Virus record (IMG/VR): IMGVR_UViG_3300025626_000018
Coordinates: 1 to 64,000 of that record
Source of the DNA: a virus
Direction: 5' to 3' (one strand)
DNA length: 64,000 nt
Shown: positions 1-64,000 of the stretch, piece after piece
How positions within the stretch are numbered: the first letter of the stretch is position 1
How the letters are laid out: every line of letters begins with the position of its first letter
Position numbers and translations under genes: made by a program
The notes under the pieces: generated by a model
The model's database searches: none
What the model saw: the letters and a program-made list of their open reading frames with translations, nothing else
Told to the model about the DNA's origin: nothing

Positions 1-1
1 T

Positions 2-331
2 GCGCGCAGACAAAATAGATTATATATTCGTGGCGACTTTGCTGATAAAGATATTACGGCCGGAAAGTATTTAATTGTTGAATGCACTTCTGCAATTGAT
101 CCAGAAACTTTTACTTCAGTTTATGATGATAAATTTTTAAAAAAATATGCAACCCAGCTTATTAAAAAACAATGGGGGGCTAATCTTTCAAAGTTTGAAG
201 GTATGCAATTACCGGGTGGGGTTAGCCTTAATGGCCGGCAGTTATATGAAGATGCCGTAGCGGAACTTGAAAAATTAGAAGAAACTATTAGATTGGAATA
301 TGAATTTCCGGCAGACTTTTTTGTAGGATAA
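2..331 (+). CDS. gp13: Neck protein gp13, C-terminal part (gene enters from the left edge)
   Basis: An open frame without a start runs from the window edge to a TAA and encodes about 109 residues. It contains KKQWGANLSKF followed by LPGGVSLNGR and a Glu/Lys-rich helix near the end, a pattern I associate with the C-terminus of gp13 neck proteins in marine T4-like phages. It sits directly before gp14, as gp13 does in T4. gp13 and gp14 form the collar that closes the filled head and joins it to the tail. The identification rests on position and a remembered C-terminal pattern; the catalogue-defining N-terminus is outside the window. Confidence 0.6.
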   Translation, partial: ARRQNRLYIRGDFADKDITAGKYLIVECTSAIDPETFTSVYDDKFLKKYATQLIKKQWGANLSKFEGMQLPGGVSLNGRQLYEDAVAELEKLEETIRLEYEFPADFFVG

Positions 332-335
332 TTTA

Positions 336-1250
336 ATGGCTACAAATATTCATTTCTCACAAAAAGTAAGATCAGAACAATTATTATATGAAGATATTGT
401 TATTGAATCTTTAAAGATGTACGGACAAGATGTATATTATCTTCCCAGAAGTATTACTGGCGAGGATAAAATACTTGGAGAAGATGTAGCATCAAGATTT
501 GGTAGTGCATATAAAATAGAAATGTATATTGAAAATACTGATGGTTTTGATGGGGAAGGTGATCTGTTTACTCGGTTCGGAATAGAAATCAGAGATCAAG
601 CTAGCTTTGTGGTTTCAAGAAGAAGATGGATACAAATAGCTCGCCGCGATGACAATGCACTAAATGAATTAAGACCACACGAAGGCGATTTAATTTATTT
701 ACCGCTATCAAATTCTTTGTTTGAAATAATGCATGTAGAGCATGAAAATCCGTTTTATCAGTTAAGCCATCTACCAACATTTAAATTGCGGTGTGAATTA
801 TTTGAATATGCAGATGAGGATATGGATACTGGCATTAATGCAATTGATTCTATTGAAGATCAATCATACGGTGTAATATTAACACTAGCAAATAATGCAG
901 ATGAAGTAGGTACAAATCCAGACTTTTTACCAGGTGAATTCATTGAGCATGAGCTTGCGTCAGGCAGTATTATTACAGCAGATGTGGTAGCATATAATAG
1001 TGATACAAATAAATTAAGAGTTACTAATCTTTCCCATGATAGCGCAGATGTTTGGGCAGAATTTGAAAGTGGTGGCACTATTTTGAATTACAGACCAGAC
1101 GGCACAATTACAAGGACAATTGCATCACTTACCGAAGACTTTGGCAATAATAATTATCAAATGAATGATGAATTTGATACGTCAAATAGTGTATATGATT
1201 TCTTAGATTTTAGCGAAGCAAATCCATTTGGTGATCCGGAGGATACATAA
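336..1250 (+). CDS. gp14: Neck protein gp14
   Basis: This 304-residue protein resembles the T4 gp14 neck protein, which with gp13 seals the head after packaging and provides the docking site for the tail. The start MATNIHFSQKVRSEQ and the following block with DVYYLPR are typical of gp14 in marine T4-like phages. The C-terminus is acidic and ends in FGDPEDT. Its stop overlaps the start of gp15 by one base (ATAATG), indicating translational coupling in the late head-tail operon. The call is confident because of both sequence pattern and gene order. Confidence 0.88.
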   Translation: MATNIHFSQKVRSEQLLYEDIVIESLKMYGQDVYYLPRSITGEDKILGEDVASRFGSAYKIEMYIENTDGFDGEGDLFTRFGIEIRDQASFVVSRRRWIQIARRDDNALNELRPHEGDLIYLPLSNSLFEIMHVEHENPFYQLSHLPTFKLRCELFEYADEDMDTGINAIDSIEDQSYGVILTLANNADEVGTNPDFLPGEFIEHELASGSIITADVVAYNSDTNKLRVTNLSHDSADVWAEFESGGTILNYRPDGTITRTIASLTEDFGNNNYQMNDEFDTSNSVYDFLDFSEANPFGDPEDT

Positions 1251-2023
1251 TGTTTCAATATTTTTATCATCAAACACTCCGAAAAACTGTTGCAACTTTT
1301 GGTACAATTTTCAATAATATTAAAGTAATACGGGCTGATGCTAATGGAAAAGTTTTAAACCAAACCAAGGTTCCTTTAGCTTATGCTCCAAGATCTAAGT
1401 TTCTTGAAAGAATTAGAACTACTGATAATTTAGAAACAGATACTAAAGTTGCTTTAAAGCTGCCACGGATGTCCTTTGAGATTACTTCTATATCATATGA
1501 TGCCGAAAGAAAATTACCTAAAATGAATAATTACTATCGTTATACTGATAGTACGACTAATAAAAATAAATTTTTGGCACCTGTGCCATATTTGATTTCA
1601 TTTCAACTCAATGTATATTCAAAAACACAAGATGATGCTTTACAAATAGTAGAACAAATAATACCATATTTTGCACCTCAATATAGTATTACAGTAAAAC
1701 CATTTACTGAATTCACCGATATTAAACATGATATTCCTATTACTTTGCAATCAGTAACATTTTCTGATGATTTTGAAGGCTCTCAGGAAACTCGAAGAAC
1801 TATTATATATACATTAGACTTTCAAATGAATACTTTCTTTTATGGGCCAGTATATAATCAAGGATTTATTCGTGAAGCAATTACAGATATTGGAATTCTT
1901 GGTGATACTGCCGTAGATTCTGATGGAAAAATTGCAAGAATAACTGTTACACCATCTCCTGAAAATGTAACACCACCTAATGACTTTGGATTTAATGAAG
2001 ATATAGAGTATTTTAATGAATGA
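1250..2023 (+). CDS. gp15: Proximal tail sheath stabilizer gp15
   Basis: The 257-residue product begins MFQYFYHQTLRKTVATFGTIFNNI, the usual start of gp15 in this group. gp15 caps the top of the tail tube and sheath and stabilizes the connection to the head. A conserved middle block (RMSFEITSISYDAERKLPK) and the segment around FYGPVYNQG also fit the family. It overlaps gp16 by 8 bp, and the order 13-14-15-16-17-18 is that of T4. Confidence 0.88.
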   Translation: MFQYFYHQTLRKTVATFGTIFNNIKVIRADANGKVLNQTKVPLAYAPRSKFLERIRTTDNLETDTKVALKLPRMSFEITSISYDAERKLPKMNNYYRYTDSTTNKNKFLAPVPYLISFQLNVYSKTQDDALQIVEQIIPYFAPQYSITVKPFTEFTDIKHDIPITLQSVTFSDDFEGSQETRRTIIYTLDFQMNTFFYGPVYNQGFIREAITDIGILGDTAVDSDGKIARITVTPSPENVTPPNDFGFNEDIEYFNE

Positions 2024-2393
2024 TTCTGATAATGTAAATAATGATTTTGAATATTCCAGAAAAACATATTATGACCTAATTGAAAAGGGTAATAATGCAC
2101 TTGAAGAAATGATGGAAGTTGCAAAAGCATTAGAGCATCCTCGCGCCTTTGAGGTTGTTTCTGGGATGATAAAAAATATTTCTGATGTAAATGATCGATT
2201 AATGGATTTACATAAAAAGAAAAAAGAATATAATTCAAAAGGCAATCAAAAATCCATTGAGGGCGGAACTACTAATAATAATTTATTTTTAGGTTCTACT
2301 ACAGATTTACAGCGAATGTTGCATGATGCTGCAAAAGCTAATGATATTATTGATATGGTGAAAGTTGATAGCAATGAATCAACAACTAAATGA
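2016..2393 (+). CDS. gp16: Terminase small subunit gp16
   Basis: A 125-residue, mostly helical protein located immediately before the terminase large subunit. The central segment RAFEVVSGMIKNISDVNDRLMD and a C-terminal tail rich in charged residues match gp16 of marine T4-like phages. gp16 forms a ring that recognises concatemeric DNA and stimulates the gp17 motor. Its 3' end overlaps the first codons of the large-subunit gene by about 20 bp, so the two subunits are likely made together. Confidence 0.85.
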   Translation: MNDSDNVNNDFEYSRKTYYDLIEKGNNALEEMMEVAKALEHPRAFEVVSGMIKNISDVNDRLMDLHKKKKEYNSKGNQKSIEGGTTNNNLFLGSTTDLQRMLHDAAKANDIIDMVKVDSNESTTK

Positions 2394-3366
2394 TTCTTAT
2401 AATGGTAATCAAAATGTAAAACGTGATGGTGTTACTCAGCAATTTACAAAAGAAGAAATTACTGAATATGCTAAATGTATGTATGATCCGGTTTACTTTG
2501 CAAAAACTTATTGCAAAGTAATTCATTTAGATCGTGGTTTAGTTAACTTTGAGCTATATCCATATCAAGAAAAAATGTTTAATCATTTTAATGATAATCG
2601 CTTTTCTATTGTTTTAGCGTGTCGCCAATCAGGCAAATCTATTTCTTCTGTAGCATATATTCTTTGGTTTGCTATTTTTCATAGTGAAAAAACTATTGCA
2701 GTAATGGCTAATAAGGGCGCAACGGCACGCGAAATGCTTGGTCGTATTACTCTTATGCTAGAAAATTTACCATTCTTTTTGCAGCCTGGTTGTAAAGCAT
2801 TAAATAAAGGAAGTATAGAATTTTCTAATAACTCTCGGGTTATTGCTGCGGCAACAAGTGGATCATCTATTCGTGGTATGTCAGTTTCATTATTGTATTT
2901 AGACGAGTTTGCTTTTGTTGAAAGAGCTAGTGAATTTTATACATCTACATATCCAGTGGTTTCATCAGGTAAAGATACAAAAGTTATTATTACATCAACT
3001 GCTAATGGTATTGGCAATGTTTTCCATAAAATATGGGAAGGCGCAGTACAAGAAACTAATAATTATAAACCGTTTAGAGTTGACTGGTGGGATGTACCTG
3101 GACGAGATAAAGAATGGAAAAAACAAACAGTTGCAAATACATCTAAATTGCAATTTGACCAAGAATTTGGTAATTGCCTTAAAAGTTCTTCCCAAATTAC
3201 TATTTGTATAAATAACTATATAGCAGAAATAACTATAGGAAATTTATATGAGTGTATCCAACGAGGATCAACATCTGGTTTATCTGTTGACGAGGAAATC
3301 AGACTCGCAGCAATACGTTGGTATAACGATAGACAGACGTATGAAGCAGAGAATGGGAGACCATAA
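2374..3366 (+). CDS. gp17: Terminase large subunit gp17, N-terminal half (ATPase) fused to a split-intein N fragment
   Basis: Residues 1-267 are the packaging ATPase domain. A Walker A motif CRQSGKS is at about 83-89, Walker B LLYLDEF at about 173-179, and a coupling motif STANG follows. At codon 3175 the sequence turns from terminase (QEFGN) into CLKSSSQITI..., a Cys-started intein N fragment; the nuclease domain is absent here. ATG 2374 is preferred to the TTG at 2365. The last ~37 residues overlap the endonuclease gene that starts at 3248 and probably have no function. The partner half is encoded at 3913-5037; protein trans-splicing would give a 532-residue terminase. Confidence 0.93.
   Translation: MNQQLNDSYNGNQNVKRDGVTQQFTKEEITEYAKCMYDPVYFAKTYCKVIHLDRGLVNFELYPYQEKMFNHFNDNRFSIVLACRQSGKSISSVAYILWFAIFHSEKTIAVMANKGATAREMLGRITLMLENLPFFLQPGCKALNKGSIEFSNNSRVIAAATSGSSIRGMSVSLLYLDEFAFVERASEFYTSTYPVVSSGKDTKVIITSTANGIGNVFHKIWEGAVQETNNYKPFRVDWWDVPGRDKEWKKQTVANTSKLQFDQEFGNCLKSSSQITICINNYIAEITIGNLYECIQRGSTSGLSVDEEIRLAAIRWYNDRQTYEAENGRP
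3175..3258 (+). other. Split-intein N fragment (IntN) in gp17
   Basis: The fragment starts with the catalytic Cys1 directly after the extein residue Asn267 and runs about 28 residues (CLKSSSQITI ... GNLYECI). This very short N part is the hallmark of atypical split inteins such as the metagenomic AceL-TerL intein, whose N fragment I recall as 25 residues with the same C...I.I.DLY layout. The exact C-terminal border is uncertain because no conserved motif marks it and the reading frame continues into the endonuclease gene. Confidence 0.85.
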
Positions 3367-3958
3367 AAGATCAAAAAGATTTCGCGAAGATGAATTTACT
3401 GTAGAAATACTAGAAAAAAGTAGTGATAGAAATTACATTAATGAACGTGAAGAATATTGGATTCGTAAATTAGACACGTTTAATAATGGTTTAAATGAAT
3501 CTTGGTCTGGAAAAGGACATGGGCACAATTCTCCTAATTTTACTACTGAAGGATATTTGTACTCAGAAGAATCGCGGAAAAAAATGAGTGAGTCTGCTAA
3601 AAAAAGAGGCGGGGGCTCAGAACAAATGAGACAGTTGTCTTTGAATCAATGGAAGGATCCAAAAATAAGACAACACCATTCAGAAATTAGAAAAGGTAAA
3701 AGGTTGAAACCACCGAAAATTTCTGATAAAAAAGTAATTGAAATTAGAACTCATTATGAAAAAGAAAAATTAAATTGTGAAAAAGAAATTAAAGAATACA
3801 ATGAAAATGCAAAGAAAAAAGGATGGCTTCAAAAAACTCCATCATCACATTTTGCAAGAAAATATGCAGAACACTATAAATGCTCAAATGTCACATTAAA
3901 GGGTATTATTGAATGGAAAACACGAACACACGTTCTCCCATCAATATACAAATCTTAA
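3248..3958 (+). CDS. GIY-YIG homing endonuclease between the two terminase halves
   Basis: A 236-residue free-standing endonuclease. The GIY-YIG core is present as VYLLT followed by QYVGIT (residues ~11-27), then a conserved Arg in DRRMKQRMGDHK and a catalytic Glu in EREEYWIRKLDTFNNG. A NUMOD3-like segment (YSEESRKKMSESAKK) and a basic, possibly DNA-binding C-terminus follow. It has its own ribosome site (TAGGAAA before ATG 3248), overlaps the upstream half-gene by 119 bp and the downstream half-gene by 46 bp. The likely role is to cut intein-less terminase alleles of competing phages and spread the split-intein cassette. Confidence 0.9.
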   Translation: MSVSNEDQHLVYLLTRKSDSQQYVGITIDRRMKQRMGDHKRSKRFREDEFTVEILEKSSDRNYINEREEYWIRKLDTFNNGLNESWSGKGHGHNSPNFTTEGYLYSEESRKKMSESAKKRGGGSEQMRQLSLNQWKDPKIRQHHSEIRKGKRLKPPKISDKKVIEIRTHYEKEKLNCEKEIKEYNENAKKKGWLQKTPSSHFARKYAEHYKCSNVTLKGIIEWKTRTHVLPSIYKS

Positions 3959-4239
3959 CACCATCCGGTTTTCAATCGTTTGATGGAGTAAAAAGATATT
4001 GGCATGAAAAATATTTAAAATTTATTTTTGAAGACAATACAGCTGTTGAATGCGCGGTTGATCACAGATTCATTATTAATGATAAAGAAGTCTATGCCCG
4101 GGATGTGCTCATAGGCGATAACATAGGTAAGATTGTATCGCGTATCAGTAAAATAAACGAAGGTGACTATTTTTATGATCCGGTAAATGTAGGTAATGGA
4201 AGTGTGTATAATCATGACCAAGGGTTTGTATCACATAAC
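3913..4239 (+). other. Split-intein C fragment (IntC) in gp17
   Basis: The 109-residue fragment starts MENTNTRSPINIQILTPSGF, contains the block-B-like AVDHRFI with its His, the segment VYARDVLIGD, and ends YDPVNV...GFVSHN, the intein C-terminal His-Asn. Its layout closely follows the C fragment of the AceL-TerL intein as I remember it. No endonuclease domain is embedded; that function is in the separate neighbouring gene. Confidence 0.88.
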
Positions 4240-5037
4240 ACTTTTTTTGGAACGGGCGATACTTTAATTGGTGCCGAAGTTTTGTTATCTCTTAGAAGAA
4301 AAGATCCAATAAACGTTACTCGGGATAATGTTTATGTATATGAGGAATCTAAAAAAGATCACCAATATATAATGACAGTAGATGTTGCGAAAGGTAGGGG
4401 TCAAGACTATAGTACATTTACTATAATTGATGTTAGTGTAAATCCATTTAAACAGGTAGCTACATATAGAGATAATCATATTTCTCCATTATTATATCCA
4501 AATATTATTTATAAATATGCTATGTCATATAATGAAGCAATGGTTGTTATAGAATCTAATGATGCTGGGCAAGTTGTATGTAATGGTTTATATCATGATT
4601 TAGAATATGAAAATATGTTTGTTGAATCGGCAGTAAAGTCTGGTTCACTTGGTATGTTAATGACACGCAAAGTTAAAAGAATTGGTTGTTCTTCATTTAA
4701 AGATTTAATGGAAAATAATAAATTAGATATTATGGATGAAAATACCATATTAGAAATTTCTACATTTACGGCGCGGGGGCAATCATATGAAGCATCTGAT
4801 GGAAATCACGATGATTTAGTAATGAATTTAATATTATTTTCTTATTTTGTTGGAACATCATTTTTTAATGAATTAACTGATATTAGTATTAAAGATTTGA
4901 TGTTTGAACAACGAATGAAAGAAATAGACGATGATATTGTCCCATTCGGTTTTTACGATGATGGGCAATCTACAGTAATTGATGATACTACATTTCATTC
5001 TAGTTGGGCTATAGAAGAACACCAGAATGATTGGTAA
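3913..5037 (+). CDS. gp17: Terminase large subunit gp17, C-terminal half (nuclease) led by a split-intein C fragment
   Basis: Residues 1-109 are an intein C fragment ending in the conserved FVSHN, followed by extein residue Thr (the +1 nucleophile) and FFGTGDTLI, which continues the terminase exactly where the upstream half stops. The nuclease domain carries the T4-type acidic residues: DVAKGRGQDYS (Asp401 of T4), VIESNDAG (Glu458) and DGNHDDLV (Asp542). A good ribosome site (AAAGGG) lies 9 nt before ATG 3913. The C extein is 265 residues. After trans-splicing the protein should be a complete head-packaging motor. Confidence 0.93.
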   Translation: MENTNTRSPINIQILTPSGFQSFDGVKRYWHEKYLKFIFEDNTAVECAVDHRFIINDKEVYARDVLIGDNIGKIVSRISKINEGDYFYDPVNVGNGSVYNHDQGFVSHNTFFGTGDTLIGAEVLLSLRRKDPINVTRDNVYVYEESKKDHQYIMTVDVAKGRGQDYSTFTIIDVSVNPFKQVATYRDNHISPLLYPNIIYKYAMSYNEAMVVIESNDAGQVVCNGLYHDLEYENMFVESAVKSGSLGMLMTRKVKRIGCSSFKDLMENNKLDIMDENTILEISTFTARGQSYEASDGNHDDLVMNLILFSYFVGTSFFNELTDISIKDLMFEQRMKEIDDDIVPFGFYDDGQSTVIDDTTFHSSWAIEEHQNDW

Positions 5038-5055
5038 AGTCTAAACTTAAATTCT

Positions 5056-5063
5056 TATAAATA
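5056..5063 (+). promoter_or_regulatory. T4-type late promoter TATAAATA before gp18
   Basis: The octamer TATAAATA, the consensus recognised by the gp55 late sigma factor in T4, lies 66 bp before the gp18 start. A good ribosome site (AAAGGA) precedes the gene. Confidence 0.75.
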
Positions 5064-5128
5064 ATAGTAATTGAATATAACCTTATTATGAAATACATAT
5101 AATTTTACTCTCTGCAAAGGAATAAGAC

Positions 5129-7108
5129 ATGGCCATAGGAAATCCATCTGTGTCACCAGCAGTTGTTACAAGAGAAATTGACTTAACCAACGGTGTACCA
5201 AACGCTAGCTCATCTACCGGAGCTATGGTTGGTAATTTTCGTTGGGGTCCAGTTGACCAGCCAATTCTTGTAAGCAACGAAGGCACACTAGTAAGCGTTT
5301 TCGGAAATCCTTCTGATGAAACATCAGTAGATTTTCATACAGCTTCATACTTTTTAAAATACTCTAATAGCCTACAGGTAGTTAGAGAAGTATACGAAGC
5401 CGGTACTGAAGCAACAGCAACAGCTGCAGTTGATTCTGACGGACTCGTATTAACACTCACAGTTTCAGAAGGCGGTGAAGATTATGTCACTGCCCCTGCC
5501 GTAACAATTACCGCTGCTGATAGCGGCGATACACCAACATTAACAGCTACAATTTCTGGGGGTGCGGTTACAGCGCTCACAGTAACTCCGGGCGCAACAC
5601 CATTTTTATACAATTCAAATCCAACAATTACTATTTCTGGTGGCCAAGGGTCTGATATTGTAAATGCTTATGGTGCCGACACTGCTCGTACCCCTACATC
5701 AATTCCGCTTGTTAAAAATGATGATAATTGGGATGTTCAAGAATCAACGCTTAAAGCAGCCAGCCATGAAATTATCGCGAGATATCCTGGCGCACTTGGC
5801 AATTCATTAAAAGTTGAAGTATGCTCCGATACCGGATTTGCTGCTTGGGCATTTAAAGGCGAATTTGATGCTGCTCCTGGGTTATCACCATTTGCTAGTA
5901 ATGTTGGCGCAACTGGTACGGATGAAGTACACGTTGCAGTAATTGATGAAGACGGCGTAATTTCTGGTACAAAAGGCAAAGTTCTTGAAACTTTTGCATT
6001 TGTTTCGGTTGCAACTAATGCTAAAACATCAAATGGCACTGGCAATTATATTTTAGATGTGATTAACAGAGGTTCGGCATTTATTCATATGGCGAATATT
6101 CCAGGTGTTGTTACACCAGCTCAAGCTGTAAACGGTGTTGTACACGCAACATTTACAGGCGCTGCAAAAGCTATTTCTTTAACAAATGGTAGCGATAGCC
6201 GGGCATTGGGTACCGCACAATATATTAGCGGGTTTGACCAATTTGCAGACAAAGACACTACATTGGTAGATTTCTTAATTGCACCTGGAATGGCCCTTGC
6301 TGCTGATCAAACAACCGTAGTTAATGATTTGGTGGCAAAAGTACAAGGTACTAATGGCAGAAAAGATTGCGTTGTTATTGCATCACCAAATAGAAACTCA
6401 GTAGTTGGTGTAGCAAAAGCTAATATTAATGCAGCAATTATTGCGAATGTATCCTTTACACGTAGTTCATATTTAGTAGTTGACAACAACTATCTAAAAG
6501 TCTATGATAAATTTAACGATAAATACATTTATATTCCAGCAGCATCTTCTACAGCCGGTATTATGGCTTCTACAGATCTTAATGCTGCTGCTTGGTATTC
6601 ACCAGCGGGTACACGCCGTGGGCAATATTTGGGTGTTACCGGGCTATCATACAATGCATCTAAAACAGAAAGAGATGAATTGTATAAAGCGGGAATCAAC
6701 CCTGTAGCAAATATTCCAGGAAATGGTGTATTGTTATTTGGTGATAAAACTCACTTAAACAGACCCTCCGCATTTGATAGAATCAACGTTCGTAGACTCT
6801 TCTTGTTGTTGGAAAGATCTATTGCGGCAGCGTCGCAAAATATTCTTTTCGAATTCAACGACGAATTTACTCGTGCAGAATTCTTAAATATTGTAGAGCC
6901 AGTATTAAGAGATATTAAAGGTAGAAGAGGTATCACTGATTTTTCAGTTATATGCGACGAAACCAATAATACCGGCGAGATCATTGATGCTAACCAATTT
7001 GTAGCCTCTATGTTCATTAAACCAGCAAGATCAATTAACTTCATCACTCTAAATTTCGTAGCTGTTCGCTCCGGTGTTTCGTTTGAAGAAGTTGTTGGCG
7101 CAGCATAA
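5129..7108 (+). CDS. gp18: Tail sheath protein gp18
   Basis: This 659-residue protein is the contractile sheath subunit. The N-terminus (SPAVVTREIDLTNGVPN, then GNFRWGPVDQP) and the C-terminal block ending with NFITLNFVAVRSGVSFEEV are characteristic of gp18. Between about residues 88 and 190 there is a Thr/Val/Gly-rich insert with repeated VTAPAVTIT / NSNPTITISGG phrases, which looks like a beta-rich domain exposed on the sheath surface. It follows a T4-type late promoter and precedes the tube gene, the standard order. Confidence 0.93.
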   Translation: MAIGNPSVSPAVVTREIDLTNGVPNASSSTGAMVGNFRWGPVDQPILVSNEGTLVSVFGNPSDETSVDFHTASYFLKYSNSLQVVREVYEAGTEATATAAVDSDGLVLTLTVSEGGEDYVTAPAVTITAADSGDTPTLTATISGGAVTALTVTPGATPFLYNSNPTITISGGQGSDIVNAYGADTARTPTSIPLVKNDDNWDVQESTLKAASHEIIARYPGALGNSLKVEVCSDTGFAAWAFKGEFDAAPGLSPFASNVGATGTDEVHVAVIDEDGVISGTKGKVLETFAFVSVATNAKTSNGTGNYILDVINRGSAFIHMANIPGVVTPAQAVNGVVHATFTGAAKAISLTNGSDSRALGTAQYISGFDQFADKDTTLVDFLIAPGMALAADQTTVVNDLVAKVQGTNGRKDCVVIASPNRNSVVGVAKANINAAIIANVSFTRSSYLVVDNNYLKVYDKFNDKYIYIPAASSTAGIMASTDLNAAAWYSPAGTRRGQYLGVTGLSYNASKTERDELYKAGINPVANIPGNGVLLFGDKTHLNRPSAFDRINVRRLFLLLERSIAAASQNILFEFNDEFTRAEFLNIVEPVLRDIKGRRGITDFSVICDETNNTGEIIDANQFVASMFIKPARSINFITLNFVAVRSGVSFEEVVGAA

Positions 7109-7123
7109 AGATAGGAAAATAAA

Positions 7124-7669
7124 ATGGCTATTTTAGGCGTCGATGATTTCAAATCAAAATTAAAAGGTGGTGGTGCAAGACCCAATTTATTTAAAGTAGT
7201 AATGGGTTTTCCGGCATATGCAGGGGGCGATGTTGAATTAACATCTTTCTTATGTAAAGGGGCCAATCTACCGGCATCAACAATGGGTAATATTCCTATT
7301 GGATTTAGAGGTCGTCAAATACAAATCGCGGGAGACAGAACTTTTGAACCGTGGACAGTTACTATTATCAATGATACTGACTTTAGAATCAGATCTGCAA
7401 TGGAAAGATGGATGAATGGCATGAATGCACATAGTGCAAATACTGGCCGCACTAATCCGTTAGACTATCAAGCGGATATGGAAGTTCAACAGCTAGATAA
7501 AGATGAAACAATTCTTTATAGATACAAATTTAAGGGTGCATTCCCAACAAACGTATCGGCGATTGATCTTGCATATGATAATAATGATACTGTTGAGGAA
7601 TTCTCAGTGGAATTCCAAATTCAATATTGGGAAAGTAATGCTACCGGTGCTAATGGGCAGGTAGAATAA
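7124..7669 (+). CDS. gp19: Tail tube protein gp19
   Basis: The 181-residue product is the hexameric inner tube subunit. It begins MAILGVDDFKSKLKGGGARPN and contains the family phrase ANLPASTMGNIPIGFRGRQI and the strand SVEFQIQYWE near the end, as in T4-like gp19. It lies 15 bp after gp18 and is followed by a strong hairpin. It would be expressed with the sheath from the late promoter at 5056. Confidence 0.93.
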   Translation: MAILGVDDFKSKLKGGGARPNLFKVVMGFPAYAGGDVELTSFLCKGANLPASTMGNIPIGFRGRQIQIAGDRTFEPWTVTIINDTDFRIRSAMERWMNGMNAHSANTGRTNPLDYQADMEVQQLDKDETILYRYKFKGAFPTNVSAIDLAYDNNDTVEEFSVEFQIQYWESNATGANGQVE

Positions 7670-7701
7670 ACTACTTAATTATTGAATAAATAAAACTAAT
7701 G

Positions 7702-7726
7702 GAGGAGAAGGACAATCCTTCTCCTC
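7702..7726 (+). terminator. Strong hairpin between gp19 and gp20
   Basis: An 11-bp perfect inverted repeat (GAGGAGAAGGA / TCCTTCTCCTC) with a 3-nt CAA loop. No T run follows, so it is not a classic rho-independent terminator; it could slow polymerase, protect the 3' end of tail mRNA or sequester a GGAGG ribosome site. Confidence 0.5.
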
Positions 7727-7745
7727 TATAAGGTAAGGATAGAGA

Positions 7746-9269
7746 ATGGCTGATAATACTTTGAAAATTTTTGGGTTTGAAATTAAAAAAGCATCCCAGT
7801 CAAAATTAGATAATAATAGACTAAAATCTGTTGTTCCAGCAACCGATGAAGACGGGGCTGGTTATGTAACTGCGTCAGGCGGTCATTATGGTCAATATGT
7901 TGATATTGACGGAAACGCTGCTAAAGATAATTTTCAAATGATTTTAAAATACCGCGGGATTGCCAGTCATCCCGAGGTCGATGACGCTATTGAAAATATT
8001 GTAAATGAATCTATAATTTATGATGATGATAATAGTATTGTTAACTTGAATTTAGAAAATGTTGAAGTAGCTGATAATATTAAGAATCAAATTCAGGAAG
8101 AATTTAATGGTATTCTTAATCTTTTGAATTTTAAAGAAAATGCCCACGATATATTTCGAAGATGGTATATTGATGGTAGAATATACCACCATTTAGTTGT
8201 GGATGAAAAAAATGAAAAAATGGGAATTCAAGATATTAGATTCCTAGATTCTACTAAAATTAGAAAAATAAAAGAAGTCAAGAAAAAACGTGACCCGCTT
8301 ACTAATATTGATATTATTGATAATGTAAAAGAATATTATATTTATCAAGATAAGCCTGGAAGTCAACAAAATAAAAATGCAGTAAAATTTTCAACTGACT
8401 CTATTAGTTATGTAACATCAGGATTGATGGATGAAACAAGAACAAAAATTATTTCTAATTTGCAAAAAGCAATAAAGCCAGTTAATCAATTAAGAATGAT
8501 GGAAGATTCATTAGTTATATACAGATTAGCTCGTGCACCTGAAAGAAGAATTTTTTATATTGATATTGGCAATTTACCAAAAGGTAAAGCTGATGAATAT
8601 ATGAAAAATATTATGGCAAAATATCGCAATAAGCTAGTATATGATGCTAATAGCGGTGAATTAAGAGATGATCGTAAGCATATGTCAATGCTTGAAGATT
8701 TTTGGTTACCTCGTAGAGAAGGCGGCCGTGGTACAGAAATTTCAACCTTGCCAGGTGGTGAAAATCTTGGACAAATTGATGATATTGTTTATTTTCAAAA
8801 AAGAGTTTATAAAGCATTAAATGTACCATTAAATAGATTAGAGCAAGAAGCACAGTTTTCTCTTGGGAGGAGCAGTGAAATCGGTCGAGATGAAATTAAG
8901 TTTCAAAAATTTATTGATAGACTAAGAGCAAAATTTTCCGTTATTTTTTATAATATTCTAAAAAAACAATTACTTTTGAAAAAAATTATTACCGAAGGTG
9001 ATTGGGAACAATGGAAAAATGATGTTATTATTGATTTTTCACGTGATAATCATTTTACAGAGTTAAAAGAGTCAGATATATTAAAAGAACGTGTGCAAAC
9101 ATTAGATATGCTTAGTCAATATGTTGGTGAATATTTTACTAAAGAATGGGTAATGAAAACTGTTTTAAAGTTAGATGCAGAAGAAATTAAAATTCTTTCT
9201 AAAGATGTTGAAGATAGTAATGACCAAGATGCTGAAGAGGTAGAAAAAAATCTGCCCAACGATGAGTAA
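7746..9269 (+). CDS. gp20: Portal vertex protein gp20
   Basis: The 507-residue protein is the dodecameric portal through which DNA enters and leaves the head. Diagnostic gp20 phrases are GGHYGQYVDIDG, YRGIASHPEVDDAIENIVNE, the central LEDFWLPRREGGRGTEI and TLPGGENLGQIDDI. Length is close to other marine T4-like portals. A ribosome site (AAGGATAGAGA) precedes the ATG. It is followed by the prohead core and protease genes, as expected. Confidence 0.95.
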   Translation: MADNTLKIFGFEIKKASQSKLDNNRLKSVVPATDEDGAGYVTASGGHYGQYVDIDGNAAKDNFQMILKYRGIASHPEVDDAIENIVNESIIYDDDNSIVNLNLENVEVADNIKNQIQEEFNGILNLLNFKENAHDIFRRWYIDGRIYHHLVVDEKNEKMGIQDIRFLDSTKIRKIKEVKKKRDPLTNIDIIDNVKEYYIYQDKPGSQQNKNAVKFSTDSISYVTSGLMDETRTKIISNLQKAIKPVNQLRMMEDSLVIYRLARAPERRIFYIDIGNLPKGKADEYMKNIMAKYRNKLVYDANSGELRDDRKHMSMLEDFWLPRREGGRGTEISTLPGGENLGQIDDIVYFQKRVYKALNVPLNRLEQEAQFSLGRSSEIGRDEIKFQKFIDRLRAKFSVIFYNILKKQLLLKKIITEGDWEQWKNDVIIDFSRDNHFTELKESDILKERVQTLDMLSQYVGEYFTKEWVMKTVLKLDAEEIKILSKDVEDSNDQDAEEVEKNLPNDE

Positions 9270-9279
9270 GGAATAACTC

Positions 9280-10098
9280 TTGCTTAGCGCATATTTAGAT
9301 AAAGTACGATTTAGAACTAGTAGTGGTCGGGTTGGTGAAATATCATCTTTACAAGATGCAATAGTAATATCATATTTAGAACCGTATATTGATCTTACTA
9401 TAATTTTAGATAGTACCAATTTAGTAAATTCTGTCCGTGGCTGGGCTGGTGTTGGATCATATTTTAATGGATATCATATTAGTGGTAGATATGGTATACG
9501 GCTATACTTAGACAAAGCTGAAGCTGTATCAATCTCATTACAGTCATTTACTGCTAGGGATATGTTGAATCTCCAACTTGGAATTTTTCAAGCAGTTGGA
9601 TCAATTTTTACATTAAATGTTAGTAGAGCAGATGATCCAGAAGATGAAATAACTCCAACTGATAGCCAGGATATTACTATAATAGGCGCTGATAGTGCAG
9701 CATTTAATTTAGAAGTTGACTCTAGTGGAAATCTTATACTAGGAGATGGTCTTAATATAGGAAATTATTTGATATCCGGTGATTCAAATGATAATTTATT
9801 CTTTACTAATTTAACTGACGGATTGATTAAATTAAAAATTAATCCAAGTGAAGCAGATTTTGGACTTGGTGTTGATATAAAACAAAATGGCACTACAATA
9901 GATACATCAATTACTAATCTTATAAATGAGCAATATATACAATCATATGTAGATAGTACATATATTCAAACTGCAGCAAATGCTGCATATCTTAAGGGAA
10001 TTATTGATGGGCAATATATACAATCTATTGCGACTGAACAATATATTAAATCCTTTATAACTGAAACGTATATTAGAGAATTAATTGATTCACTTTAA
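9280..10098 (+). CDS. Unknown, probably structural protein with C-terminal Tyr-Ile repeats
   Basis: A 272-residue protein starting at TTG 9280 with a good ribosome site (AAGGAA). I do not recognise its family. Residues 1-110 look globular. The last 60 residues hold repeated short units of the form QYIQSYVDSTYIQ, QYIQSIATEQYIKSF, TYIRELIDS, suggesting a trimeric or stalk-like structure. Placed between portal and prohead-core genes and in the late operon, it is probably a virion component, but no function can be assigned. Confidence 0.6.
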   Translation: MLSAYLDKVRFRTSSGRVGEISSLQDAIVISYLEPYIDLTIILDSTNLVNSVRGWAGVGSYFNGYHISGRYGIRLYLDKAEAVSISLQSFTARDMLNLQLGIFQAVGSIFTLNVSRADDPEDEITPTDSQDITIIGADSAAFNLEVDSSGNLILGDGLNIGNYLISGDSNDNLFFTNLTDGLIKLKINPSEADFGLGVDIKQNGTTIDTSITNLINEQYIQSYVDSTYIQTAANAAYLKGIIDGQYIQSIATEQYIKSFITETYIRELIDSL

Positions 10099-10128
10099 CT
10101 TTTTTTGCTAAGTGAAGAACATTAAATG

Positions 10129-10136
10129 TATAAATA
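10129..10136 (+). promoter_or_regulatory. T4-type late promoter TATAAATA before the gp67-like gene
   Basis: TATAAATA lies 22 bp upstream of the ATG of the small acidic prohead gene; the predicted leader contains an ACGGAGAA ribosome site. This would drive the prohead genes 67-21-22-23. Confidence 0.75.
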
Positions 10137-10157
10137 ATATCAAAGACGGAGAACATT

Positions 10158-10421
10158 ATGGAAAACGAAGAAAATTTTGAAATAGATGAAGTTGAAGTTG
10201 AAGTCAATCCAATTGAATCAATGATTGATAGTATTTTAGGAAATGATTATAAAACATCTTCGGATATTTTTAACGATATGGTATCAGATAAAATGAATGA
10301 TGCTTTAGAAGATAAAAAAGTTGCCATAGCAGATACAATGTTTAATGGCGGATCTGATGATTTGGAAATTTCGGATGAAGAAATCGAAGAATTTTTTGAT
10401 GAAGAAGATATTCAAGACTAA
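10158..10421 (+). CDS. gp67: Prohead core protein, gp67-like
   Basis: The 87-residue, strongly acidic protein has the phrase FNDMVSDKMNDALEDKKVAIAD, which resembles the conserved helix of gp67-like prohead core proteins in cyanophages (the usual form is ...LLGDRLSDALEAKK...). gp67 is an internal scaffold component that is degraded by the gp21 protease during head maturation. Its position between portal and protease is the T4 position of gp67/68. The rest of the chain is too short and biased to prove the call. Confidence 0.7.
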   Translation: MENEENFEIDEVEVEVNPIESMIDSILGNDYKTSSDIFNDMVSDKMNDALEDKKVAIADTMFNGGSDDLEISDEEIEEFFDEEDIQD

Positions 10422-10450
10422 TTAAAGTCTATAAATTAAAGGAATAAAAA

Positions 10451-11104
10451 ATGAAGCTTATTGCAGAATACCTTGACCAAGAAATTTCATTAATTAAAGA
10501 ATCCACTGAAAGTGGTAAACAAAATTATGTTATTGAGGGTATTTTCGCTCAAGCTGAAACTAAAAACCGTAATGGAAGAATTTATCCAAAAGCAATTATG
10601 GAATCAGCTATACATAAATTCAATACGGAACAAGTAATGACTAAGAGGGCTGTTGGAGAATTAAATCACCCGGAAGGGCCAACAGTGAACTTAGATAAAG
10701 TTTCTCACAGAATTACCGAAATGGTATGGAATGGTAATTCAGTAGTGGGAAAAGCGCTTATTTTAGACACTCCGATGGGTAATATCGTAAAAGGTTTACT
10801 AGATGGTGGTGTTCAGTTAGGCGTTTCAACTCGTGGTATGGGAAGTCTTGAGAATCGTAGTGGGACAATGTACGTCAAAGATGACTTTATGTTGAGCACT
10901 GTAGATATTGTACAGGATCCATCTGCACCAGAAGCTTTTGTTAATGGAATAATGGAAGGTGTAGAATGGGTTTGGAATAACGGTATCATCCAATCTCAAG
11001 TAATTGAAGAAATAGAGACTGAAATTAAAGAAGCTTCACGTAGCAATTTGCACGAAGTGCAATTGCGTGAGTTTGAAAATTTCCTCTCGTTGATAAACAA
11101 ATAA
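10451..11104 (+). CDS. gp21: Prohead protease gp21
   Basis: A 217-residue serine protease that cleaves scaffold and capsid proteins during head maturation. Family signatures are KNRNGRIYPKAIME, the catalytic-His region GELNHPEGPTV and the catalytic-Ser region GVSTRGMGS, followed by STVDIVQDPSAPEAFV. Lengths of 210-220 residues are usual. The gene follows gp67 and precedes scaffold gp22, its main substrate. Confidence 0.94.
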   Translation: MKLIAEYLDQEISLIKESTESGKQNYVIEGIFAQAETKNRNGRIYPKAIMESAIHKFNTEQVMTKRAVGELNHPEGPTVNLDKVSHRITEMVWNGNSVVGKALILDTPMGNIVKGLLDGGVQLGVSTRGMGSLENRSGTMYVKDDFMLSTVDIVQDPSAPEAFVNGIMEGVEWVWNNGIIQSQVIEEIETEIKEASRSNLHEVQLREFENFLSLINK

Positions 11105-11115
11105 GAGGAGTCAAC

Positions 11116-12225
11116 ATGACTGATCAAATCCAAGAACAGGATGTGGAGCTCGACTTAAACAACGAAGTTGTGGAAGAAGCTCACGATCCAAAGAACGCTG
11201 AAGCGCAATCTATTGATAGCGTAGATAAAGCTGGGGAAGTAACTGCTAAAGCCGCTCGCGGCGATGCAAGTGGTAATACAGCAAAAGATAATACAAAGCA
11301 AGATCCAGCACCTAAAACTAAAGCTGGTATCATTAATGCAATGTATAATAAAATGGGTAAAATGAAAAAGGCTGATTTACAAGCCTCTTATAAAAACCTC
11401 ATGGGCGAATCTTTTGATTTCGAAGAAGAAGAAGTTGTTGCAGTTGCACCGCTTAACTTCAAAGAAGATCTAGATGCGCTTGTAACTAATGATGAATCTC
11501 TATCAGAAGATTTTAAAACTAAAGCTGCAACAATTTTTGAAGCAGCAGTATCTTCAAGAGTGCATGAAACAATTTCAGAAAAAACAGTTGAACTTGAAAC
11601 TGCTTATGCTGAAAAAGTTGACGCACTCGAAGAAAACTTTGCTACAGAAATGGCCGAAGGTCTTGCTGAAGCTAAAGGCGAACTAGTTGAAAAAATTGAT
11701 AGCTATCTAAATTATGTAGTTGAAACGTGGATGGAAGACAACAAATTAGCTGTTGAACGTGGTTTAAGAACTGAAATTGCAGAAACATTTATGTCCAAAA
11801 TGAAAGACTTATTTGTTGAATCGTATATTGAAGTTCCAGAAGCTAAAATTGATTTAGTTGACGATCTAGCAGAACAAGTCGAAGAACTTGAAGCTCTCTT
11901 GAATAAAGAGACTGCTACAAATATCGCAATGAAAGAATCAGTAGAAACTTTGCAACGTACAATGATTATTCGTGAAGCTGCTAAAGATCTAGCAGAAACA
12001 CAAGTTGCCAAACTCGAAAAACTAGCGGAAAACCTAGATTTTGATAATGCAGAATCATTTACTTCAAAAGTGGCAACACTTAAAGAATCATATTTTTCTA
12101 AATCAGTAGAAGAAGCTGAAGAAGTAATTAATGAAGCAGTAGAAGAAGCTGAAGAGGCCGATTCAATTGTAGAAAGCAATGCCTCTATGGATCGCTATCT
12201 CACTGCTTTAAGAACATCAAATTAA
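11116..12225 (+). CDS. gp22: Prohead core scaffold gp22
   Basis: A 369-residue, acidic, highly helical protein rich in Glu, Ala and Lys with long heptad-like stretches, as expected of the main scaffold of the prohead. It contains the phrase GIINAMYNKMGKMKKADLQASY near residue 75, typical of marine gp22. It would assemble the core on which gp23 polymerises and then be digested by gp21. It lies between gp21 and gp23 in the conserved order. Confidence 0.9.
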   Translation: MTDQIQEQDVELDLNNEVVEEAHDPKNAEAQSIDSVDKAGEVTAKAARGDASGNTAKDNTKQDPAPKTKAGIINAMYNKMGKMKKADLQASYKNLMGESFDFEEEEVVAVAPLNFKEDLDALVTNDESLSEDFKTKAATIFEAAVSSRVHETISEKTVELETAYAEKVDALEENFATEMAEGLAEAKGELVEKIDSYLNYVVETWMEDNKLAVERGLRTEIAETFMSKMKDLFVESYIEVPEAKIDLVDDLAEQVEELEALLNKETATNIAMKESVETLQRTMIIREAAKDLAETQVAKLEKLAENLDFDNAESFTSKVATLKESYFSKSVEEAEEVINEAVEEAEEADSIVESNASMDRYLTALRTSN

Positions 12226-12242
12226 ACTAAAGGACTTATGGA

Positions 12243-13565
12243 ATGTCTAACTATAAAAACTTAACAGAAAAATGGGCACCAGTGCTCAATGAAGAATCTG
12301 CAGGCAAAATCGATGATGCATATCGTCGTTCCGTAACTGCGGTTATTTTAGAAAACCAAGAAAAATCATTAGCAGAAGCTCGCTCTGCTACTCAAGGTTT
12401 CATTACAGAAGATGCTCCAGGCAATAACACTGGTTCCGCTTCTAACTGGGATCCAATCTTGATTTCCTTGGTACGTCGCGCAATGCCAAACATGATGGCA
12501 TATGACGTATGTGGCGTTCAGCCGATGACTGGCCCAACTGGCTTGATCTTCGCAATGAAGTCACGTTATAATGCTGGTTCAACTAGCCAACCTGAAGCAC
12601 TCTTCGGTGAAGCTAATACAGCATTCTCCGGCGCAGGTTCACAGACCGGTGATACATCTGGTCTTTTGGGTCTTACTGATTCTAACTCTGACTCCTCTAT
12701 CGACAATGATCGCACAGGACCAGGTGCTGGTACAGGTATGACTACAACTGCAGGCGAAGCCCTTGGCGATTCAGCTGGCAATCCTTTTGCTGAAATGGGT
12801 TTCACCATTGAAAAAGCAACAGTGTCTGCAAAAACACGTGCATTGAAAGCAGAATATAGCCTTGAGTTAGCTCAAGACTTGAAATCTATTCACGGTCTTG
12901 ATGCAGAATCAGAATTGGCAAATATCTTGTCAACAGAGATTCTTGCTGAAATTAACCGCGAAGTTATTCGTACAATCAACAGCCAAGCTAAAACTGGTGC
13001 AAATACATCTAACACAGCAATTAACGGCGTGTTTGACTTGTCCTCAGATGCAGATGGTCGTTGGTCAGTAGAAAAATTCAAAGGTTTGATGGTTCAAATT
13101 GAACGTGAAGCTAACCAAATCGCAAAAGAAACACGTCGCGGTCGTGGTAACTTCATCATCACATCTTCTGATGTAGCTTCTGCTTTGGCAGCAACAGGTA
13201 TGCTGGACTATGCTCCAGCACTCGCAACTAACTTGCAAGTTGATGACACAGGTAATACTTTTGCTGGTGTTCTTAATGGCCGCACACGCGTTTATATCGA
13301 CCCATATGCAACTGTTGATTATATCACTGTTGGATACAAAGGTACAAATGCATACGATGCAGGTCTCTTCTATTGCCCATACGTACCACTCACAATGGTT
13401 CGTGCAGTAGGTGAAAATGACTTCCAGCCACGTATCGGGTTCAAAACTCGTTATGGCATGGCATCAAACCCATTTGTAGGTGCTACACCCGCAAACGGTC
13501 TAGCAGCTGCGAAGACTAATCAATATTACAGAATCTTCAGAGTTGACAATATCTTGTCTGCATAA
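12243..13565 (+). CDS. gp23: Major capsid protein gp23
   Basis: The 440-residue protein is the major head subunit. It has the T4-like phrases SNWDPILISLVRRAMPNMMAYD and GVQPMTGPTGLIFAMKSRY and, near the end, GFKTRYGMASNPF. A likely maturation site is ITE at residues 54-56, fitting the (I/L)xE consensus of gp21, so the mature form would start at Asp57. G/C-ending codons are more common here than in neighbours, as usual for a very highly expressed gene. A strong terminator follows. Confidence 0.97.
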   Translation: MSNYKNLTEKWAPVLNEESAGKIDDAYRRSVTAVILENQEKSLAEARSATQGFITEDAPGNNTGSASNWDPILISLVRRAMPNMMAYDVCGVQPMTGPTGLIFAMKSRYNAGSTSQPEALFGEANTAFSGAGSQTGDTSGLLGLTDSNSDSSIDNDRTGPGAGTGMTTTAGEALGDSAGNPFAEMGFTIEKATVSAKTRALKAEYSLELAQDLKSIHGLDAESELANILSTEILAEINREVIRTINSQAKTGANTSNTAINGVFDLSSDADGRWSVEKFKGLMVQIEREANQIAKETRRGRGNFIITSSDVASALAATGMLDYAPALATNLQVDDTGNTFAGVLNGRTRVYIDPYATVDYITVGYKGTNAYDAGLFYCPYVPLTMVRAVGENDFQPRIGFKTRYGMASNPFVGATPANGLAAAKTNQYYRIFRVDNILSA

Positions 13566-13605
13566 GATTAGATTAAATAATATTATTCTGGTAACAGAAC
13601 AACTA

Positions 13606-13630
13606 GAGGCGCTTCGGCGCCTCTTTTTTT
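13606..13630 (+). terminator. Rho-independent terminator after gp23
   Basis: A GC-rich 7-bp stem (GAGGCGC / GCGCCTC) with a TTCG tetraloop is followed by seven T. It closes the main head operon. The rest of the gap up to 13826 holds a short ATAGAT repeat and a late promoter but no gene that I can see. Confidence 0.92.
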
Positions 13631-13793
13631 ATTCGGTGTAGATAGCAATTAGATATAGATATAGATATAAAAGTGATAAATGGGTAGAATGGCAGTTTGT
13701 GTAACGTAGTCTGCTTTAGGTTATAATTTACAATAGTACAAGTAAAAAGAAATGTAAACATCTAAAAATGCATTTTTTTGTATTATTTTTGCA

Positions 13794-13801
13794 TATAAAT
13801 A
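13794..13801 (+). promoter_or_regulatory. T4-type late promoter TATAAATA before the second tube-like gene
   Basis: TATAAATA is 25 bp before the ATG at 13827, with a TACGGAG ribosome site in between. Confidence 0.78.
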
Positions 13802-13826
13802 ATTATAACATACGGAGTATTATGGA

Positions 13827-14312
13827 ATGTCAGAATTAACTAGCAATATTAACTATCTCCAACCAACTAATTTTAGAATAGTTTTAGATAGAAAAGAATA
13901 CGGTAATTTAGAATTTTTTGCACAAAGATTCGATCATCCTGCAATTACCATTGATGCACCTGTGGTATCGTATAAAAGGATTCAATCAATATCATTAACT
14001 GGTGATAATATTTCATTTGGTGATTTGACTATTGAAGTTATCTGTGATGAGGATATGAATTCTTATAAAGAAATGTTTGAATGGTTAACCGAACTTACGG
14101 AAAAACACCATAATGATGCAGAAAAAAGAATTCAAGTAGATATATCAGCTATTATTATGTCAAGTCATAATAATAAAGTTAAAGAATTTCGATATATTGA
14201 TTGTATACCAACATTTGTTGGGCCTTTGTCATTTCAAGCGGGCGTTAGCGAAGCACCAGTAGTTACTTTTGAAGTAACATTTAAAATAGGATATTTTGAA
14301 CTTAGGGACTAA
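13827..14312 (+). CDS. Tail-tube-like protein (gp19-fold family)
   Basis: A 161-residue protein whose pattern fits the T4 gp19 tube-protein superfamily: PTNFRIVLDRKEYGNLEFFA, then a Pro/Ala loop, LTGDNISFGDLTIEV and DEDMNSYKEMFEWL. It is clearly different from the main tube gene at 7124. Such a second copy in marine T4-like phages may serve as a tube initiator or terminator (gp54- or gp3-like role), but that is inference. It stands alone behind its own late promoter after gp23. Confidence 0.7.
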   Translation: MSELTSNINYLQPTNFRIVLDRKEYGNLEFFAQRFDHPAITIDAPVVSYKRIQSISLTGDNISFGDLTIEVICDEDMNSYKEMFEWLTELTEKHHNDAEKRIQVDISAIIMSSHNNKVKEFRYIDCIPTFVGPLSFQAGVSEAPVVTFEVTFKIGYFELRD

Positions 14313-14317
14313 GTATA

Positions 14318-15046
14318 ATGATAGATAATGATATACGGCGATATAGAGCATTAATAGTTTGGACTAATAACGGCAATAGCGGTGAAATTTTAACAAATTG
14401 GTTTGCAGAAGCCCATAAAAAATATATTAAATATGATTTATTAACTGAAAATTTAATAGCATTAGGATATAATGTTGATATAAATGACTGCGAAAATTGC
14501 GAAATTTTTAATATAAAGTCCGGAATTTTTCGGGATATTATATTACAATACAAAAAAACAAATGATATTAATAGACTGAATACCGCTATAAGATTAATAA
14601 TGTCGTATCGACCAACATTTTATATCATTAATGAAACTATTGATAAAGAAATTATAAATTCAATTATATCTATGTCCAATCTTTATCATTTTAGCAATCT
14701 TTTATTTTACTGTAAAAAACCCGTAACTAGGTTAAAAAATTTAAATTATATTGAAAATCTGCGTGATAATGAAAATACATGCCGTGAAATTAATAATTTT
14801 ATTTTTCATTCGTTAAACCGACGTGGGGTTAGATTTGCTGGTTTAATGCATGAAGATTTTTTTCAATTTAATAGTTATAATGATTCAATATTATACTTGA
14901 CATTTAAATGGCTATTTTATAGTATACATAATTTTATAGAGATACGTGAAAAAATAAACCATATTGATGTTAATACAGATCATATAAAAGCCCAATTAGT
15001 GGATTTAATTCCAATTGAAATAAATAATTTCCATATTGAGGTGTAA
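14318..15046 (+). CDS. Hypothetical protein
   Basis: A 242-residue protein that I cannot assign. It is rich in Ile, Asn and Tyr and has no signal peptide or clear membrane segment. The N-terminus ALIVWTNNGNSGEI has a beta-strand then Gly-rich turn shape that could suggest a nucleotide-binding fold, but no real P-loop is visible. It sits between the tube-like gene and uvsY, probably on the same late transcript. Confidence 0.6.
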   Translation: MIDNDIRRYRALIVWTNNGNSGEILTNWFAEAHKKYIKYDLLTENLIALGYNVDINDCENCEIFNIKSGIFRDIILQYKKTNDINRLNTAIRLIMSYRPTFYIINETIDKEIINSIISMSNLYHFSNLLFYCKKPVTRLKNLNYIENLRDNENTCREINNFIFHSLNRRGVRFAGLMHEDFFQFNSYNDSILYLTFKWLFYSIHNFIEIREKINHIDVNTDHIKAQLVDLIPIEINNFHIEV

Positions 15047-15054
15047 TTAGACGT

Positions 15055-15062
15055 TATAAATA
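15055..15062 (+). promoter_or_regulatory. T4-type late promoter TATAAATA before uvsY
   Basis: TATAAATA ends only 10 bp before ATG 15073, so the predicted start of transcription is within about 5 nt of the start codon. No ribosome site is present in between. Confidence 0.65.
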
Positions 15063-15072
15063 CTATTATATT

Positions 15073-15543
15073 ATGAACCAGATGGAGTTTCCGTTGTTAC
15101 TAGATATTGAAAAAATCCTTATAGAATGGCAAAATGACAGCGTAATTGATGATACTAAATTGGATAGTGCATCAGTAGATACAGCTAAACTACATGCTAA
15201 ATATTTGCAGTGGCTTTCTTTAGCCAAACTTCAATTAAAAAAATCTCAAATAAATCAAAAATCTTTGCTTAAAATTAAGTGGCTATACTATAATGGTAAA
15301 ATGCCGCCCGAAGAAATTGAACAACGGGGATGGGAATTTGATCCCTTTGATGGCCTTAAAGTTATGAAGGGTGATATGAATTATTATTATGATTCAGATA
15401 AAGAAATTCAACAAAGCGAAGAAAAAATTGCATATTCAAAAACTTTAGTAGAAACCTTGCAAGAAATTGTTGAAACCTTACGGTGGCGGCATACATCAAT
15501 TGGTAATATCATTAAATGGAAGATGTTTCAAGCCGGTGGATAA
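15073..15543 (+). CDS. uvsY: Recombination mediator UvsY
   Basis: The 156-residue protein matches UvsY, which loads the UvsX recombinase on single-stranded DNA covered by gp32. Recognisable parts are LLLDIEKILIEWQNDS at the start, LKIKWLYYNGKMPPEEI in the middle and LRWRHTSIGNIIKWKMFQAG at the end. Length is typical. The 3' end overlaps the uvsW start by 8 bp (GTGGATAA). An in-frame ATG at 15082 is an alternative start that leaves a slightly longer leader. Confidence 0.9.
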   Translation: MNQMEFPLLLDIEKILIEWQNDSVIDDTKLDSASVDTAKLHAKYLQWLSLAKLQLKKSQINQKSLLKIKWLYYNGKMPPEEIEQRGWEFDPFDGLKVMKGDMNYYYDSDKEIQQSEEKIAYSKTLVETLQEIVETLRWRHTSIGNIIKWKMFQAGG

Positions 15544-17047
15544 AATAGTAATTCAAAAAAAGAATGAGTCAATGATGCTAATTGGTTGCGATTGGGGCAT
15601 CGGCGCAGAATTATCAGATTTCTTCAGTTTTTTTGTTCCAGGGTATAAATTTATGCCATTATACAAAAATAAAATATGGGATGGTAAAGTTAGGCTATAT
15701 AATGCTCAAACAAATGAACTAGGCCTTGGGTTATTACCATATGTAAAAGAATTTGCTGAAAAAAGAAATTATACCATAGAATATGAAGATTCTTTATATG
15801 GCATGCCCGAGCAATATAATGATATAGATCCAAAAGCAATTATGGATTTTCTTAAGCGATTAAATTTACAAGGGCGCGGAGAACCTATTGAAGTTAGAGA
15901 TTATCAGTTTGATGCAATATGTGATGCAATTCGAAAAAAACGCGCTATTCTTTTGTCGCCAACTGGGTCCGGTAAATCACTTATAATTTATGCTTTAATG
16001 CGATGGTACCTTGAAAATTTTAATCAAAAAGTATTAGTTATTGTTCCAACAACCTCCTTAGTGCAACAAATGTATGCAGATTTCGCAGACTATTCGACTG
16101 CCGATGAATCATTCCAGGTAGAAAAAGAATGTCATGTGATTTATTCGGGTAAAGAAAAAACTAATATTCATAATAGAATTTATATTTCAACGTGGCAATC
16201 TATTTACAAATTAGGGCCAGCATGGTTCGAACAATTTGGTGCTGTGTTTGGGGACGAGTGCCATGGATTTAAATCTAAATCTTTAACAGCTATTATGAAT
16301 AAAGCCAGATTGGCTGCGTATAGATTTGGTACAACCGGAACGCTAGATGGTACACAAACTCATAAATTAACACTTGAAGGATTATTTGGTAAAGTTAAAA
16401 ATGTCACTACAACAAAAACGCTTCAAGACAAAAATACGCTCGCCCAATTAGACATTAATCTGTTAACGCTGCAATATAAAGAAGAGACAAAGAAAATTTT
16501 ATCTGGTCAATCTTATCAAGAAGAAATTAACTTTATTGTTACTAATGAAAAGCGTAATAAATTTATTAGTAATTTGTCTTTATCTTTGGACGGTAATACG
16601 CTTGTATTGTATCAGTTTGTTGAAAAACATGGTAAACCATTACATACTTTAATAGCAAATAAAGCTGATGAAAAACGCAAGATCTTTTTTGTATCGGGTG
16701 GCACTGAAGCTAGCGATCGAGAAGCAATACGTAAAATAGTTGAGACACAAAAAGATGCAATTATTGTGGCAAGTTTAGGTACGTTTAGTACAGGGATAAA
16801 TATAAGGAACTTGCATAACATTGTATTTGCCTCCCCTTCAAAATCTCAAATCAGAATTTTACAAAGTATCGGCAGGGGGTTAAGAAAAAGTGAAAATGGT
16901 AAAACAACTCAGCTATACGATATTGCAGATAATTTAAAATATAAGTCTAAAAAGAATTATTCTTTAGTACATGCTGAAGAAAGATTGAAGATATATAAAC
17001 GAGAACAATTTAATTGTAAAATACATATGGTAGATTTAAATGAATAA
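15536..17047 (+). CDS. uvsW: ATP-dependent helicase UvsW
   Basis: A superfamily-2 helicase of about 503 residues. Walker A is LLSPTGSGKS, the DEAD-box variant is GDECHGF, and the C-terminal motif VI region is QSIGRGLRKSENGK. The N-terminal domain (ELSDFFSFFVPGYKFMP, WDGKVRLY) matches T4 UvsW. I choose GTG 15536 because the preceding part of the open frame overlaps uvsY, while residues just after GTG align with the T4 N-terminus; ATG 15572 is the alternative. UvsW unwinds R-loops and moves branched DNA, switching replication from origins to recombination. Confidence 0.9.
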   Translation: MDKIVIQKKNESMMLIGCDWGIGAELSDFFSFFVPGYKFMPLYKNKIWDGKVRLYNAQTNELGLGLLPYVKEFAEKRNYTIEYEDSLYGMPEQYNDIDPKAIMDFLKRLNLQGRGEPIEVRDYQFDAICDAIRKKRAILLSPTGSGKSLIIYALMRWYLENFNQKVLVIVPTTSLVQQMYADFADYSTADESFQVEKECHVIYSGKEKTNIHNRIYISTWQSIYKLGPAWFEQFGAVFGDECHGFKSKSLTAIMNKARLAAYRFGTTGTLDGTQTHKLTLEGLFGKVKNVTTTKTLQDKNTLAQLDINLLTLQYKEETKKILSGQSYQEEINFIVTNEKRNKFISNLSLSLDGNTLVLYQFVEKHGKPLHTLIANKADEKRKIFFVSGGTEASDREAIRKIVETQKDAIIVASLGTFSTGINIRNLHNIVFASPSKSQIRILQSIGRGLRKSENGKTTQLYDIADNLKYKSKKNYSLVHAEERLKIYKREQFNCKIHMVDLNE

Positions 17048-17462
17048 TTACGGACAATTTCTTCTTGCTAATGGCCTTGAAATCGTAGCAGAAATACTTG
17101 AAGATGATGAAGAACTTAATGATATGGTTGTTAGAAACTGTTTAATTATTTCTCGAATGAATGTAAAAGAGGGAACATATTATATTTTTAGACCGATGAT
17201 GACATATGTTGAAGGTGAAAATGGAATCATTGGGCTTAATAGAGATCACATTACTGCATCTAGTATTCCTCATATTAAAACAATAGATCAATATTATTTT
17301 GCTTTGCAGAAAATGAAAGAAGAGTGGGATGAAGAAATGCAAGAATATGAACAACCACTTGAAAATGAAAAAACTTTAGATGAACTTGATGAAGAATTAA
17401 GTGAAGAAGATAAAGAAAAAATTGTATCGATCTTTAAGAATTCTAAACCAACAATGCATTAG
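17040..17462 (+). CDS. Conserved marine T4-like phage protein, possibly Sm-like
   Basis: A 140-residue protein overlapping uvsW by 8 bp. The first 90 residues have the pattern FLLANGLEIVAEILEDDE...VVRNCLIIS...YIFRPMMTY...LNRDHITASSIP, which I associate with a small beta-barrel (Sm/Lsm-like) protein found next to uvsW in cyanophages. The C-terminus is an acidic tail. If it is Sm-like it may bind RNA, but this is an inference from strand pattern only. Confidence 0.65.
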   Translation: MNNYGQFLLANGLEIVAEILEDDEELNDMVVRNCLIISRMNVKEGTYYIFRPMMTYVEGENGIIGLNRDHITASSIPHIKTIDQYYFALQKMKEEWDEEMQEYEQPLENEKTLDELDEELSEEDKEKIVSIFKNSKPTMH

Positions 17463-17497
17463 TATACTATCCTCCCTTTTTAGAAGCTTACTCTTCT

Positions 17498-17525
17498 ATT
17501 ATATCACAAATATTAAATTTGTAAA
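17498..17525 (-). promoter_or_regulatory. Minus-strand sigma70-like promoter, proximal copy
   Basis: On the minus strand: TTTACA, 16 nt, TATAAT, within the first repeat copy. It would transcribe antisense to the gene ending at 17462. Confidence 0.6.
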
Positions 17526-17603
17526 CCTCTAATGCATATGTGCATCAATAAAATATATGGGATGTCGATATACTATCCTCCCCTTTTAGAAGCTTACTCT
17601 TCT

Positions 17604-17631
17604 ATTATATCACAAATATTAAATTTGTAAA
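17604..17631 (-). promoter_or_regulatory. Minus-strand sigma70-like promoter, distal copy
   Basis: On the minus strand: TTTACA, 16 nt, TATAAT, preceded by the TGCATTTTAGGGG box seen at other promoters of this phage. Its transcript would run through the proximal copy. Confidence 0.6.
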
Positions 17632-17675
17632 CCCCTAAAATGCATATAACTGAAAAAAAATATAAAAAAAACTTG

Positions 17676-17704
17676 TTTACTTTTAATGTAAATTAGTTTA
17701 TAAT
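17676..17704 (+). promoter_or_regulatory. Promoter before gp55
   Basis: TTTACT, 17 nt, TATAAT, placed 26 bp before the gp55 start. A TAGGAG ribosome site follows. Confidence 0.75.
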
Positions 17705-17729
17705 ATTACTATATTAGGAGAATATTAAT

Positions 17730-18323
17730 ATGGCTAAGAAAAAATCTAAAAATTTACACTACGTAAATAACCAAGAGTTTGCTCTTGCTATTGTTGCATA
17801 TGTAGAATCAGTAAATGCTGCTCGCGAGGCCGGCGAGCAATTACCAGTTGTACCAGATTATATTGCAATATGTTTTTTAAAAATTGCTGAAAATCTTTCA
17901 CATAAATCTAATTTTATTCGATATACGTATAGAGAAGAAATGGTTATGGATTCGGTAGAAAATTGTCTTAAAGCAGTTGAGAATTATAATATTAATGCCG
18001 TAACACGAACCGGTAAACCAAATGCTTTTGCATATTTTACTCAAATTATTTGGTTTGCTTTTTTACGCCGGATTGCAAAAGAAAAGCGCCAGCAAGAAAT
18101 TAAAGAAAAATATTTATCCCAATCTGGTGTTGAAGCCTTTCTTGTAAATGAAGGCGGTGATGCTGCAAATTCTGTTGCTACTCACTTTGTTGATACTCTT
18201 AAAGATAGAATTGATAAAATTAAAGTATATGATACAGAGATTAAAGAGTTTGCAAAAGCTCAAAAAACTCGGGCTAAACGTAAACAAAATGTTGATTCTG
18301 ACTTGCAGGAATTTTTGGAATGA
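17730..18323 (+). CDS. gp55: Late-transcription sigma factor gp55
   Basis: The 197-residue protein is the phage sigma factor that directs host RNA polymerase to TATAAATA promoters. It has the gp55 core: an N-terminal HYVNNQEFALAI, then ENLSHKSNFIRYTYREEMVMD, a sigma-region-2-like stretch, and NAFAYFTQIIWFAFLRRIAKEKRQQ. A cluster of TATAAATA octamers in this window fits its role. It has its own sigma70-like promoter, so it can be made before late genes, and it overlaps gp47 by 4 bp. Confidence 0.92.
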   Translation: MAKKKSKNLHYVNNQEFALAIVAYVESVNAAREAGEQLPVVPDYIAICFLKIAENLSHKSNFIRYTYREEMVMDSVENCLKAVENYNINAVTRTGKPNAFAYFTQIIWFAFLRRIAKEKRQQEIKEKYLSQSGVEAFLVNEGGDAANSVATHFVDTLKDRIDKIKVYDTEIKEFAKAQKTRAKRKQNVDSDLQEFLE

Positions 18324-19381
18324 AAATAGCAGTAATTAATGACACACATTGTGGTATTAGAAATAGTTCAGAAGTGTTCCTTGATAACTCAGCTAAGTTT
18401 TGGGATGAAATTTTTTTCCCATATTGTAAAAAAAACAATATTACTCAAATTTTACATCTTGGCGATTTTTTTGACCATCGCAAATTTGTAAATTTTAAAG
18501 CACTTAATCATAATCGCAAGCATTTTTTAGATAAGCTACGTGAAAACAAAATGACCATGGATATTATTCCAGGTAATCATGACACTTATTATAAAAATAC
18601 AAATGATTTAAACTCATTAAAGGAATTACTTGGTCATTTTATGAATGAAATCCATATTATTATGGAACCGCGTGTTATGGAGTATGGCTCATTAAAAATG
18701 GCCTTGCTTCCATGGATTACTACTGAAAATTACGATGCTTCTATAAAATTTGTAAAAGAATGCAAAGCAGATTGGCTTGGTGGCCATTTAGAATTGAATG
18801 ATTTTGAAATGATGAGAGGTATTAAAAATACCCATGGTATGAATCATAAAGAATTTTCTAGATTTGAAACTGTTTTGTCTGGACATTTTCATACAAAATC
18901 CAGTCGTGATAATATTCATTACTTGGGTTCACAAATGGAGTTTTCTTGGTCTGATGCCCATGACAAAAAATATTTTCATGTGATTGATACCGAAACTCGA
19001 GAAATAGAAGCTATTCATAATCCGCATACTTTACATGAAAAGATTATATACGATGATTCTAAATATGATTATACTGACTATCCATTAGATAATTTAGATT
19101 ATAAATTTGTAAAAATAGTTGTAATAAATAAACAAGACCTATTTACATTTGAGCGATTTGTTGATAAAATACAAAATAAGAAGATTTATGAACTAAAAAT
19201 TGCTGAAAATTTTAGTGAGTTCATTGGTGAAAATGTTGAGGACGAATCAATTTCGGTTGATGATACTTCGACATTGCTTGATAGTTATGTAGATGCTGTT
19301 GATACAGATCTTGATAAAAATAGAATTAAAACGAATATGCACAATTTATTGATTGAAGCGCAGGCATTAGAAATAGTATGA
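18320..19381 (+). CDS. gp47: Recombination endonuclease subunit gp47 (Mre11-like)
   Basis: A 353-residue metallophosphoesterase. The metal-binding motifs are visible in order: INDTHCGIR, HLGDFFDHR, PGNHDTYY and SGHFHTKS. With gp46 it forms the Mre11/Rad50-like complex that resects double-strand ends for recombination-dependent replication. The start overlaps gp55 by ATGA, and the stop overlaps gp46 by ATGA, so the genes are coupled. Confidence 0.95.
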   Translation: MKIAVINDTHCGIRNSSEVFLDNSAKFWDEIFFPYCKKNNITQILHLGDFFDHRKFVNFKALNHNRKHFLDKLRENKMTMDIIPGNHDTYYKNTNDLNSLKELLGHFMNEIHIIMEPRVMEYGSLKMALLPWITTENYDASIKFVKECKADWLGGHLELNDFEMMRGIKNTHGMNHKEFSRFETVLSGHFHTKSSRDNIHYLGSQMEFSWSDAHDKKYFHVIDTETREIEAIHNPHTLHEKIIYDDSKYDYTDYPLDNLDYKFVKIVVINKQDLFTFERFVDKIQNKKIYELKIAENFSEFIGENVEDESISVDDTSTLLDSYVDAVDTDLDKNRIKTNMHNLLIEAQALEIV

Positions 19382-21096
19382 TTGTATTTTCAAATATTCG
19401 ATGGAAGAATTTTCTGTCTACTGGTAATAATTGGTCAGAAATTGATTTGAATAAAACTAAATCAACACTTATTGTTGGTCATAATGGTGCAGGTAAATCT
19501 ACTTTACTGGATGCTTTATCATTTGCATTATTCGGAAAACCTCACCGTAATATTAATAAGCCTCAACTTGTTAATACTGTAAATAATAAGGATTGTTTAG
19601 TCGAGGTCAATTTTTATATTGGTAAAGCAGCATTTAAAGTAGTGCGTGGTATTAAACCAACAATATTTGAAATTTGGAAAAACGGCGAAATGATAAATCA
19701 ATCATCGCACGCTAAAGAATATCAACAAATTCTTGAAAGAAATATTATTAAACTTAATCATAAAAGCTTTCATCAAATTGTTGTGTTGGGATCATCCTCA
19801 TTTATACCATTTATGCAATTGCCTGCACAGCAACGGCGAGATGTTATTGAAGATTTGTTAGATATTAATATTTTTTCTAAAATGAATTCAATCTTAAAAG
19901 AAAAACAGACTGGTCTTAAAGATAAACTAAAAGATATTAATTATCAGTTTGAATTGATAAGAGAAAAAATTTCTTTACAGAAAAAATATATTCGGGAAGT
20001 CGAGGATCTGAATAATGATCAGGTCGATGAAAAGCAAGCCGAAATTGCTTTGTATGAATCAGAAATTGCAGAATTGCAATCTTTTAATAATACTATGTCT
20101 GATGAAATTGAAACATTAAGTAATGGTCTTGAAGAGTCGTTAAAAATTTGCCATGATAAGCGGCAAAACCTTTTGCATTATAAAAGCGAATTTACCCAAA
20201 AAATTCGATTATTAGTTAAAGATTCCAAATTCTATGAAGAGCATGATAATTGTCCAACATGTTCGCAAAGTATTCCAGAAGAATTAATTAAAACAAAATT
20301 ATCTGAAGCAAAAAATAAAGCTATAGAATTGCAATCAGCATTAGATATTGCCCAGGAAAACTCTAAATTAGTTGAGGAAAAACTTGAAAAATTAAATGAT
20401 TCAACAGCTATTATCCGCGATAAGACTTTATTAATGTCTGGTAATAACAGAGAGATTGTAAGAATTCGCTCACAAATTGAAACATTATCAACTGCTATTT
20501 CTAAAATTAAGGGTAATGAAGGCGATATTAAAAAGTCTTGGGAAAGTCTTCAAGCACTTGAAAATGAAAAAGAAGAGTATTTTGAAACCAAACTAAGTAT
20601 TAATGACGAATTTAATTATAACGCTGTTATGATGGAAATGCTAAAAGATACCGGCATTAAAACTAAAGTTATTAAACAATATATTCCAGTAATAAATAGA
20701 CTTGTAAATCAATATCTGCAAATCCTAGATTTTTATGTTCACTTTAATCTTGATGAAAGTTTTACTGAAACAATCAAATCTAGACATCGTGATTCATTCA
20801 CATATGACTCATTTAGTGAGGGCGAAAAGCAACGCATTGATCTAGCATTGCTTTTCACATGGCGTATGATTGCTAAAATGAAAAATTCTGTAGCAACCAA
20901 CTTGCTTGTTTTAGATGAAACATTCGATTCATCTTTAGACCATGATGGTGTAGATAATCTTATGAAAATATTATATACCCTTGACGATGACACTAATGTT
21001 TTTGTAATATCTCATAAAGGAGAAATTTTAGACGGAAAATTTAAGCAGAAAATTGAATTTACTAAAGATAAGAATTTTAGTAAAATTTTAGCATAA
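19378..21096 (+). CDS. gp46: Recombination endonuclease subunit gp46 (Rad50/SMC-like)
   Basis: A 572-residue SMC-type ATPase. Walker A is GHNGAGKSTL near residue 35, the zinc hook CPTCSQSI lies near residue 295 between two coiled-coil arms, and the signature SFSEGEKQRIDLA plus Walker B LLVLDETFDSSLD are in the C-terminal part. It partners with gp47 for end resection. Length is near the T4 protein (560). Confidence 0.95.
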   Translation: MIVFSNIRWKNFLSTGNNWSEIDLNKTKSTLIVGHNGAGKSTLLDALSFALFGKPHRNINKPQLVNTVNNKDCLVEVNFYIGKAAFKVVRGIKPTIFEIWKNGEMINQSSHAKEYQQILERNIIKLNHKSFHQIVVLGSSSFIPFMQLPAQQRRDVIEDLLDINIFSKMNSILKEKQTGLKDKLKDINYQFELIREKISLQKKYIREVEDLNNDQVDEKQAEIALYESEIAELQSFNNTMSDEIETLSNGLEESLKICHDKRQNLLHYKSEFTQKIRLLVKDSKFYEEHDNCPTCSQSIPEELIKTKLSEAKNKAIELQSALDIAQENSKLVEEKLEKLNDSTAIIRDKTLLMSGNNREIVRIRSQIETLSTAISKIKGNEGDIKKSWESLQALENEKEEYFETKLSINDEFNYNAVMMEMLKDTGIKTKVIKQYIPVINRLVNQYLQILDFYVHFNLDESFTETIKSRHRDSFTYDSFSEGEKQRIDLALLFTWRMIAKMKNSVATNLLVLDETFDSSLDHDGVDNLMKILYTLDDDTNVFVISHKGEILDGKFKQKIEFTKDKNFSKILA

Positions 21097-21099
21097 GTG

Positions 21100-21128
21100 T
21101 TTACTTTACACAAAAAATAGTATATAAT
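21100..21128 (+). promoter_or_regulatory. Promoter before gp45
   Basis: TTTACT, 17 nt, TATAAT, 25 bp before the sliding clamp start; a GGAGA ribosome site follows. Confidence 0.78.
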
Positions 21129-21152
21129 ACTAATATATGATGGAGATATATA

Positions 21153-21827
21153 ATGGAACTAAGCGAAACAACACTTTCAGTACTAAAAAACTTTTCTACT
21201 ATTAACTCAAATTTGGTTATGCAGCAAGGTAATGTAGTACATACTATTTCAGAAGCTAAAAACATTTTGGCTCGTACTGAAATTCCTGAAAACTTTCCTC
21301 AAGCTTTTGGTGTATATGATCTAAATGAATTTCTCGGAGTTCTTAATTTAGTTGATATCCCAAGACTTACGTTTGATGAAAATTCTGTTAAGATTGGTGA
21401 TTCTACTGGCCGATCTAAAGTAAAATATTTCTTTTCTGACCCAGAAATGCTTACTACTCCTACCAAAGAAGTAAAAATGCCTGAGGCAGATGTGCGGTTT
21501 ACTCTTGATAACGATACTCTTAATCGCATTAAGCGCGCCGCAGCCGCTCTTGGACATTCGGAAGTATCTGTATCCGGATCCCGAGACAGCATTACCTTGA
21601 CCGTAACTAGCTCAGATAATGCCACCGCAAATACCTATTCAATTGATGTTGAAGGTAGCTCAAACGCAGATAACTATAACTTTATTTTTAATATCGCAAA
21701 CTTGAAAGTTCTACCAGGTACCTATAACGTAGAAATTTCATCTAAACTAATTTCGAAATTAACTCACTCAGAAAGCACTCTAACCTATTGGATTGCTCTT
21801 GAAAAAACATCAACATACGGAGAATAA
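21153..21827 (+). CDS. gp45: Sliding clamp gp45
   Basis: The 224-residue protein is the trimeric processivity clamp for DNA polymerase and also the mobile activator of late transcription. It begins MELSETTLSVLKNFSTINSN and contains FGVYDLNEFLGVLNL and the central FTLDNDTLNRIKRAA, all typical of gp45. The last codon overlaps the next start (TAATGATG). It is expressed from its own promoter ahead of the clamp-loader genes. Confidence 0.94.
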   Translation: MELSETTLSVLKNFSTINSNLVMQQGNVVHTISEAKNILARTEIPENFPQAFGVYDLNEFLGVLNLVDIPRLTFDENSVKIGDSTGRSKVKYFFSDPEMLTTPTKEVKMPEADVRFTLDNDTLNRIKRAAAALGHSEVSVSGSRDSITLTVTSSDNATANTYSIDVEGSSNADNYNFIFNIANLKVLPGTYNVEISSKLISKLTHSESTLTYWIALEKTSTYGE

Positions 21828-22042
21828 TGATGGCCGACCATAAACAAGCTTATGATACTATGAACAATATTGCTCGGAGCACTATTGCAGTAATTGATAC
21901 AGTTACACAGCGCGGAGGATTCCGCGGCGAAGAACTTAGTACTATTGGGCAGCTTAGAGATCAAGCTACTAATGCAGTACAGATTGTAGAAAACTGGAAA
22001 CAGGAACAATCAGAAGCCCCACAAGCCCCACAAAAAAAATAA
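21827..22042 (+). CDS. Small conserved phage protein after gp45
   Basis: A 71-residue protein beginning MMADHKQAYDTMNNIARST and ending in a Pro/Gln/Lys-rich tail. It overlaps the gp45 stop. I recognise the general type from marine T4-like phages but know no function. It ends just before a strong terminator, so gp45 and this gene form one unit. Confidence 0.65.
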   Translation: MMADHKQAYDTMNNIARSTIAVIDTVTQRGGFRGEELSTIGQLRDQATNAVQIVENWKQEQSEAPQAPQKK

Positions 22043-22048
22043 AATGAA

Positions 22049-22072
22049 GAGTGACGAAAGTCACTCTTTTTT
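22049..22072 (+). terminator. Rho-independent terminator after the gp45 unit
   Basis: Stem GAGTGAC / GTCACTC with a GAAA loop followed by six T. Confidence 0.92.
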
Positions 22073-22106
22073 ATCCTTGAATGAATAAAGTTATAGGTAT
22101 TATATT

Positions 22107-23045
22107 ATGAGCAATGATTTTTTGTGGACCGAAAAATATAGACCACAATGTGTAGACGATACAATTCTACAACCAGAATTTAAAGCAGTTTTTAAGCAAA
22201 TTGTTGCAACAGGTGAATTGCCCAATATGCTATTTTCTGGTAGTGCCGGTTTAGGTAAAACAACTATAGCAAAAGCTATGTGTAAAGAACTTGAATTAGA
22301 TTATATTATTATTAATGGTAGTGAAGAAGGTAATATTGATACGCTACGCACTAAAATTAAACAATTTGCTTCATCTGTTTCACTACAAGGAGGATACAAA
22401 GTAGTTATTTTGGATGAAGCTGATTATCTTAATGCACAATCAACTCAACCCGCTTTGCGTGGATTTATTGAAGAATTTTCTAATAATTGTCGATTTATTT
22501 TAACATGTAATTTTAAAAATCGCATTATTGAACCATTACATTCTCGTTGTAGTGTATATGAATTTAATACCACTAAAAAAGAAATGGCTGGCTTAGCAGC
22601 TGAATTCATGAATAAAACTATTACTATTCTTGAAAAAGAAAATGTTGCATACGAGAAAAATGCCCTTGCAAATCTTATTATGAAATTTGCGCCAGATTGG
22701 CGGAGAGTTTTAAATGAAGTACAGCGATATTCTGTTTCTGGTAAAATTGATGCTGGTATTTTAGTTAATTTAACAGATAAAACATTTGACGATCTCTTTT
22801 TATTTTTAAAAACAAAAGATTTTAAAAAGATGCGTAACTGGGTAGTTAATAATGTAGATACAGATGCTTCCTCAATCTTTAGAGGTATCTATGACAGAAT
22901 GAACGATAAGGTTGATGCATCTACAATCCCACAGTTGGTTCTTATTTTGGCGGATTACCAGTATAAAAATGCATTTGTTGCCGATCATGAAATAAATATT
23001 GTAGCATGCTTAACCGAAATTATGGCTAATGTAAATTTTAAGTAA
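22107..23045 (+). CDS. gp44: Clamp loader large subunit gp44
   Basis: A 312-residue AAA+ ATPase. Walker A is GSAGLGKTT, Walker B VILDEADYLN, and the Arg-finger motif lies in LHSRCSVYEF. The N-terminus WTEKYRPQCVDDTILQP is the standard clamp-loader opening. With gp62 it loads gp45 onto primer-template DNA. Confidence 0.95.
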   Translation: MSNDFLWTEKYRPQCVDDTILQPEFKAVFKQIVATGELPNMLFSGSAGLGKTTIAKAMCKELELDYIIINGSEEGNIDTLRTKIKQFASSVSLQGGYKVVILDEADYLNAQSTQPALRGFIEEFSNNCRFILTCNFKNRIIEPLHSRCSVYEFNTTKKEMAGLAAEFMNKTITILEKENVAYEKNALANLIMKFAPDWRRVLNEVQRYSVSGKIDAGILVNLTDKTFDDLFLFLKTKDFKKMRNWVVNNVDTDASSIFRGIYDRMNDKVDASTIPQLVLILADYQYKNAFVADHEINIVACLTEIMANVNFK

Positions 23046-23055
23046 GGATTTTTAT

Positions 23056-23649
23056 ATGACAACGCAAGATAATGCATGTATTTTTGATTTTGAAACATTG
23101 TCCAGAGATACAACTAATGGGGTTGTTGTTTCAATGACAATGCTTAATTTTAGTGAAGCCCGCTTTACTACTCAACCATATACTTTTCCAGAATTAGTAC
23201 GTGCCACAAAAACTATTAAATTTAATGTCCAAGAGCAAGTGAAAAAGTATAACCGTAAGATTGAAAAAGAAACCCTTGATTGGTGGGGTGAACAAATACC
23301 GCCAGTAAAAAAACAGATTAATCCAACTCCTTCTGATGTATCAATTGCAAAACTTTATGATTTTTTTATTTTAAATAAACCATTTTCAATTGAAAAAATA
23401 TATACCCGTGGTAATACATTTGATCCAATTTTTGTTGAAAGTATTATACGCCAAACTGAACATATGATGCCGTATGATTGGTGGGAAGTTCGTGACACCC
23501 GTTCACTTATTGAGGGTCTATCTTGGGGGACCGACTTAAAAAATACCTTTATCCCACCAAAATGCGAAGGCTTTGTAAAGCATGACCCTACACATGATAT
23601 TTCAATCGATGTAATGAGAATGCAAACATTAGTACAGGCTATAACATAA
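23056..23649 (+). CDS. dexA: Exonuclease A (DexA), DEDD 3'-5' exonuclease
   Basis: A 197-residue protein with the DEDD-family motif I (FDFETLS near residue 10), a motif II segment around RGNTFDPIF and a C-terminal motif with HDISIDVMRM. T4 DexA is a 3'-5' single-strand exonuclease thought to help degrade host DNA. Its place next to gp44 is common in marine T4-like phages. Confidence 0.82.
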   Translation: MTTQDNACIFDFETLSRDTTNGVVVSMTMLNFSEARFTTQPYTFPELVRATKTIKFNVQEQVKKYNRKIEKETLDWWGEQIPPVKKQINPTPSDVSIAKLYDFFILNKPFSIEKIYTRGNTFDPIFVESIIRQTEHMMPYDWWEVRDTRSLIEGLSWGTDLKNTFIPPKCEGFVKHDPTHDISIDVMRMQTLVQAIT

Positions 23650-23654
23650 AATTG

Positions 23655-23683
23655 TTTACAAAATTTTAAATTTGAGATATAAT
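23655..23683 (+). promoter_or_regulatory. Promoter overlapping the start of the sulfotransferase-like gene
   Basis: TTTACA, 17 nt, TATAAT. The -10 ends only 5 bp before ATG 23689, so a transcript from here would be leaderless. Confidence 0.7.
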
Positions 23684-23688
23684 ATAAA

Positions 23689-24366
23689 ATGAACACCACT
23701 ATTATTTCTTTACCCCGAACAGCATCTTCTTTTGTAATACGCCATTATGCTAAAATTCATAATTTGGTAAGTTATGATGAATTATTTAAATCGTACAATA
23801 TTCATAAATTAAATGATTTTTGTTCTACTGATGCTTGCATAGCAAAATTACAGCCATTAGATTATTTCGATCATAACGAAAAATATAATATAGATAATAT
23901 TCTTTCTAATAATAAAATATTAATTATAAAACCACCCACTTATTTAGAGTGCTATACTTCTTTTATAATTTCCGTCGCTATGACTAATAGAGATACCACT
24001 GGTGAGACTGGAAAGTATTGGAATTTAAAACTTATTAATAAATCAGTTAATGCTGTATTAACACCAACAGATTTTTATGCTCAATTAAAAAAACCAGTAA
24101 CGCGCGAGGAATCTTTTGATGCTATTAGATATTATACCCGGCATGTTAACGCGTTTATTCGCCTTAATACTATAGTGAAGTTTTTATCAAATAATATAAA
24201 GATTATAACACCATCAATGATATCTTCTTTTGATCCAAGCAAAGCAAGTAAACTTTCAAAAGATTTGAGTCAAAAAACAGATTTAATTGACGATTGGCCA
24301 GAAGTAAAAAAAGAAATTGAAATAGCAGCACACTCGCAATGGGAAAAAATTAATGAATCACTTTGA
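23689..24366 (+). CDS. Sulfotransferase-like P-loop protein
   Basis: A 225-residue protein. The N-terminus TTIISLPRTASSFVIRHYAK resembles the 5'-phosphosulfate binding loop of sulfotransferases (beta strand, then PR-T/S-G/A-S-S). Further down an NAFIRLN helix and a strand IKIITPSM could form the rest of the fold. Such proteins transfer sulfate from PAPS to sugars or proteins. No ribosome site is present and a promoter lies at the start codon. It overlaps gp62 by 14 bp. Function assignment is tentative. Confidence 0.55.
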   Translation: MNTTIISLPRTASSFVIRHYAKIHNLVSYDELFKSYNIHKLNDFCSTDACIAKLQPLDYFDHNEKYNIDNILSNNKILIIKPPTYLECYTSFIISVAMTNRDTTGETGKYWNLKLINKSVNAVLTPTDFYAQLKKPVTREESFDAIRYYTRHVNAFIRLNTIVKFLSNNIKIITPSMISSFDPSKASKLSKDLSQKTDLIDDWPEVKKEIEIAAHSQWEKINESL

Positions 24367-24736
24367 TTATATGACATCAATTACTTCTAGTAAAATCGAC
24401 ATTATGTGCGATGATATAGATGAAAAAGCCTATAATTCATTTATGGTTAATCGCGGATTGTCATATTTTTATGATACTGTATTGTTTGCTAATGAAATGA
24501 ACAAATATAGTCATTTGGATAGTAGATTGCAATATGATTTCTTGCGACAAATTGTGCGGAAAAAAAAGCGGTTCTCAAAATGGAATAAAGCATCTAAAGA
24601 AGATAATATTAATTTAATTAAAGAATACTATGGATATTCTAATGAAAAAGCCCATCAAATTATAGATTTACTATCCGAAGAACAACTTGCTGAAATAAAA
24701 ATAAAACTTTTTAAAGGTGGAAAAAGAAAACCTTAA
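24353..24736 (+). CDS. gp62: Clamp loader small subunit gp62
   Basis: A 127-residue protein of mostly helical composition, with the phrases YNSFMVNRGLSYFYDTVLFANEMN and LQYDFLRQIVRKKKRFSKW that are characteristic of gp62. It is shorter than T4 gp62 (187), as in other marine members. It completes the gp44/62 clamp loader. In T4 gp62 is directly after gp44; here dexA and the sulfotransferase-like gene separate them. Confidence 0.85.
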   Translation: MNHFDYMTSITSSKIDIMCDDIDEKAYNSFMVNRGLSYFYDTVLFANEMNKYSHLDSRLQYDFLRQIVRKKKRFSKWNKASKEDNINLIKEYYGYSNEKAHQIIDLLSEEQLAEIKIKLFKGGKRKP

Positions 24737-24748
24737 ATATTTTATTTG

Positions 24749-24756
24749 TATAAATA
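24749..24756 (+). promoter_or_regulatory. T4-type late promoter TATAAATA before regA
   Basis: TATAAATA lies 72 bp before the regA start. A second possible -10 (TATAAT at 24794) is closer to the gene but lacks an obvious -35. Confidence 0.6.
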
Positions 24757-24828
24757 ATCCATATAGGCAACAATAATATGCTTTAGTAATAGTATATAAT
24801 AACAAATAAAAAGATATGGATTGATTGA

Positions 24829-25239
24829 ATGGAAGATAATAAAATTGCGCAGTGGTCTCCCGAGATGATGCTCGAAATCACTATTGCCGAGCCCGATGAT
24901 TTTTTAAAGATTCGAGAAACCCTCACTAGAATTGGTATTGCATCAAAAAAAGAAAATAAACTATTTCAGTCTTGCCATATTTTGCATAAACAAGGCAGAT
25001 ATTTTATTGTACATTTCAAAGAATTATTTCTTTTGGACGGCAAAAAATCAAATCTTGAAGAAAGTGATGTAGCCCGTAGAAATACAATTGCTACATTAAT
25101 GTCTGATTGGGGATTGATTGAAATTGTAAATGCTGAATTGGCAACTCCAGTATCTCCATTACGTCATATAAAAATTATTCCATTTAAAGATAAAGATAAA
25201 TGGGAACTCTGTCCAAAATATAATATTGGTAAAAAATGA
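24829..25239 (+). CDS. regA: Translational repressor RegA
   Basis: The 136-residue protein matches RegA, which binds the start region of many early mRNAs and blocks translation. Diagnostic text: MLEITIAEPDDFLKIRETLTRIGIA, QSCHILHKQGRYFIVHFKE and the C-terminal KWELCPKYNIG. It has a 13-residue N-terminal extension compared with T4; an internal ATG 24868 would give the T4-length form. The stop overlaps the next start (ATGA). Confidence 0.92.
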   Translation: MEDNKIAQWSPEMMLEITIAEPDDFLKIRETLTRIGIASKKENKLFQSCHILHKQGRYFIVHFKELFLLDGKKSNLEESDVARRNTIATLMSDWGLIEIVNAELATPVSPLRHIKIIPFKDKDKWELCPKYNIGKK

Positions 25240-25307
25240 CTTGTCCGGAATGTATGACAGATCTAGGTCAAGATAATTTTTGTCCGCATTGTAGAGTGAA
25301 AAGATAA
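25236..25307 (+). CDS. 23-residue zinc-ribbon peptide
   Basis: A very short gene that overlaps the regA stop as ATGA. The product contains CPEC, nine residues, then CPHC, and ends RVKR: a complete four-Cys zinc knuckle. Translation coupling to regA and the intact motif support that it is real. Zinc-ribbon peptides of this size usually act as adaptors for RNA polymerase or RNA; that role is inferred. Confidence 0.65.
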   Translation: MTCPECMTDLGQDNFCPHCRVKR

Positions 25308-25329
25308 TTTTTTTATAAATCGGTATATT

Positions 25330-26079
25330 ATGAAATTTGATATTAAGGGTTTAATTACTAGTTATGGAAAAGCTTTGGCTTTAGTTCCAGATCAAAGTAC
25401 TTTTCGATATGATATTTTTAGACAATATGACCATCGGTTTTTATTTAATTTTAATACAATTGGATATAATAGACCTTTTACAACTAGAGCCTATATAGAG
25501 TTTTTAAAGAAAAATAAAAAAATATTAGATGATAATATTTGTTCAACATATATTAAGAATTCCATAGATCGCGGCCGAACTTATGATTGGTTAAACTATA
25601 GAAATCACGATGATTTATATTCTTATGATATTCTTTCTTTTTGTAGAGCTACTGCTATTCCTAAAGGATATTTTAAATCAGTTAATTTTGAAAAAGATGG
25701 TAAGCGGATCGAAGAATGGAATTTTGAAAAATCGCGTACTATTTTTTTAAATCAACGATATAGAAAAAGTAGTATATACGTTCCTATAGAAAATAATATT
25801 ATTAGTAATAAAATAATTCGCGGATTATATACTGGCCACCCCATGCTATGGTACTCAATACCAAATATTAAACCATTAATGGAAGATTTGGGGTTTAAAT
25901 TTATGCCTTATATTAATTATGAATTTGATTCTATAAAAAATCCAATCGGTAGATTATTTGCTTTAATTAAAGAAGTAGAGCGTTTACAAACATTAGATAT
26001 ACCTCTTATATGCGCAAAATATTCTTATGTAGTATCTTCAAATAATCAAAATTTATTTGATAAAATCATAAAAAATTAA
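25330..26079 (+). CDS. Unknown protein, possibly glycosyltransferase-like
   Basis: A 249-residue protein. The C-terminal part IIRGLYTGHPMLWYSIPNIKPLMEDLGFKF recalls a motif in a widespread marine phage family (K...AGKPF...G..G.LK.LR.LGF) related to exostosin or fucosyltransferase-type enzymes. No catalytic residues can be pointed to. No signal peptide or membrane span is seen. The spacing suggests cotranscription with regA. Confidence 0.5.
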   Translation: MKFDIKGLITSYGKALALVPDQSTFRYDIFRQYDHRFLFNFNTIGYNRPFTTRAYIEFLKKNKKILDDNICSTYIKNSIDRGRTYDWLNYRNHDDLYSYDILSFCRATAIPKGYFKSVNFEKDGKRIEEWNFEKSRTIFLNQRYRKSSIYVPIENNIISNKIIRGLYTGHPMLWYSIPNIKPLMEDLGFKFMPYINYEFDSIKNPIGRLFALIKEVERLQTLDIPLICAKYSYVVSSNNQNLFDKIIKN

Positions 26080-26088
26080 AAAAAATTA

Positions 26089-26117
26089 TTTACATTATAG
26101 CTGAAATATGTTATACT
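26089..26117 (+). promoter_or_regulatory. Sigma70-like promoter before hsp20
   Basis: TTTACA, 17 nt, TATACT with an upstream TATG extension. It is followed two bases later by a late promoter, giving dual control. Confidence 0.72.
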
Positions 26118-26118
26118 A

Positions 26119-26126
26119 TATAAATA
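26119..26126 (+). promoter_or_regulatory. T4-type late promoter TATAAATA before hsp20
   Basis: TATAAATA placed 58 bp before the hsp20 ATG, directly after a sigma70-like -10. Confidence 0.72.
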
Positions 26127-26130
26127 CAAT

Positions 26131-26175
26131 GGTAATGCGGATAGACCGGTTACTTAACAATCTTGCTTGTAAAAG
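26131..26175 (+). promoter_or_regulatory. Structured 5' leader of hsp20
   Basis: The leader folds into GTAAT..CGG ATAGA CCG..GTTAC and a second small hairpin ACAA..TTGT just before the AAAGGAG ribosome site. The published manA RNA motif occurs before ibpA genes in marine T4-like phages; I cannot confirm that this is a member. Confidence 0.4.
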
Positions 26176-26184
26176 GAGAAAACT

Positions 26185-26673
26185 ATGACAGGCGTTCAAA
26201 ATTTATTCCCCCGTGGCTCATTTATTGGTTTTGACCATTTATTTAATGAGCTTGATCATGTTGCTAAACATGCTAATGATCATTATCCACCCCACAACAT
26301 AATCAAAACTGATGAAGATAATTATCTAATCGAATTGGCTGTTGCGGGGTTTTCAAAAGATGAACTGTCAATTGAGGTCAAAGACCGAACATTAACAGTA
26401 ATGGGGGATCACATTTCAAAGGGTCGTGAGTTTATTCACCGTGGTATTTCTACGAAGAAATTTAAACGCACCTTTAGGCTGTCTGAGCACGTTTACGTGC
26501 ATGGAGCAGATATTCAAGATGGCATTCTAGCAGTTGAACTGAAATATGTTGTCCCAGAAAATCAGCGTCCTCGTATAATTTCAATTGGAAAAAACGAGGG
26601 TCAAAATGACACACACAATAACCAACTACTTACCGAAACTGACGGTAATCACCCCAGTCGTACAACTCTTTAG
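26185..26673 (+). CDS. Small heat shock protein Hsp20/IbpA
   Basis: A 162-residue chaperone with an alpha-crystallin domain: PPHNIIKTDEDNYLIELAVAGF, KDELSIEVKDRTLTVMG and the final strand pair ending ILAVELKYVVPE. It holds unfolding proteins until refolding. Hsp20 is common in marine T4-like phages. The C-terminal ~30 residues are poorly conserved and overlap the start of the DUF1127 gene. Confidence 0.92.
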   Translation: MTGVQNLFPRGSFIGFDHLFNELDHVAKHANDHYPPHNIIKTDEDNYLIELAVAGFSKDELSIEVKDRTLTVMGDHISKGREFIHRGISTKKFKRTFRLSEHVYVHGADIQDGILAVELKYVVPENQRPRIISIGKNEGQNDTHNNQLLTETDGNHPSRTTL

Positions 26674-26866
26674 CGTTGTTAGCAATTACTTAACTAAGCT
26701 TCACGCTTCGTACCGTATGGCAAGAGATGTTGCTAAAACTATTCAGGAGTTGAATAAACTTTCAAACGCTGAATTATCTGACATTGGTATTAGTCGTGGT
26801 GATATTTATACCATAGCTAATCAAAATGTTAGTGATTACCATGGCAAAATTCGTGGGAGAGTGTAA
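26606..26866 (+). CDS. DUF1127 family small protein
   Basis: An 86-residue protein starting at ATG 26606 (GAGGG ribosome site; the upstream TTG frame start is not needed). The C-terminal part reads YRMARDVAKTIQELNKLSNAEL followed by SDIGISRGDI, the signature of DUF1127, a family abundant in alphaproteobacteria. There, DUF1127 proteins have been tied to RNA turnover and stress control. The gene overlaps the hsp20 3' end by 68 bp. Confidence 0.85.
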   Translation: MTHTITNYLPKLTVITPVVQLFSVVSNYLTKLHASYRMARDVAKTIQELNKLSNAELSDIGISRGDIYTIANQNVSDYHGKIRGRV

Positions 26867-26867
26867 C

Positions 26868-27041
26868 ATGGTTGCTATTACATATAACTATATTGCCAGT
26901 CCCTTTGCCGGTCTTGGTAAGAATATTATGAATAAACTGGAAATGATTGGCTATGCTAGAGCAGCAGCTCATTTGGCTAATCATGGTTTTCATGAAGAAG
27001 CTAAAAAGTGTATGATGGAATACGCCAAGCTTCAAAAGTAA
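26868..27041 (+). CDS. Small DUF1127-like partner protein
   Basis: A 57-residue protein from ATG 26868 (GGGAGAG ribosome site) one base after the DUF1127 stop. The segment IMNKLEMIGYARAAAHLANHGFHEEAKKCM resembles the helix-turn-helix pair of small alphaproteobacterial DUF1127-type proteins, but lacks the final GISRGDI motif. It completes the hsp20 unit before a terminator. Possibly it works with the preceding protein on host RNA or regulators. Confidence 0.6.
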   Translation: MVAITYNYIASPFAGLGKNIMNKLEMIGYARAAAHLANHGFHEEAKKCMMEYAKLQK

Positions 27042-27064
27042 GGGTCACTACTTAATAAGTGCGC

Positions 27065-27086
27065 GGGAGGCCACGGTTAGCCTCCC
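27065..27086 (+). terminator. Hairpin terminator after the hsp20 unit
   Basis: Stem GGGAGGC / GCCTCCC with an 8-nt loop, followed by AATTTATTTTA, a weak T-rich tail. Confidence 0.75.
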
Positions 27087-27135
27087 AATTTATTTTACAG
27101 AATATTAAATACTAAGCATTGAGAGGAAATATAAT

Positions 27136-27501
27136 ATGACTAAAAACTTAGTAGCATTTATTGCTTTTTTTATCGTAACAGGTTCCGCAGCGCATGCTGA
27201 TAAAGCATTTAGAAAATGTGCATCTTGTCATAGTATTGAAGAAGGCGCAAAAAACGGCGCTGGACCAAACCTATGGAATGTTATGAATCGTGGCGTAGCA
27301 ACAAATGAAGATTATCGTTATAGTAAAAAACTATTAGCATGGGCAGAAGAAAACCCCCAATGGACTCCTGAGCTTATAGATAAGTGGCTAACCAATTCTA
27401 AAAAACTGGTTAAAGGTACTAAGATGAATTTCAAAGAAAAGAAAGAATCTGGGCGCCAAGTTATTATTGAATATCTACAATCAATGGGAGTAAAACAATG
27501 A
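27136..27501 (+). CDS. Secreted class I c-type cytochrome (c2-like)
   Basis: A 121-residue protein with an N-terminal signal peptide (hydrophobic to AHA, cleavage near residue 21). The heme-binding CASCH is at residues 28-32, GAGPNLWNV and a YSKKL helix follow as in bacterial cytochrome c2, and the axial Met is in GTKMNF (residue 97). Everything needed for covalent heme attachment and periplasmic electron transfer is present. It would rely on host cytochrome maturation. A good AGAGGAAA ribosome site is present; the stop overlaps the next gene by ATGA. Confidence 0.92.
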   Translation: MTKNLVAFIAFFIVTGSAAHADKAFRKCASCHSIEEGAKNGAGPNLWNVMNRGVATNEDYRYSKKLLAWAEENPQWTPELIDKWLTNSKKLVKGTKMNFKEKKESGRQVIIEYLQSMGVKQ

Positions 27502-27710
27502 CAACACTAAGATTGCAAATGATTAATGCAGCATATGATCATGCTAAAGCACATGTTGAAAAACATAAAATGAATATTGAAATCTATTTAACAAATCCAG
27601 TTGGAGTTGGCGAACACTCTGATGTTATGGACGCAATTGAAAAAGAACTTGAGGAGATGGCAAAATATGAAGATCATATGGAAATTCTTAACAAGTACTT
27701 CCCGAAATAA
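27498..27710 (+). CDS. Small conserved marine phage protein
   Basis: A 70-residue protein coupled to the cytochrome gene by a 4-bp overlap. The text MTTLRLQMINAAYDHAKAHVEKH followed by TNPVGVGEHSDVMDAIEKEL occurs, to my memory, in many marine T4-like phages with unknown function. Helical, no signal or membrane segment. Confidence 0.7.
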   Translation: MTTLRLQMINAAYDHAKAHVEKHKMNIEIYLTNPVGVGEHSDVMDAIEKELEEMAKYEDHMEILNKYFPK

Positions 27711-27791
27711 TAGCGCGAGTCAGCATAGGGCTCATACTATTAAATACGAAGATCTATGCATGTAAACACATAACACACAAAGGAGTCTATT

Positions 27792-28013
27792 ATGACTAAT
27801 AAAAACCCATTCGAGATCCGTGCAGATATGCTGCAACTTGCAAAAGAGTACATGGATCAACAGCAGCAAATTAATGTTCAGTTTGCTGAAGCAATGATGG
27901 AAAAAGGTAAGAAGAGCCTTGAAGATATTCAAGAGTCTTACCAGATGTATTCAGTGGATGAATTGATGGAAAAAGCTAAAGAAATGTATAGCTTTGTTTC
28001 AAGTAAAACATAA
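27792..28013 (+). CDS. Small conserved phage protein, helical
   Basis: A 73-residue helical protein starting TNKNPFEIRADMLQLAKEYMDQQ, with a good AAAGGAG ribosome site. The first half resembles a small protein known in marine T4-like phages (sometimes compared with phasin-like proteins). No function is known. It is the last gene before a terminator. Confidence 0.65.
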   Translation: MTNKNPFEIRADMLQLAKEYMDQQQQINVQFAEAMMEKGKKSLEDIQESYQMYSVDELMEKAKEMYSFVSSKT

Positions 28014-28031
28014 CTAATACTAATATTAATT

Positions 28032-28056
28032 GGGGGGTGTTCAATGCCCCCCTTTT
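28032..28056 (+). terminator. Rho-independent terminator before gene 43
   Basis: Stem GGGGGG / CCCCCC with a 9-nt loop followed by TTTT. Confidence 0.88.
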
Positions 28057-28074
28057 ATGCTATAATAATAATAA

Positions 28075-28082
28075 TATAAATA
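28075..28082 (+). promoter_or_regulatory. T4-type late promoter TATAAATA before gene 43
   Basis: TATAAATA 32 bp before the TTG start of DNA polymerase; the leader holds TGGAGAAG. Confidence 0.65.
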
Positions 28083-28114
28083 TATTATGATACCATCCCA
28101 TATGGAGAAGTTAA

Positions 28115-30640
28115 TTGAAACCATTTTATACATCAGTTTTTAAACACGGTAATCAAATTCTATATAGAGGAGTTAATCAAAGCGGTGCTCGGATTGAGAC
28201 TAAGCATAAATTTAAACCTACTCTTTATATAAGAAGCACTAAACCAGAGGATGAACTTCGTTCTTTGGACGGCGTGCGTGTTGCGCCTATTACATTTGAT
28301 AATATGAATGACGCATATCAATTTGTTGCTCAATATAAAGATGTAGATAACTTTAGTGTATATGGAAATACTAATTACGCTCAACAATTTATTACCGAAA
28401 AATTTCCGGATGATATTACATTTGATAGAAACCTCGTTAACATTTCCAATTTTGATATTGAAGTTGCTTCGGACGATGGCTTTCCAGAACCGGATGTTGC
28501 AGAACATCCAATTATTTCTATTGCATTAAAATCTAATCAAAGTAATGTTTATCATGCTTGGGGTCTTGGTGATTGGAATGTAGAAAATAGTGAACATAAA
28601 GATAAAATTATCCAGTATCGCAAGTGTAATTCTGAAATTGAATTGCTTGCTCAGTTTATGGAATACTGGAGAAATAACACGCCAGATATTATTACTGGCT
28701 GGTATATCCGTATGTTTGATATTCCATATATTTACAACCGCATTACACGCATTGCCGGCGAGGCTGTTGCTAAAAAACTTTCTCCGTGGGGAGTGGTTGG
28801 TAAGCGGCAAATTAATATCCGCGGTAAATTAACAACTTCATTTGATATTGCGGGTGTACAACAACTCGACTACATTGAACTATTTCAAAAATTTGGTTAT
28901 TCATATGGTCCGCAAGAATCTTATAAACTAGACCATATTGCTCATGTTGTATTGGGTGAACATAAAATTTCATATGAAGAATATGGAAATCTTCATGGCT
29001 TATACAAAGCAAATCATCAAAAATTTATTGATTATAATATTAAAGATGTTGAACTTGTTGACCGTATCGATGAAAAAATGGATCTTATTACTCTTGCTAT
29101 GACTATGGCATATAAGGGTGGTGTTAACTATTCTGATACATTTGGTACTACTGCTATATGGGATTCTATTATCTATCGCAAATTAGCAAAAGATAATATT
29201 ATTGTTCCTCCTAATAGAAATAGCCATAAGCTTCCATATCCAGGTGGATACGTAAAAGAGCCTATTCCGGGCATGTACGATTGGGTTGTTTCCTTTGATT
29301 TGAATTCGCTTTATCCAAATCTTATTGTGCAATATAATATGTCACCCGAAACTTTGATTAAAGATCCAATGCTACGAGGTCAAAGCGGGGTAGACTATTA
29401 TCTTCAAAGCGGTGAAATTCGAGATACCCAGCGTGAAGCCGATTTATCTGTTGCAGCAAATGGCAGTTGCTATAGTAAAAAATCACAGGGTGTTATTCCT
29501 AAAATTATTGTTGATTATTATAATGAGCGTTCTCAAGTTAAAAAAGAAATGCTTGCTACCCAATCTGAATATGAAAAGAATAAATCTGCTGATTTAGAAA
29601 AGAAAATCAACCAACTTGAAAATCGCCAAATGGCTATTAAAATTCTTTTAAACTCTCTTTATGGTGCACTAGGCAATCAATACTTTAGATATTTTGATAT
29701 GGATATTGCAGAAGGTATTACTTTATCTGGCCAACTTGCAATTCGTTCAGCTGAAAGAGCTGTTAATGATGCAATGAATAAAATTATGAAAACTGAAGAT
29801 GTTGATTATGTTATTGCTATTGATACAGACTCAGTATATATTCACTTTGGACCATTAGTTAATCGCTTTAAGCAAAAACTTAGCACTGAAGACACAGTAA
29901 AAGTTATTGATCAGATTTGTCGAGATCAATTTGAAAAATTCCTTGCAAAGTCGTATAATACTTTATTTGAAAAAATGAATGCTTATGATAATAGAATGCA
30001 AATGGGACGGGAAGCAATTGCTGATCGCGGCATTTGGACTGCGAAAAAACGGTATATTTTAAATGTTCACAATAATGAGGGTGTGCAATACTCTGTTCCT
30101 AAGCTTAAGATTATGGGCATTGAAGCTATTAAATCTTCAACACCCGAAGTTGTCCGCGATAAATTTAGAGAAATTTTCTATGTGCTTATTAATGGTTCTG
30201 AAGAAGAAACTCGTAAATATATTAGCGATTTTAAGAAAGTATTTAAATCCCTTCCACCCGAAAAAGTATCGTTTCCCAGATCTGTTTCTGACATTAAAAA
30301 ATGGCAAGATAAAACTACTTTATATAATAAAGGTACCCCTATTCATGTAAGAGGTAGCATTTTATATAATAACTGTATAAAAACTAATGATTTAAGTAAA
30401 AAGTTTGAATTGATTAAAAATGGAGAAAAGATTAAATTCACTTATCTTACTTTACCTAATCCTATTAAAGAAAACGTTATTGCATTTCCGGAATATTTGC
30501 CGGAAGAGCTTCATCTTCACAAATATGTGGATTATGATAAACAATTTGAAAAAACTTTTATTGAACCACTCACCCCAATTTTAGATGCAATTGGATGGAG
30601 TGTAGAAGAAAAAGCAACACTAGAGGATTTCTTTGGCTAA
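28115..30640 (+). CDS. gp43: DNA polymerase gp43 (family B)
   Basis: An 841-residue replicative polymerase. Exonuclease motif I is SNFDIEVAS, polymerase motif A is [10 protein letters not shown], motif B is [16 protein letters not shown], and motif C is [11 protein letters not shown]. It starts with TTG after a good TGGAGAAG site; the N-terminus [13 protein letters not shown] aligns with that of T4. Slightly shorter than T4 gp43 (898). No intein interrupts it. It overlaps the next gene by one base. Confidence 0.96.
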
Positions 30641-31377
30641 TGATTAATTATGTTTTTGATGTGGACGGTACGCTTACGCCAAGCCGTCAAAAAATGGATA
30701 AAGACTTTAAACCATTTTTCTTGAACTTTGTAAAAAATAATACAGTATATCTTATTACTGGATCCGATTATGCTAAAACATATGTGCAGCTCGGAGATAA
30801 AATATGTAATAGCGTAAGGGAAATTCATAATTGTTCTGGTAATTCAATTTGGAAAAAAGGAATAGAAATTGAAAGTTCGGATTGGGTTCTTCCAAAAGCT
30901 ATTCAAAACTGGCTAAATAATCAAGTTGTGGAAAATAAATTTTTTCATAAAACCGGGTTGCACATTGATCACCGGCCGGGCTTGGTTAATTTTAGTATTG
31001 TTGGAAGAAATTGTAATCTTGAACAAAGAGCCGCTTATGTAGAATGGGATTATCATACCGGTGATCGTTTGCAAATTGCTTCTGCCTTTAATGAACGGTT
31101 TGTTGGGGCAGGTGTAGTTGCCCAAATTGCTGGCGAAACCGGTCTGGATATTGCCCCTATTGGTTTTGATAAGCGTCAGTTAGCAGATCGGTTAAGTGGT
31201 CCCATTTATTTCTTCGGAGATAGTATGGATTGGGGTGGTAATGATTTCCCTCTTAAAGCCGCTATTAAGGATCGTCCGGGTTCAGAAGCATTTCATGTAA
31301 AAGACTGGCAAGATACCCAAAGGATTCTTTGGGCAATTGAAAATTCTGATGTACATCGGTTTGCGGGTGTGGTATAA
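30640..31377 (+). CDS. Phosphomannomutase-like HAD enzyme (eukaryotic PMM type)
   Basis: A 245-residue HAD-superfamily protein starting at ATG 30640 (TAATG overlap with gene 43). The nucleophile motif is FDVDGTLT (Asp7, Asp9). LVNFSIVGRNCN matches the substrate region NVSPIGRNCS of PMM2-type enzymes, and GFDKRQLADRL followed by YFFGDSMDWGGNDFPL is the C-terminal motif. It would convert mannose-6-phosphate to mannose-1-phosphate for GDP-mannose synthesis, or act on a related sugar phosphate. Confidence 0.82.
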   Translation: MINYVFDVDGTLTPSRQKMDKDFKPFFLNFVKNNTVYLITGSDYAKTYVQLGDKICNSVREIHNCSGNSIWKKGIEIESSDWVLPKAIQNWLNNQVVENKFFHKTGLHIDHRPGLVNFSIVGRNCNLEQRAAYVEWDYHTGDRLQIASAFNERFVGAGVVAQIAGETGLDIAPIGFDKRQLADRLSGPIYFFGDSMDWGGNDFPLKAAIKDRPGSEAFHVKDWQDTQRILWAIENSDVHRFAGVV

Positions 31378-31409
31378 TAGTATTATAAATTATAATGAGA
31401 GGATATATT

Positions 31410-31829
31410 ATGAGTGACTGGGTAAATGACATCTATATGATGCATAATAAATTTGGTGTTAGGGATTGGTTCCTTGCTAATTGTAATAATAAAGAATTGA
31501 TGGATAAATATTTAAAATTCCGCTTGGCGATGTGCAAAGAAGAACTGGACGAAACACTTGACGCGCTGGATGCAAAAGATCCAGAAGAAATTGTTGATGG
31601 CCTTATTGACTTGTGTGTATTTGCTATTGGTACTCTTGATGTATTTGGTGTTGATGCTAATGACGCGTGGGATCGAGTGTATGAAGCAAATATGGCTAAA
31701 TCACCAGGTGTAAAAGAAGGTCGTCCGAACAAATTCGGACTTCCGGACCTTATTAAGCCGGATGGGTGGGTAGCTCCAAGTCATATAGGTAATCACGGCA
31801 ATTTAAACAAAGCACTTCTTAACGACTAA
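31410..31829 (+). CDS. MazG-like nucleotide pyrophosphohydrolase
   Basis: A 139-residue protein from ATG 31410, chosen over the ATG at 31395 because AGAGGA lies ideally before it. The all-alpha NTP-PPase core shows as CKEELDETLDAL and EEIVDGLIDLCVFAIG, with the Glu and Asp residues that bind Mg. The C-terminal GRPNKFGLPDLIKPDGWVAP is shared with cyanophage homologues. It probably hydrolyses NTPs or dNTPs. Confidence 0.8.
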   Translation: MSDWVNDIYMMHNKFGVRDWFLANCNNKELMDKYLKFRLAMCKEELDETLDALDAKDPEEIVDGLIDLCVFAIGTLDVFGVDANDAWDRVYEANMAKSPGVKEGRPNKFGLPDLIKPDGWVAPSHIGNHGNLNKALLND

Positions 31830-31857
31830 ACTTATAATTGGTAAATTAGATAATATC

Positions 31858-32799
31858 ATGAATATTTCTTCTACGATTTTTAAATCTATATTTGATAACG
31901 CAACGCATCGAAAAATGGATTTCGAAGATTTTGATGCGTTTGAATCCTTTTTATATAAATTGTCTGATATTAAACGAAATGGAAAAAAAGATGCAGAACT
32001 TATTTCTCCAGCTACTTACCAGGCTGGCACAACTAGAGCCAATGCTAATGTATTGGCTTGGGCAGGTTGGGCTGCTGCTGATGTTGACGATCATGAGTTT
32101 AAGGGTAACTTAAAAGATGAGTTATATACTAATTTCGGCCATTATCGGTACGTGTGTTATAGCACTGCTAGCAGTACTAATTCTTTACCGAAGTTTCGCC
32201 TCGTCTTCCCTCTTGAAACGCATGTTGAAAGCTCACGAATCAAACATTTTTGGCACAGCCTTAATACAGAGATCGGCAGACTCGGAGATACGCAGACTAA
32301 AGACCTTTCTCGTATGTATTACGTGCCTGCAACTTATGCTAATAGTAACAATTTTATTTTTTCTAACCTTGACGGTGCATCTATTAATCCCTATCGGTTA
32401 ATGGACAAGCATCCGTATGAAGAAAAAAAACATAGTGCAAATTTTATTGATAGGCTTCCGGCTGAAATACAAAAACAAATAGTTAGTTTTAGAGCTAACC
32501 AATTAGAAAAAAGTAATATTCATTGGGATGGTTATCGTGATTGTCCGTTTGTTTCAAAGAAATTAATTGATGAATACCGTACAATGGCTTTTACTGATGG
32601 CAGCGGCCGATACAGAATGATATATAAGATTATGAGCTCAATAGCAATTAGCGCTATTAGACGACAATACCCAATAACATCATATGAAATTGCAGATATT
32701 ATAAGAGAATTAGATAACGATACTGCCCGAATATATGAATCAAGAAACTTGCAAGTAGAAGCAGACAGGGCTATAGAATATGCGTATAAAACCGTTTAG
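31858..32799 (+). CDS. Primase-like (AEP-type) protein
   Basis: A 313-residue protein. WAAADVDDHEF has the Asp-x-Asp of archaeo-eukaryotic primases, followed by CYSTASS...PKFRLVFPLET and KDLSRMYYVPATY, the sequence of landmarks seen in primases of plasmid and phage replication proteins. No helicase domain follows. The T4 primase gp61 is not in this window, so this could be a replacement or an additional priming enzyme. No database match was available, so the call is moderate. Confidence 0.5.
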   Translation: MNISSTIFKSIFDNATHRKMDFEDFDAFESFLYKLSDIKRNGKKDAELISPATYQAGTTRANANVLAWAGWAAADVDDHEFKGNLKDELYTNFGHYRYVCYSTASSTNSLPKFRLVFPLETHVESSRIKHFWHSLNTEIGRLGDTQTKDLSRMYYVPATYANSNNFIFSNLDGASINPYRLMDKHPYEEKKHSANFIDRLPAEIQKQIVSFRANQLEKSNIHWDGYRDCPFVSKKLIDEYRTMAFTDGSGRYRMIYKIMSSIAISAIRRQYPITSYEIADIIRELDNDTARIYESRNLQVEADRAIEYAYKTV

Positions 32800-33595
32800 A
32801 AAAAAGAAAATTGTTCTTGCAACAGGTGGGTTTGACCCATTACATAAAGGACATATTAAATACTTAAAAGAAGCAGCTCTCCTTGGCGATATGCTTATTG
32901 TTGGAATTCATTCTAATGAGCGGTTGACCCGACGTCGGGGTCGGCCGTTTCTTGATATAGAAGATAGACATGCTATTATTGCGGAACTTGGTTTTGTAAA
33001 TAAAGCAGTTTGTTTTACCTCTGATATGGATGCTGATGATACTGCTCTTAAATTTATTCAACAAATAATGCTAGAATATCCTAAAGCTGATATTATATGT
33101 GCTAATGGTTATAGCAAACCACCCGAAGATAATAAACCACTTATTGATAACCCCCAAGTAACCTTTGTTTTTGATGTGGGCAGAGAAGTAGTTAATTCAT
33201 CTTTTGAAATTCTTGATGAATGGAGAAGCGCAAAAACTTTACAGGAATGGGGCTGGTATAGAATATTAGCTGAAGGTGTGGATCCAAAAACAGGATTACA
33301 TTATAAATTAAGAGAATTAATGATTTTGCCTAAAAAGTCATTAATGAATCAACGCCATAAAGATAGAAGTGAACTTTGGACACAAATACAGGGGCAAACT
33401 CAGCTAAACCTACATAGGGGTTTAGATAAAAAAATATTAACTCCACAAGATCCACCACAAGTTATTCCAGCTAAATCTTGGTATGAAGCAAGTAATCCAT
33501 TTAAAATTGCTTCGCATATAGTAGAATTACAATATGGTAAACAATGTATTGATGATGATGTGGATATTGCCCTACCACTTAGAAAAAAGAAATAA
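32780..33595 (+). CDS. Nucleotidyltransferase fused to a cupin (HldE-like + mannose-6-phosphate-isomerase-like)
   Basis: A 271-residue two-domain protein. Residues 8-140 are a cytidylyltransferase fold: ATGGFDPLHKGHIKYL with the HxGH motif, as in ADP-heptose synthases. Residues ~150-250 are a cupin: GWYRILAEG...YKLRELMI..KSLMNQRHKDRSELW, close to type-II phosphomannose isomerase cupins. It overlaps the upstream gene by 20 bp. It probably activates a sugar phosphate, with the cupin acting on the sugar; exact substrates are unknown. Confidence 0.72.
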   Translation: MRIKPFRKKKIVLATGGFDPLHKGHIKYLKEAALLGDMLIVGIHSNERLTRRRGRPFLDIEDRHAIIAELGFVNKAVCFTSDMDADDTALKFIQQIMLEYPKADIICANGYSKPPEDNKPLIDNPQVTFVFDVGREVVNSSFEILDEWRSAKTLQEWGWYRILAEGVDPKTGLHYKLRELMILPKKSLMNQRHKDRSELWTQIQGQTQLNLHRGLDKKILTPQDPPQVIPAKSWYEASNPFKIASHIVELQYGKQCIDDDVDIALPLRKKK

Positions 33596-33597
33596 TT

Positions 33598-34692
33598 ATG
33601 AATCAAAATTATATTTTTACTAGTGAAAGTGTTAGTGACGGCCACCCCGATAAAGTAGCAGACCAAATCAGTGACGCCCTTGTTGATGCGGGATTGCGCG
33701 CCGGCGATGAGACAACTCGTGTTGCTGTTGAAACTCTTACAACTACTAATATGGTAACGTTGGCCGGTGAAGTAAAAAACTTTAATGTGAGCAACGAAGA
33801 AGTTAAAGAAATTGTTCGTAATACAGTAAAAAAAATTGGATATGAACAAGAGGGATTTCATTGGGATAATCTAAAAATTTACAATGAAATCCATGCACAA
33901 AGCGCTGATATTGCATTAGGCACCGATGATTTTGGGGCTGGGGATCAGGGTATTATGTTTGGCTATGCTTGTAATGATAATGATGCCTATTTACCGGCTC
34001 CTATTTATTATGCGCATGAAATTCTTAAAGAATTGAAAGAAATTCGATTATTAGATAATATATTAGGCCCCGATGCAAAATCACAAATTAGTATACAATA
34101 CGAAGGTGGTATAGCTAAACGGGTAGACCAAATTGTTATTAGTACTCAACATGCCGCTAATGAAATTCAAACTGCAAGGACCCTTGCAAGGGGTGCCGTA
34201 TTGCATTGTGGTTTAGGAGATATGATTGATGAAAATACTGTATGGCATATTAATCCTACTGGTAATTTTGTTATTGGCGGCCCTGATGGGGATGCTGGTG
34301 TTACTGGACGTAAGATTATTGTTGATACTTATGGGGGCTTTGCTCCCCACGGCGGCGGTGCTTTTAGTGGTAAAGACCCCACGAAAGTAGATCGTAGCGC
34401 GGCTTATATGGCACGTTGGCTCGCTAAAAATGTTGTAGCAGATGAAATGGCTGACTGGTGTAATATTCAATTAAGCTATGCAATCGGAGTTAAACAACCT
34501 ATCAGCATTTATGTAGAATCCAATGGTTATAGTAAAAGTATTGAAAAGTTTATTCGTAAAGAAATTGATCTGAGCCCTAAAGGAATTATTGACCGATTTG
34601 ATATGTTTAATTTTTATGAATATAGTAAAAACTGTACGTACGGTCATTTTGGCAATAAAGATGTTCCGTGGGAAAAGATTGGGTGGAATTAA
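33598..34692 (+). CDS. metK: S-adenosylmethionine synthetase MetK
   Basis: A 364-residue enzyme that makes SAM from methionine and ATP. Motifs are SESVSDGHPDKVADQISDA, GAGDQGIMFGYA, and the P-loop-like GGAFSGKDPTKVDRSAAYMA; all substrate-contact regions appear intact. It lies inside a metabolic run between the sugar enzyme genes. It may support phage methyltransferases or the radical SAM protein at 41945. Confidence 0.95.
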   Translation: MNQNYIFTSESVSDGHPDKVADQISDALVDAGLRAGDETTRVAVETLTTTNMVTLAGEVKNFNVSNEEVKEIVRNTVKKIGYEQEGFHWDNLKIYNEIHAQSADIALGTDDFGAGDQGIMFGYACNDNDAYLPAPIYYAHEILKELKEIRLLDNILGPDAKSQISIQYEGGIAKRVDQIVISTQHAANEIQTARTLARGAVLHCGLGDMIDENTVWHINPTGNFVIGGPDGDAGVTGRKIIVDTYGGFAPHGGGAFSGKDPTKVDRSAAYMARWLAKNVVADEMADWCNIQLSYAIGVKQPISIYVESNGYSKSIEKFIRKEIDLSPKGIIDRFDMFNFYEYSKNCTYGHFGNKDVPWEKIGWN

Positions 34693-34703
34693 TTAAATAG
34701 CTG

Positions 34704-34732
34704 TTTACTTTTTTTGATAATTATAGTAAAAT
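34704..34732 (+). promoter_or_regulatory. Promoter before the 34759-35690 genes
   Basis: TTTACT, 17 nt, TAAAAT; a second AT-rich -10 (TATAAT) follows 5 bp later. Confidence 0.7.
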
Positions 34733-34758
34733 ATAATATATAATATGGAGAGATTGAT

Positions 34759-34896
34759 ATGAGTAATAAAGATATTGAAAAAGCATTTGCTGAAATGAAT
34801 ATAAAAATTCAAATTCTAGAAAAAAATGTATATGATTTACAAGCTCAATTGCAAAATTCTTATATTCGAATTGCAGAATTACAGGATAAATTATAA
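34759..34896 (+). CDS. Short coiled-coil protein
   Basis: A 45-residue peptide (MSNKDIEKAFAEMN...) with leucine/isoleucine spacing typical of a coiled coil (IQILEKNVYDLQAQLQ). It has a TGGAGAG ribosome site and lies 2 bp before kdsA. Its role is unknown. Confidence 0.6.
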   Translation: MSNKDIEKAFAEMNIKIQILEKNVYDLQAQLQNSYIRIAELQDKL

Positions 34897-34898
34897 TT

Positions 34899-35690
34899 AT
34901 GGAATCTTTACGAATTATTGCCGGTCCATGCCAACATGAAAATCTTTCAATGTCATTAGATATTGCTGAGCATTGTGCTGATATTTGTGCAAAATATGAT
35001 GTTGAATATATTTTTAAAGCTAGCTATGATAAAGCTAATCGTACAAGTATTGATGGTATACGTGGTGTGGGATTTGAACCCACAATGCTTGACTTTTTGT
35101 CATTAAAAGAAACGGTTAATGTTAAAATTTTAACAGATGTGCATTCTACAACTGATATTGCTGCAATAGCTTACAAATACAATGAAGCAGTTGATGTAAT
35201 TCAAATTCCGGCATTTCTTTGTCGTCAGACAGATTTAATTAGTGCAGCTTGTATGACTGATAAAATTATTAATATTAAAAAGGGTCAGTTTTTAGCGCCA
35301 TGGGATATAACAGGCATCCTTAGCAAAACAGAAGACGCTAAAGAAGTATGGATTACAGAAAGGGGAACTAGTTTTGGGTATAATAATCTTGTGGTCGATT
35401 TTAATGGCCTTCAGTACATGCTTGATAACTTGGGGGTACCGATCGTATTTGATGCTACCCACTCGTGCCAGAAGCCTGGGGGACACGGCAGCTCGTCTGG
35501 TGGTAATCGTGACTACGTTCCAGGTCTTACTCGTGCTGCCGCTGCTTTGGGTGTTACTAACTTCTTCTTAGAGGTGCACCCTAATCCGGATAATGCTCCA
35601 TCTGATGGGCCTAATATGGTAAACCTCCAAGATTTTGAAGACATTTTACACGATATTGTGGAGTATTCTTATGTCCCCTACTTTGATTGA
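34899..35690 (+). CDS. kdsA: KDO-8-phosphate synthase KdsA
   Basis: A 263-residue aldolase that condenses phosphoenolpyruvate and arabinose-5-phosphate to KDO-8-phosphate, a precursor of the lipid A inner core. Signatures are IAGPCQHEN, YIFKASYDKANRTS, ILTDVHS, DVIQIPAFLCRQTDL and VFDATHSCQKPGG. Cys in GPC suggests the metal-dependent class. It overlaps the next gene by 20 bp. The phage also encodes KdsB, giving two steps of the pathway. Confidence 0.93.
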   Translation: MESLRIIAGPCQHENLSMSLDIAEHCADICAKYDVEYIFKASYDKANRTSIDGIRGVGFEPTMLDFLSLKETVNVKILTDVHSTTDIAAIAYKYNEAVDVIQIPAFLCRQTDLISAACMTDKIINIKKGQFLAPWDITGILSKTEDAKEVWITERGTSFGYNNLVVDFNGLQYMLDNLGVPIVFDATHSCQKPGGHGSSSGGNRDYVPGLTRAAAALGVTNFFLEVHPNPDNAPSDGPNMVNLQDFEDILHDIVEYSYVPYFD

Positions 35691-36207
35691 TTATAATGAA
35701 ATTGCTTGTAAATTAAATCTTCTTATTAATAATGCTAAAATTGTTGTAGATAAAGATTTTATTGAGTACCGCAATAAAAAAGCAAGTGAATCTAACTATG
35801 AATTGGGGGAACTTGGAATTGATTATGAACTATTGGAATGGTGGCTACTCCACAATAAACTTGTAAAACCGAAAGATACTACTGTCGAAGAATACGGGAC
35901 TGCAGCTAATTTTTGGCCAGATTATAATATTGCTGATATGCGCATCGATAATAAATGTATTTCTTCAATTTGGTTTCCAATTAAAGACAACTTCAGAGCT
36001 GCAGTAAAGGCTGGCCTTGTGTCGCATATTCTTTTCTATAAAGATAACCGTAATACAGCTATTCTATTGCAAGAAGGGGATATTGTTACCCACACTTTTG
36101 TTGGTATTGCAAAAGCCTCTGATATAATTAAAAGAAAGATTCCTGGTAAATTTGCAAAATATGTTGTAAATATAGAAAACTTTTTTAAAAACCCAACACC
36201 ACTTTAA
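35671..36207 (+). CDS. Hypothetical protein, possible PD-(D/E)xK nuclease
   Basis: A 178-residue protein from ATG 35671 (the longer frame start at 35635 lies deep inside kdsA). No clear family. The stretch FWPDYNIADMRIDNKCI followed by strands could be a PD...DxK site (Asp, then Asp-Asn-Lys), and small nucleases have this shape. No signal peptide or membrane span. Confidence 0.5.
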   Translation: MSPTLIDYNEIACKLNLLINNAKIVVDKDFIEYRNKKASESNYELGELGIDYELLEWWLLHNKLVKPKDTTVEEYGTAANFWPDYNIADMRIDNKCISSIWFPIKDNFRAAVKAGLVSHILFYKDNRNTAILLQEGDIVTHTFVGIAKASDIIKRKIPGKFAKYVVNIENFFKNPTPL

Positions 36208-36209
36208 TG

Positions 36210-36238
36210 TTTACTATTGTAAAAATATATGCTATAAT
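36210..36238 (+). promoter_or_regulatory. Promoter before the nucleotide-modification genes
   Basis: TTTACT, 17 nt, TATAAT with an ATATGC extension; ATG follows 30 bp downstream with an ACGGAG site. Confidence 0.8.
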
Positions 36239-36267
36239 AGTATCAAATATTAACGGAGAACTTTATA

Positions 36268-36609
36268 ATGACAGTTAGCGCCAGTGTAGCAGTTTTGCAT
36301 GAATGTATCGAACTACAAGAACGCAAAGGTAATGATTATCAAAACCCTAATAGCAGAATCCGTCAAGCGGATTATTTCCCTAATGGTGTAGCTACCCTAC
36401 TTGATATGTGTCACATGAAAATGTTACGCATTCAATCTGTGATGGAAGCAATGCAATCAAAAGACTATGAGCCTAACTTTGAAAGCCTTGAAGATAGCGC
36501 TAAAGATATGATTAATTATTCGTCATTTATTGTTGCATATCTTCGTGGTGAAATGGATGGTCAAATTCCGGGTCGTAATTTTCTAAATCAACCGGAGCAT
36601 ATCGATTAA
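36268..36609 (+). CDS. Nucleotide-modification associated protein (DUF1599/Nmad1-like)
   Basis: A 113-residue protein with ELQERKGNDYQNP near the start, a helix LLDMCHMKMLRIQSV and ESLEDSAKDMINYSSFIVAYL near the end. This KGxDY ... H/K-R ... D-x-x-NY pattern resembles the Nmad1 (DUF1599) family that sits beside thymidylate-synthase-like genes in phages with modified bases. It overlaps the next gene by one base. Confidence 0.6.
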   Translation: MTVSASVAVLHECIELQERKGNDYQNPNSRIRQADYFPNGVATLLDMCHMKMLRIQSVMEAMQSKDYEPNFESLEDSAKDMINYSSFIVAYLRGEMDGQIPGRNFLNQPEHID

Positions 36610-37391
36610 TGTTTGAAGCGCAGTTTTTAAAAGTTACTGAAGAAATTCTAAATAATGGTTATGAGCGGAAAGGGCGTAATGGCACTACGCTCAGCCTTCC
36701 ATTTAAAACACTTGAGTTTGATTTAGAAACAGAATTTCCTTTACTAACTACCCGTAAAATGTTTTATGCTGGTGTTATTGGTGAATATGCCGCAATGATC
36801 CGCGGACCAAAACACATTGATGATTTCCGTAAATGGGGTTGTAATTACTGGGATCTGTGGGCAAATGCCGATGGATCTATTAATGTTGATTACGGCAATG
36901 CCTGGCGCGATTTTAATGGTGTTGATCAAATGGCGGCTGTGGTTGATAGCCTTATTAATAATCCACATGACCGCCGCATGGTTATTAGTGGCTGGCGCCC
37001 AGATAATCTTAATGATTTGAATTTGCCATGTTGTCATCATAATTATCAATTTTATGAGCACGATGGTATTGTAGATATGCTATGGGTCCAAAGAAGTGGT
37101 GATTGGATGATTGGTGTGCCAAGTGATGCAGTTTTTGCGGCTGTAATGCTTATGTGTTTTGCATCAGTATCTAATAAAAAAGCTGGTAAAATTACTATGA
37201 TTGTTGGCGACGCCCATATCTATGAAGAGCATATTGATAATGCAAAAGAACAAATTGCTCGCCCTATATTAGATGCTAAACCAATAATTAAATTTACTGA
37301 TCAAACAGACATTTATAGTTTTGTTCCGGATGATATTAGTATTATTGGATATGAATCCGGTCCGGCCCTTAAGTACGAATTAAAAGATTAA
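36609..37391 (+). CDS. Thymidylate synthase family enzyme, possibly dCMP hydroxymethylase
   Basis: A 260-residue enzyme. The catalytic Cys is in LPCCHHNYQFY (Cys142), DRRMVISGWRP and QRSGDWMIGVP are the phosphate and folate-side motifs, and GDAHIYEEH is the C-terminal motif. In true thymidylate synthases the loop reads GLPFN, where Asn selects dUMP; here it is GVPSD, with Asp173 at that position, as in T4 dCMP hydroxymethylase gp42. The enzyme may therefore act on dCMP. Confidence is high for the family and moderate for the substrate. Confidence 0.8.
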   Translation: MFEAQFLKVTEEILNNGYERKGRNGTTLSLPFKTLEFDLETEFPLLTTRKMFYAGVIGEYAAMIRGPKHIDDFRKWGCNYWDLWANADGSINVDYGNAWRDFNGVDQMAAVVDSLINNPHDRRMVISGWRPDNLNDLNLPCCHHNYQFYEHDGIVDMLWVQRSGDWMIGVPSDAVFAAVMLMCFASVSNKKAGKITMIVGDAHIYEEHIDNAKEQIARPILDAKPIIKFTDQTDIYSFVPDDISIIGYESGPALKYELKD

Positions 37392-37422
37392 AAGCGATGA
37401 ACCGAAATTCACCGCTTTTTAA
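37389..37422. terminator. Bidirectional terminator between convergent genes
   Basis: Stem AAAAGCG..TGAA / TTCA..CGCTTTT with T runs on both strands; it separates the plus-strand gene ending at 37391 from the minus-strand gene ending at 37440. Confidence 0.8.
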
Positions 37423-37439
37423 AAAATATTAAATTCTTA

Positions 37440-37796
37440 TTATTCTACTGTAAGAATTTGTTCCAAAACATATTTGCGCATTTTTTCAACTAGCGTAAGA
37501 GTGTCTTCAATATTAAAATGGGTTAAAGCCATACTATGAATAAAATCACCATCAATGCTGAAATTAATAATAACACAATCTTCGCTATCTTCGAGTGGAT
37601 ATTCACGAAGATCTGGATTTACATATTCAATAAAAATCTGGATAAAACCTTCTTGGCCAGCATGATCAAATTCTAAACCAAGTGATGGACACGTATCATT
37701 GCCGTATGAAGTATCTTCAAACCCCTCATCAGCCAGCTTAACAGCAAGCGCATTGAAGAATTCGTTATTGTCATAATCGGTATGTGTATTTGTCAT
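37440..37796 (-). CDS. Hypothetical acidic protein (minus strand)
   Basis: A 118-residue, acidic protein without signal or membrane span, one of only three minus-strand genes that I accept. It has an upstream promoter on the same strand (TTTACA, 17 nt, TATAAA at 37826-37854) and shares a bidirectional terminator. I do not recognise the family. Confidence 0.7.
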   Translation of the reverse strand: MTNTHTDYDNNEFFNALAVKLADEGFEDTSYGNDTCPSLGLEFDHAGQEGFIQIFIEYVNPDLREYPLEDSEDCVIINFSIDGDFIHSMALTHFNIEDTLTLVEKMRKYVLEQILTVE

Positions 37797-37825
37797 GTTG
37801 TTTCCTTTGTTTCATCTTATACATT

Positions 37826-37854
37826 TTTATACCGTATATGAAAAGGAATGTAAA
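37826..37854 (-). promoter_or_regulatory. Minus-strand promoter before 37796
   Basis: On the minus strand: TTTACA, 17 nt, TATAAA, preceded by a TTTTAGGGG box like other promoters of this phage. Confidence 0.75.
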
Positions 37855-37936
37855 CCCCTAAAACGCAATTAATTAATTTTTTTTTTTAAACTTATAAAGT
37901 GTGTTATTTTAGTATCATTTATTTTTAAAATAAGTG

Positions 37937-37965
37937 TTTACTTTTGGGTTATAATATGTTAATAT
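37937..37965 (+). promoter_or_regulatory. Promoter before the 38000 gene
   Basis: TTTACT, 17 nt, TAATAT, 34 bp before the ATG with an AGAGG ribosome site. Confidence 0.65.
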
Positions 37966-37999
37966 AAATGTATTAATAAACTTATAGAGGTAAATTAGA

Positions 38000-38650
38000 A
38001 TGAATCCTATTATATTATTTTCAAATCAGCGTACTGGATCTAGTAGTTTTATTTCTTGGCTAGATTTTAATTATAGAAAAGAAATTGATTTAGATTCTAT
38101 TAATCAGTCAGTATTGAAAAGTGTATCAGAATTAGGCTATACATTACCGCACTTACCCTATTCGCATGAACGATTTGATCATCAAGTTGGAGAGTTTTAT
38201 TGTATTATTAAACAATATGAAAAAGATAAAAATATGGAATCTCTAGTTTTAGCAGTTAAAACCATATTATCTCATAAAATTCATATAAAAGTAATGGTTG
38301 AATTTACTCCACTTTGGTTTATAAAAATTCTTTTAGCCCATATGGAAGACTACAATTATAACGCTTTTTTCTTATATCGAGAAGATGGTAGGGCTCGTAT
38401 TGCTTCACAAATAATTATGGACCTGGATTTAATTATAACTAGAGGTAGCTATCCTACTATTAATACAATATTAAATGATCTAAACAAGAAAAATTCCGAA
38501 TTTATAGATGCAGTTAATATGCATTGTATATCGTATGAAAATTTGTATTTAAGAAACGATGCTATTACCAAAAATTTAATATCTAAAATTACGGGATTAA
38601 CTGATATTGAAACACTTAGAAGTATAAAAATGCTAACCCCAAATGACTAA
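38000..38650 (+). CDS. Sulfotransferase-like P-loop protein
   Basis: A 216-residue protein starting PIILFSNQRTGSSSFISWLDF. The QRTGSS loop after a beta strand is the sulfotransferase 5'-phosphosulfate site, and the middle segment NAFFLYREDGRARIASQI has the Arg-Arg-x-x-Ser pattern of the 3'-phosphate region. It would use PAPS to sulfate a carbohydrate or protein. It overlaps kdsB by 8 bp, suggesting a role in surface-sugar modification. Confidence 0.68.
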   Translation: MNPIILFSNQRTGSSSFISWLDFNYRKEIDLDSINQSVLKSVSELGYTLPHLPYSHERFDHQVGEFYCIIKQYEKDKNMESLVLAVKTILSHKIHIKVMVEFTPLWFIKILLAHMEDYNYNAFFLYREDGRARIASQIIMDLDLIITRGSYPTINTILNDLNKKNSEFIDAVNMHCISYENLYLRNDAITKNLISKITGLTDIETLRSIKMLTPND

Positions 38651-39338
38651 AACCGCAATATTAATTCCAGCTAGATTCCATAGCACCCGATTTCCAGGTA
38701 AACCATTAACAGACCTTGGTGGTATGACAATGGTTATGCGGGTATATGCAGAATGCAAAAAATCTCAGTTAGATACCTATGTTTTAACTGATGATATGAG
38801 AGTCTTTAATATGCTTGGCCCAAGAGCATGCTGGATAGATCAAGAATCAAAATATGAAAACGGTACCGAAAGATGTGCTGGTGCAATTACAAACCAAATG
38901 TTTACTAAGCACATTGGGCATTATGATCAGTTTATTAATGTTCAAGGTGATATGCCAGACGTAACGCAGCATATGATTGAAAAAACTAAATGGCATCTTC
39001 AACATTATAATGTTACTACTATGGCAGCTAAAATGCCAAAAGAGCAACAGGAAGATCCTAATACTGTTAAATTGGTTCGTGCTGGGGATAAAGCTTTATG
39101 GTTTGGCCGCGGCATGACTGGTTATGGTGATTGGCATCTTGGCATTTATGGATACACTCGAAATGCCTTAGGTCTATATAATACATTAACAATTCCACAA
39201 GAAGAACGCGTTGAAAGTTTGGAACAGTTGCGCTGGCTTAAAGCTGGATGGGATATTGGTGTATTATTAACAGAATTTAATGGAATAGAAATCAACACTC
39301 CTCAAGACGCAGAAAGATGGAATAATGAACGACTCTAA
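38643..39338 (+). CDS. kdsB: CMP-KDO synthetase KdsB
   Basis: A 231-residue nucleotidyltransferase that activates KDO with CTP. Signatures are ILIPARFHSTRFPGKPL, GTERCAGAI, INVQGDMPDV and, near the C-terminus, RVESLEQLRWL. T4-like phages rarely carry it together with kdsA. It overlaps the sulfotransferase-like gene upstream and the small gene downstream. Confidence 0.92.
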   Translation: MTKTAILIPARFHSTRFPGKPLTDLGGMTMVMRVYAECKKSQLDTYVLTDDMRVFNMLGPRACWIDQESKYENGTERCAGAITNQMFTKHIGHYDQFINVQGDMPDVTQHMIEKTKWHLQHYNVTTMAAKMPKEQQEDPNTVKLVRAGDKALWFGRGMTGYGDWHLGIYGYTRNALGLYNTLTIPQEERVESLEQLRWLKAGWDIGVLLTEFNGIEINTPQDAERWNNERL

Positions 39339-39513
39339 TGTAAAAATTAAAATGCTAGAATTATCTCGCCCCATTGATGAAGCAATTTTAATGTGTGATG
39401 GCCGCGAAGAAATTCTAATGCTAGCATCAATGATGCTTATAAGTCTCAAAGATATTTTTGATTCTCAACTTGGCATCGAGGGCCGAAAAGAAATGTTTAA
39501 GGGAGTATGCTAA
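39325..39513 (+). CDS. Small hypothetical protein
   Basis: A 62-residue protein overlapping kdsB by 14 bp. It contains KMLELSRPIDEAILMCDGREEI and a helix ASMMLISLKDIFDSQLG; similar small proteins occur in marine T4-like phages, function unknown. Confidence 0.6.
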   Translation: MNDSNVKIKMLELSRPIDEAILMCDGREEILMLASMMLISLKDIFDSQLGIEGRKEMFKGVC

Positions 39514-39514
39514 T

Positions 39515-39733
39515 ATGGCTATGACTACTGATTTAGAGCAAAGTATTATGCATTGTTGGCAGGTTTGCGATGATTTGGAAACCATGTATAAACAGATATG
39601 TGACGGTGAGCGTGATCCTACTATTGATGAAATTACAAACGCATTGATGGGTATGCAACAATTGTATCAATGGAAATTTGAACAATTGTTTTTTGCCTTT
39701 GAAAACTCTTTGAAAAAAGTAAAAGAAAGTTAA
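39515..39733 (+). CDS. Small hypothetical helical protein
   Basis: A 72-residue protein from ATG 39515, chosen because GGGAG lies just before it (the longer frame at 39458 lies in the previous gene). It is helical and has the phrase LEQSIMHCWQVCDDLE. Found in a run of small coupled genes. Confidence 0.6.
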   Translation: MAMTTDLEQSIMHCWQVCDDLETMYKQICDGERDPTIDEITNALMGMQQLYQWKFEQLFFAFENSLKKVKES

Positions 39734-39734
39734 T

Positions 39735-39869
39735 ATGATTGAGAAACTAATTTATGGAGCTGGCGCAATTATCTTTATTGTGGGGGTAGGTTTTTACCTA
39801 CAGCACATTTGGAGCGATTGTATGGATGAGAATAGCATATTAACATGTATGAGGATGCTAAACAAATGA
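39735..39869 (+). CDS. Small membrane protein
   Basis: A 44-residue peptide with one transmembrane helix (IYGAGAIIFIVGVGFYLQHIW) and a short polar tail, starting one base after the previous gene. It overlaps the cupin gene start. The composition fits a single-pass inner membrane protein of unknown role. Confidence 0.55.
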   Translation: MIEKLIYGAGAIIFIVGVGFYLQHIWSDCMDENSILTCMRMLNK

Positions 39870-40207
39870 TTGCAGGAAAAGTATGGGGTAACACGGAACT
39901 TGTAGAAGCTAATGGTGCGCTAGAGTTTCATCGTATTGAAATGAATAAAGGTGGAGTGTGTTCTAAACATCTTCATGCCTTTAAATGGAATGGTTTTTAT
40001 GTTGAATCTGGACGTATGCTTATTCGTGTATGGCAAAACGATTATGATTTAGTAGATGAAACTATTCTTGAAGCAGGAATGTACACCAAAGTTAAGCCCG
40101 GTGTATATCATCAATTTGAATGTTTAGAAAGCGGAGTAGCATTTGAATTATATTGGGCAGAATTTTCGCATAATGATATTGTAAGAGAAACGGTAGGACA
40201 CGCGTAA
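39866..40207 (+). CDS. Cupin-domain protein
   Basis: A 113-residue single cupin. I prefer ATG 39866, which has GAGGA 10 bp upstream, to ATG 39845. The His-rich strand VCSKHLHAFKWNGFYVESG and the later PGVYHQFECLESG are the two cupin motifs. It may bind a metal and act as a sugar isomerase-like enzyme, but no substrate is evident. The stop overlaps the next start. Confidence 0.75.
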   Translation: MIAGKVWGNTELVEANGALEFHRIEMNKGGVCSKHLHAFKWNGFYVESGRMLIRVWQNDYDLVDETILEAGMYTKVKPGVYHQFECLESGVAFELYWAEFSHNDIVRETVGHA

Positions 40208-40365
40208 TGACAAATTGGCTAATGCAAAGACTAACTGAAAGAACCACACTTGATGGTGGGGTTTTAATTGCAACGGGGGTTGCTATGATTTTGGTACCAG
40301 TGGATTTGATTGCTTATGCAGCAATCTTTTATGGTGCCTGGACTATTTGGAAAAAGGAAGATTAA
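40207..40365 (+). CDS. Small membrane protein
   Basis: A 52-residue protein with a central hydrophobic span (VLIATGVAMILVPVDLIAYAAIFYGAW split over two helices around a Pro). Overlaps the cupin stop by one base and touches the next ATG. Similar two-helix peptides are frequent in marine T4-like phages. Confidence 0.6.
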   Translation: MTNWLMQRLTERTTLDGGVLIATGVAMILVPVDLIAYAAIFYGAWTIWKKED

Positions 40366-40605
40366 ATGGTAAATATTAATACTGACGTAAAATTGTCACC
40401 TGGCCTTGAACCGAGCCCCGGCGATATTCAAAATCAATTACCAATTGATTTTCAAGTAGGAGTTGAAGAAACTGATGACGGTGAAATGTATTTAAATTTC
40501 CCGGATGATTTAATGGATGCCCTTAACTTGAAAATTGGTGATACTATTATTTGGACCGATAATAATGACGGTTCATGGCTACTTACGCCTTTGCGTAAAA
40601 AATAA
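40366..40605 (+). CDS. AbrB/SpoVT-like small protein
   Basis: A 79-residue protein. Its second half, DGEMYLNFPDDLMDALNLK followed by IGDTIIWTDNNDGSWLL, has the swapped-hairpin pattern of AbrB-type proteins, which usually bind DNA. The first half is Pro-rich and unstructured. Homologues are common in cyanophages. Confidence 0.65.
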   Translation: MVNINTDVKLSPGLEPSPGDIQNQLPIDFQVGVEETDDGEMYLNFPDDLMDALNLKIGDTIIWTDNNDGSWLLTPLRKK

Positions 40606-40622
40606 AAAAAACGAGGATACGC

Positions 40623-41072
40623 ATGATTGTTGGATTAACAGCATCTACATTTGATCTATTGCATAGTGGCCATATTGCCATGTTAAGAGAAGCAAAAGAA
40701 AATTGTGATTATTTAATTTGTGCTTTACAGGTTGATCCTGCAGTAGACCGCGCAGAAAAAAATTCGCCTATTCAATCAATAGTTGAACGATATTCTCAGC
40801 TAAATGCTGTAAAATATGTTGATGAAGTTATTGTATATTGTACTGAAAGTGATTTAATAGATATTATTAATATGTATCCAATCAATGTGCGTATCCTCGG
40901 CGATGAATATAAAAATAAAGATTTTACTGGTAAGGATGAATGCCGGCGCAGAAATATTAGTTTATACTTTAATAAGCGCGATCATAGGTTTTCGTCTTCG
41001 GGATTAAGGCGCCGTGTTTTACATGCAGAACTTGAAAAACACGATAGTTCAAATGGGTTAAAAAATGAGTAA
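40623..41072 (+). CDS. Cytidylyltransferase (TagD/glycerol-3-phosphate type)
   Basis: A 149-residue nucleotidyltransferase with TASTFDLLHSGHIAML (HxGH motif), DRAEKNSPIQSIVERYSQL and, at the end, RFSSSGLRRRVL (the ISSTxxR-type motif). It probably joins CTP to an alcohol- or sugar-phosphate. Starts after ACGAGGATACGC and overlaps the next gene by 8 bp. Confidence 0.8.
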   Translation: MIVGLTASTFDLLHSGHIAMLREAKENCDYLICALQVDPAVDRAEKNSPIQSIVERYSQLNAVKYVDEVIVYCTESDLIDIINMYPINVRILGDEYKNKDFTGKDECRRRNISLYFNKRDHRFSSSGLRRRVLHAELEKHDSSNGLKNE

Positions 41073-41277
41073 GATTCAAGAAAAAATAAATGGTATCATG
41101 GATGAAATACAAATGCTTATGGAAAGCCATCCTAACGCACACCTTGAACCAGATAGTAAGATTCACGAGCTAATGATGCAAGCAGGCATATACTTTGCCC
41201 AAATGGATGATGAAAACCGAGATTATTATCAATTTGTTTCAATGGCTATCGAAGATAAATTAGAATGGAACGTATAG
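41065..41277 (+). CDS. Small hypothetical protein
   Basis: A 70-residue protein (MSKIQEKINGIMDEIQMLMES ...) with two helices and an acidic end. No motif recognised. It overlaps the cytidylyltransferase gene. Confidence 0.6.
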   Translation: MSKIQEKINGIMDEIQMLMESHPNAHLEPDSKIHELMMQAGIYFAQMDDENRDYYQFVSMAIEDKLEWNV

Positions 41278-41328
41278 GTAATAAGTATATGTTTAATTAT
41301 AAACAATATTTAATTTTAGAGGCTATAA

Positions 41329-41472
41329 ATGAATAATTTTAATGGATTATTTTTATCATTTGTGTTAATTACCATTATAATGATAGGATTACCTATTCTT
41401 GGATCGGCTATTGCTTATCCGGATAATTGCAAACAATCACTTCTTATTCCTTGTCTGTGGTATAATGGGTAG
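41329..41472 (+). CDS. Small membrane protein
   Basis: A 47-residue protein with a strong hydrophobic helix (GLFLSFVLITIIMIGLPIL) then a polar tail with two Cys. AGAGG precedes the ATG. Function unknown. Confidence 0.55.
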   Translation: MNNFNGLFLSFVLITIIMIGLPILGSAIAYPDNCKQSLLIPCLWYNG

Positions 41473-41497
41473 ATTTAAATCTAGCAAGGATATATAA

Positions 41498-41941
41498 ATG
41501 AGTGAAAATTGGAATCTTCGTTATTTAAAATTGGCTAAAGAAATTAGCACTTGGTCAAAGGACCCGGCGCGCCAAATTGGCGCGGTTGCTATTGGTGATA
41601 AGGGTCAAGTATTAGCGCAAGGTTATAATGGATTTCCTCGAGGAATATATGATGGTGCAATTCGTTATAATGATAAAGCTGTCAAGCACCAATATGTTGT
41701 CCATGCAGAACAGAATGTAATATATAATGCTACATATAATGGAGTATCATTAGATGGCGCTACTCTTTATGTTTGGGGATTACCTGTTTGTAACGAATGT
41801 GCCAAGGGGATTATTCAAGTTGGAATTAAAAAAGTGATTATGCCTGCTATGGATTATCCAGATAAATGGCTAGATGTATTTGACCGCACTAGCGCTATGT
41901 TTGGTGAGGTTGGCCTTAAATATGAATTTATAGAGATTTAA
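41498..41941 (+). CDS. dCMP deaminase
   Basis: A 147-residue zinc deaminase: KDPARQIGAVAI at the start, HAEQNVI as the proton-shuttle His-Ala-Glu, and PVCNECAKGII as the Cys-x-x-Cys zinc ligands. It converts dCMP to dUMP. The partner thymidylate-synthase-family enzyme at 36609 may compete for dCMP. It has an AAGGATATATAA leader. Confidence 0.88.
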   Translation: MSENWNLRYLKLAKEISTWSKDPARQIGAVAIGDKGQVLAQGYNGFPRGIYDGAIRYNDKAVKHQYVVHAEQNVIYNATYNGVSLDGATLYVWGLPVCNECAKGIIQVGIKKVIMPAMDYPDKWLDVFDRTSAMFGEVGLKYEFIEI

Positions 41942-41944
41942 AAA

Positions 41945-42721
41945 ATGGCCACTCGTATGTTAAAAAATTGGAATAACTATTATTCTTCCGCCTTAAAAAT
42001 TATGACAGATCGGAGCATAAATGTAGATACTTCTCATAGATGTTTACTCCAATGCCCATATTGCACTCGACAAAATTCTGTTGGTAAAGCTGTTGTTAAA
42101 CAATATCAAGTTGAATATGGTGATCTTAGAATAAATGATGCTATAAAAATGGCACAAACATGGCCAAGACTTTCTTTTTGTGGACAAATATCCGATCCAG
42201 TGTATCACCCTAAAATGCATGATTTAATGCGTGCACTTAATACTGTTGATAATCTTAAATTTATTGAATTTCATACAACTGGCCATGGGAAAAAAACTGT
42301 ATGGTGGGAAGAATTGGTTGATATTACTAATTCTGGTAATTATTTTATGCAATGGATTTTCGGTATAGATGGTATAAATCAAAAAACTAGTTTGCATCGA
42401 GTAAATCAATCTTTTGATTCTGCTTTCAATGCTATGAAATATGTTGCGCAAAACGTAAAAGATCACGGAGAGGTTATTTGGCAATACATTGTATTTGAAT
42501 ATAATGAAAAAGATATACCCACCGCTATCCAAATGGCAAATGATTATGGAATAAAATTTCAATTATTAACATCATCTAGATTTGGCGCGCCAGGCCGAAA
42601 TGACAGTCCGCTTCAACCCCCTACAGCGCCTGCATTAAAAAACTTCAGTGGGTTTTCAAAAAAACTATATATTAATAGTGTAGACGAATATAATGAGATT
42701 TTAAATGAAATTAGAGATTAG
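41945..42721 (+). CDS. Radical SAM protein
   Basis: A 258-residue protein with the cluster motif CLLQCPYC (Cys33, 37, 40) following NVDTSHR, and barrel strands such as LKFIEFHTTGHG and FMQWIFGIDG. The usual C-terminal cluster-binding (SPASM) part is missing; it is encoded by the next gene, which overlaps by 17 bp. Such enzymes modify peptides or sugars with a radical generated from SAM. Confidence 0.85.
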   Translation: MATRMLKNWNNYYSSALKIMTDRSINVDTSHRCLLQCPYCTRQNSVGKAVVKQYQVEYGDLRINDAIKMAQTWPRLSFCGQISDPVYHPKMHDLMRALNTVDNLKFIEFHTTGHGKKTVWWEELVDITNSGNYFMQWIFGIDGINQKTSLHRVNQSFDSAFNAMKYVAQNVKDHGEVIWQYIVFEYNEKDIPTAIQMANDYGIKFQLLTSSRFGAPGRNDSPLQPPTAPALKNFSGFSKKLYINSVDEYNEILNEIRD

Positions 42722-43070
42722 ACCTAAATGTTTTCCATTTGATAAAGATGGAAATAATGTTCGCAATACAATGAGTAATTGTATTGCTTTTACTGCTTCA
42801 GGAAATTATTTACCTTGTTGCTGGATGGACACATTTGATTGCAAAAGAGATAATGTCCATAATTTATTTGATGAAGAATTAAATGTAAAATCTGGTAAAA
42901 CCCCCCTTGAAATTATATCTTCTCCTCAGTGGAATAACTTCTATAAACTTTTATTTGAAGATCCTGATGCGGCATGTAATAAATGTAAAATGGCATGCGG
43001 TCATGTTATACATGATGACGGTAGTGAAGAATTATATTTTAAAGTAGCTGGGCGGCGAGTAACATTTTAA
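42705..43070 (+). CDS. SPASM-like iron-sulfur partner protein
   Basis: A 121-residue protein with Cys clusters typical of the SPASM domain: NCIAFTASGNYLPCCWMD and, near the end, DAACNKCKMACGH. In most enzymes this domain is fused to the radical SAM barrel; here it is separate and overlaps it by 17 bp, in a different frame. It probably binds one or two auxiliary [4Fe-4S] clusters and works with the upstream enzyme. Confidence 0.75.
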   Translation: MKLEIRPKCFPFDKDGNNVRNTMSNCIAFTASGNYLPCCWMDTFDCKRDNVHNLFDEELNVKSGKTPLEIISSPQWNNFYKLLFEDPDAACNKCKMACGHVIHDDGSEELYFKVAGRRVTF

Positions 43071-43073
43071 ACA

Positions 43074-43102
43074 TGTACAAAATACAATTATTGTGTTATA
43101 AT
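43074..43102 (+). promoter_or_regulatory. Promoter before the epimerase
   Basis: TGTACA, 17 nt, TATAAT; ATG follows 27 bp after. Confidence 0.65.
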
Positions 43103-43129
43103 AATATTATAATTAAAAGGATACACTGA

Positions 43130-44086
43130 ATGACTAAAATAGCAATTACTGGAGGAGCTGGTTTCATTGGCTTTCACTTGGCGCAATCATTACATAGCAA
43201 TGGCTTTGAAGTATGTGGCTTTGATAATTTTAATGACTACTATGATCCGGCATTAAAGACCGCCCGAACTGTGAAGCTATACAAAGATTTTGGTATTAAA
43301 ATTGATGTAGCTGATTTAACATGGAAACCCGACCTAGAAGATTTTATGAAGGAACATAAACCAGATGTGGTGGTTCACCTTGGGGGTTATGCTGGTGTGC
43401 GTCATTCAATGACAGATCCTCAATTGTATATTGATAATAATATTACTGGTACTCAAAATCTTATTAGTGTATGTGAAGATAACGGCATTGAGAATGTTGT
43501 ATACGCATCAACATCATGCACTATGGTTGGAAACCCATTACCATGGAAAGAAGACGAAAAAACTGGCTATCAGCTAAATCCATACGGGTTTAGTAAATCT
43601 ACAAATGAATCCCAGTTTATGGCAAGTGCTATTACCAATACTATTGGTTTGCGTTTCTTTACGGTGTATGGTCCATGGGGGCGTCCTGACATGGCGCTAT
43701 TTGATTTTACAAAAAATATTATCGATGAAAAACCAATCGAATTATTTAATTATGGCGATATGATTCGTGATTTTACCTATGTAGATGATATTGTTCAGGG
43801 TATTGAAATTGTTATTAATGAAACATTAACTAAGACTGATATTAGAGAGATATATAATATTGGATATGGTGATCAGGTTAAGCTTGCGGATTTTGTAGAA
43901 GCTATTGAATACAATCTTGATCGCACTGCTATTAAAGAATTAGTGCCAATGCATCCTGCGGATAGCCAAGCAACCTGGAGTGATACCACTAAACTTCAAA
44001 AACTAGGCTATAAACCAACTACACCGATGAGTGTTGGCGTTGCAAACTTTATTACATGGTACAAAGAATTTTATGGTGTTAACTAA
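43130..44086 (+). CDS. NAD-dependent UDP-sugar epimerase (UDP-glucuronate 4-epimerase type)
   Basis: A 318-residue short-chain dehydrogenase of the extended type. GGAGFIGFHLA binds NAD, FDNFNDYYDPALK and HLGGYAGVRHSMTDPQLY are strongly typical of UDP-glucuronate 4-epimerases, and PYGFSK holds the catalytic Tyr-x-x-x-Lys. With the UDP-glucose dehydrogenase at 44798 it could make UDP-galacturonate for surface sugars. Confidence 0.88.
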   Translation: MTKIAITGGAGFIGFHLAQSLHSNGFEVCGFDNFNDYYDPALKTARTVKLYKDFGIKIDVADLTWKPDLEDFMKEHKPDVVVHLGGYAGVRHSMTDPQLYIDNNITGTQNLISVCEDNGIENVVYASTSCTMVGNPLPWKEDEKTGYQLNPYGFSKSTNESQFMASAITNTIGLRFFTVYGPWGRPDMALFDFTKNIIDEKPIELFNYGDMIRDFTYVDDIVQGIEIVINETLTKTDIREIYNIGYGDQVKLADFVEAIEYNLDRTAIKELVPMHPADSQATWSDTTKLQKLGYKPTTPMSVGVANFITWYKEFYGVN

Positions 44087-44757
44087 TGCCTATTACACAT
44101 TATGATCATGGAATAATTTTACCAAAGCTTACTCGCAAAACAACTGAAAAGGGGCGGCGGTATTTTACTCCAGAAGGTAATACTTATCCTTCAATTACTA
44201 CTGTATTAAGTGAACTTAGCAAAGATAGTATTAAAGCATGGCGCAAAAGAGTTGGCGAAGAAGAAGCTAATAAAATTTCTGCCCGAGCATCAAAGCGGGG
44301 CACAAAAGTTCATCAAATATGTGAAGATTATTTGAATAATAATGAAGATTATTTAAAGGGTGTCTTGCCGAATAATGTAGCGTCTTTTAATGACATTAAA
44401 CCTATCATTGATGCAAATATTAATAATGTTTGGTTTCAAGAAGAATTTCTATATTCTGATCATTTTAAATGCGCAGGTCAAGTTGATTGTATTGGCGAAT
44501 GGGCCGGAGAACTTTCTATTATTGATTTTAAAACATCAAGAAAACCCAAAAAAGAAGAATGGATTCAAAACTATTTTATGCAATGTGCATTTTATGCCGC
44601 GGCATTTTTCGAAAGAACTGGAATTCCGATTAAACAAAGCGTTGTTCTTATTACGGTAGATGGCGATGCCCCTCAAACTTTTATAACCAAACCGCATGAT
44701 TATTTAAAAGATTTAATTAAAGCAAGAAAGCATTATAAATCTATTTACAATGTTTAA
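44086..44757 (+). CDS. PD-(D/E)xK exonuclease (Cas4/RecB-like)
   Basis: A 223-residue nuclease. Motifs in order: RGTKVHQICEDYL, AGQVDCIGEW, LSIIDFKTSRKPK (catalytic Asp-x-Lys) and QNYFMQCAFYA (Gln-x-x-x-Tyr). It overlaps the epimerase stop by one base. Homologues in cyanophages are thought to act in recombination or host DNA breakdown. Confidence 0.8.
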   Translation: MPITHYDHGIILPKLTRKTTEKGRRYFTPEGNTYPSITTVLSELSKDSIKAWRKRVGEEEANKISARASKRGTKVHQICEDYLNNNEDYLKGVLPNNVASFNDIKPIIDANINNVWFQEEFLYSDHFKCAGQVDCIGEWAGELSIIDFKTSRKPKKEEWIQNYFMQCAFYAAAFFERTGIPIKQSVVLITVDGDAPQTFITKPHDYLKDLIKARKHYKSIYNV

Positions 44758-44772
44758 AAAATAGTATATAAT
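44744..44772 (+). promoter_or_regulatory. Promoter before the UDP-glucose dehydrogenase
   Basis: TTTACA, 17 nt, TATAAT; the -35 lies inside the end of the exonuclease gene. AAAGGAGA ribosome site follows. Confidence 0.78.
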
Positions 44773-44797
44773 AATACTAATTAAAGGAGAATGCATT

Positions 44798-45619
44798 ATG
44801 AATAAGATTGCTATCGTAGGGCATGGGTTTGTTGGTAAAGCTATTGAATATGGGTTTGTTAATACTCCGAAATTTATTGTTGATCCTATTCATGGCAATA
44901 CTATTGAGGATCTTCGAGAGGGTGACTTTGATCTAATATTTGTTGCTGTTCCAACTCCAATGGGAAAAGATGGAGCAATTGATGGAAGTATTGTTGAAGA
45001 AACAGTCAATTGGCTAAAAGATAACGCTACAGGCCTTATTGTGATTAAGTCAACAGTTACACCAGATATTATTGAAAAACTTCAAAAAGATTCAATTAAT
45101 GTAATTTATAATCCAGAATTCCTCACAGAGAAAAATGCTAATGAAGATTTTGTTAATCCTCCAATGCATATTTTTGGGGGTAATAAAGAACAAACTTTGC
45201 AACTCGAAGAGCTATATAATAAACTAAGTAATTGCAAACCTTGCCCAAGTTTCCATATGACTGGAGTAGAAGCTAGCTTTGTGAAATATGGGATAAATTG
45301 TTTTTTAGCATCTAAGGTATTATGGTTTAATCAATTCTATGATGTTGTAAATGGCTCTAACGCCGATTTTTCAACTATTATTTCTGCTATTGGAAGTGAT
45401 ATGCGTATTAATAGCTCACATACATTAGTTCCGGGATTTGATAATAAGCGTGGATTTGGTGGTGCATGTTTTCCAAAAGATACAGCAGCATTTGCAGCAT
45501 TTGCATCGCAAACAAGTGAATTTCCAATACTTGAAAATATTATTGAAGCCAATAATAATTATAGACGAAATTATTTAAAAAATGATCGCGAATTAGAACA
45601 AAATGTAAATTATAATTAG
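44798..45619 (+). CDS. UDP-glucose/GDP-mannose dehydrogenase family protein
   Basis: A 273-residue protein, shorter than full-length UDP-glucose dehydrogenases (~390), lacking the C-terminal sugar-binding domain. IVGHGFVGKAI binds NAD, FVAVPTPM and IKSTVTPDI follow, YNPEFLTEKNA is the family motif, and GFGGACFPKDT carries the catalytic Cys. It would oxidise UDP-glucose to UDP-glucuronate, the substrate of the neighbouring epimerase. Confidence 0.85.
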   Translation: MNKIAIVGHGFVGKAIEYGFVNTPKFIVDPIHGNTIEDLREGDFDLIFVAVPTPMGKDGAIDGSIVEETVNWLKDNATGLIVIKSTVTPDIIEKLQKDSINVIYNPEFLTEKNANEDFVNPPMHIFGGNKEQTLQLEELYNKLSNCKPCPSFHMTGVEASFVKYGINCFLASKVLWFNQFYDVVNGSNADFSTIISAIGSDMRINSSHTLVPGFDNKRGFGGACFPKDTAAFAAFASQTSEFPILENIIEANNNYRRNYLKNDRELEQNVNYN

Positions 45620-45648
45620 TTTACATTGTACCTCTCACATGATATAAT
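45620..45648 (+). promoter_or_regulatory. Promoter before uvsX
   Basis: TTTACA, 17 nt, TATAAT; the gene follows 37 bp downstream with AGGAG. Confidence 0.8.
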
Positions 45649-45685
45649 AAACGTAATCAAATATTTTTAGGAGTACTATATTTAA

Positions 45686-46732
45686 ATGAGTATTATGGAT
45701 AAGCTAAAAAAGAACTCAAAACTTAAAGCAACCGAAGTGTTGTCAGAATCGAGTTTTTTTAATAATAAAGAGATGGTATCAACATCAGTACCAATGGTAA
45801 ATGTTGCATTATCTGGTTCTGTGGATGGCGGGCTATCCCCGGGGCTTCTTGTACTTGCCGGACCATCTAAACACTTTAAAACATCTTTTGCGTTGCTTAT
45901 GGCCGGCGCTTATATGGAAAAACACAAAGATGCAGTAATGTTGTTTTATGATTCAGAGTTTGGTTCACCACAGACATATTTTGAACAATTCAATATTGAT
46001 ACAAACCGAGTTTTGCATACACCTATTACTAATGTTGAAGAACTAAAATTTGATCTTATTTCACAGCTCGAAGGCATGGATCGTAAAGATAATGTTATTG
46101 TTGTTATTGATTCAATTGGTAACCTTGCTTCAAAGAAAGAAATAGAAGATACTCAGAATGAAAAATCTGTTGCAGATATGTCGCGCGCCAAACAACTAAA
46201 AAGTTTGTTTCGTATGTGTACCCCATATCTAGCTATGAAAGATATTTCAATGTTGGCTGTTAATCACACATATCAAGAGATTGGATTATTTCCAAAGGCT
46301 ATTGTTTCGGGTGGTACGGGAATTTACTATTCAGCAAATGATATTTGGATCCTTGGGCGCCGGCAGAATAAAACTGGTACAGAAGTTACTGGATATGATT
46401 TTGTTATTAATATTGAAAAGTCTCGTTCTGTCAAAGAAAAATCCAAAATTCCTATCTCGGTATCATGGGAGGGTGGCGTTGAACCTTATTCTGGATTGTT
46501 AGAAGTTGCTATTGCTGGCGGATATGCACGTAAGCCATCTAATGGCTGGTACGAAGGGGTTAATCCAGCTGATGGAGAAGTTCTTACTAATAAAGCCCGT
46601 GCTGCTGATACATTACAAGAGCCTTTCTGGACACGTATTATGGCAGAAACAGACTTTAAAGAGTTTATTAAAAAGCAATTTACTATCGGCCATAAAGATG
46701 TAGTTTCTATGGATGAAATTGTAGGTGAATAA
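45686..46732 (+). CDS. uvsX: Recombinase UvsX (RecA-like)
   Basis: A 348-residue RecA-family recombinase. Walker A is VLAGPSKHFKTSF, as in T4 UvsX; VVIDSIGNLASKKE is Walker B; the C-terminal region holds GVNPADGEVLTN. No intein is present. UvsY upstream in the genome loads it. Overlaps the next gene by one base. Confidence 0.95.
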   Translation: MSIMDKLKKNSKLKATEVLSESSFFNNKEMVSTSVPMVNVALSGSVDGGLSPGLLVLAGPSKHFKTSFALLMAGAYMEKHKDAVMLFYDSEFGSPQTYFEQFNIDTNRVLHTPITNVEELKFDLISQLEGMDRKDNVIVVIDSIGNLASKKEIEDTQNEKSVADMSRAKQLKSLFRMCTPYLAMKDISMLAVNHTYQEIGLFPKAIVSGGTGIYYSANDIWILGRRQNKTGTEVTGYDFVINIEKSRSVKEKSKIPISVSWEGGVEPYSGLLEVAIAGGYARKPSNGWYEGVNPADGEVLTNKARAADTLQEPFWTRIMAETDFKEFIKKQFTIGHKDVVSMDEIVGE

Positions 46733-47031
46733 TGAAATACGAAGAAAAAATTGATTACGAACTAATTCCAGACACTAGTGATAAACATTGGTTGATACGT
46801 ATTTTACGGGGGGATTATATTGAAACTGTTTTGCGATTTGGTAAAGTTCGAATAGATGATACTACCCCTGATAAAGATCCCAAATTACAATTTGAATATA
46901 GTATTGTAAGCAGCCCAATAGATGGATTAAAAGAAGGTCCTGATTTTAATATTGTTGCGGGTGATATCTTAGTTTCAGTTATTGAGCAGGCAATTATAAA
47001 TGATGAAGCTCTTATAGAAGATGTAAATTAA
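46732..47031 (+). CDS. Hypothetical protein after uvsX
   Basis: A 99-residue beta-rich acidic protein (DYIETVLRFGKVRIDD ..., ending in EALIEDVN), coupled to uvsX by overlap. Similar proteins follow uvsX in marine T4-like phages; no function known. Confidence 0.65.
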   Translation: MKYEEKIDYELIPDTSDKHWLIRILRGDYIETVLRFGKVRIDDTTPDKDPKLQFEYSIVSSPIDGLKEGPDFNIVAGDILVSVIEQAIINDEALIEDVN

Positions 47032-47041
47032 AGGTATAAGA

Positions 47042-47485
47042 ATGAAAATTTTAATTATGGGTTTACCCGGATCTGGTAAAACATGGCTAGCCGAAAGATT
47101 GCAGAAGCGATTGAATTGTGCCTGGTTTAATGCCGATGAAATTCGCAAAATGGCTAATGATTGGGAATTTAGTGAAGCTGCCCGTTTGCGGCAAGCATAT
47201 CGAATGAAAAATATTGCTGATTATGAAGTTAATACTGACCGAATTGTTATTTGCGATTTTGTATGTCCATTGGAAATTACTCGGGATATATTTAATGCCG
47301 ATTATACGGTATGGATGGATACTATTGCTAAAGGTCGATTTAGTGATACTAATAAATTATTTCAAAATCCAAAAGCAGCTGAAGTAAATTATCACGTTTC
47401 GGCTTGGTTTGATGATACAGACGAAACATTGGTTGATGCTATTCATAGGCATATTAATTTAACCGGAGAAGTAAAAAATGTTTGA
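47042..47485 (+). CDS. APS-kinase-like P-loop kinase
   Basis: A 147-residue kinase. GLPGSGKTWLAERLQKRL is the P-loop; WFNADEIRKMANDWEFSEAARLR resembles the substrate region of adenylylsulfate kinases (DGDNVR...LGFSDEDR), and VWMDTIAKGRFSDTNKLF follows. Marine T4-like phages have this family, often annotated as adenylylsulfate kinase. If correct it would make PAPS, the donor for sulfotransferases. The true substrate is not proven. Confidence 0.65.
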   Translation: MKILIMGLPGSGKTWLAERLQKRLNCAWFNADEIRKMANDWEFSEAARLRQAYRMKNIADYEVNTDRIVICDFVCPLEITRDIFNADYTVWMDTIAKGRFSDTNKLFQNPKAAEVNYHVSAWFDDTDETLVDAIHRHINLTGEVKNV

Positions 47486-47891
47486 TTGGAAAAAACCGAC
47501 AGCACAGATGCTTGGTCGTTGGCAACCATGGCATGATGGCCACACAGCACTATTTAAGAAAGCATTTGCTGAAACTGGTCAAGTTATTATTATGGTACGT
47601 GACGTTGAAGGCATTATCGGTGAGGATGCTGGAGGTGGGCGCACCGCTGCTCAAGATGATAATCCATTTTATTATGATTATGTTTGTGATGCTATTGAGG
47701 ATGGATTGCACAATGCAGGGTTTACAAAGGGTACAGAATATGTTATTATGAAAGTACCAAACATTGTAGACATTAGCTATGGTCGAGGTGTTGGTTATAC
47801 TTTTACTGAACACGACTTAGGCGAAGCAATACATAATATTTCTGCAACCAAAATCCGCGCTAAAATGCGCGAAGAAGGAAATCTACAATAA
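47478..47891 (+). CDS. Nucleotidyltransferase (cytidylyl/NMN adenylyltransferase-like)
   Basis: A 137-residue protein with QMLGRWQPWHDGHTALF (HxGH motif) and a C-terminal ISATKIRAKMREEG (ISxTxxR motif), the two hallmarks of this superfamily. The middle contains a Gly-rich loop GGGRTAAQDD. It overlaps the kinase gene by 8 bp; the pair is conserved in other marine T4-like phages. Substrate unknown; NAD salvage or sugar activation are both possible. Confidence 0.75.
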   Translation: MFDWKKPTAQMLGRWQPWHDGHTALFKKAFAETGQVIIMVRDVEGIIGEDAGGGRTAAQDDNPFYYDYVCDAIEDGLHNAGFTKGTEYVIMKVPNIVDISYGRGVGYTFTEHDLGEAIHNISATKIRAKMREEGNLQ

Positions 47892-47894
47892 TTC

Positions 47895-49259
47895 ATGACT
47901 ATTAATATTGAACAACTTATTATTAAAAATATTATTGTGAATGAAGACTTTATGCGTAAAGTTCTTCCATTTATTCAACCAGATTATTTTGAAGGAACCT
48001 ATAAGCAATTATTTAAAGAAGTAGGTAAATTTGTTGGGCAATATAATAAATTGCCAACACTCGAATCATTTAAAATTGAACTTGATCAAAGCACTTCATT
48101 TAACGCAGAACAACATAGCCATGCAGTAGAAATTTTGCCTTCATTGTTTAGTGAAGAAACTGTTGATGGGCAATGGCTTTATGACACTACCGAAAAGTGG
48201 TGCCAAGATAGAGCATTGTTTATTGCGGTAATGGAATCTATTAGTATTATTGACGGTAAACATGACACACTAACTAAAAATGCTTTACCGGATATTCTTA
48301 GCAAAGCACTCGGTGTTTCATTTGATACGAATATTGGCCATGACTATATTGAAAATGTTGATGAACGGTATGAATTCTATCATCGGGATGAAGAAAAATT
48401 GCCATTCGATTTATCATATTTCAATGCAATTACAAATGGCGGTCTTCCAAATAAAACTCTTAATATTATTTTGGCCGGTACTGGTGTAGGCAAATCTCTT
48501 TTTATGTGCCACTGCGCCGCCGCAAACCTTACTGCCGGAAAAAATGTTTTGTATCTTACTATGGAAATGGCAGAAGAGCGTGTAGCAGAGCGCATTGATG
48601 CGAATTTGTTAGATCTTCCGATGGATCAATTGCCAACACTGACCAGATCAATGTTTGCAGAAAGAGTACATCGAGTATCTAGCCGCACTAATGGTAAATT
48701 GATTATTAAGGAATATCCGACAGGTCAAGCAAACGCTTCACACTTCAGAGCACTACTTAATGAATTGAAACTTAAAAAGTCTTTCATACCGGATATTATC
48801 TATATTGATTATCTCAATATTTGTGCTTCTGCTAGAATGAAAGCTGGTGGTAATATAAATTCATATACACTTATTAAATCAATTGCTGAAGAACTTCGCG
48901 GCTTAGCAATGGAATTTAATCTTCCAGTTGTTTCTGCAACACAAACAACTCGTAGCGGTTATGGAAGTAGTGATATTGATTTAACTGATACATCCGAATC
49001 TTTTGGTTTGCCTGCAACTGCTGATCTAATGTTTGCTTTGCTTTCTACTGAAGAACTTGAATCAATGGGTCAAATTGCAGTTAAACAATTGAAGAATAGA
49101 TATAATGATCCATCATATAAAAAACGATTTGTAATTGGTGTCGATAGATCAAAAATGAAATTATTTGATATTGATGAAAATGAACAAACACTTACTGACG
49201 ACACACCAACTTTTGATAAGACACATACCGCTGATCGGTTCAAAGATTTTAAAATTTAA
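47895..49259 (+). CDS. gp41: Replicative DNA helicase gp41 (DnaB-like)
   Basis: A 454-residue helicase. Walker A is LAGTGVGKSLF, Walker B DIIYIDYLNI, and the DnaB-type motif VVSATQTTRSGYGSSD is followed by KNRYNDPSYKKRFVIGVD. No intein interrupts it, although gp41 is a frequent intein site in phages. It moves 5'-3' on the lagging strand and works with a primase. Confidence 0.95.
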   Translation: MTINIEQLIIKNIIVNEDFMRKVLPFIQPDYFEGTYKQLFKEVGKFVGQYNKLPTLESFKIELDQSTSFNAEQHSHAVEILPSLFSEETVDGQWLYDTTEKWCQDRALFIAVMESISIIDGKHDTLTKNALPDILSKALGVSFDTNIGHDYIENVDERYEFYHRDEEKLPFDLSYFNAITNGGLPNKTLNIILAGTGVGKSLFMCHCAAANLTAGKNVLYLTMEMAEERVAERIDANLLDLPMDQLPTLTRSMFAERVHRVSSRTNGKLIIKEYPTGQANASHFRALLNELKLKKSFIPDIIYIDYLNICASARMKAGGNINSYTLIKSIAEELRGLAMEFNLPVVSATQTTRSGYGSSDIDLTDTSESFGLPATADLMFALLSTEELESMGQIAVKQLKNRYNDPSYKKRFVIGVDRSKMKLFDIDENEQTLTDDTPTFDKTHTADRFKDFKI

Positions 49260-49275
49260 ATAAGGAAAATATAAA

Positions 49276-49392
49276 ATGGCTATTGGCAATAAAAAATCAT
49301 CACAGGGTCTCAAAAATGTTTCGACCTCATCTATGAATAAAAATAAAAAACGTGGTTATAAAAAATATCGAGGGCAGGGTAAATCTCGGTAA
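49276..49392 (+). CDS. Small basic protein
   Basis: A 38-residue Lys/Ser-rich protein: MAIGNKKSSQGLKNVSTSSM then NKNKKRGYKKYRGQGKSR. Such a small basic peptide follows gp41 in some marine T4-like phages. It could bind nucleic acid; no evidence beyond charge. Confidence 0.6.
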   Translation: MAIGNKKSSQGLKNVSTSSMNKNKKRGYKKYRGQGKSR

Positions 49393-49638
49393 ATGCATAT
49401 AAATGTAACTCCTCCTCCAATATCAACATTATCACAGCTCAAATCTAGACAGCAATATGTTAAGTCTGTTGATAAGGTAAAATTAATAACACCTAAACAA
49501 TATCAAAGTTATTTAAGCTCGCCCAGCCCATCTAATCATATTAAAGCTGAACTGCCTAAAAAAGAAACTACATTATTTGTTCCACCTGGTTTTGTAATGG
49601 GTGTTGTTGTTGGTACCCTTTTAATGTTAATATTGTAA
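49393..49638 (+). CDS. Small membrane-anchored protein
   Basis: An 81-residue protein with a Pro/Ser-rich soluble part and one C-terminal transmembrane helix (VPPGFVMGVVVGTLLMLIL). It starts directly after the preceding stop (TAAATG). Function unknown. Confidence 0.6.
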   Translation: MHINVTPPPISTLSQLKSRQQYVKSVDKVKLITPKQYQSYLSSPSPSNHIKAELPKKETTLFVPPGFVMGVVVGTLLMLIL

Positions 49639-49687
49639 TAAACATTTTATTTTGTGAACTAAATTAAAATAGGGATAAAATTATTTA

Positions 49688-49912
49688 ATGGTTGAACTTA
49701 TTCAAATAACCGATATTCTTGAGCAAAAAATTCGCAAAGAAAAAGAACTCGAATTTTATACAGAAGAACTAAAAAAACTACAAATGAAAATGTTTTTCAT
49801 TCAAAAAGATATTGATGTCACAAATACTATTATTAAAATAATTGAACAAGAAACTGTGCTTGATATTAAAAGCTCGATGGAAAATCGCATGGTAGGAAAA
49901 ACTGATGATTAA
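49688..49912 (+). CDS. Small coiled-coil protein
   Basis: A 74-residue, charged helical protein (LEQKIRKEKELEFYTEELKK, then a second helix). No motif recognised. It ends before the promoter of the wall hydrolase. Confidence 0.6.
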   Translation: MVELIQITDILEQKIRKEKELEFYTEELKKLQMKMFFIQKDIDVTNTIIKIIEQETVLDIKSSMENRMVGKTDD

Positions 49913-49937
49913 TTTTTAATTAAATGTATTTTAGGGG

Positions 49938-49966
49938 TTTACATTTGTTTTATTATGTGTTATAAA
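49938..49966 (+). promoter_or_regulatory. Promoter before the SleB-like hydrolase
   Basis: TTTACA, 17 nt, TATAAA, preceded by the TTTTAGGGG box found at other promoters of this phage. Confidence 0.75.
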
Positions 49967-49995
49967 TTATATAATGAAAAAAGTGAGGCAGTTTA

Positions 49996-50490
49996 ATGAA
50001 AATATCTAACATTTTATCCGGAGTTACTAATACCGCATTAGCTTCAGCAATGTGTATTGGCGGATATATTTCAATTCAGCAGGCCGAAGCAAAGGAATTC
50101 GTTAAGTCGTTTTCAAATAAAGAAATACATTGTTTGCAGCAAAATGTATATTTTGAAGCTAGAAATCAAAGTGTGCTTGGGCAAGCATCAGTAGTTTGGG
50201 TAACATTAAATAGAGTTAATTCTAAAAAGTTTCCGAATACTATCTGTGGTGTTGTATGGCAAAATAAACAGTTTAGCTGGACTCATGACGGAAAATCTGA
50301 CAACCCAAAAAATTCCCAAGCTTGGGAAAAAGCTAAGCAAGTTTCGCATGCAGTATTATATGATTATGCTTTTAATAAAAATGACCCCACTGCAGGCGCT
50401 TTATTTTATCATGCTGATTATGTTAACCCATATTGGTCAGCATCTTTCAAAGTGACTAAACAAATTGATAGTCATATATTTTATAAATGA
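49996..50490 (+). CDS. Cell wall hydrolase, SleB/Hydrolase_2 type (endolysin candidate)
   Basis: A 164-residue protein with an N-terminal hydrophobic signal or signal-anchor (NTALASAMCIGGYISIQQAEA). The catalytic domain begins IHCLQQNVYFEARNQSVLGQ, the Hydrolase_2 signature with its Glu, and continues VTLNRVNSKKFPNTICGVVWQ and YHADYVNPYW. It would cut the peptidoglycan glycan strand. Likely an endolysin exported by the Sec system; it has its own promoter. Confidence 0.88.
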   Translation: MKISNILSGVTNTALASAMCIGGYISIQQAEAKEFVKSFSNKEIHCLQQNVYFEARNQSVLGQASVVWVTLNRVNSKKFPNTICGVVWQNKQFSWTHDGKSDNPKNSQAWEKAKQVSHAVLYDYAFNKNDPTAGALFYHADYVNPYWSASFKVTKQIDSHIFYK

Positions 50491-50504
50491 TTGGAAAATA
50501 TAAT

Positions 50505-50603
50505 ATGAATACAACCACAATAAAAACTCTTGTGCAAGGTGTAATGCTTGGACTATTTCTTATATTAATTGACTTTTATTTTATTCCGGGTGGATTATAC
50601 TAA
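50505..50603 (+). CDS. Very small membrane protein next to the hydrolase
   Basis: A 32-residue peptide, almost entirely one hydrophobic helix (LVQGVMLGLFLILIDFYFI). It starts 14 bp after the hydrolase gene. Its location makes a holin-like or antiholin role possible, but it is too short for confidence. Confidence 0.5.
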   Translation: MNTTTIKTLVQGVMLGLFLILIDFYFIPGGLY

Positions 50604-50607
50604 TCTT

Positions 50608-50646
50608 TTATGTTAGCGTTATCATTATTTGCTAGCGCTAACATAA
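50608..50646. terminator. Large hairpin after the hydrolase unit
   Basis: An 11-bp inverted repeat TTATGTTAGCG / CGCTAACATAA with a 17-nt loop. No T tract on the plus strand (GGGCCCC follows), so termination may be weak. Confidence 0.55.
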
Positions 50647-50658
50647 GGGCCCCTTCTA

Positions 50659-50666
50659 TATAAATA
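50659..50666 (+). promoter_or_regulatory. T4-type late promoter TATAAATA before 50694
   Basis: TATAAATA 28 bp before the ATG; AAGGGGA ribosome site in the leader. Confidence 0.72.
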
Positions 50667-50693
50667 ATTTTATACACCATAAGGGGATTTGCA

Positions 50694-50936
50694 ATGTGTA
50701 CAGCATATGTACGTAAAGAAGCTAATCGATTTAATTGGTTAGTTAAAGGCAAACTTATTGATACATCTTGGACAGATCAAGAAGTTGAAAAACTTTATCA
50801 TTCATATTTCGAAAGACTTTGGGGAAATAATGAAAATTATATCCACGAATCTGGATTTGAGCTTGCTTGGAAAATCCGCGAAAATGAATTATTAGATAAT
50901 GAGCGCAAATATGTCGCAGTTTTAGGATATGATTAA
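50694..50936 (+). CDS. Hypothetical protein
   Basis: An 80-residue protein with CTAYVRKEANRFNWLVKGKL at the start and helices rich in Trp and Tyr. It is under a late promoter, so it may be a virion or lysis-phase protein. No family recognised. Confidence 0.6.
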   Translation: MCTAYVRKEANRFNWLVKGKLIDTSWTDQEVEKLYHSYFERLWGNNENYIHESGFELAWKIRENELLDNERKYVAVLGYD

Positions 50937-50963
50937 AAAATAATATTTAATTGCGCTTAGCTG

Positions 50964-50992
50964 TTTACATTTATTTGTATATATGTTATATT
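50964..50992 (+). promoter_or_regulatory. Promoter before 51020
   Basis: TTTACA, 17 nt, TATATT with an ATATG extension. Confidence 0.72.
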
Positions 50993-51019
50993 AATTATAT
51001 ACTAAATAAAGGAATCAGT

Positions 51020-51310
51020 ATGACAATCTATCATCTAGCAAATGGTTCGGCCATCAAAAATGATGTAGTCGAAGCTTTTAATACCGCGATTTTTCTTCGC
51101 GAGAATTTTGATTATAATAACAAAATCAATTGGGCTTTTGTTGAAGCTGATATGTACAATGAATGTTTTGTATATACCCGATCATATATCATAGACTGCT
51201 TAGATGTTTTACGTGACGACTTGCTAGACAATACTGAAAATTTACTCACTCGTTATCCAAACGCTATTGGGCAACTCGAAATTCTAAAAACCGATTATTT
51301 GGGAGTATAA
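51020..51310 (+). CDS. Hypothetical protein, paralogue of the 63533 gene
   Basis: A 96-residue protein from ATG 51020 (AAAGGAA before it; the upstream frame start is inside the promoter). HLANGSAIKNDVVEAFNTAIF, then INWAFVEADMY and RSYIIDCLDVLRDDLL, match the gene at 63533 residue by residue in pattern, so the two are paralogues. Function unknown. Confidence 0.7.
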   Translation: MTIYHLANGSAIKNDVVEAFNTAIFLRENFDYNNKINWAFVEADMYNECFVYTRSYIIDCLDVLRDDLLDNTENLLTRYPNAIGQLEILKTDYLGV

Positions 51311-51312
51311 TA

Positions 51313-51549
51313 ATGAAACAACCAATCTATCATAACCTTTATGCCGCGGCGATCACTGATGAATTGATTCGTATTCATCAAGCACAACCGGTTCAAGGGG
51401 AACAATCAAGTGCAATTCAAATGGATATGAAACAATGGGCTCTTAAAGCTGGCATGTGGGCAACCGCAGAATATAGTGAAATTGTTGAAGCTTATGCTAA
51501 AGCTTGCGGGTGGAAGCAAGAATATTTTACTGGCATGGAAATCTTATAG
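51313..51549 (+). CDS. Hypothetical protein
   Basis: A 78-residue helical protein (MKQPIYHNLYAAAITDELIRIHQA ...), directly after the previous gene. No motif recognised; it ends in a Trp/Tyr/Phe-rich segment. Confidence 0.6.
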   Translation: MKQPIYHNLYAAAITDELIRIHQAQPVQGEQSSAIQMDMKQWALKAGMWATAEYSEIVEAYAKACGWKQEYFTGMEIL

Positions 51550-51561
51550 AAAGAATATATT

Positions 51562-51765
51562 ATGAAAGCATCTCTACGAAACGATTTTCGTGTCTTTAAA
51601 ACATTAACTCCTAATGGGGAATCTCGATGGGAAATTAAACTTGGTGGCTCAACGGGTTATTGTATTACAACATGCAGATCCGAAGAAAAAGCAAAAGAAC
51701 AGTCCAAAGCATTAAATCTTAATCCGTATTATTTTGATTTACGCGCGCGTCAGAATATGGTATAA
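51562..51765 (+). CDS. Small hypothetical protein
   Basis: A 67-residue basic protein with beta-strand pattern (FRVFKTLTPNGESRWEIKLG, then TGYCITTCRSEEKAKEQ). It belongs to the run of small genes from 51020 on. No function known. Confidence 0.6.
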   Translation: MKASLRNDFRVFKTLTPNGESRWEIKLGGSTGYCITTCRSEEKAKEQSKALNLNPYYFDLRARQNMV

Positions 51766-51794
51766 TATAGAATAGAAAACGTAAAGGTGTTTTG

Positions 51795-52085
51795 ATGAAT
51801 AAGATCCAGGAAAAAATTGATTATAAATTTAAAGAAGGTGAACTTATTAATGAGTTCCGAGAGTATATTGATAAAACATATTCCGGACATTATTCACAAA
51901 GCAAATTTCAATCAACCGAAGTTATTATTGAACGTGGGCATGGAACCGGTTTTTGCATGGGCAATGTAGATAAGTATTCTAATAGATATGGCAAAAAAGG
52001 ATCACGAGATGATGCTCGTAAGGATCTAATGAAAGTATTGCACTATGCTCTTATTCAACTTTATATTCACGATAATGAGTTGTAA
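51795..52085 (+). CDS. DUF3310-like hypothetical protein
   Basis: A 96-residue protein from ATG 51795 (TTG 51792 is the alternative). The pattern EVIIERGHGTGFCMGNVDKYSNRYGKK and then DLMKVLHYALI resembles DUF3310 phage proteins (GxxFxxGNxxKYxxRxGxK ... D..K...YL). The last codons form part of the terminator stem. Confidence 0.6.
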   Translation: MNKIQEKIDYKFKEGELINEFREYIDKTYSGHYSQSKFQSTEVIIERGHGTGFCMGNVDKYSNRYGKKGSRDDARKDLMKVLHYALIQLYIHDNEL

Positions 52086-52113
52086 CTAAAATAACACATT
52101 ATCGTGAATTTTT
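52065..52113 (+). terminator. Terminator overlapping the end of the 51795 gene
   Basis: A 13-bp perfect inverted repeat ATTCACGATAATG / CATTATCGTGAAT spanning the stop codon, with TTTTT at the end of the second arm. Confidence 0.82.
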
Positions 52114-52143
52114 AAAAAAAATTATAAAATTGCAAATTAACTG

Positions 52144-52172
52144 TTTACATTCCTTTTCTTATATGCTATAAA
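52144..52172 (+). promoter_or_regulatory. Promoter before 52206
   Basis: TTTACA, 17 nt, TATAAA with an ATATGC extension. Confidence 0.78.
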
Positions 52173-52205
52173 GGTGTATAAGATGAAAACAAAGAGGAAT
52201 ATATC

Positions 52206-52583
52206 ATGACTACTATGACTAAAACAAAATTCACAAAATTTGATCGTGCAACTTGTCGGGCTCTTCGGGCTGAACTGCAAGAAGTAATGAATAAGTATGC
52301 ATCAAAAGCAAATCTTGATATTGAAGTAGGACATATGTCTTTTGATGTAGATGATGTTAAAATCAAAGTTAATGCAAAAATTAAAGGGGCTAAATCACAC
52401 GATCAAAAAAACCTCGAAATGTTTGCGCGTCTTGATGGTATCACTAAATTTGTAAATTCTAATGGCGATAAGCTACTTGCATTTAAACCTCGTTCGCCAA
52501 AATACCCATATGTTTATCAATGTGGTGCAGATGGTAAAATGTATAAAGCATCTACATCAACAGCTAAATACATGTTTAAGTAA
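52206..52583 (+). CDS. Hypothetical marine T4-like phage protein
   Basis: A 125-residue protein (TKFTKFDRATCRALRAELQE ..., later YVYQCGADGKMYKAS) that I recognise as a type found in marine T4-like phages without a known role. Basic, no signal peptide. It stands alone between a promoter and a terminator. Confidence 0.65.
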   Translation: MTTMTKTKFTKFDRATCRALRAELQEVMNKYASKANLDIEVGHMSFDVDDVKIKVNAKIKGAKSHDQKNLEMFARLDGITKFVNSNGDKLLAFKPRSPKYPYVYQCGADGKMYKASTSTAKYMFK

Positions 52584-52617
52584 TTCGATACTTACTATTA
52601 AAATAGCTTGAAAACAT

Positions 52618-52642
52618 AAGGGGGGAGATAATCCCCCTTTAT
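52618..52642 (+). terminator. Rho-independent terminator after 52583
   Basis: Stem AAGGGGG / CCCCCTTT with an 8-nt loop, followed by TTTAT. Confidence 0.82.
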
Positions 52643-52693
52643 ACATTATATTGTCACATAATTAACACATAATTGATTATTATAAAATTATAA

Positions 52694-52721
52694 GTTACAA
52701 CTTGCATTAAATTTTTATAAG
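52694..52721 (+). promoter_or_regulatory. Possible promoter of the tmRNA
   Basis: GTTACA, 16 nt, TATAAG, ending about 12 bp before the start of the acceptor-piece sequence. Weaker than the other promoters. Confidence 0.45.
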
Positions 52722-52790
52722 TATCTTTGTTAACGTTGAAGCGACGTGGACACATACTGGACTCGGGTGCGAATCCCGACAGCTCCACCA

Positions 52791-52880
52791 TAAGCACTTG
52801 ATAGGTGACGACCTATATTCGATGAAGTAGATAAGGATTTAGCTACCTGATGCTATGGAGAAGTTTCAAGTGTTTTTGAT
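52791..52880 (+). other. Intervening segment of the tmRNA precursor
   Basis: This 90-nt loop joins the acceptor CCA end to the coding-piece 5' end and is removed during maturation. It has its own fold: AGCACTTG pairs with CAAGTGTT, ATAGGT-GACG-ACCTAT is a perfect hairpin (52801-52816), and GTAG..CTAC forms a third. Confidence 0.75.
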
Positions 52881-52962
52881 GGGGCTGACATTTAGGATCG
52901 ACAGGTGTGAAAGTGGAAGTGGAGTTAACCGGATGATCGCGTATAGATCAAACACTATAACT

Positions 52963-53007
52963 GCAAATAATAACTTTGCACCATCTGGTTATGCACTAGC
53001 TGCATAA
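52963..53007 (+). other. tmRNA tag reading frame
   Basis: GCA to TAA encode the tag ANNNFAPSGYALAA. The ALAA end is the usual degradation signal recognised by ClpXP. No start codon is used; translation resumes at GCA. Confidence 0.9.
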
Positions 53008-53094
53008 ACACAGGGAGCTGGCCACTTGCTTAGCAACAGAAAAGTGGCATATTTAATATTTAAAATTTTTATAAAATCAGAAAGAATATACGAA

Positions 53095-53889
53095 ATGCGT
53101 AATTTACTTATCACATCTGCACTTGTAACAGGATTTGCTGGTGCAGCATATGCTGAAACTACAGTACTGCCATATGGCCCAACATTATCTGGTAAAGCTG
53201 TTTTAACATTTGCAGAAACCGCTGCAGATAAATGGGCCGCAACTCCAACATTCGATCTTGGTATTGATGTTGCTGGTATTTCAACTGTAAACCTTGACTT
53301 TTCTGCAACAGACGGAAATGGTGTTACTCTTGATAATTGGACAATTGGCACACAAGTAGCCGGTATCGATATTGCAATTGGCGATGACAATGGTGTAATG
53401 CCAGGTGCCGAAGGCGAGCAAACACTTACTGCTCCAGCAATGGCTGAATCTGTACAAGTAAATATGGGTGCAATTTCTGCGGCTATCGGATTTACTGATA
53501 TTGCTGCCGATATTACAGATATTAGCAATGTACAGGGCGCAATTGTACTCCCATCCGTAGCTGGAATTGAAATTACTGCCGCTGCTGATTATAACTTAAA
53601 TACTGAAAATACTGTATTTGGCGCCGGTGTTACTGGTGTTGATCTTGGTGTTGCCGCAGTTGGCGGTGCAGTATCTTATGATGTAGACACTACAGCAATA
53701 GGTTATGAGCTTGTAGCAAAGCAATCTGTAATTACAACATATATTAATGGTGACGACACTGATATGCTACAAAATATTGGTGGCGAATTTGTATATGGTA
53801 TTGCGGGCGCTGAGCTTACCACAGGCGCAAATTATAATTTAAATAGTGAAGATTTTTCTCCTTCAATTGAATTAAGCTTTGCATTCTAA
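53095..53889 (+). CDS. Outer-membrane beta-barrel (porin-like) protein
   Basis: A 264-residue secreted protein. ATG 53095 is chosen because a clean signal peptide follows (MRNLLITSALVTGFAGAAYA, cleaved before Glu21); the longer frame begins inside the tmRNA. The mature part is a chain of alternating Gly/aromatic beta strands and ends FSPSIELSFAF, with the C-terminal Phe required for outer-membrane insertion by BamA. The rest has a porin-like rather than an adhesin-like composition. It lies directly behind the tmRNA without a visible promoter. Confidence 0.82.
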   Translation: MRNLLITSALVTGFAGAAYAETTVLPYGPTLSGKAVLTFAETAADKWAATPTFDLGIDVAGISTVNLDFSATDGNGVTLDNWTIGTQVAGIDIAIGDDNGVMPGAEGEQTLTAPAMAESVQVNMGAISAAIGFTDIAADITDISNVQGAIVLPSVAGIEITAAADYNLNTENTVFGAGVTGVDLGVAAVGGAVSYDVDTTAIGYELVAKQSVITTYINGDDTDMLQNIGGEFVYGIAGAELTTGANYNLNSEDFSPSIELSFAF

Positions 53890-53912
53890 ACTAACCAATT
53901 AATTGGAAATTA

Positions 53913-53940
53913 AGAGGAGCTTTGGCTCCTCTTTTTTTTT
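53913..53940 (+). terminator. Rho-independent terminator after the porin-like gene
   Basis: Stem AGAGGAGC / GCTCCTCT with a TTTG loop and a long T run. Confidence 0.92.
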
Positions 53941-53957
53941 GTATAATTTTTTATATG

Positions 53958-53965
53958 TATAAATA
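53958..53965 (+). promoter_or_regulatory. T4-type late promoter TATAAATA before the secreted-protein cluster
   Basis: TATAAATA 57 bp before ATG 54023. It is the only promoter I see for the run of genes up to 58557. Confidence 0.75.
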
Positions 53966-54022
53966 ACAATATGAATGAAAATTAAAAATCGAATGCATAT
54001 AATTATTAGAGGATTATTTCGT

Positions 54023-54604
54023 ATGATTAAAAAAATGTTTTTTACATTAGTAGTATTGAGTTTATCGACTGCGGTATTTGCACAAGACACCACAGATACT
54101 GTTACAGATGATACAATATATACAGATAATACTAATAATAGCACAGTAAAATCTGATAGCAATTCTAATGCTACAATTAAATCTCCGCCACCTTCCGCAA
54201 TTTCTCCCTCTATTAATGGGAGTAATTCTGATTTATGTACAATAGGTGTAGCTGGTGCTGTACAAACTCAGATATTGGGTATTTCGGCCGGTAAAACAGT
54301 CCGTGATATGAATTGTGAGAAATTAAAAAACGCTAAAACTTTGTATGATATGGGTATGAAAGTTGCGGCAGTATCAGTTATGTGTGAAGATAATCGTGTG
54401 TTTACTGCAATGATGAATGCTGGTACACCATGTCCATTTGACGGTTTGATTGGTTCAGAAGCAAAAGACGCGTGGAATTCGCCTGATAACAAGCATTTAC
54501 GACCAGATTCTGATAAAAAAAGAAAGGTGATGTCTGATGACACTAAGAGCACTCTTGGTGGCGTTGGTGTGGTGGGCGGTTTGCTCCTCTTACTCCTTCT
54601 CTGA
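54023..54604 (+). CDS. Secreted protein with conserved Cys-rich domain
   Basis: A 193-residue protein from ATG 54023 (AGAGGA before it). Signal peptide MIKKMFFTLVVLSLSTAVFA, then an Asp/Thr/Asn-rich linker, and a domain with SDLCTIGVAGAVQTQIL, RDMNCEKLKNAK and VMCEDNRVFTAMMNAGTPCP holding four Cys. A Gly/Leu-rich segment forms the C-terminus (GVVGGLLLLLLL), possibly a membrane anchor. The type occurs in marine T4-like phages, role unknown; probably periplasmic or on the virion. Confidence 0.75.
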   Translation: MIKKMFFTLVVLSLSTAVFAQDTTDTVTDDTIYTDNTNNSTVKSDSNSNATIKSPPPSAISPSINGSNSDLCTIGVAGAVQTQILGISAGKTVRDMNCEKLKNAKTLYDMGMKVAAVSVMCEDNRVFTAMMNAGTPCPFDGLIGSEAKDAWNSPDNKHLRPDSDKKRKVMSDDTKSTLGGVGVVGGLLLLLLL

Positions 54605-55436
54605 AACAATATACGGAACTACCAATAATGTAACGTCCAATGGATTATCTTGGAATATGACTGGTATTTTACCAGATCATTCTGCTCCAAATATTTCTCT
54701 TCAAATTAATGGAGTGATATATCAATATACAATGAACAAAGATCCGGACGCTGACGCCAAAGTACATATTCGAAATGAAAATTCTACTGGTGATGGATAT
54801 ATTTTCGAAAAAACAGATGATTGGTCTGGTGGAAATGGCGGAAATATTCGAAAGTTATATACCTTTCCTGGCTCAAATGCAGAATTATGGGGTGATGGGT
54901 CTATGGAAATAGAAGGTGATGGATCTATTAGCAATTCAACATTAATTTATTCATATAAAATGGATATTGGTGAAAATGCTATTAGCTGTATAAGTCCATT
55001 AAATGATCCATCTTGTCCCGGTTTTTTAGATGCATTATATAAATATTTACAAGATATGGGATTAACAGAACTATCAGAAGACGATCCATATTATACAACA
55101 TGGTTAGAATCCCAGACTGAAGCTGAAATAAAAGAAGAAGAAGAAGATCCAGAAAAAGATCTGGAAGAAATGGAAAATGAAGAAATGCAAAGTCGAATGA
55201 GGGTCGAAGGAGCTAGTAATAGCCTTATTGACCAAACTCAACAAAATGCTGCTTTTGAAGCATTAGCAAATCTTCCGATACTTGAATCATATTATACTGT
55301 ACTCATCCCAGGCGGCGAATACAAAGAAGACTTACAAATTAAAGATTCAGTATTACCTGATAATAATAGAGCAATGCGATCACTATCTACAGACACACAA
55401 CATAATACAATGGTACGCTCGCAATACAATAGATAA
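54537..55436 (+). CDS. Secreted hypothetical protein
   Basis: A 299-residue protein overlapping the previous gene by 68 bp. It has a signal peptide (MTLRALLVALVWWAVCSS, cleavage near YSFSE), a beta-rich N-terminal half, a region with two Cys (AISCISPLNDPSCPG) and a highly acidic coiled region (EIKEEEEDPEKDLEEMENEE). The unusual overlap is used because the overlapped part encodes the signal peptide. Unknown function, probably virion-associated or periplasmic. Confidence 0.7.
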   Translation: MTLRALLVALVWWAVCSSYSFSETIYGTTNNVTSNGLSWNMTGILPDHSAPNISLQINGVIYQYTMNKDPDADAKVHIRNENSTGDGYIFEKTDDWSGGNGGNIRKLYTFPGSNAELWGDGSMEIEGDGSISNSTLIYSYKMDIGENAISCISPLNDPSCPGFLDALYKYLQDMGLTELSEDDPYYTTWLESQTEAEIKEEEEDPEKDLEEMENEEMQSRMRVEGASNSLIDQTQQNAAFEALANLPILESYYTVLIPGGEYKEDLQIKDSVLPDNNRAMRSLSTDTQHNTMVRSQYNR

Positions 55437-55450
55437 CATAGGAGAAATAA

Positions 55451-55948
55451 ATGTTTAGATCTATTTCTATATTATTCACCATTGCTTTTGCTTCAACAGC
55501 AATTGCTGAGGACTTTCCCATTACAGGAAATGTCACATCAAAATGCACAATATATTCAGATACTCCGGGTGTATATGGTAACCCTACCCCAAATAAACTA
55601 AGCACTGCTCCGGCTGACGGTGGGGTTTTACCAGTTATTCGGTTTGACGTAGCGATTGCTGATTCATATCTTGCAAAAATTTCTACACCAAATACTTTTT
55701 CAACCAGCCCTACTTTAACAGATGCTGTAAACTGGACGGGCGAAGTAACAGTTGGCACTATGTCAGAAACTACTATGTCCGGTTATGAAACAGCAAAAGT
55801 TATATATGATAATACAACCGAATATGATCTTACTATAGCTGGCTCAACATGGTTTAATGTATCATCAACTGTAACATATGGATTTGATAAATCATTTCCG
55901 GGTGGCGAATATAAGGCTTTAGTTAGCGCAGAATGTATAGCAAAATAA
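55451..55948 (+). CDS. Secreted pilin/spore-coat-U-like protein
   Basis: A 165-residue protein with signal peptide MFRSISILFTIAFASTAIA and a beta-sandwich pattern (ITGNVTSKCTIYSDTPGVYG at the start, EYKALVSAECIAK at the end, with two Cys that may bond). The layout resembles fimbrial-type or spore coat U-like subunits, which have such an N-terminal strand and Cys pair. Whether it assembles on the virion or host surface is unknown. Confidence 0.65.
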   Translation: MFRSISILFTIAFASTAIAEDFPITGNVTSKCTIYSDTPGVYGNPTPNKLSTAPADGGVLPVIRFDVAIADSYLAKISTPNTFSTSPTLTDAVNWTGEVTVGTMSETTMSGYETAKVIYDNTTEYDLTIAGSTWFNVSSTVTYGFDKSFPGGEYKALVSAECIAK

Positions 55949-56307
55949 TATTATTTTTAGTGTTGGTGTCTACTTCAGCTACGGCCCATGAATGGACACC
56001 AACCTATCCAACACTAAAGAGGTCATATATGGATGGCCTTCTTTATACTAAAATGCGGCTATTTAATAAAAGAAAAGAAATACAATATTATGCTATCTCT
56101 GCACATGATGAAGAATGGAATAGTATTCCATTTGCAGCTTCTAATAAAATTATAAGTGTAAATTATCTTGCTTATAAAGAAATTGAAATTTATATACGAG
56201 AAATAGATAAACCACGAATAACATATATTTGTTCAACATCGAAATTACTAAAAAAAGATGTTATAACAACCGGTGTCTCATCGCGAATATGTTCGAAAAT
56301 AAAGTGA
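55933..56307 (+). CDS. Secreted small protein
   Basis: A 124-residue protein with signal peptide (IILFLVLVSTSATA, cleaved before His) and a conserved-looking start HEWTPTYPTLKRSYMDGLLY. Two Cys near the C-terminus (YICSTSK, SRICSK) may form a disulfide. It overlaps the pilin-like gene by 16 bp. No function known; similar small proteins exist in marine T4-like phages. Confidence 0.7.
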   Translation: MYSKIILFLVLVSTSATAHEWTPTYPTLKRSYMDGLLYTKMRLFNKRKEIQYYAISAHDEEWNSIPFAASNKIISVNYLAYKEIEIYIREIDKPRITYICSTSKLLKKDVITTGVSSRICSKIK

Positions 56308-56315
56308 GATGAAAT

Positions 56316-56729
56316 ATGAAAAAAGTTACATTATGTATATTATTAATATTTTTATTGGGACAAAAAGCAATTGCTGAATCGAGCTCTTTAAATTTACAAA
56401 TACCAAATGGTCCTGCTAGTTATCAATCTGATAAATTTAAAGCTGGTGAATTAGATTGTTCAAACGCAATTGGTTCTGCTACTAATTTAGAATTTGGTGT
56501 TACTGGATTTATTACTGAACCCGATAATCTATCTGATAGGGATTATTATAATTCTGATAATACTGATATTGGTGTATATGCAAGAATAACAATACCACTT
56601 GGCAAAACCACTAAATCTCGGATTGATTGTAATCAATTATTCGAATTAGAATTAAAGCGTAAGCGGTTAGAAATAATGAAATTAGAACAAGAAGTAAGGC
56701 AATTGCGAGAATTACAATTTGAGGAATAA
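56316..56729 (+). CDS. Secreted protein with C-terminal coiled coil
   Basis: A 137-residue protein with signal peptide (KVTLCILLIFLLGQKAIA). The middle (LEFGVTGFITEPDN, DIGVYARITIPLG) reads like beta strands, and the C-terminus is a coiled coil (LFELELKRKRLEIMKLEQE). It might be an envelope component. I looked for a CsgF/CsgG relation, as known in some pelagiphages, but see no firm match. Confidence 0.65.
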   Translation: MKKVTLCILLIFLLGQKAIAESSSLNLQIPNGPASYQSDKFKAGELDCSNAIGSATNLEFGVTGFITEPDNLSDRDYYNSDNTDIGVYARITIPLGKTTKSRIDCNQLFELELKRKRLEIMKLEQEVRQLRELQFEE

Positions 56730-56734
56730 TTCTA

Positions 56735-56938
56735 TTGGATTATAAACAAATGCGGGCCGAAGTAACAAGTTTACGATTACGTATTGCTGAGGCACGTAAA
56801 GCATTAGATATTAATACAATACCAAGAATTAAAATTGGGCAAGAAAAATCTTCTGTTGAAATAGAAAAAACAGATAAAAATGCCAAACTTAAAGAGTTGA
56901 GTGATATGAAGGCAAAATTAAAGGGATTTAAAAAATGA
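56735..56938 (+). CDS. Small coiled-coil protein
   Basis: A 67-residue, Lys/Glu-rich helical protein starting with TTG 56735 (GAGGAA before it). Part of the tightly packed secreted/membrane cluster; overlaps the next gene. Role unknown. Confidence 0.6.
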   Translation: MDYKQMRAEVTSLRLRIAEARKALDINTIPRIKIGQEKSSVEIEKTDKNAKLKELSDMKAKLKGFKK

Positions 56939-57132
56939 TGTATATAAAAGATGTAATAGTATTAGTTATGGCAGTAGGTTTAATGGGTCTTTTAGGTCTT
57001 ATTGTTGTTGATGAGTTTATGGTTGCTGCTGAACATAATGCAGAACTTGATCAAAATATTGTTGAGTTATTGCAAATGAGCATTACTGGCATAATTGGAC
57101 TTGTGGCTGGTTATGTGGGTGCAAGTAAATAG
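56935..57132 (+). CDS. Two-span membrane protein, holin-like
   Basis: A 65-residue protein with two hydrophobic helices (VIVLVMAVGLMGLLGLIVVD and ITGIIGLVAGYVGA) joined by an acidic loop. Size and layout fit a small holin, which would let the wall hydrolases act, but there is no specific motif. Confidence 0.6.
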   Translation: MMYIKDVIVLVMAVGLMGLLGLIVVDEFMVAAEHNAELDQNIVELLQMSITGIIGLVAGYVGASK

Positions 57133-57144
57133 GAAAATTATAAT

Positions 57145-57489
57145 TTGATTTGTAATTATTTAATAGGATTGGCTGTATCTGCTCATTTAAATACAGGTAT
57201 AGAATTTAATGAAATACACCCGCATGGAAGATTAGAATGTGGAAATTATATATCTGGGATATATTTAAATAGTTTTGAAATTCCCAGCATATATGCAGGA
57301 TTTGAACATACATTATATAAAGATTTAAATATAGAATATGGTATTGTAAACGGATATTATGGATTAACAGAAAAGGGTATAATTCCTTTTTTAAAATTCA
57401 ATTATGGATATTATTTTGTGACTCCGACTCTGAATGAAGATAACGATATTGCACTTACACTCGGAATAGAATATTTTTTAGGGGAATAA
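57145..57489 (+). CDS. Small beta-rich protein
   Basis: A 114-residue protein starting at TTG 57145 with a weak hydrophobic start (ICNYLIGLAVSAHLNTG). The rest alternates aromatic and Gly residues (YAGFEHTLYKDLNIEYGIVN, FLKFNYGYYFVTPTL) and ends GIEYFLGE, like a small outer membrane barrel. It lies between two membrane-protein genes. Unknown role. Confidence 0.6.
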   Translation: MICNYLIGLAVSAHLNTGIEFNEIHPHGRLECGNYISGIYLNSFEIPSIYAGFEHTLYKDLNIEYGIVNGYYGLTEKGIIPFLKFNYGYYFVTPTLNEDNDIALTLGIEYFLGE

Positions 57490-57490
57490 C

Positions 57491-58186
57491 ATGGCAGAAG
57501 TTGAATTTGCAGGAATGACATTTAAAGGTGGCAAAATGTTTGCTATTCTTACCGCGTTATCAACGCTTGGCGGCGCAGCGTGGGCGGGATTTGAATTTTA
57601 TTCCGATTATATGGATATGAAAGAAATTGTTCAGAATATTGATATTGATGCAATTAGCTCTGCTAATGAACTACAACTCCAAAAACTAGAAGATGCTATT
57701 GGCTATACTACTGTTATTAAAGACGATTTAAAAGCAGATATTACTAGGCTTGAGAATTTAATCGATACACTTGAAGATAATGTTATTACTGCAGAAAATG
57801 CTGTAAGGGAAGTTCGCAGCGATGTTCTTGCAAAATTAGATACATTTGAAGAACGTTTACGAATAACATTAAAAGATAATCAAGATACGATAGCTAATGT
57901 GCGGGATAAAATTAGTACAAATCTCGAGATTAGCGAAGCAAGAATTAAGGCAACACAAAATAGTATTGGCGACACGCTTGAAGGAATTCGAAATGAAATG
58001 AACCAACTACAAAAAGATACTACAGCTAGTATCCGTGAAGTTGAAGGTACAACAAGAGCATCAGAAAAAGATACTCGTGATTTTATGAAAACTATTGTTG
58101 CTGAAATAGAAGCCAAAATGAATAAATTAGATGATGATATTAGACAGCGGATTCAAGAGGCTTTTGATAATCCACTTTCAGACTAA
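57491..58186 (+). CDS. Membrane-anchored coiled-coil protein
   Basis: A 231-residue protein with one N-terminal hydrophobic segment (MFAILTALSTLGGAAWAGFEF) and then about 180 residues of coiled coil (repeated Ile/Leu heptads, e.g. LQLQKLEDAIGYTTVIKDDL). It would form a long rod on one side of the membrane. Possibly spanin-like or a lysis-inhibition component; no proof. Confidence 0.7.
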   Translation: MAEVEFAGMTFKGGKMFAILTALSTLGGAAWAGFEFYSDYMDMKEIVQNIDIDAISSANELQLQKLEDAIGYTTVIKDDLKADITRLENLIDTLEDNVITAENAVREVRSDVLAKLDTFEERLRITLKDNQDTIANVRDKISTNLEISEARIKATQNSIGDTLEGIRNEMNQLQKDTTASIREVEGTTRASEKDTRDFMKTIVAEIEAKMNKLDDDIRQRIQEAFDNPLSD

Positions 58187-58203
58187 AATCATAGGAGAAA
58201 AAT

Positions 58204-58557
58204 ATGGCTGATACAATAGCTGATACAACGGCTAATACAAAAACAATTGATGCATCTGCAGTAACAGGTGTTGATATAAATGGCGATGGGCACATTTCTG
58301 CTGATGAAATGGAAATGCACCTTGAATTTAAGCGTAAAGCGTTAGAAGATCAAGATGCACAAAGAGATGCTATGCGGAAAATGACATGGTTTGCTTTAAT
58401 GGGTATGCTATTATATCCATTTGCAATTATATTGACTTCATTATTAGGACTAGACACTGCTGCTAAAATTGTTGGCGATATTGCACCAACATATTTTGTT
58501 GCTATTGCAGCATTGGTTTCAGCATTTTTTGGTGCTGATGCTTTGAAAAAGAAATAA
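58204..58557 (+). CDS. Membrane protein with an EF-hand
   Basis: A 117-residue protein. Residues 24-35, DINGDGHISADE, are a textbook EF-hand calcium loop with all six ligands. A charged helix follows, then two transmembrane helices (FALMGMLLYPFAIILTSLLG and TYFVAIAALVSAFFGA). It could bind Ca2+ outside the inner membrane. Same strand and cluster as the coiled-coil protein. Confidence 0.75.
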   Translation: MADTIADTTANTKTIDASAVTGVDINGDGHISADEMEMHLEFKRKALEDQDAQRDAMRKMTWFALMGMLLYPFAIILTSLLGLDTAAKIVGDIAPTYFVAIAALVSAFFGADALKKK

Positions 58558-58559
58558 AA

Positions 58560-59327
58560 TTATTTGATATTTTCAAATGGGTTTAATTTACTAGTGCCGG
58601 GCTTTAAGGAATACTTACTGCTCGGCATTTTAGTAATTTTAACCTCGGGCTGCACCTCATAATACTTTGACCGCATACCAATGCGCATTTTGAATGGGCC
58701 AGTGCCAGAGAGTAATGGAACATCATTAGGAACGCCCATTGGATTTGCAGAACCAATTCTATAGAAATCATCGCCGGCTTGCATATAATATGCTGGCTCG
58801 GATTTCCCTTTAAGATAATGCTGAGTAATTAACTCGCCCAAATCTACTTCAGGTTTATTTAAAATATATTGTTTTTTACCTTTTAAATATGCAATCATTA
58901 CATCACGTGGAACGGATTTTGGATCACTCAATCCAGAAATTAATGTGGGTACTTTCATACCCTTTATTCCAGAAAACTTTTCAAGATCTTTTAACCATGC
59001 TTGAGTATCTTTATCGTTATTTAAGGTTTTAGTAATATATGCTTTAAGAGGAGATAATTTACCCTTACTAGGGCCTTTTTTATCAATTGCGGCAATCCAT
59101 TTTTTACCGTCAAAACTAGCGCGAGTATTGCCAAGTTGGTCAGAGTGATTCATTTTAACTTCTAACCATATGCGATCGCCTTTATATTTAATAAGAATAT
59201 CTGAATATGTTGGATCAACGGCTGGACGAGATGCGTCTAAACCCATATTGGCAATGTGTTTAGCCATATCATTTTCATACTTATCTGATTTAGCGCTTTC
59301 GCTTATAAATGATTTAAAAGTATACAT
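58560..59327 (-). CDS. Nuclease-like protein with PD-(D/E)xK motif (minus strand)
   Basis: A 255-residue protein. The stretch VDPTYSDILIKYKGDRIWLE followed by VKMNH shows an Asp and, 13 residues on, Glu-Val-Lys, the core of PD-(D/E)xK nucleases; RASFDGKKWIAAID follows. The N-terminus MYTFKSFISESAK is a common opening in marine T4-like phage proteins. A minus-strand late promoter lies just upstream. Target unknown. Confidence 0.65.
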   Translation of the reverse strand: MYTFKSFISESAKSDKYENDMAKHIANMGLDASRPAVDPTYSDILIKYKGDRIWLEVKMNHSDQLGNTRASFDGKKWIAAIDKKGPSKGKLSPLKAYITKTLNNDKDTQAWLKDLEKFSGIKGMKVPTLISGLSDPKSVPRDVMIAYLKGKKQYILNKPEVDLGELITQHYLKGKSEPAYYMQAGDDFYRIGSANPMGVPNDVPLLSGTGPFKMRIGMRSKYYEVQPEVKITKMPSSKYSLKPGTSKLNPFENIK

Positions 59328-59355
59328 TAGATTCTCATTAATTGCTTATATAGTT

Positions 59356-59871
59356 TTATTTATAATTAGAATATCTTCGCATTCCAATTAATTTTTTTGA
59401 TGAATATGGGGCAATACTAACTTTATTATTTTGATTACCGCCCAAAAGTAAATAATATTTTTGCCCTCGAGAATGCCGAATTCCCATAAAAAATCCAACA
59501 TGACCTTGCCATTTTGCGCCGGGGCGCTCTATTATTATAATATCGCCATACCGCAATTCTTCTTCAAGAATTATTTCTCCGTAATTTAAAAATTCTTGTG
59601 CTAATAACGGTCGTTTAGAATTAAAATCGTGTAGGTTTGATATATTATTTCTAGCTAAAACCGCATTGATAAATGCTGCGCACCACTCAGTTGTAACCGG
59701 GTCAACATTTAAAAATCTTTTTAATTGAACCCGATCTATATTTTCATTAAGACCAACATAATAAATCGCTTCAGTAAGATTTATAGTATGTTTTGGCTGT
59801 TGCCCCAATGTATTAAATATGGAACAGCCAGTACTGAATAAGAAAATTATAATAAAAAATATATGCTTCAT
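59356..59871 (-). CDS. Lipoprotein amidase/peptidase (CHAP/NlpC-type, TIGR02594-like)
   Basis: A 171-residue lipoprotein starting at 59871: signal HIFFIIIFLFSTGC with lipobox and lipid-attached Cys. The papain-like domain has VTTEWCAAFINAVLARN (catalytic Cys) and WQGHVGFFMGI (catalytic His). Such enzymes cut peptide crosslinks in peptidoglycan. With the SleB-like hydrolase it gives two wall-cutting enzymes. TATAAATA lies so close that the late mRNA would be leaderless. Confidence 0.82.
   Translation of the reverse strand: MKHIFFIIIFLFSTGCSIFNTLGQQPKHTINLTEAIYYVGLNENIDRVQLKRFLNVDPVTTEWCAAFINAVLARNNISNLHDFNSKRPLLAQEFLNYGEIILEEELRYGDIIIIERPGAKWQGHVGFFMGIRHSRGQKYYLLLGGNQNNKVSIAPYSSKKLIGMRRYSNYK
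59357..59364 (-). promoter_or_regulatory. Minus-strand late promoter TATAAATA before 59327
   Basis: Read on the minus strand, TATAAATA lies 29 bp before the nuclease-like gene, inside the 3' end of the next minus-strand gene. Confidence 0.7.
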
Positions 59872-59876
59872 AAAAA

Positions 59877-59884
59877 TATTTATA
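59877..59884 (-). promoter_or_regulatory. Minus-strand late promoter TATAAATA before 59871
   Basis: TATAAATA on the minus strand ends 5 bp before the start codon of the lipoprotein gene. Confidence 0.6.
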
Positions 59885-59918
59885 TATAAAATATAGGCTA
59901 ATAAAATGGAGAATATAA

Positions 59919-60116
59919 ATGCCAAAACCTAAAGGTGATATGAGTCAAAGAATTAAAAATGCTGGATTTTATAATAAACAACAAGCAAAGTCCACAGAAG
60001 CCGGAACAGGCAAATTTAGTGCAATTAAAGCAGCAAAAGCAAATCCGCTCGAGGAAATGAAAGAAGCTCTTGCAAAACGAAAAGCACTTAAGAAAAAAAC
60101 AGCTATAAAAAAATAA
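59919..60116 (+). CDS. Small basic protein
   Basis: A 65-residue Lys/Ala-rich protein (MPKPKGDMSQRIKNAGFYNK ..., ending KKKTAIKK). ATGGAGAATATAA precedes the ATG. Possibly nucleic-acid binding; otherwise unknown. It points away from the lipoprotein gene. Confidence 0.6.
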   Translation: MPKPKGDMSQRIKNAGFYNKQQAKSTEAGTGKFSAIKAAKANPLEEMKEALAKRKALKKKTAIKK

Positions 60117-60136
60117 CATAAATTTAAAATTAGCCG

Positions 60137-60164
60137 TTTACTTTCCGTCAAAATATGATATAAT
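60137..60164 (+). promoter_or_regulatory. Promoter before 60200
   Basis: TTTACT, 16 nt, TATAAT with an ATATG extension. Confidence 0.75.
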
Positions 60165-60199
60165 AATAGAGTAATCTTTATTAAAGGGGAAGGTATACT

Positions 60200-60553
60200 A
60201 TGTCAGGTATGCATTTAATTCGCGGAATGTCTAGTAATAATTTTAAAAAAAGAAAACAAAAAAAATCGCCTGGTTGGCAGAAAGCTCAATTAGAACATGA
60301 AGCTTTTTTAAAAAAGATGGGTATAAAGGGCGATGATGGTCTTAAAGATCACCGTTATGAAATACCCGATTATAAAAGCACTTCTATGATAAAAACGTCA
60401 GATACAATCTGTAGTAATGGACTTAAAAAAGACACTGTTCAATATACTGGTAATGAAATTGCTGGTATTGTTGTAACTCATAAATCAAATCTTATGCCTA
60501 TTCGCAAAGATAATATGCAAGCCGCAAAAGATGCGGCTCAAATGAGGCGATAA
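60200..60553 (+). CDS. Conserved marine phage hypothetical protein
   Basis: A 117-residue protein with a basic N-terminus (NNFKKRKQKKSPGWQKAQLE) and the C-terminal block GNEIAGIVVTHKSNLMPIRKD, which I recall from many marine phages. AAAGGGGAAGG precedes the start. Function unknown. Confidence 0.7.
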   Translation: MSGMHLIRGMSSNNFKKRKQKKSPGWQKAQLEHEAFLKKMGIKGDDGLKDHRYEIPDYKSTSMIKTSDTICSNGLKKDTVQYTGNEIAGIVVTHKSNLMPIRKDNMQAAKDAAQMRR

Positions 60554-60558
60554 TATAA

Positions 60559-61302
60559 ATGTTAACAGAAAATTTTTTATCGGATTTAGATAAAGATGGT
60601 ATTGCTATTGTTGACAATGCATTTAATACCGAAGATTTAATTGCATTTAATAAAGTTGCAAGTAAACTCCCGCCTTTTGTGGGTCATGGTAATGGACGGT
60701 GGTTAAATAATCCAGATGTATTATCAGAAGCTAAAATTAAAAATATTGATTGGGCTTGTCATTGGGCACAAACTCCAAAAAATAATTTATTTATTAATAC
60801 AATCATGCTTCCGTTATTAAAAAGTATTTGTGATGTTTTATTTGGGAATAAAGATTGGGGCTGGCAATTAACTAACCGTTATATTATGTCTAATTACAAG
60901 CATGATTATCCTATTCAGCCCCACTTAGATGCGCCATATTTGTGGCCACAAAAACTTGAATGCGAAATGTCTAAATATTTAGATAAAGGTCCTTTAAGTG
61001 TTACCTTTATGATTCCTTTAGTTGACTTTACAATAGAAAACGGTGCTACTGCATATGTACCTGGAACGCATAGATATAGATACAATACTACTAATTGGAA
61101 TGAAGAAAAACCTTTTTATAAAGCTTTCTTTGAAAATAATTATGTTCAACCACCGGTTTCTTTGGGCGGGTTCGGTTGTTTTTATGGTAATGTGCTGCAT
61201 AGTATTATGCCAAATAAAACCAATCAAATTCGCCGCGGGATAATTTTTCGTGGTATAAGACAAGATGCATTAAATGAAATGCAAAAGTTAAACTTAGGAT
61301 AA
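60559..61302 (+). CDS. PhyH-like 2-oxoglutarate/Fe(II) dioxygenase
   Basis: A 247-residue oxygenase. QPHLDAPYLWP holds the His-x-Asp metal ligands, NVLHSIMPN the distal His, and RRGIIFRGI the Arg that binds 2-oxoglutarate; GATAYVPGTHRY is the usual PhyH phrase. Such enzymes hydroxylate small molecules or proteins; the substrate here is unknown. It follows the 60200 gene on the same transcript. Confidence 0.85.
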   Translation: MLTENFLSDLDKDGIAIVDNAFNTEDLIAFNKVASKLPPFVGHGNGRWLNNPDVLSEAKIKNIDWACHWAQTPKNNLFINTIMLPLLKSICDVLFGNKDWGWQLTNRYIMSNYKHDYPIQPHLDAPYLWPQKLECEMSKYLDKGPLSVTFMIPLVDFTIENGATAYVPGTHRYRYNTTNWNEEKPFYKAFFENNYVQPPVSLGGFGCFYGNVLHSIMPNKTNQIRRGIIFRGIRQDALNEMQKLNLG

Positions 61303-61334
61303 ACTTAGTTATATTTTGAAACATAGAGGCGATA

Positions 61335-61565
61335 ATGAAACCCAATAAAACCTTCGAATTAACTGTAGATGATATTGAGATGATCGAATCTGCATTAAAT
61401 GGTCGAGTGCATCGAAGATCTATGAGTATAACTATGGATCCTACAAATATTTATGCGAAAGAGATGCAAAAAGAAATTACATTAATTCGTGATTTATTAG
61501 GACGTATTCATAATCAAAAAACATTTTATAGACCAAAAAACCGATTTGGAAGCGGTAAACGATAA
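61335..61565 (+). CDS. Small hypothetical protein
   Basis: A 76-residue basic protein (FELTVDDIEMIESALNGRVH ..., ending NRFGSGKR). Similar short proteins occur near DUF932 genes in marine phages. No function known. Confidence 0.6.
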   Translation: MKPNKTFELTVDDIEMIESALNGRVHRRSMSITMDPTNIYAKEMQKEITLIRDLLGRIHNQKTFYRPKNRFGSGKR

Positions 61566-61609
61566 TATTATCACATAAAAATTTTTATTCAAATAGTTTA
61601 AATTAACTG

Positions 61610-61638
61610 TTTACAATCTGTTTGTAATATGCTATTAT
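61610..61638 (+). promoter_or_regulatory. Promoter before the DUF932 gene
   Basis: TTTACA, 17 nt, TATTAT with an ATATGC extension. Confidence 0.75.
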
Positions 61639-61666
61639 AGTATTATTAGATATATTGGAGAATAAA

Positions 61667-62644
61667 ATGGCACATGAGGTAGAAATTGTAAACGGTGTAG
61701 CACAGATGGCTTATGCGGGCGAATTGCCATGGCATGGTTTAGGTGTTCCGGTATCAAACGATCTTACACCTATGCAAATGATGCAAAAGGCTGGTCTTGA
61801 TTGGGAAGTTGAAAAGGTAGATGCTTTTGTCCGTTGGAAGGGCGATAATGTTGCCACTGGTCAACAAGCTCTTATTCGCTCAACTGATGGAAAAGTTCTT
61901 ACTAATGTTGGCGAAAATTGGAATCCAGTCCAAAATGAAGAAGCCTTTAATTTCTTTGCTGAATATGTTGCGGCCGGTGATATGGAAATGCACACTGCCG
62001 GTTCGCTAAAGGGCGGTCAACAAGTGTGGGCTCTTGCAAAAATTAAAGAGTCGTTTGATGTATTTGGTAAAGAAGATACTGTTGAATCATATTTGTTGTT
62101 TTCAAATCCTCATCAATATGGTAAATCAATTGATATTCGATTTACTCCTATTCGTGTTGTTTGTAATAATACTCTTACATTTAGCTTGAACAGCCACGCT
62201 GAGCGTTCTGTTAAAGTTGGCCATCGCACAGTGTTTAATGCTGATGATGTGAAAACAACATTGGGGCTTGCTTCTGAAAAATTTACTCAGTATAAAGATA
62301 TGGCTCAGTTTTTAGGCGGCCGTCGTTTTACTGCTGATTCACTTATTCAGTACTATAGCCAAGTATTTCCATCTACTTCGCGCAAAGATATTGAAACAAC
62401 GGTGACAAAAAAAGAAGATTTAAGCCGCAATGCGCAAACCGCATATGATATGCTTGAAATTCAACCTGGCGCAGAATTTGGTGCTGGAACATGGTGGCAG
62501 GCATTTAATTCAGTAACATATGTCACTGACCATCTTCAAGGACGAGGAGCTGAAAATCGGTTACACAATCAATGGTTCGGTAATAATCGGTTGCGCAAAA
62601 TAAAGGCTGCAAATTTGGCCGTTCAAATGGCAACAGCAGCATAA
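61667..62644 (+). CDS. DUF932 phage/plasmid-like protein
   Basis: A 325-residue protein of the DUF932 (TIGR03299) family: MAYAGELPWHGLGVPVSNDL, the central DIRFTPIRVVCNNTLTFSL and the end EFGAGTWWQAFNSVTYVTDH. ATG 61667 follows GGAGAATAAA; TTG 61655 would include the ribosome site. The family is common in phages and plasmids, function unsettled. Confidence 0.88.
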   Translation: MAHEVEIVNGVAQMAYAGELPWHGLGVPVSNDLTPMQMMQKAGLDWEVEKVDAFVRWKGDNVATGQQALIRSTDGKVLTNVGENWNPVQNEEAFNFFAEYVAAGDMEMHTAGSLKGGQQVWALAKIKESFDVFGKEDTVESYLLFSNPHQYGKSIDIRFTPIRVVCNNTLTFSLNSHAERSVKVGHRTVFNADDVKTTLGLASEKFTQYKDMAQFLGGRRFTADSLIQYYSQVFPSTSRKDIETTVTKKEDLSRNAQTAYDMLEIQPGAEFGAGTWWQAFNSVTYVTDHLQGRGAENRLHNQWFGNNRLRKIKAANLAVQMATAA

Positions 62645-62663
62645 CAAATATATCACATTAAAG

Positions 62664-62692
62664 AAAAAGATGTCCTTTGGGGCATCTTTTTT
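62664..62692 (+). terminator. Rho-independent terminator after DUF932
   Basis: Stem AAAAGATGTCC / GGGCATCTTTT with a TTTG loop followed by T; the next promoter starts 2 bp later. Confidence 0.85.
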
Positions 62693-62693
62693 A

Positions 62694-62722
62694 TTTACAT
62701 TCTCTTTATTATATGGTATAAC
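62694..62722 (+). promoter_or_regulatory. Promoter before 62752
   Basis: TTTACA, 17 nt, TATAAC with an ATATGG extension. Confidence 0.75.
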
Positions 62723-62751
62723 TAATATAGAATGAAACAAAGGAGCCTATC

Positions 62752-63009
62752 ATGACTATTCAAAAACTTATCGATCAAACATTCAGCTATAGCTTAGAAG
62801 CACAAGATGCAGGCCTTGCTGATCTATATCTGGCCGATACGGCTGATTTTAAGCAGGTGCAGTGGCTGATGAATTCGAATGACATTGACGGCGCTTTAGC
62901 AAAAATCGGTAATATGGATACAGAACCACGTGAGCAGATCCTATTGGCGATTGCTGAAGAGTATGGTAATGGATATTTAGAAACTGTAATAGGCTATGAG
63001 GTGGCATAA
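62752..63009 (+). CDS. Small hypothetical protein
   Basis: An 85-residue acidic protein (FSYSLEAQDAGLADLYLADT ..., ending TVIGYEVA). It has an AAAGGAG ribosome site. It is the first of three single-gene units at the right end that share promoter and flanking sequences. Function unknown. Confidence 0.6.
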   Translation: MTIQKLIDQTFSYSLEAQDAGLADLYLADTADFKQVQWLMNSNDIDGALAKIGNMDTEPREQILLAIAEEYGNGYLETVIGYEVA

Positions 63010-63048
63010 CAAATATATCACATTAAATAAAAAAATGCACTTTAGGGG

Positions 63049-63077
63049 TTTACAATCAGATCTCTACATGGTATAAC
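63049..63077 (+). promoter_or_regulatory. Promoter before 63099
   Basis: TTTACA, 17 nt, TATAAC, preceded by TGCACTTTAGGGG. Nearly identical to the promoter at 63479. Confidence 0.78.
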
Positions 63078-63098
63078 TAATATATCAAAAGGAGATAT

Positions 63099-63284
63099 AT
63101 GATGTGGAAAAGATTTTATAAACTCACAGTTACTAACAAAGCTGGGAAAATTGTTCATACAGGAGAAGAATACTCTGGTTATGCAACTTCTGAAGAGCTT
63201 CGGTATCTTGACCGGGAATATCCTGACTGCAAGGTAGAAGCAGAGTTTATTGAATACGAATTAGAAATGGATGATGGAGCTTAA
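63099..63284 (+). CDS. Small hypothetical protein
   Basis: A 61-residue protein (WKRFYKLTVTNKAGKIVHTG ..., ending ELEMDDGA) with beta strands and an acidic end. AAAGGAGA precedes ATGATG; the second ATG (63102) may be used. It is followed by a membrane-protein gene. Confidence 0.6.
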   Translation: MMWKRFYKLTVTNKAGKIVHTGEEYSGYATSEELRYLDREYPDCKVEAEFIEYELEMDDGA

Positions 63285-63285
63285 T

Positions 63286-63450
63286 ATGACATTAGTTGCT
63301 AGTATAATTGGCGCTGTACTTTTCGGTGGAGTTAGTAGTATGTTTGTTAAGTCCCCTAAATCTCCAGAAGGGGAACTTACTACTCTTGCCTGGGCCCTCG
63401 TTGGCGTTATTGCAATGGTAGTACTTTTTAGCCAATTTGGTTTGGTATAA
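63286..63450 (+). CDS. Two-span membrane protein
   Basis: A 54-residue peptide with two hydrophobic helices (TLVASIIGAVLFGGVSSMFV and TTLAWALVGVIAMVVLFSQF) separated by a short charged loop. It starts right after the previous gene. A holin-like or membrane-modifying role is possible, not shown. Confidence 0.6.
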   Translation: MTLVASIIGAVLFGGVSSMFVKSPKSPEGELTTLAWALVGVIAMVVLFSQFGLV

Positions 63451-63478
63451 AAAAAATAAAAAAAATGCATTTTAGGGG

Positions 63479-63507
63479 TTTACAATCAGATCTCTATATG
63501 ATATAAC
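63479..63507 (+). promoter_or_regulatory. Promoter before 63533
   Basis: TTTACA, 17 nt, TATAAC, preceded by TGCATTTTAGGGG. Confidence 0.78.
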
Positions 63508-63532
63508 TAATATATCAAAAAGGAGAAACACT

Positions 63533-63739
63533 ATGCTTACTACTTATGGCGCAATGATTAAGAATGACATTATCGAAGCTTTCAATGCTGCGGTGGTTAA
63601 TCCAGAAAATATCCACGAAGGTGGCGGTATCAATTGGAACTTTGTTGAGTCTGATATCTTTATTCCACTTGGAGTCTTCTATGATACTGAGTATCTGAAT
63701 GATTGCATTAGTGTGCTTGTTGATAACCACTTCGCATAA
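63533..63739 (+). CDS. Hypothetical protein, paralogue of the 51020 gene
   Basis: A 68-residue protein (TYGAMIKNDIIEAFNAAVVN, GGINWNFVESDIF, YLNDCISVLVDN) that matches the 51020 product in order and spacing but lacks its C-terminal third. AAAGGAGA precedes the ATG. Unknown role. Confidence 0.7.
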   Translation: MLTTYGAMIKNDIIEAFNAAVVNPENIHEGGGINWNFVESDIFIPLGVFYDTEYLNDCISVLVDNHFA

Positions 63740-63755
63740 GGAAACTAAAACAAAG

Positions 63756-63877
63756 GACTCTTTTCTGATTATATAGTACGAGCGAAGAACCGTAAAGGTA
63801 GGTATGCCCATGGAGCAGAACCCGTAAAATCCTGGTAAGGGACTAAGTTAAGACCACTATATAATCAGCAAAGAGTC
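63756..63877 (+). ncRNA. Candidate structured RNA element (unidentified)
   Basis: Arms at 63756-63777 and 63856-63877 form a 22-bp stem with a single mismatch. The 78-nt interior has hairpins such as ACC-GTAAA-GGT and a near repeat GAACCGTAAA / GAACCCGTAAA. It follows the last gene of the window and no open frame explains it. The strand is assigned from the neighbouring gene. It is not a tRNA, and I cannot match it to a known family. Confidence 0.5.
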
Positions 63878-64000
63878 TAAGACAAGGAAAACTATTTCAT
63901 ACATACGTCTGTGTAGAGGCGTTGATCAGCTAAAAGCACTATCTCGAAAGGGATGTTAGTTTCGATCGAACCAGAGCGGCAATGTCAATAAGGCCGTGCG
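63878..64000. other. Non-coding tail of the window with further hairpins
   Basis: No open frame is convincing here. Hairpins include ACGTCT / AGGCGT, ATCTC-GAAA-GGGAT and CGGC / GCCG. It may belong to the same RNA as 63756-63877, continuing past the edge. Confidence 0.35.

Follow-up and report, generated by a model that had tools for sequence, protein, structure and literature searches.

Introduction

Fractured genes, reportedly described by Dassa et al. in 2009, combine split inteins with free-standing homing endonucleases, and the original set is said to have featured a Vsr-like endonuclease family. Among the split inteins with a short N-terminal part (IntN) found in the large terminase (TerL), AceL-TerL comprises 25 + 104 aa and uses the Cys1/Cys+1 pair, and GOS-TerL comprises 37 + 115 aa and uses Ser1/Cys+1 (PMC11766414). 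Both inteins are split after helix alpha-1 (PMC13014065), and CatC is an engineered consensus of the atypical split inteins AceL-TerL and GOS-TerL (PDB 6dsl). In collaborative homing, a free-standing endonuclease and a splicing element occupy one site, the partner of the endonuclease being a group I intron (PMC2988022). A related annotated locus in a cultured phage is that of gp17A/gp17B in Aeromonas phage PX29 (GU396103), whose TerL is interrupted by an intein at the equivalent site and whose gp17 is annotated in GenBank with a "putative N-intein" and a "putative GIY-YIG endonuclease and C-intein".

The window analysed here is a 64,000-nt stretch of DNA corresponding to positions 1–64,000 of the IMG/VR record IMGVR_UViG_3300025626_000018, a viral contig of 72.9 kb; all coordinates given below are window coordinates. 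Its TerL locus presents the succession of half gene, endonuclease gene and half gene that characterizes the fractured genes of Dassa et al. (2009), with the difference that the endonuclease is of the GIY-YIG type, instead of the Vsr-like type reported for those genes, and that its gene overlaps both half genes. As in collaborative homing, an endonuclease is teamed with a splicing element, but the partner in the window is a split intein and not a group I intron.

Organization of the terminase locus

The virus of the window is a marine T4-like phage, and the genes around TerL follow a T4-like order (head closure, tail sheath stabiliser, small terminase, TerL, tail sheath, tail tube and portal). 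A sequence-only reading of the window had recognised at positions 2374–5037 a TerL (gp17) gene broken into an ATPase half, a GIY-YIG gene and a nuclease half, and both the ORFs and the Pfam matches confirmed these coordinates and this interpretation. The three ORFs, all on the + strand, are arranged as the ATPase half with IntN, the endonuclease gene (3248–3958, PF01541), which is free-standing between the half genes, and the C-terminal intein part (IntC) with the nuclease half. The TerL N-extein (2374–3174, + strand), an ATPase half of 267 aa ending in QFDQEFGN, matched Terminase_6N (PF03237, E = 2.3e-17) and phrog_5989, terminase large subunit (E = 1.3e-60). The TerL C-extein (4240–5037, coding to 5034, + strand), an RNase H-like nuclease half of 265 aa plus stop that starts at the +1 Thr, matched Terminase_6C (PF17289, E = 1.6e-16).

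TerL is therefore split at the intein over two ORFs, and its intein-free homologues are joined at that very point. The joined exteins add up to the 532 aa predicted earlier (267 + 265). Intein-less terminase alleles carrying the joined site, which the sequence-only reading had proposed to look for in related phages, were indeed found: 79 environmental IMG/VR contigs and phage C48C1 encode an uninterrupted TerL that reads ...QEFGNTFFGTGDTLI... (QEFGN-TFFGTGDTLI) or a close variant across the join. When five pairs of intein-positive and intein-free alleles were aligned at the DNA level, the junction showed neither an extra nor a missing base. These seamless uninterrupted sites in relatives indicate that the +1 Thr belongs to the host gene itself. 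In one relative, the 146-kb record contains a single TerL, without a second copy.

Near-identical copies of the locus are present on several other contigs, and a similar anatomy was observed in six further marine lineages and in cultured phages; the anatomy of the locus is well beyond chance. The marine family comprises seven lineages and about 20 contigs. Moreover, viral contigs were searched for the pattern HN|TFFGTG, i.e., His-Asn directly before Thr-Phe-Phe-Gly-Thr-Gly, which is independent of the remaining intein sequence, and all 19 matching contigs (19/19) carried the split-intein TerL element.

A short-IntN split intein

The IntN core (3175–3258, + strand; Cys1 codon at 3175) consists of 28 residues (CLKSSSQITICINNYIAEITIGNLYECI), with Cys1 and its flanking residues conserved and a similar anatomy in the seven marine lineages. 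The Cys-started IntN of about 28 residues that had been proposed stands as regards Cys1 and the conserved core, but not as regards the length of the frame, which continues for another 35 codons and reaches 63 residues past the junction. This read-through of 35 C-terminal residues plus stop (3259–3366, + strand) runs out of frame within the endonuclease gene, and the total length of the N frame differs by lineage (52, 54, 61 or 63 aa). The assignment as a short IntN hence refers to the 28-residue core and to the downstream start codon that seven lineages have at +73 nt, the ORF itself having 63 aa in the window.

IntC (3913–4239, + strand) spans 109 residues, with a block-B His51 and a terminal Ser-His108-Asn109, and is followed at 4240 by the +1 Thr, exactly as had been read from the letters (109 residues ending in SHN, then Thr). 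All the residues of a class 1 intein are present, namely Cys1, H51 (block B), H108, N109 and the +1 Thr. Cys1 and the flanking F, Q and E were invariant in 10 TerL N halves with the intein at the equivalent TerL site, and 11 C halves, with identities as low as about 30%, all shared I14, T16, G19, H51, G104, H108 and N109 of IntC. Down to a similar identity (~30%), Cys1, the block-B His, His-Asn and a +1 Cys/Thr were all retained.

Comparison of the IntN core plus IntC with CatC (PDB 6dsl_B) yielded an E value of 6.7e-15 (phmmer), and an IntC profile matched the same protein with an E value of 1.2e-16. This homology, together with the invariant Cys1, block-B His and terminal His-Asn, bears out the previous placement of the intein in the short-N TerL class of the AceL-TerL type. 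The Pfam and NCBIfam intein models barely matched the window intein, and an AlphaFold model of IntC alone (pLDDT 46) was too poor for use. The window intein resembles AceL, GOS and Cat in having TerL, by name, as its extein, a homologous intein sequence, a short IntN split after alpha-1, Cys1 (as in AceL) and a terminal His-Asn. In contrast, its +1 residue is Thr and not the Cys of AceL-TerL and GOS-TerL, such that the rate or efficiency of splicing could differ, and the resulting Cys1/Thr+1 pair distinguishes it from both characterised TerL members. Its IntN frame extends to 63 aa through the overlap with the endonuclease gene, and its IntC has 109 aa, compared with 104 and 115 aa.

A GIY-YIG endonuclease gene overlapping both half genes

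The endonuclease gene (3248–3958, + strand; 236 aa) matched PF01541 (E = 3.3e-9; 40.5 bits versus a cut-off of 22.6) and phrog_314, homing endonuclease (E = 1.5e-15), which substantiates the proposal of a separate GIY-YIG gene between the halves. Within its catalytic domain (3272–3487, + strand), residues Y12, Y23-V-G25, R30, R35, H39, E68 and N83 are invariant in 8 homologues, and the predicted structure of this domain (model pLDDT 73.5) matched that of I-TevI with a Foldseek probability of 1.00 (E = 3.5e-3). The gene overlaps the IntN frame by 119 nt and the IntC ORF by 46 nt. Counted from the first base of the Cys1 codon, the ATG of the endonuclease gene follows at a distance of exactly 73 nt, within the codons of IntN helix 1, in all seven marine lineages (7/7). 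The start of IntC in two marine lineages is found about 100 nt past the end of the endonuclease gene, not inside it.

Two Shine-Dalgarno-like stretches of putative function were noticed: TAGGAAA (3236–3242, + strand), upstream of the endonuclease ATG and embedded in the IntN alpha-1 codons, and AAAGGG (3898–3903, + strand), upstream of the IntC ATG (3913) and inside the endonuclease gene. Their location before both internal starts makes a separate translation of the endonuclease and IntC ORFs plausible.

Pairwise Nei-Gojobori counts, in which some pairs approached saturation at synonymous sites, gave dN/dS values of 0.12–0.27 for the endonuclease past the IntN overlap and 0.07–0.32 for IntC, indicative of purifying selection on both the intein and the endonuclease. 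In the IntN overlap, the dS of the endonuclease was 0.14–0.26, as against 0.75–1.5 (five informative pairs), a low value that is probably in part confounded by transfer. The IntN read-through tail might be a selected domain, but its length is variable, and most substitutions in the overlap affect the third codon position of the endonuclease; on these grounds, we treat the tail as a by-product.

Distribution and exchange among phages

A TerL extein tree of 52 rows did not unite the intein-positive sequences of the window, L016, L019 and L020 in one clade (AU p = 0.0003). The eight intein-positive sequences, which represent seven lineages, require seven gains or losses, and well-supported branches make six of these unavoidable, although this count derives from a quick tree with SH-aLRT support only that does not separate gains from losses. 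Across these sequences, intein-positive labels were hardly more clustered than shuffled labels. Such a patchy distribution could include losses.

Nucleotide identity between lineages, compared without the close pair L019/L020, peaked at IntN and the start of the endonuclease gene (84–95%), compared with 61–79% in the 240 nt of flanking extein on each side. L019 and L020 themselves are 98% identical in IntN plus the endonuclease gene (dS about 0.07 or less), versus about 85% in the exteins (dS 0.71–0.86). The corresponding transfer tract, ~0.8 kb in length, has one edge between 16 nt before and 56 nt after the N-extein/IntN junction and the other 672–806 nt after Cys1; as IntC starts at +744, the tract extends up to about 60 nt into IntC. 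These edges suggest that the exchange carried IntN and the endonuclease gene and at most the beginning of IntC, which points to an endonuclease that does not always carry the whole intein. The IntC data did not reject the grouping of the endonuclease tree (p = 0.33), and the endonuclease data rejected one IntC-like grouping (p = 3e-11), which had been chosen after the identities were seen; the proposed transfer of endonuclease plus IntN separately from IntC rests on the L019/L020 tract and not on these tree tests. Tree conflict and transfer tract indicate mobility of the endonuclease gene between alleles of its site. Thus, of the earlier idea of a cassette mobilised by its endonuclease, the mobility finds support in the patchy distribution, the tree conflict and the transfer tract, but the endonuclease may move either the whole cassette or, as the L019/L020 tract, stopping in IntC, could suggest, mainly itself plus IntN.

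Proposed mechanism and alternative explanations

We propose, with a probability of about 0.88, that the locus constitutes a fractured TerL gene whose product is restored by a trans-splicing split intein, and that the nested GIY-YIG homing endonuclease drives its spread. The two TerL half genes would be translated separately, and the short IntN (about 28 functional residues) and the 109-residue IntC would associate into one intein domain. Splicing in trans would then involve the attack by Cys1, transfer to Thr+1 and cyclisation of Asn109, yielding a 532-aa large terminase of ~60 kDa with the junction peptide QEFGNTFFGTGDTL and the same join sequence as in intein-free relatives. During co-infection, the endonuclease would spread the element to terl alleles that are uninterrupted or lack an endonuclease. 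We infer from the sequences the splicing reaction, the DNA cleavage and the role of cleavage, as opposed to general recombination, as the driver of spread; the packaging motor would, in that case, depend on trans-splicing.

The ATPase and the nuclease of TerL are separate domains, and the split falls between them, which would also suit two halves acting as non-covalent ATPase and nuclease subunits without splicing, with the intein pieces as remnants. Genes in pieces have a reported precedent in nrdA of Aeromonas phage Aeh1, which is split by mobE (a case cited by PMC10448857 and PMC2988022). Nevertheless, this explanation appears very unlikely: dead inteins would decay, yet the whole IntC is under purifying selection and divergent phages all keep the catalytic residues of the intein unchanged. 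An element acting at the RNA level (a group I or II intron), an assembly or frameshift artefact, or a pseudogene has a practically negligible probability. Phage terminase introns are known elsewhere, as in ICP1 (PMC10448857), but no Rfam covariance model, group I introns included, matched window positions 2000–5200 up to E = 1, and intein protein motifs are present. Independent contigs and cultured phages share the identical architecture, and all parts are under purifying selection, which in practice rules out an artefact or pseudogene.

With regard to the spread of the element, the L019/L020 tract, which covers IntN plus endonuclease and stops in IntC, would fit any recombination, and the cleavage site of a free-standing GIY-YIG enzyme may be distant from the gene that encodes it (PMC2988022); both observations are compatible with an endonuclease that is a passenger of an element spreading by ordinary phage recombination and not by homing. 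We consider such a passenger role rather doubtful, given that the endonuclease is under purifying selection and keeps all the GIY-YIG catalytic residues, that two GIY-YIG subfamilies (PF01541 and the SegE-like PF19835) occur at one split point in different phages, and that the element resides at exactly one codon in seven scattered marine lineages.

Related loci in cultured phages

The linked three-gene unit had been regarded as unusual, an assessment that overstated its rarity, since a locus of this kind is annotated in PX29 and others are present in phages of Vibrio, Providencia and Serratia that have been cultured. The basic arrangement (half gene, endonuclease, half gene) is thus already known, and the window locus adds a member. 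PX29 differs from the window by an in-frame fusion of a SegE-like endonuclease (PF19835) with IntC, by a Cys at +1 and by an intein identity of ~30%. Vibrio phages K469, 1.244.A and VP-1 share the TerL intein site and the split with the window, but their GIY-YIG domain is fused to the N half. At the same TerL site, Providencia phage PSTRCR_127 and Serratia phage 92A1 carry a free SegE-like GIY-YIG ORF that overlaps both halves, and Vibrio phage EniLVp02 lacks an endonuclease, its half genes overlapping directly.

Tentatively, the TerL split point might be a recurrent landing site at which different GIY-YIG families have been recruited into one intein lineage, with the endonuclease and IntN replaceable separately from IntC. 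If this were true, the states encountered (an endonuclease that is absent, fused to IntN or to IntC, or free and in overlap with both) would form a readable series, which would show endonuclease invasion creating and maintaining short-N split inteins. Short-IntN split inteins are rare, and the marine phages provide a coherent family of them that comes with matched empty alleles and whose endonuclease gene overlaps both halves. This family opens the origin and spread of split inteins, in a phage gene that is essential, to direct tests, and it offers new short-IntN candidates for protein labelling.

Two further features were observed in the Vibrio phages. The TerL of VP-1 contains a second intein at Walker A. 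In EniLVp02, as judged by eye, the IntC start codon occupies the position of the endonuclease start in other phages.

The endonuclease gene lying between the two halves of the window's TerL (3248-3958) overlaps the frame of the intein N fragment by 119 nt (3248-3366). Within this overlap, synonymous divergence in the endonuclease frame was 0.14-0.26, several-fold below the 0.75-1.5 measured downstream; this low divergence may stem from coding in two frames, from a transfer that happened recently or from a signal at the DNA level.

Three distinct intein sites were observed across T4-like TerL proteins. Inteins at Walker A and/or Walker B were present in Vibrio phages vB_VmeM-32 and VP-1, phage SRB7757 and Campylobacter phage CP21, being contiguous in some of these phages and split in others. 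In the Escherichia Krischvirus phages kaaroe (L184, 1045-4156) and vB_EcoM_G2494 (L182, 1042-4153), TerL is intein-split at Walker B, with junctions IYIDE/C...HN/CAFI (slashes mark the extein/intein boundaries), and in the N half the intein N fragment is fused to a long additional domain that has cysteines resembling those of a zinc finger and a terminal part like a nuclease. The two phages hold a further fractured terminase, broken at a codon other than that of the window.

The window also encodes a phage-borne permuted transfer-messenger RNA (52676-53098, + strand), called as tmRNA* by ARAGORN with the tag peptide ANNNFAPSGYALAA. Against the Rfam models it scores 103 bits for tmRNA_permuted, where the cut-off is 47, and 72 bits for alpha_tmRNA, where it is 50. 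This permuted tmRNA suggests an alphaproteobacterial host or origin.

Follow-up and report, generated by a model that had tools for sequence, protein, structure and literature searches.

Cyanophages carry plastocyanin (petE) together with PTOX, and the two are thought to adjust the electron flow of the host (PMC10452541). Other phage genes connected with electron transfer have been described: soxD with cytochrome c motifs is found in sulfur-oxidising phages, some of its viral copies being devoid of heme motifs (PMC8190135), and the viral 'cytochrome C oxidase' of the literature is a read-level report of cbb3 (PMC3474794). By its own statement, a further study saw no electron carriers in the phages that it covered (PMC8115048). 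That phages manipulate the energy metabolism of their hosts has ample documentation in the case of photosynthesis and hardly any in that of the respiration of heterotrophs. Electron-transfer auxiliary genes of phages are, as such, already known; what is novel in the locus described here is a predicted heme-based, probably respiratory carrier.

The locus maps to positions 27136..27501 (+) of a 64-kb stretch of DNA, hereafter the window, which belongs to a virus record of 72,943 bases. A first-pass annotation had described it as a phage gene for a secreted, c2-like c-type cytochrome with its key residues intact, and had remarked that electron-transfer cytochromes are not usually known from phages. 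The description is borne out by the data presented below, export having been judged by eye only, and the remark agrees with the absence of such proteins from INPHARED, PHROGs and BFVD. Specifically, tblastn with two different queries against 50,697 phage records retrieved no class I cytochrome c of this kind, PHROGs yielded none either, and the comparison of the cytochrome model with the viral protein structures of BFVD returned nothing better than E 3.7. In the open-access literature we found no paper on a phage class I cytochrome c, an absence that does not amount to proof.

A class I cytochrome c gene in a T4-like phage genome

The gene starts with an ATG at 27136, ends with a stop at 27501 and consists of an intact open reading frame of 121 amino acids. 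Its product matches PF00034 (Cytochrom_C) with 31.8 bits, against a curated cut-off of 21.3, and solved cytochromes c with an E value of 2.5e-19 (phmmer). The CASCH heme-attachment motif (C28, C31 and H32; 27217..27231, +) is followed by the axial Met97 within KGTKM (codon 27424..27426, +). The Cys, Cys and His residues of the former, as well as the Met of the latter, are invariant in the alignments, including one of 34 rows that contains bacterial-like members. In addition, the codon-position GC content of the gene (0.47/0.39/0.23) is within the range of the adjacent phage genes.

Residues 1-21 (27136..27198, +) resemble a signal peptide: MTKNLVAFIAFFIVTGSAAHA precedes D22, with AHA directly ahead of the putative cleavage point, and the N-terminus appears in the alignment, by eye, hydrophobic with an AxA-like end. 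Cleavage between AHA and D would leave about six residues before the first Cys and thus a short mature N-terminal helix, a trait also seen in the alignment for L010, L012 and L026 (here and below, L-numbered relatives are viral contigs from IMG/VR scans). The N-terminus of the phage protein may also stay uncleaved. Two narrower assignments were tried and rejected. The c-550 CycA equivalog (NCBIfam NF043008) scored 49 bits against a cut-off of 240, so far under it that the protein is placed among the class I cytochromes c outside that exact subfamily. The membrane-anchored cytochrome cy/CycM type, with an anchor and a linker in about 180 aa, does not fit a protein of 121 aa without a linker; the hydrophobic stretch stops about six residues ahead of C28, and small alphaproteobacterial genomes have frames of ~177-183 aa instead.

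An AlphaFold model built on a 34-row alignment (mean pLDDT 87.2, pTM 0.80; a model on 14 close rows, with a pLDDT of 50.6, was discarded) resembles c552, c2 and mitochondrial cytochromes c (TM 0.82; up to 0.83 in Foldseek). The top structural match is the arsenite oxidase-bound c552 of 8ed4, which superimposes on the model with Z 14.9 and an rmsd of 2.2 over 103 residues and is 38% identical in sequence, and the nearest solved relatives are soluble electron shuttles, namely c2, c552 and mitochondrial c. In class I cytochromes c, the residues P30, R38, Y48, W59, T78, K79, M80 and F82 of the tuna protein mark heme-pocket positions; in the phmmer alignment, read by eye, they correspond to P44, R52, Y62, W76, T95, K96, M97 and F99 of the phage protein. 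Class I cytochromes c dock on bc1 and oxidase through a ring of lysines, and the tuna heme-edge lysines 72, 73, 79, 86 and 87 have their counterparts, again by eye, in phage K89, K90, K96, K102 and K103. In conclusion, as judged from family, motif and predicted fold, the product of 27136-27501 is a class I cytochrome c.

The gene sits in the genuine context of a marine T4-like phage. The replication block runs in the order gp47, gp46, gp45, gp44, gp62, regA, hsp20, cytochrome c and gp43, with the Hsp20 chaperone gene at 26185..26673 (+; PF00011 and phrog_432) and the family B DNA polymerase gp43 at 28115..30640 (+); of the phage records, C48C1 (OQ984149) has the most similar gp43, at 56%. Upstream lie T4-type head, neck and tail genes (portal phrog_213, major head phrog_138, sheath, tube and terminase). 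The terminase large subunit is split over window positions 2365-5037 (N-part 2365-3366, C-part 3913-5037), with a homing endonuclease-like open reading frame at 3248-3958 between the two parts, an arrangement reminiscent of an intron, an intein or the disruption of the gene by a homing endonuclease. Beside gp43, at 30595-31377, the window encodes a eukaryotic-type phosphomannomutase-like protein (PF03332, 78.5 bits), found also in L007 and L026.

A two-piece permuted tmRNA of the alphaproteobacterial type was detected at 52676..53098 (+) by ARAGORN and by two Rfam models, the permuted one (RF04321) giving 103 bits and the alphaproteobacterial one (RF01849) 72.3 bits. At the DNA level, it matches a few phages and some small alphaproteobacterial genomes, each time over a run of only about 20-50 bases. 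The type of this RNA points to an alphaproteobacterial host or to a recent host history of that kind; the case of phage Melnitz indicates that a two-piece tmRNA can survive a host switch, so that a host mismatch is possible (PMC9004378). At 53026-53889, the window encodes a protein resembling a secreted outer-membrane barrel, for which no Pfam or PHROG family was found; a homologue with 38% identity is encoded at L021:5712-6470, just 3' of a cytochrome c.

A recombining cassette and the scar of a DoxX deletion

The IMG/VR scans yielded cytochrome relatives that form 17 clusters at 90% identity, the window's own included; these counts depend on the scans, near-duplicates having been collapsed at 90% identity only, and leave out weak matches of at most 42% identity. 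L152-L167 (29-42% identity, on contigs mostly of 4-8 kb) were not counted, since bacterial contigs may have been misfiled among them; in the tree, L152 pairs with a bacterial sequence. The viral contigs of the set are mostly fragments: a T4-type major head protein is present on five of the ten cytochrome c contigs checked, and the other five may be fragments. Over 4.7 kb, the window shares 99.98% identity with L003, a contig of different metagenomic origin.

Comparison of these contigs revealed that cytochrome c is part of a recombining cassette comprising DUF1127, a ~60-aa protein, DoxX or alternative oxidase (AOX), and cytochrome c; this cassette and the deletion scar described below are new with respect to the first-pass annotation. 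In the window, the first cassette gene encodes a small DUF1127 protein (26585..26866, +; PF06568, 36.7 bits against a cut-off of 23.3; start uncertain) and is kept upstream of cytochrome c in relatives. The second encodes a helical protein of ~60-71 aa (26826..27041, +; likely true start ATG 26868), for which profile searches returned no family match. The pair lies upstream of cytochrome c in 8 of the 17 clusters, on differing backbones: the unit is near gp43 in the window, L007 and L026, and away from gp43 in L012 (300 kb), L017, L020 and L024. The slot between the pair and the cytochrome holds DoxX (PF07681) in L007, L017 and others, and AOX (PF01786, 272 and 260 bits) in L026 and L028; in L012, DoxX is placed after cytochrome c. 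AOX or DoxX is found within 2 kb of cytochrome c in ten of the 17 clusters, AOX itself in three (L026, L028 and L148), and any of six cassette partners in twelve, leaving five with none. Downstream, a phrog_1811 gene (27498..27710, +) overlaps the cytochrome c stop, and it adjoins cytochrome c in 4/17 clusters.

AOX, DoxX, the DUF1127 pair and a membrane protein of ~100-120 aa also occur, within the stretch examined, in phages without the cytochrome; the parts of the cassette are therefore exchangeable modules. AOX was confirmed at 124 viral loci, 80 of which were kept (L193-L272), and there it often adjoins the ~100-120-aa membrane protein or the DUF1127 pair. By eye, a ferredoxin/flavodoxin-NADP reductase-like gene was noted at L096:6516-7241, 1.1 kb 3' of a divergent phage cytochrome c, and at L086:1124-3838 a cytochrome c lies between ammonium transporter-like and Rieske-oxygenase-like genes, both again recognised by eye. 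The first cassette gene may be regulatory, as suggested by the PhoR binding of DUF1127 proteins and by the RNA activity of CcaF1, which we take to be a member of the same family. Specifically, the kinase PhoR is a binding partner of DUF1127 proteins in both Agrobacterium and E. coli (PMC12501420), while CcaF1 is an RNA-binding protein of Rhodobacter with RNA as its target (PMC10253847).

Neither DoxX nor AOX is present anywhere in the window's record, which may be a fragment. When the window was compared with L007 by blastn, two aligned blocks were obtained, window 27032-27099 with L007 4522-4588 (95.6%) and window 27116-27499 with L007 4981-5364 (91.9%); the DoxX gene of L007 falls between the two, corresponding in the window to a gap from ~27099 to ~27116. 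The GCATTGAGAGGAAATATAATATGA ahead of the cytochrome start is what remains of the 3' end of DoxX, some 20 bp in length. This relic, in the frame A-L-R-G-N (27116..27138, +), overlaps the start of cytochrome c and lies in what is now its ribosome-binding region, where the GAGAGG now acts as the ribosome-binding sequence of the cytochrome gene. Since several other clusters have DoxX at this position, we interpret the difference as a loss in the window lineage and not as a gain in L007. DoxX was cleanly lost and the cytochrome kept, which implies that the cytochrome is useful without DoxX.

A perfect GC-rich hairpin, GGGAGGC..GCCTCCC followed by AATTTATTTT (27065..27086, +), resembles a terminator or a processing element. 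L007 carries the same hairpin in the interval that separates the ~60-aa gene from DoxX, and the hairpin is therefore older than the DoxX deletion. The late-promoter motif TATAAATA occurs no more often than expected by chance and the enrichment of the motif TATTAAATAC is only marginal, so that we draw no claim on timing from the sequence.

When 14 phage sequences were placed in a tree together with 31 cytochromes c of alphaproteobacteria, they grouped in a single clade (100/98), and 22 do so when more divergent members are added (99/96). No bacterial sequence falls inside the phage clade in either tree. The nearest bacterial neighbours of the clade differ between the trees and are weakly supported, so the donor is not named by the tree; L031-L034, matches from a genome collection, were rejected as donor, their cytochrome domains lying at the C-terminus of a 340-aa protein. 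Nei-Gojobori dN/dS lies at 0.14-0.29 among the sequences closest to that of the window, and L017/L020 give 0.05; distant pairs were saturated and omitted. With a dN/dS of 0.05-0.29, and with CxxCH and Met intact in the relatives, the notion of a decayed copy in related genomes, raised in the first-pass annotation, is refuted. Because the phage sequences make up one clade, have kept their heme ligands and show a low dN/dS, a single, ancient acquisition is most likely, after which the gene was held under purifying selection. By its position, its recurrence in relatives and the signature of purifying selection, it can be classed as a probable phage auxiliary metabolic gene.

Proposed function and alternative readings

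The reading that we favour, with a probability of roughly 0.62, is that of a soluble periplasmic class I cytochrome c that would shuttle electrons from bc1 to oxidase and sustain respiration during infection, as part of a respiration cassette. The kept heme pocket and docking lysines suggest such a soluble shuttle as the simplest function, and the membrane-bound AOX or DoxX encoded next to it in related phages hints that the respiratory membrane is what is targeted. The protein would be exported to the periplasm and its heme attached covalently by the host Ccm system; CcmF was found in all 11 alphaproteobacterial genomes tested and was not found in the phage record. The cytochrome would then carry electrons from the host cytochrome bc1 complex to the host cytochrome c oxidase, allowing proton pumping and ATP supply, or the removal of excess reductant, to go on during the shutdown of host gene expression; until lysis, phages depend on ATP. 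The cassette would be traded among marine T4-like phages, its slot before or after the cytochrome being taken by the quinol-consuming AOX or by the DoxX membrane protein, and the small DUF1127 protein may tune host regulation. AOX and cytochrome c do not form one linear pathway, since AOX bypasses both bc1 and cytochrome c. The early proposal that the gene could keep respiration going is a plausible inference, and the AOX and DoxX neighbours in related phages lend it weight; for the other early proposal, the replacement of a host c2 undergoing degradation, no specific support emerged.

It is unlikely, in our view, that the cytochrome instead exchanges electrons with one particular redox enzyme, of phage or host, outside the bc1-oxidase chain, whether DoxX passes electrons to it or it serves a periplasmic dehydrogenase, a peroxidase or a detoxification step, in the way that c552 takes up electrons from arsenite oxidase. 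The location of DoxX directly upstream, overlapping the cytochrome start in L007, L014 and L017, would suit such a pairing, as would the arsenite oxidase-bound c552 found as top structural match; however, the window lineage retains an intact cytochrome without DoxX, AOX fills the same slot in L026 and L028 and is no user of cytochrome c, and no dedicated oxidoreductase partner is conserved across the clusters. Less probable still is a competitor or decoy, displacing the host carrier to throttle or redirect respiration or tying up heme or Ccm capacity, with electrons diverted to AOX or reductant spared for nucleotide synthesis. The co-occurrence of AOX in L026, L028 and L148 is in line with this idea, as is the redirection of electron flow ascribed to PTOX and plastocyanin in cyanophages (PMC10452541), yet AOX is limited to three of the 17 clusters, and the retention of heme pocket and docking lysines favours a working shuttle.

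Bacterial homologues are common in alphaproteobacteria, and the gene could on that account be a passenger, captured recently from a host or brought in by a chimeric assembly, and functionless in the phage. We consider this highly improbable, given the almost identical L003 from another metagenome, the grouping in one clade of divergent phage clusters that have preserved their heme ligands at a low dN/dS, and a codon-position base composition like that of the phage's own genes. Intact, selectively kept copies on many independent phage contigs contradict the passenger idea; a single-contig artefact or a recent host capture is ruled out by L003, the 17 clusters and the phage clade.

Several alphaproteobacteria with small genomes (1.2-1.4 Mb) have as their best homologue a protein of ~177-183 aa that is extended at the N-terminus and is probably anchored in the membrane; if the host has the anchored form only, the phage would add a mobile carrier that the host lacks, which we regard as a lead, not a result. 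More tentatively, and as something short of an even chance, marine T4-like phages of alphaproteobacteria may carry a modular cassette that steers respiratory electrons through a soluble shuttle and a bypass oxidase, its parts being a DUF1127 regulator, the ~60-aa partner, AOX or DoxX, cytochrome c and the membrane protein. That selection has maintained a cytochrome c in phages, with AOX or DoxX as its neighbours, indicates that T4-like marine viruses act on the respiratory chain. If true, a soluble shuttle would be supplied to a host with a membrane-tethered cytochrome c only, and the cassette would represent a heterotroph counterpart of the cyanophage photosynthesis genes, with a bearing on the oxygen consumption of infected cells in the ocean. 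The small cassette proteins are direct test objects for the control of respiration.

Comparison with described systems

The phage protein shares with the alphaproteobacterial and mitochondrial c2, c550 and c552 (PF00034) the fold, CxxCH, the Met of KGTKM, the heme pocket, the size and the export-like N-terminus. It differs from them in that the phage copies form a separate clade (99/96) and in the shortened N-terminal helix of the window's relatives; compared with tuna cytochrome c, it has an extra AEENPxW stretch ahead of the equivalent of Trp59.

Among phages, the pelagimyophage-like Melnitz and Mosig combine, as here, a T4 core with an alphaproteobacterial-type two-piece tmRNA (PMC9004378), whereas no cytochrome c was found in the phage records searched. 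Melnitz phages have a DUF1127 gene and a distant homologue of the ~60-aa protein (MZ577097.1, 31197-31624), with no AOX, DoxX or cytochrome c annotated nearby. Phage C48C1 (OQ984149) has the same gene order as the window, but neither cytochrome c nor DoxX was found in it; it carries an AOX at OQ984149.1 26258-26821, between gp45 and gp44, annotated as 'hypothetical protein'.

The soxD gene of phages encodes an enzyme subunit, in contrast to the free shuttle with intact heme sites proposed here. In its proposed function, the system resembles cyanophage petE and PTOX, which likewise pair a phage-encoded electron carrier with a quinol oxidase. The AOX of our phages matches the PTOX family (phrog_4235) only with an E value of 0.0065, and petE encodes a copper protein acting in a photosynthetic host, whereas the window combines a heme protein with an alphaproteobacterial-type tmRNA and, as we propose, a respiratory chain as its target.
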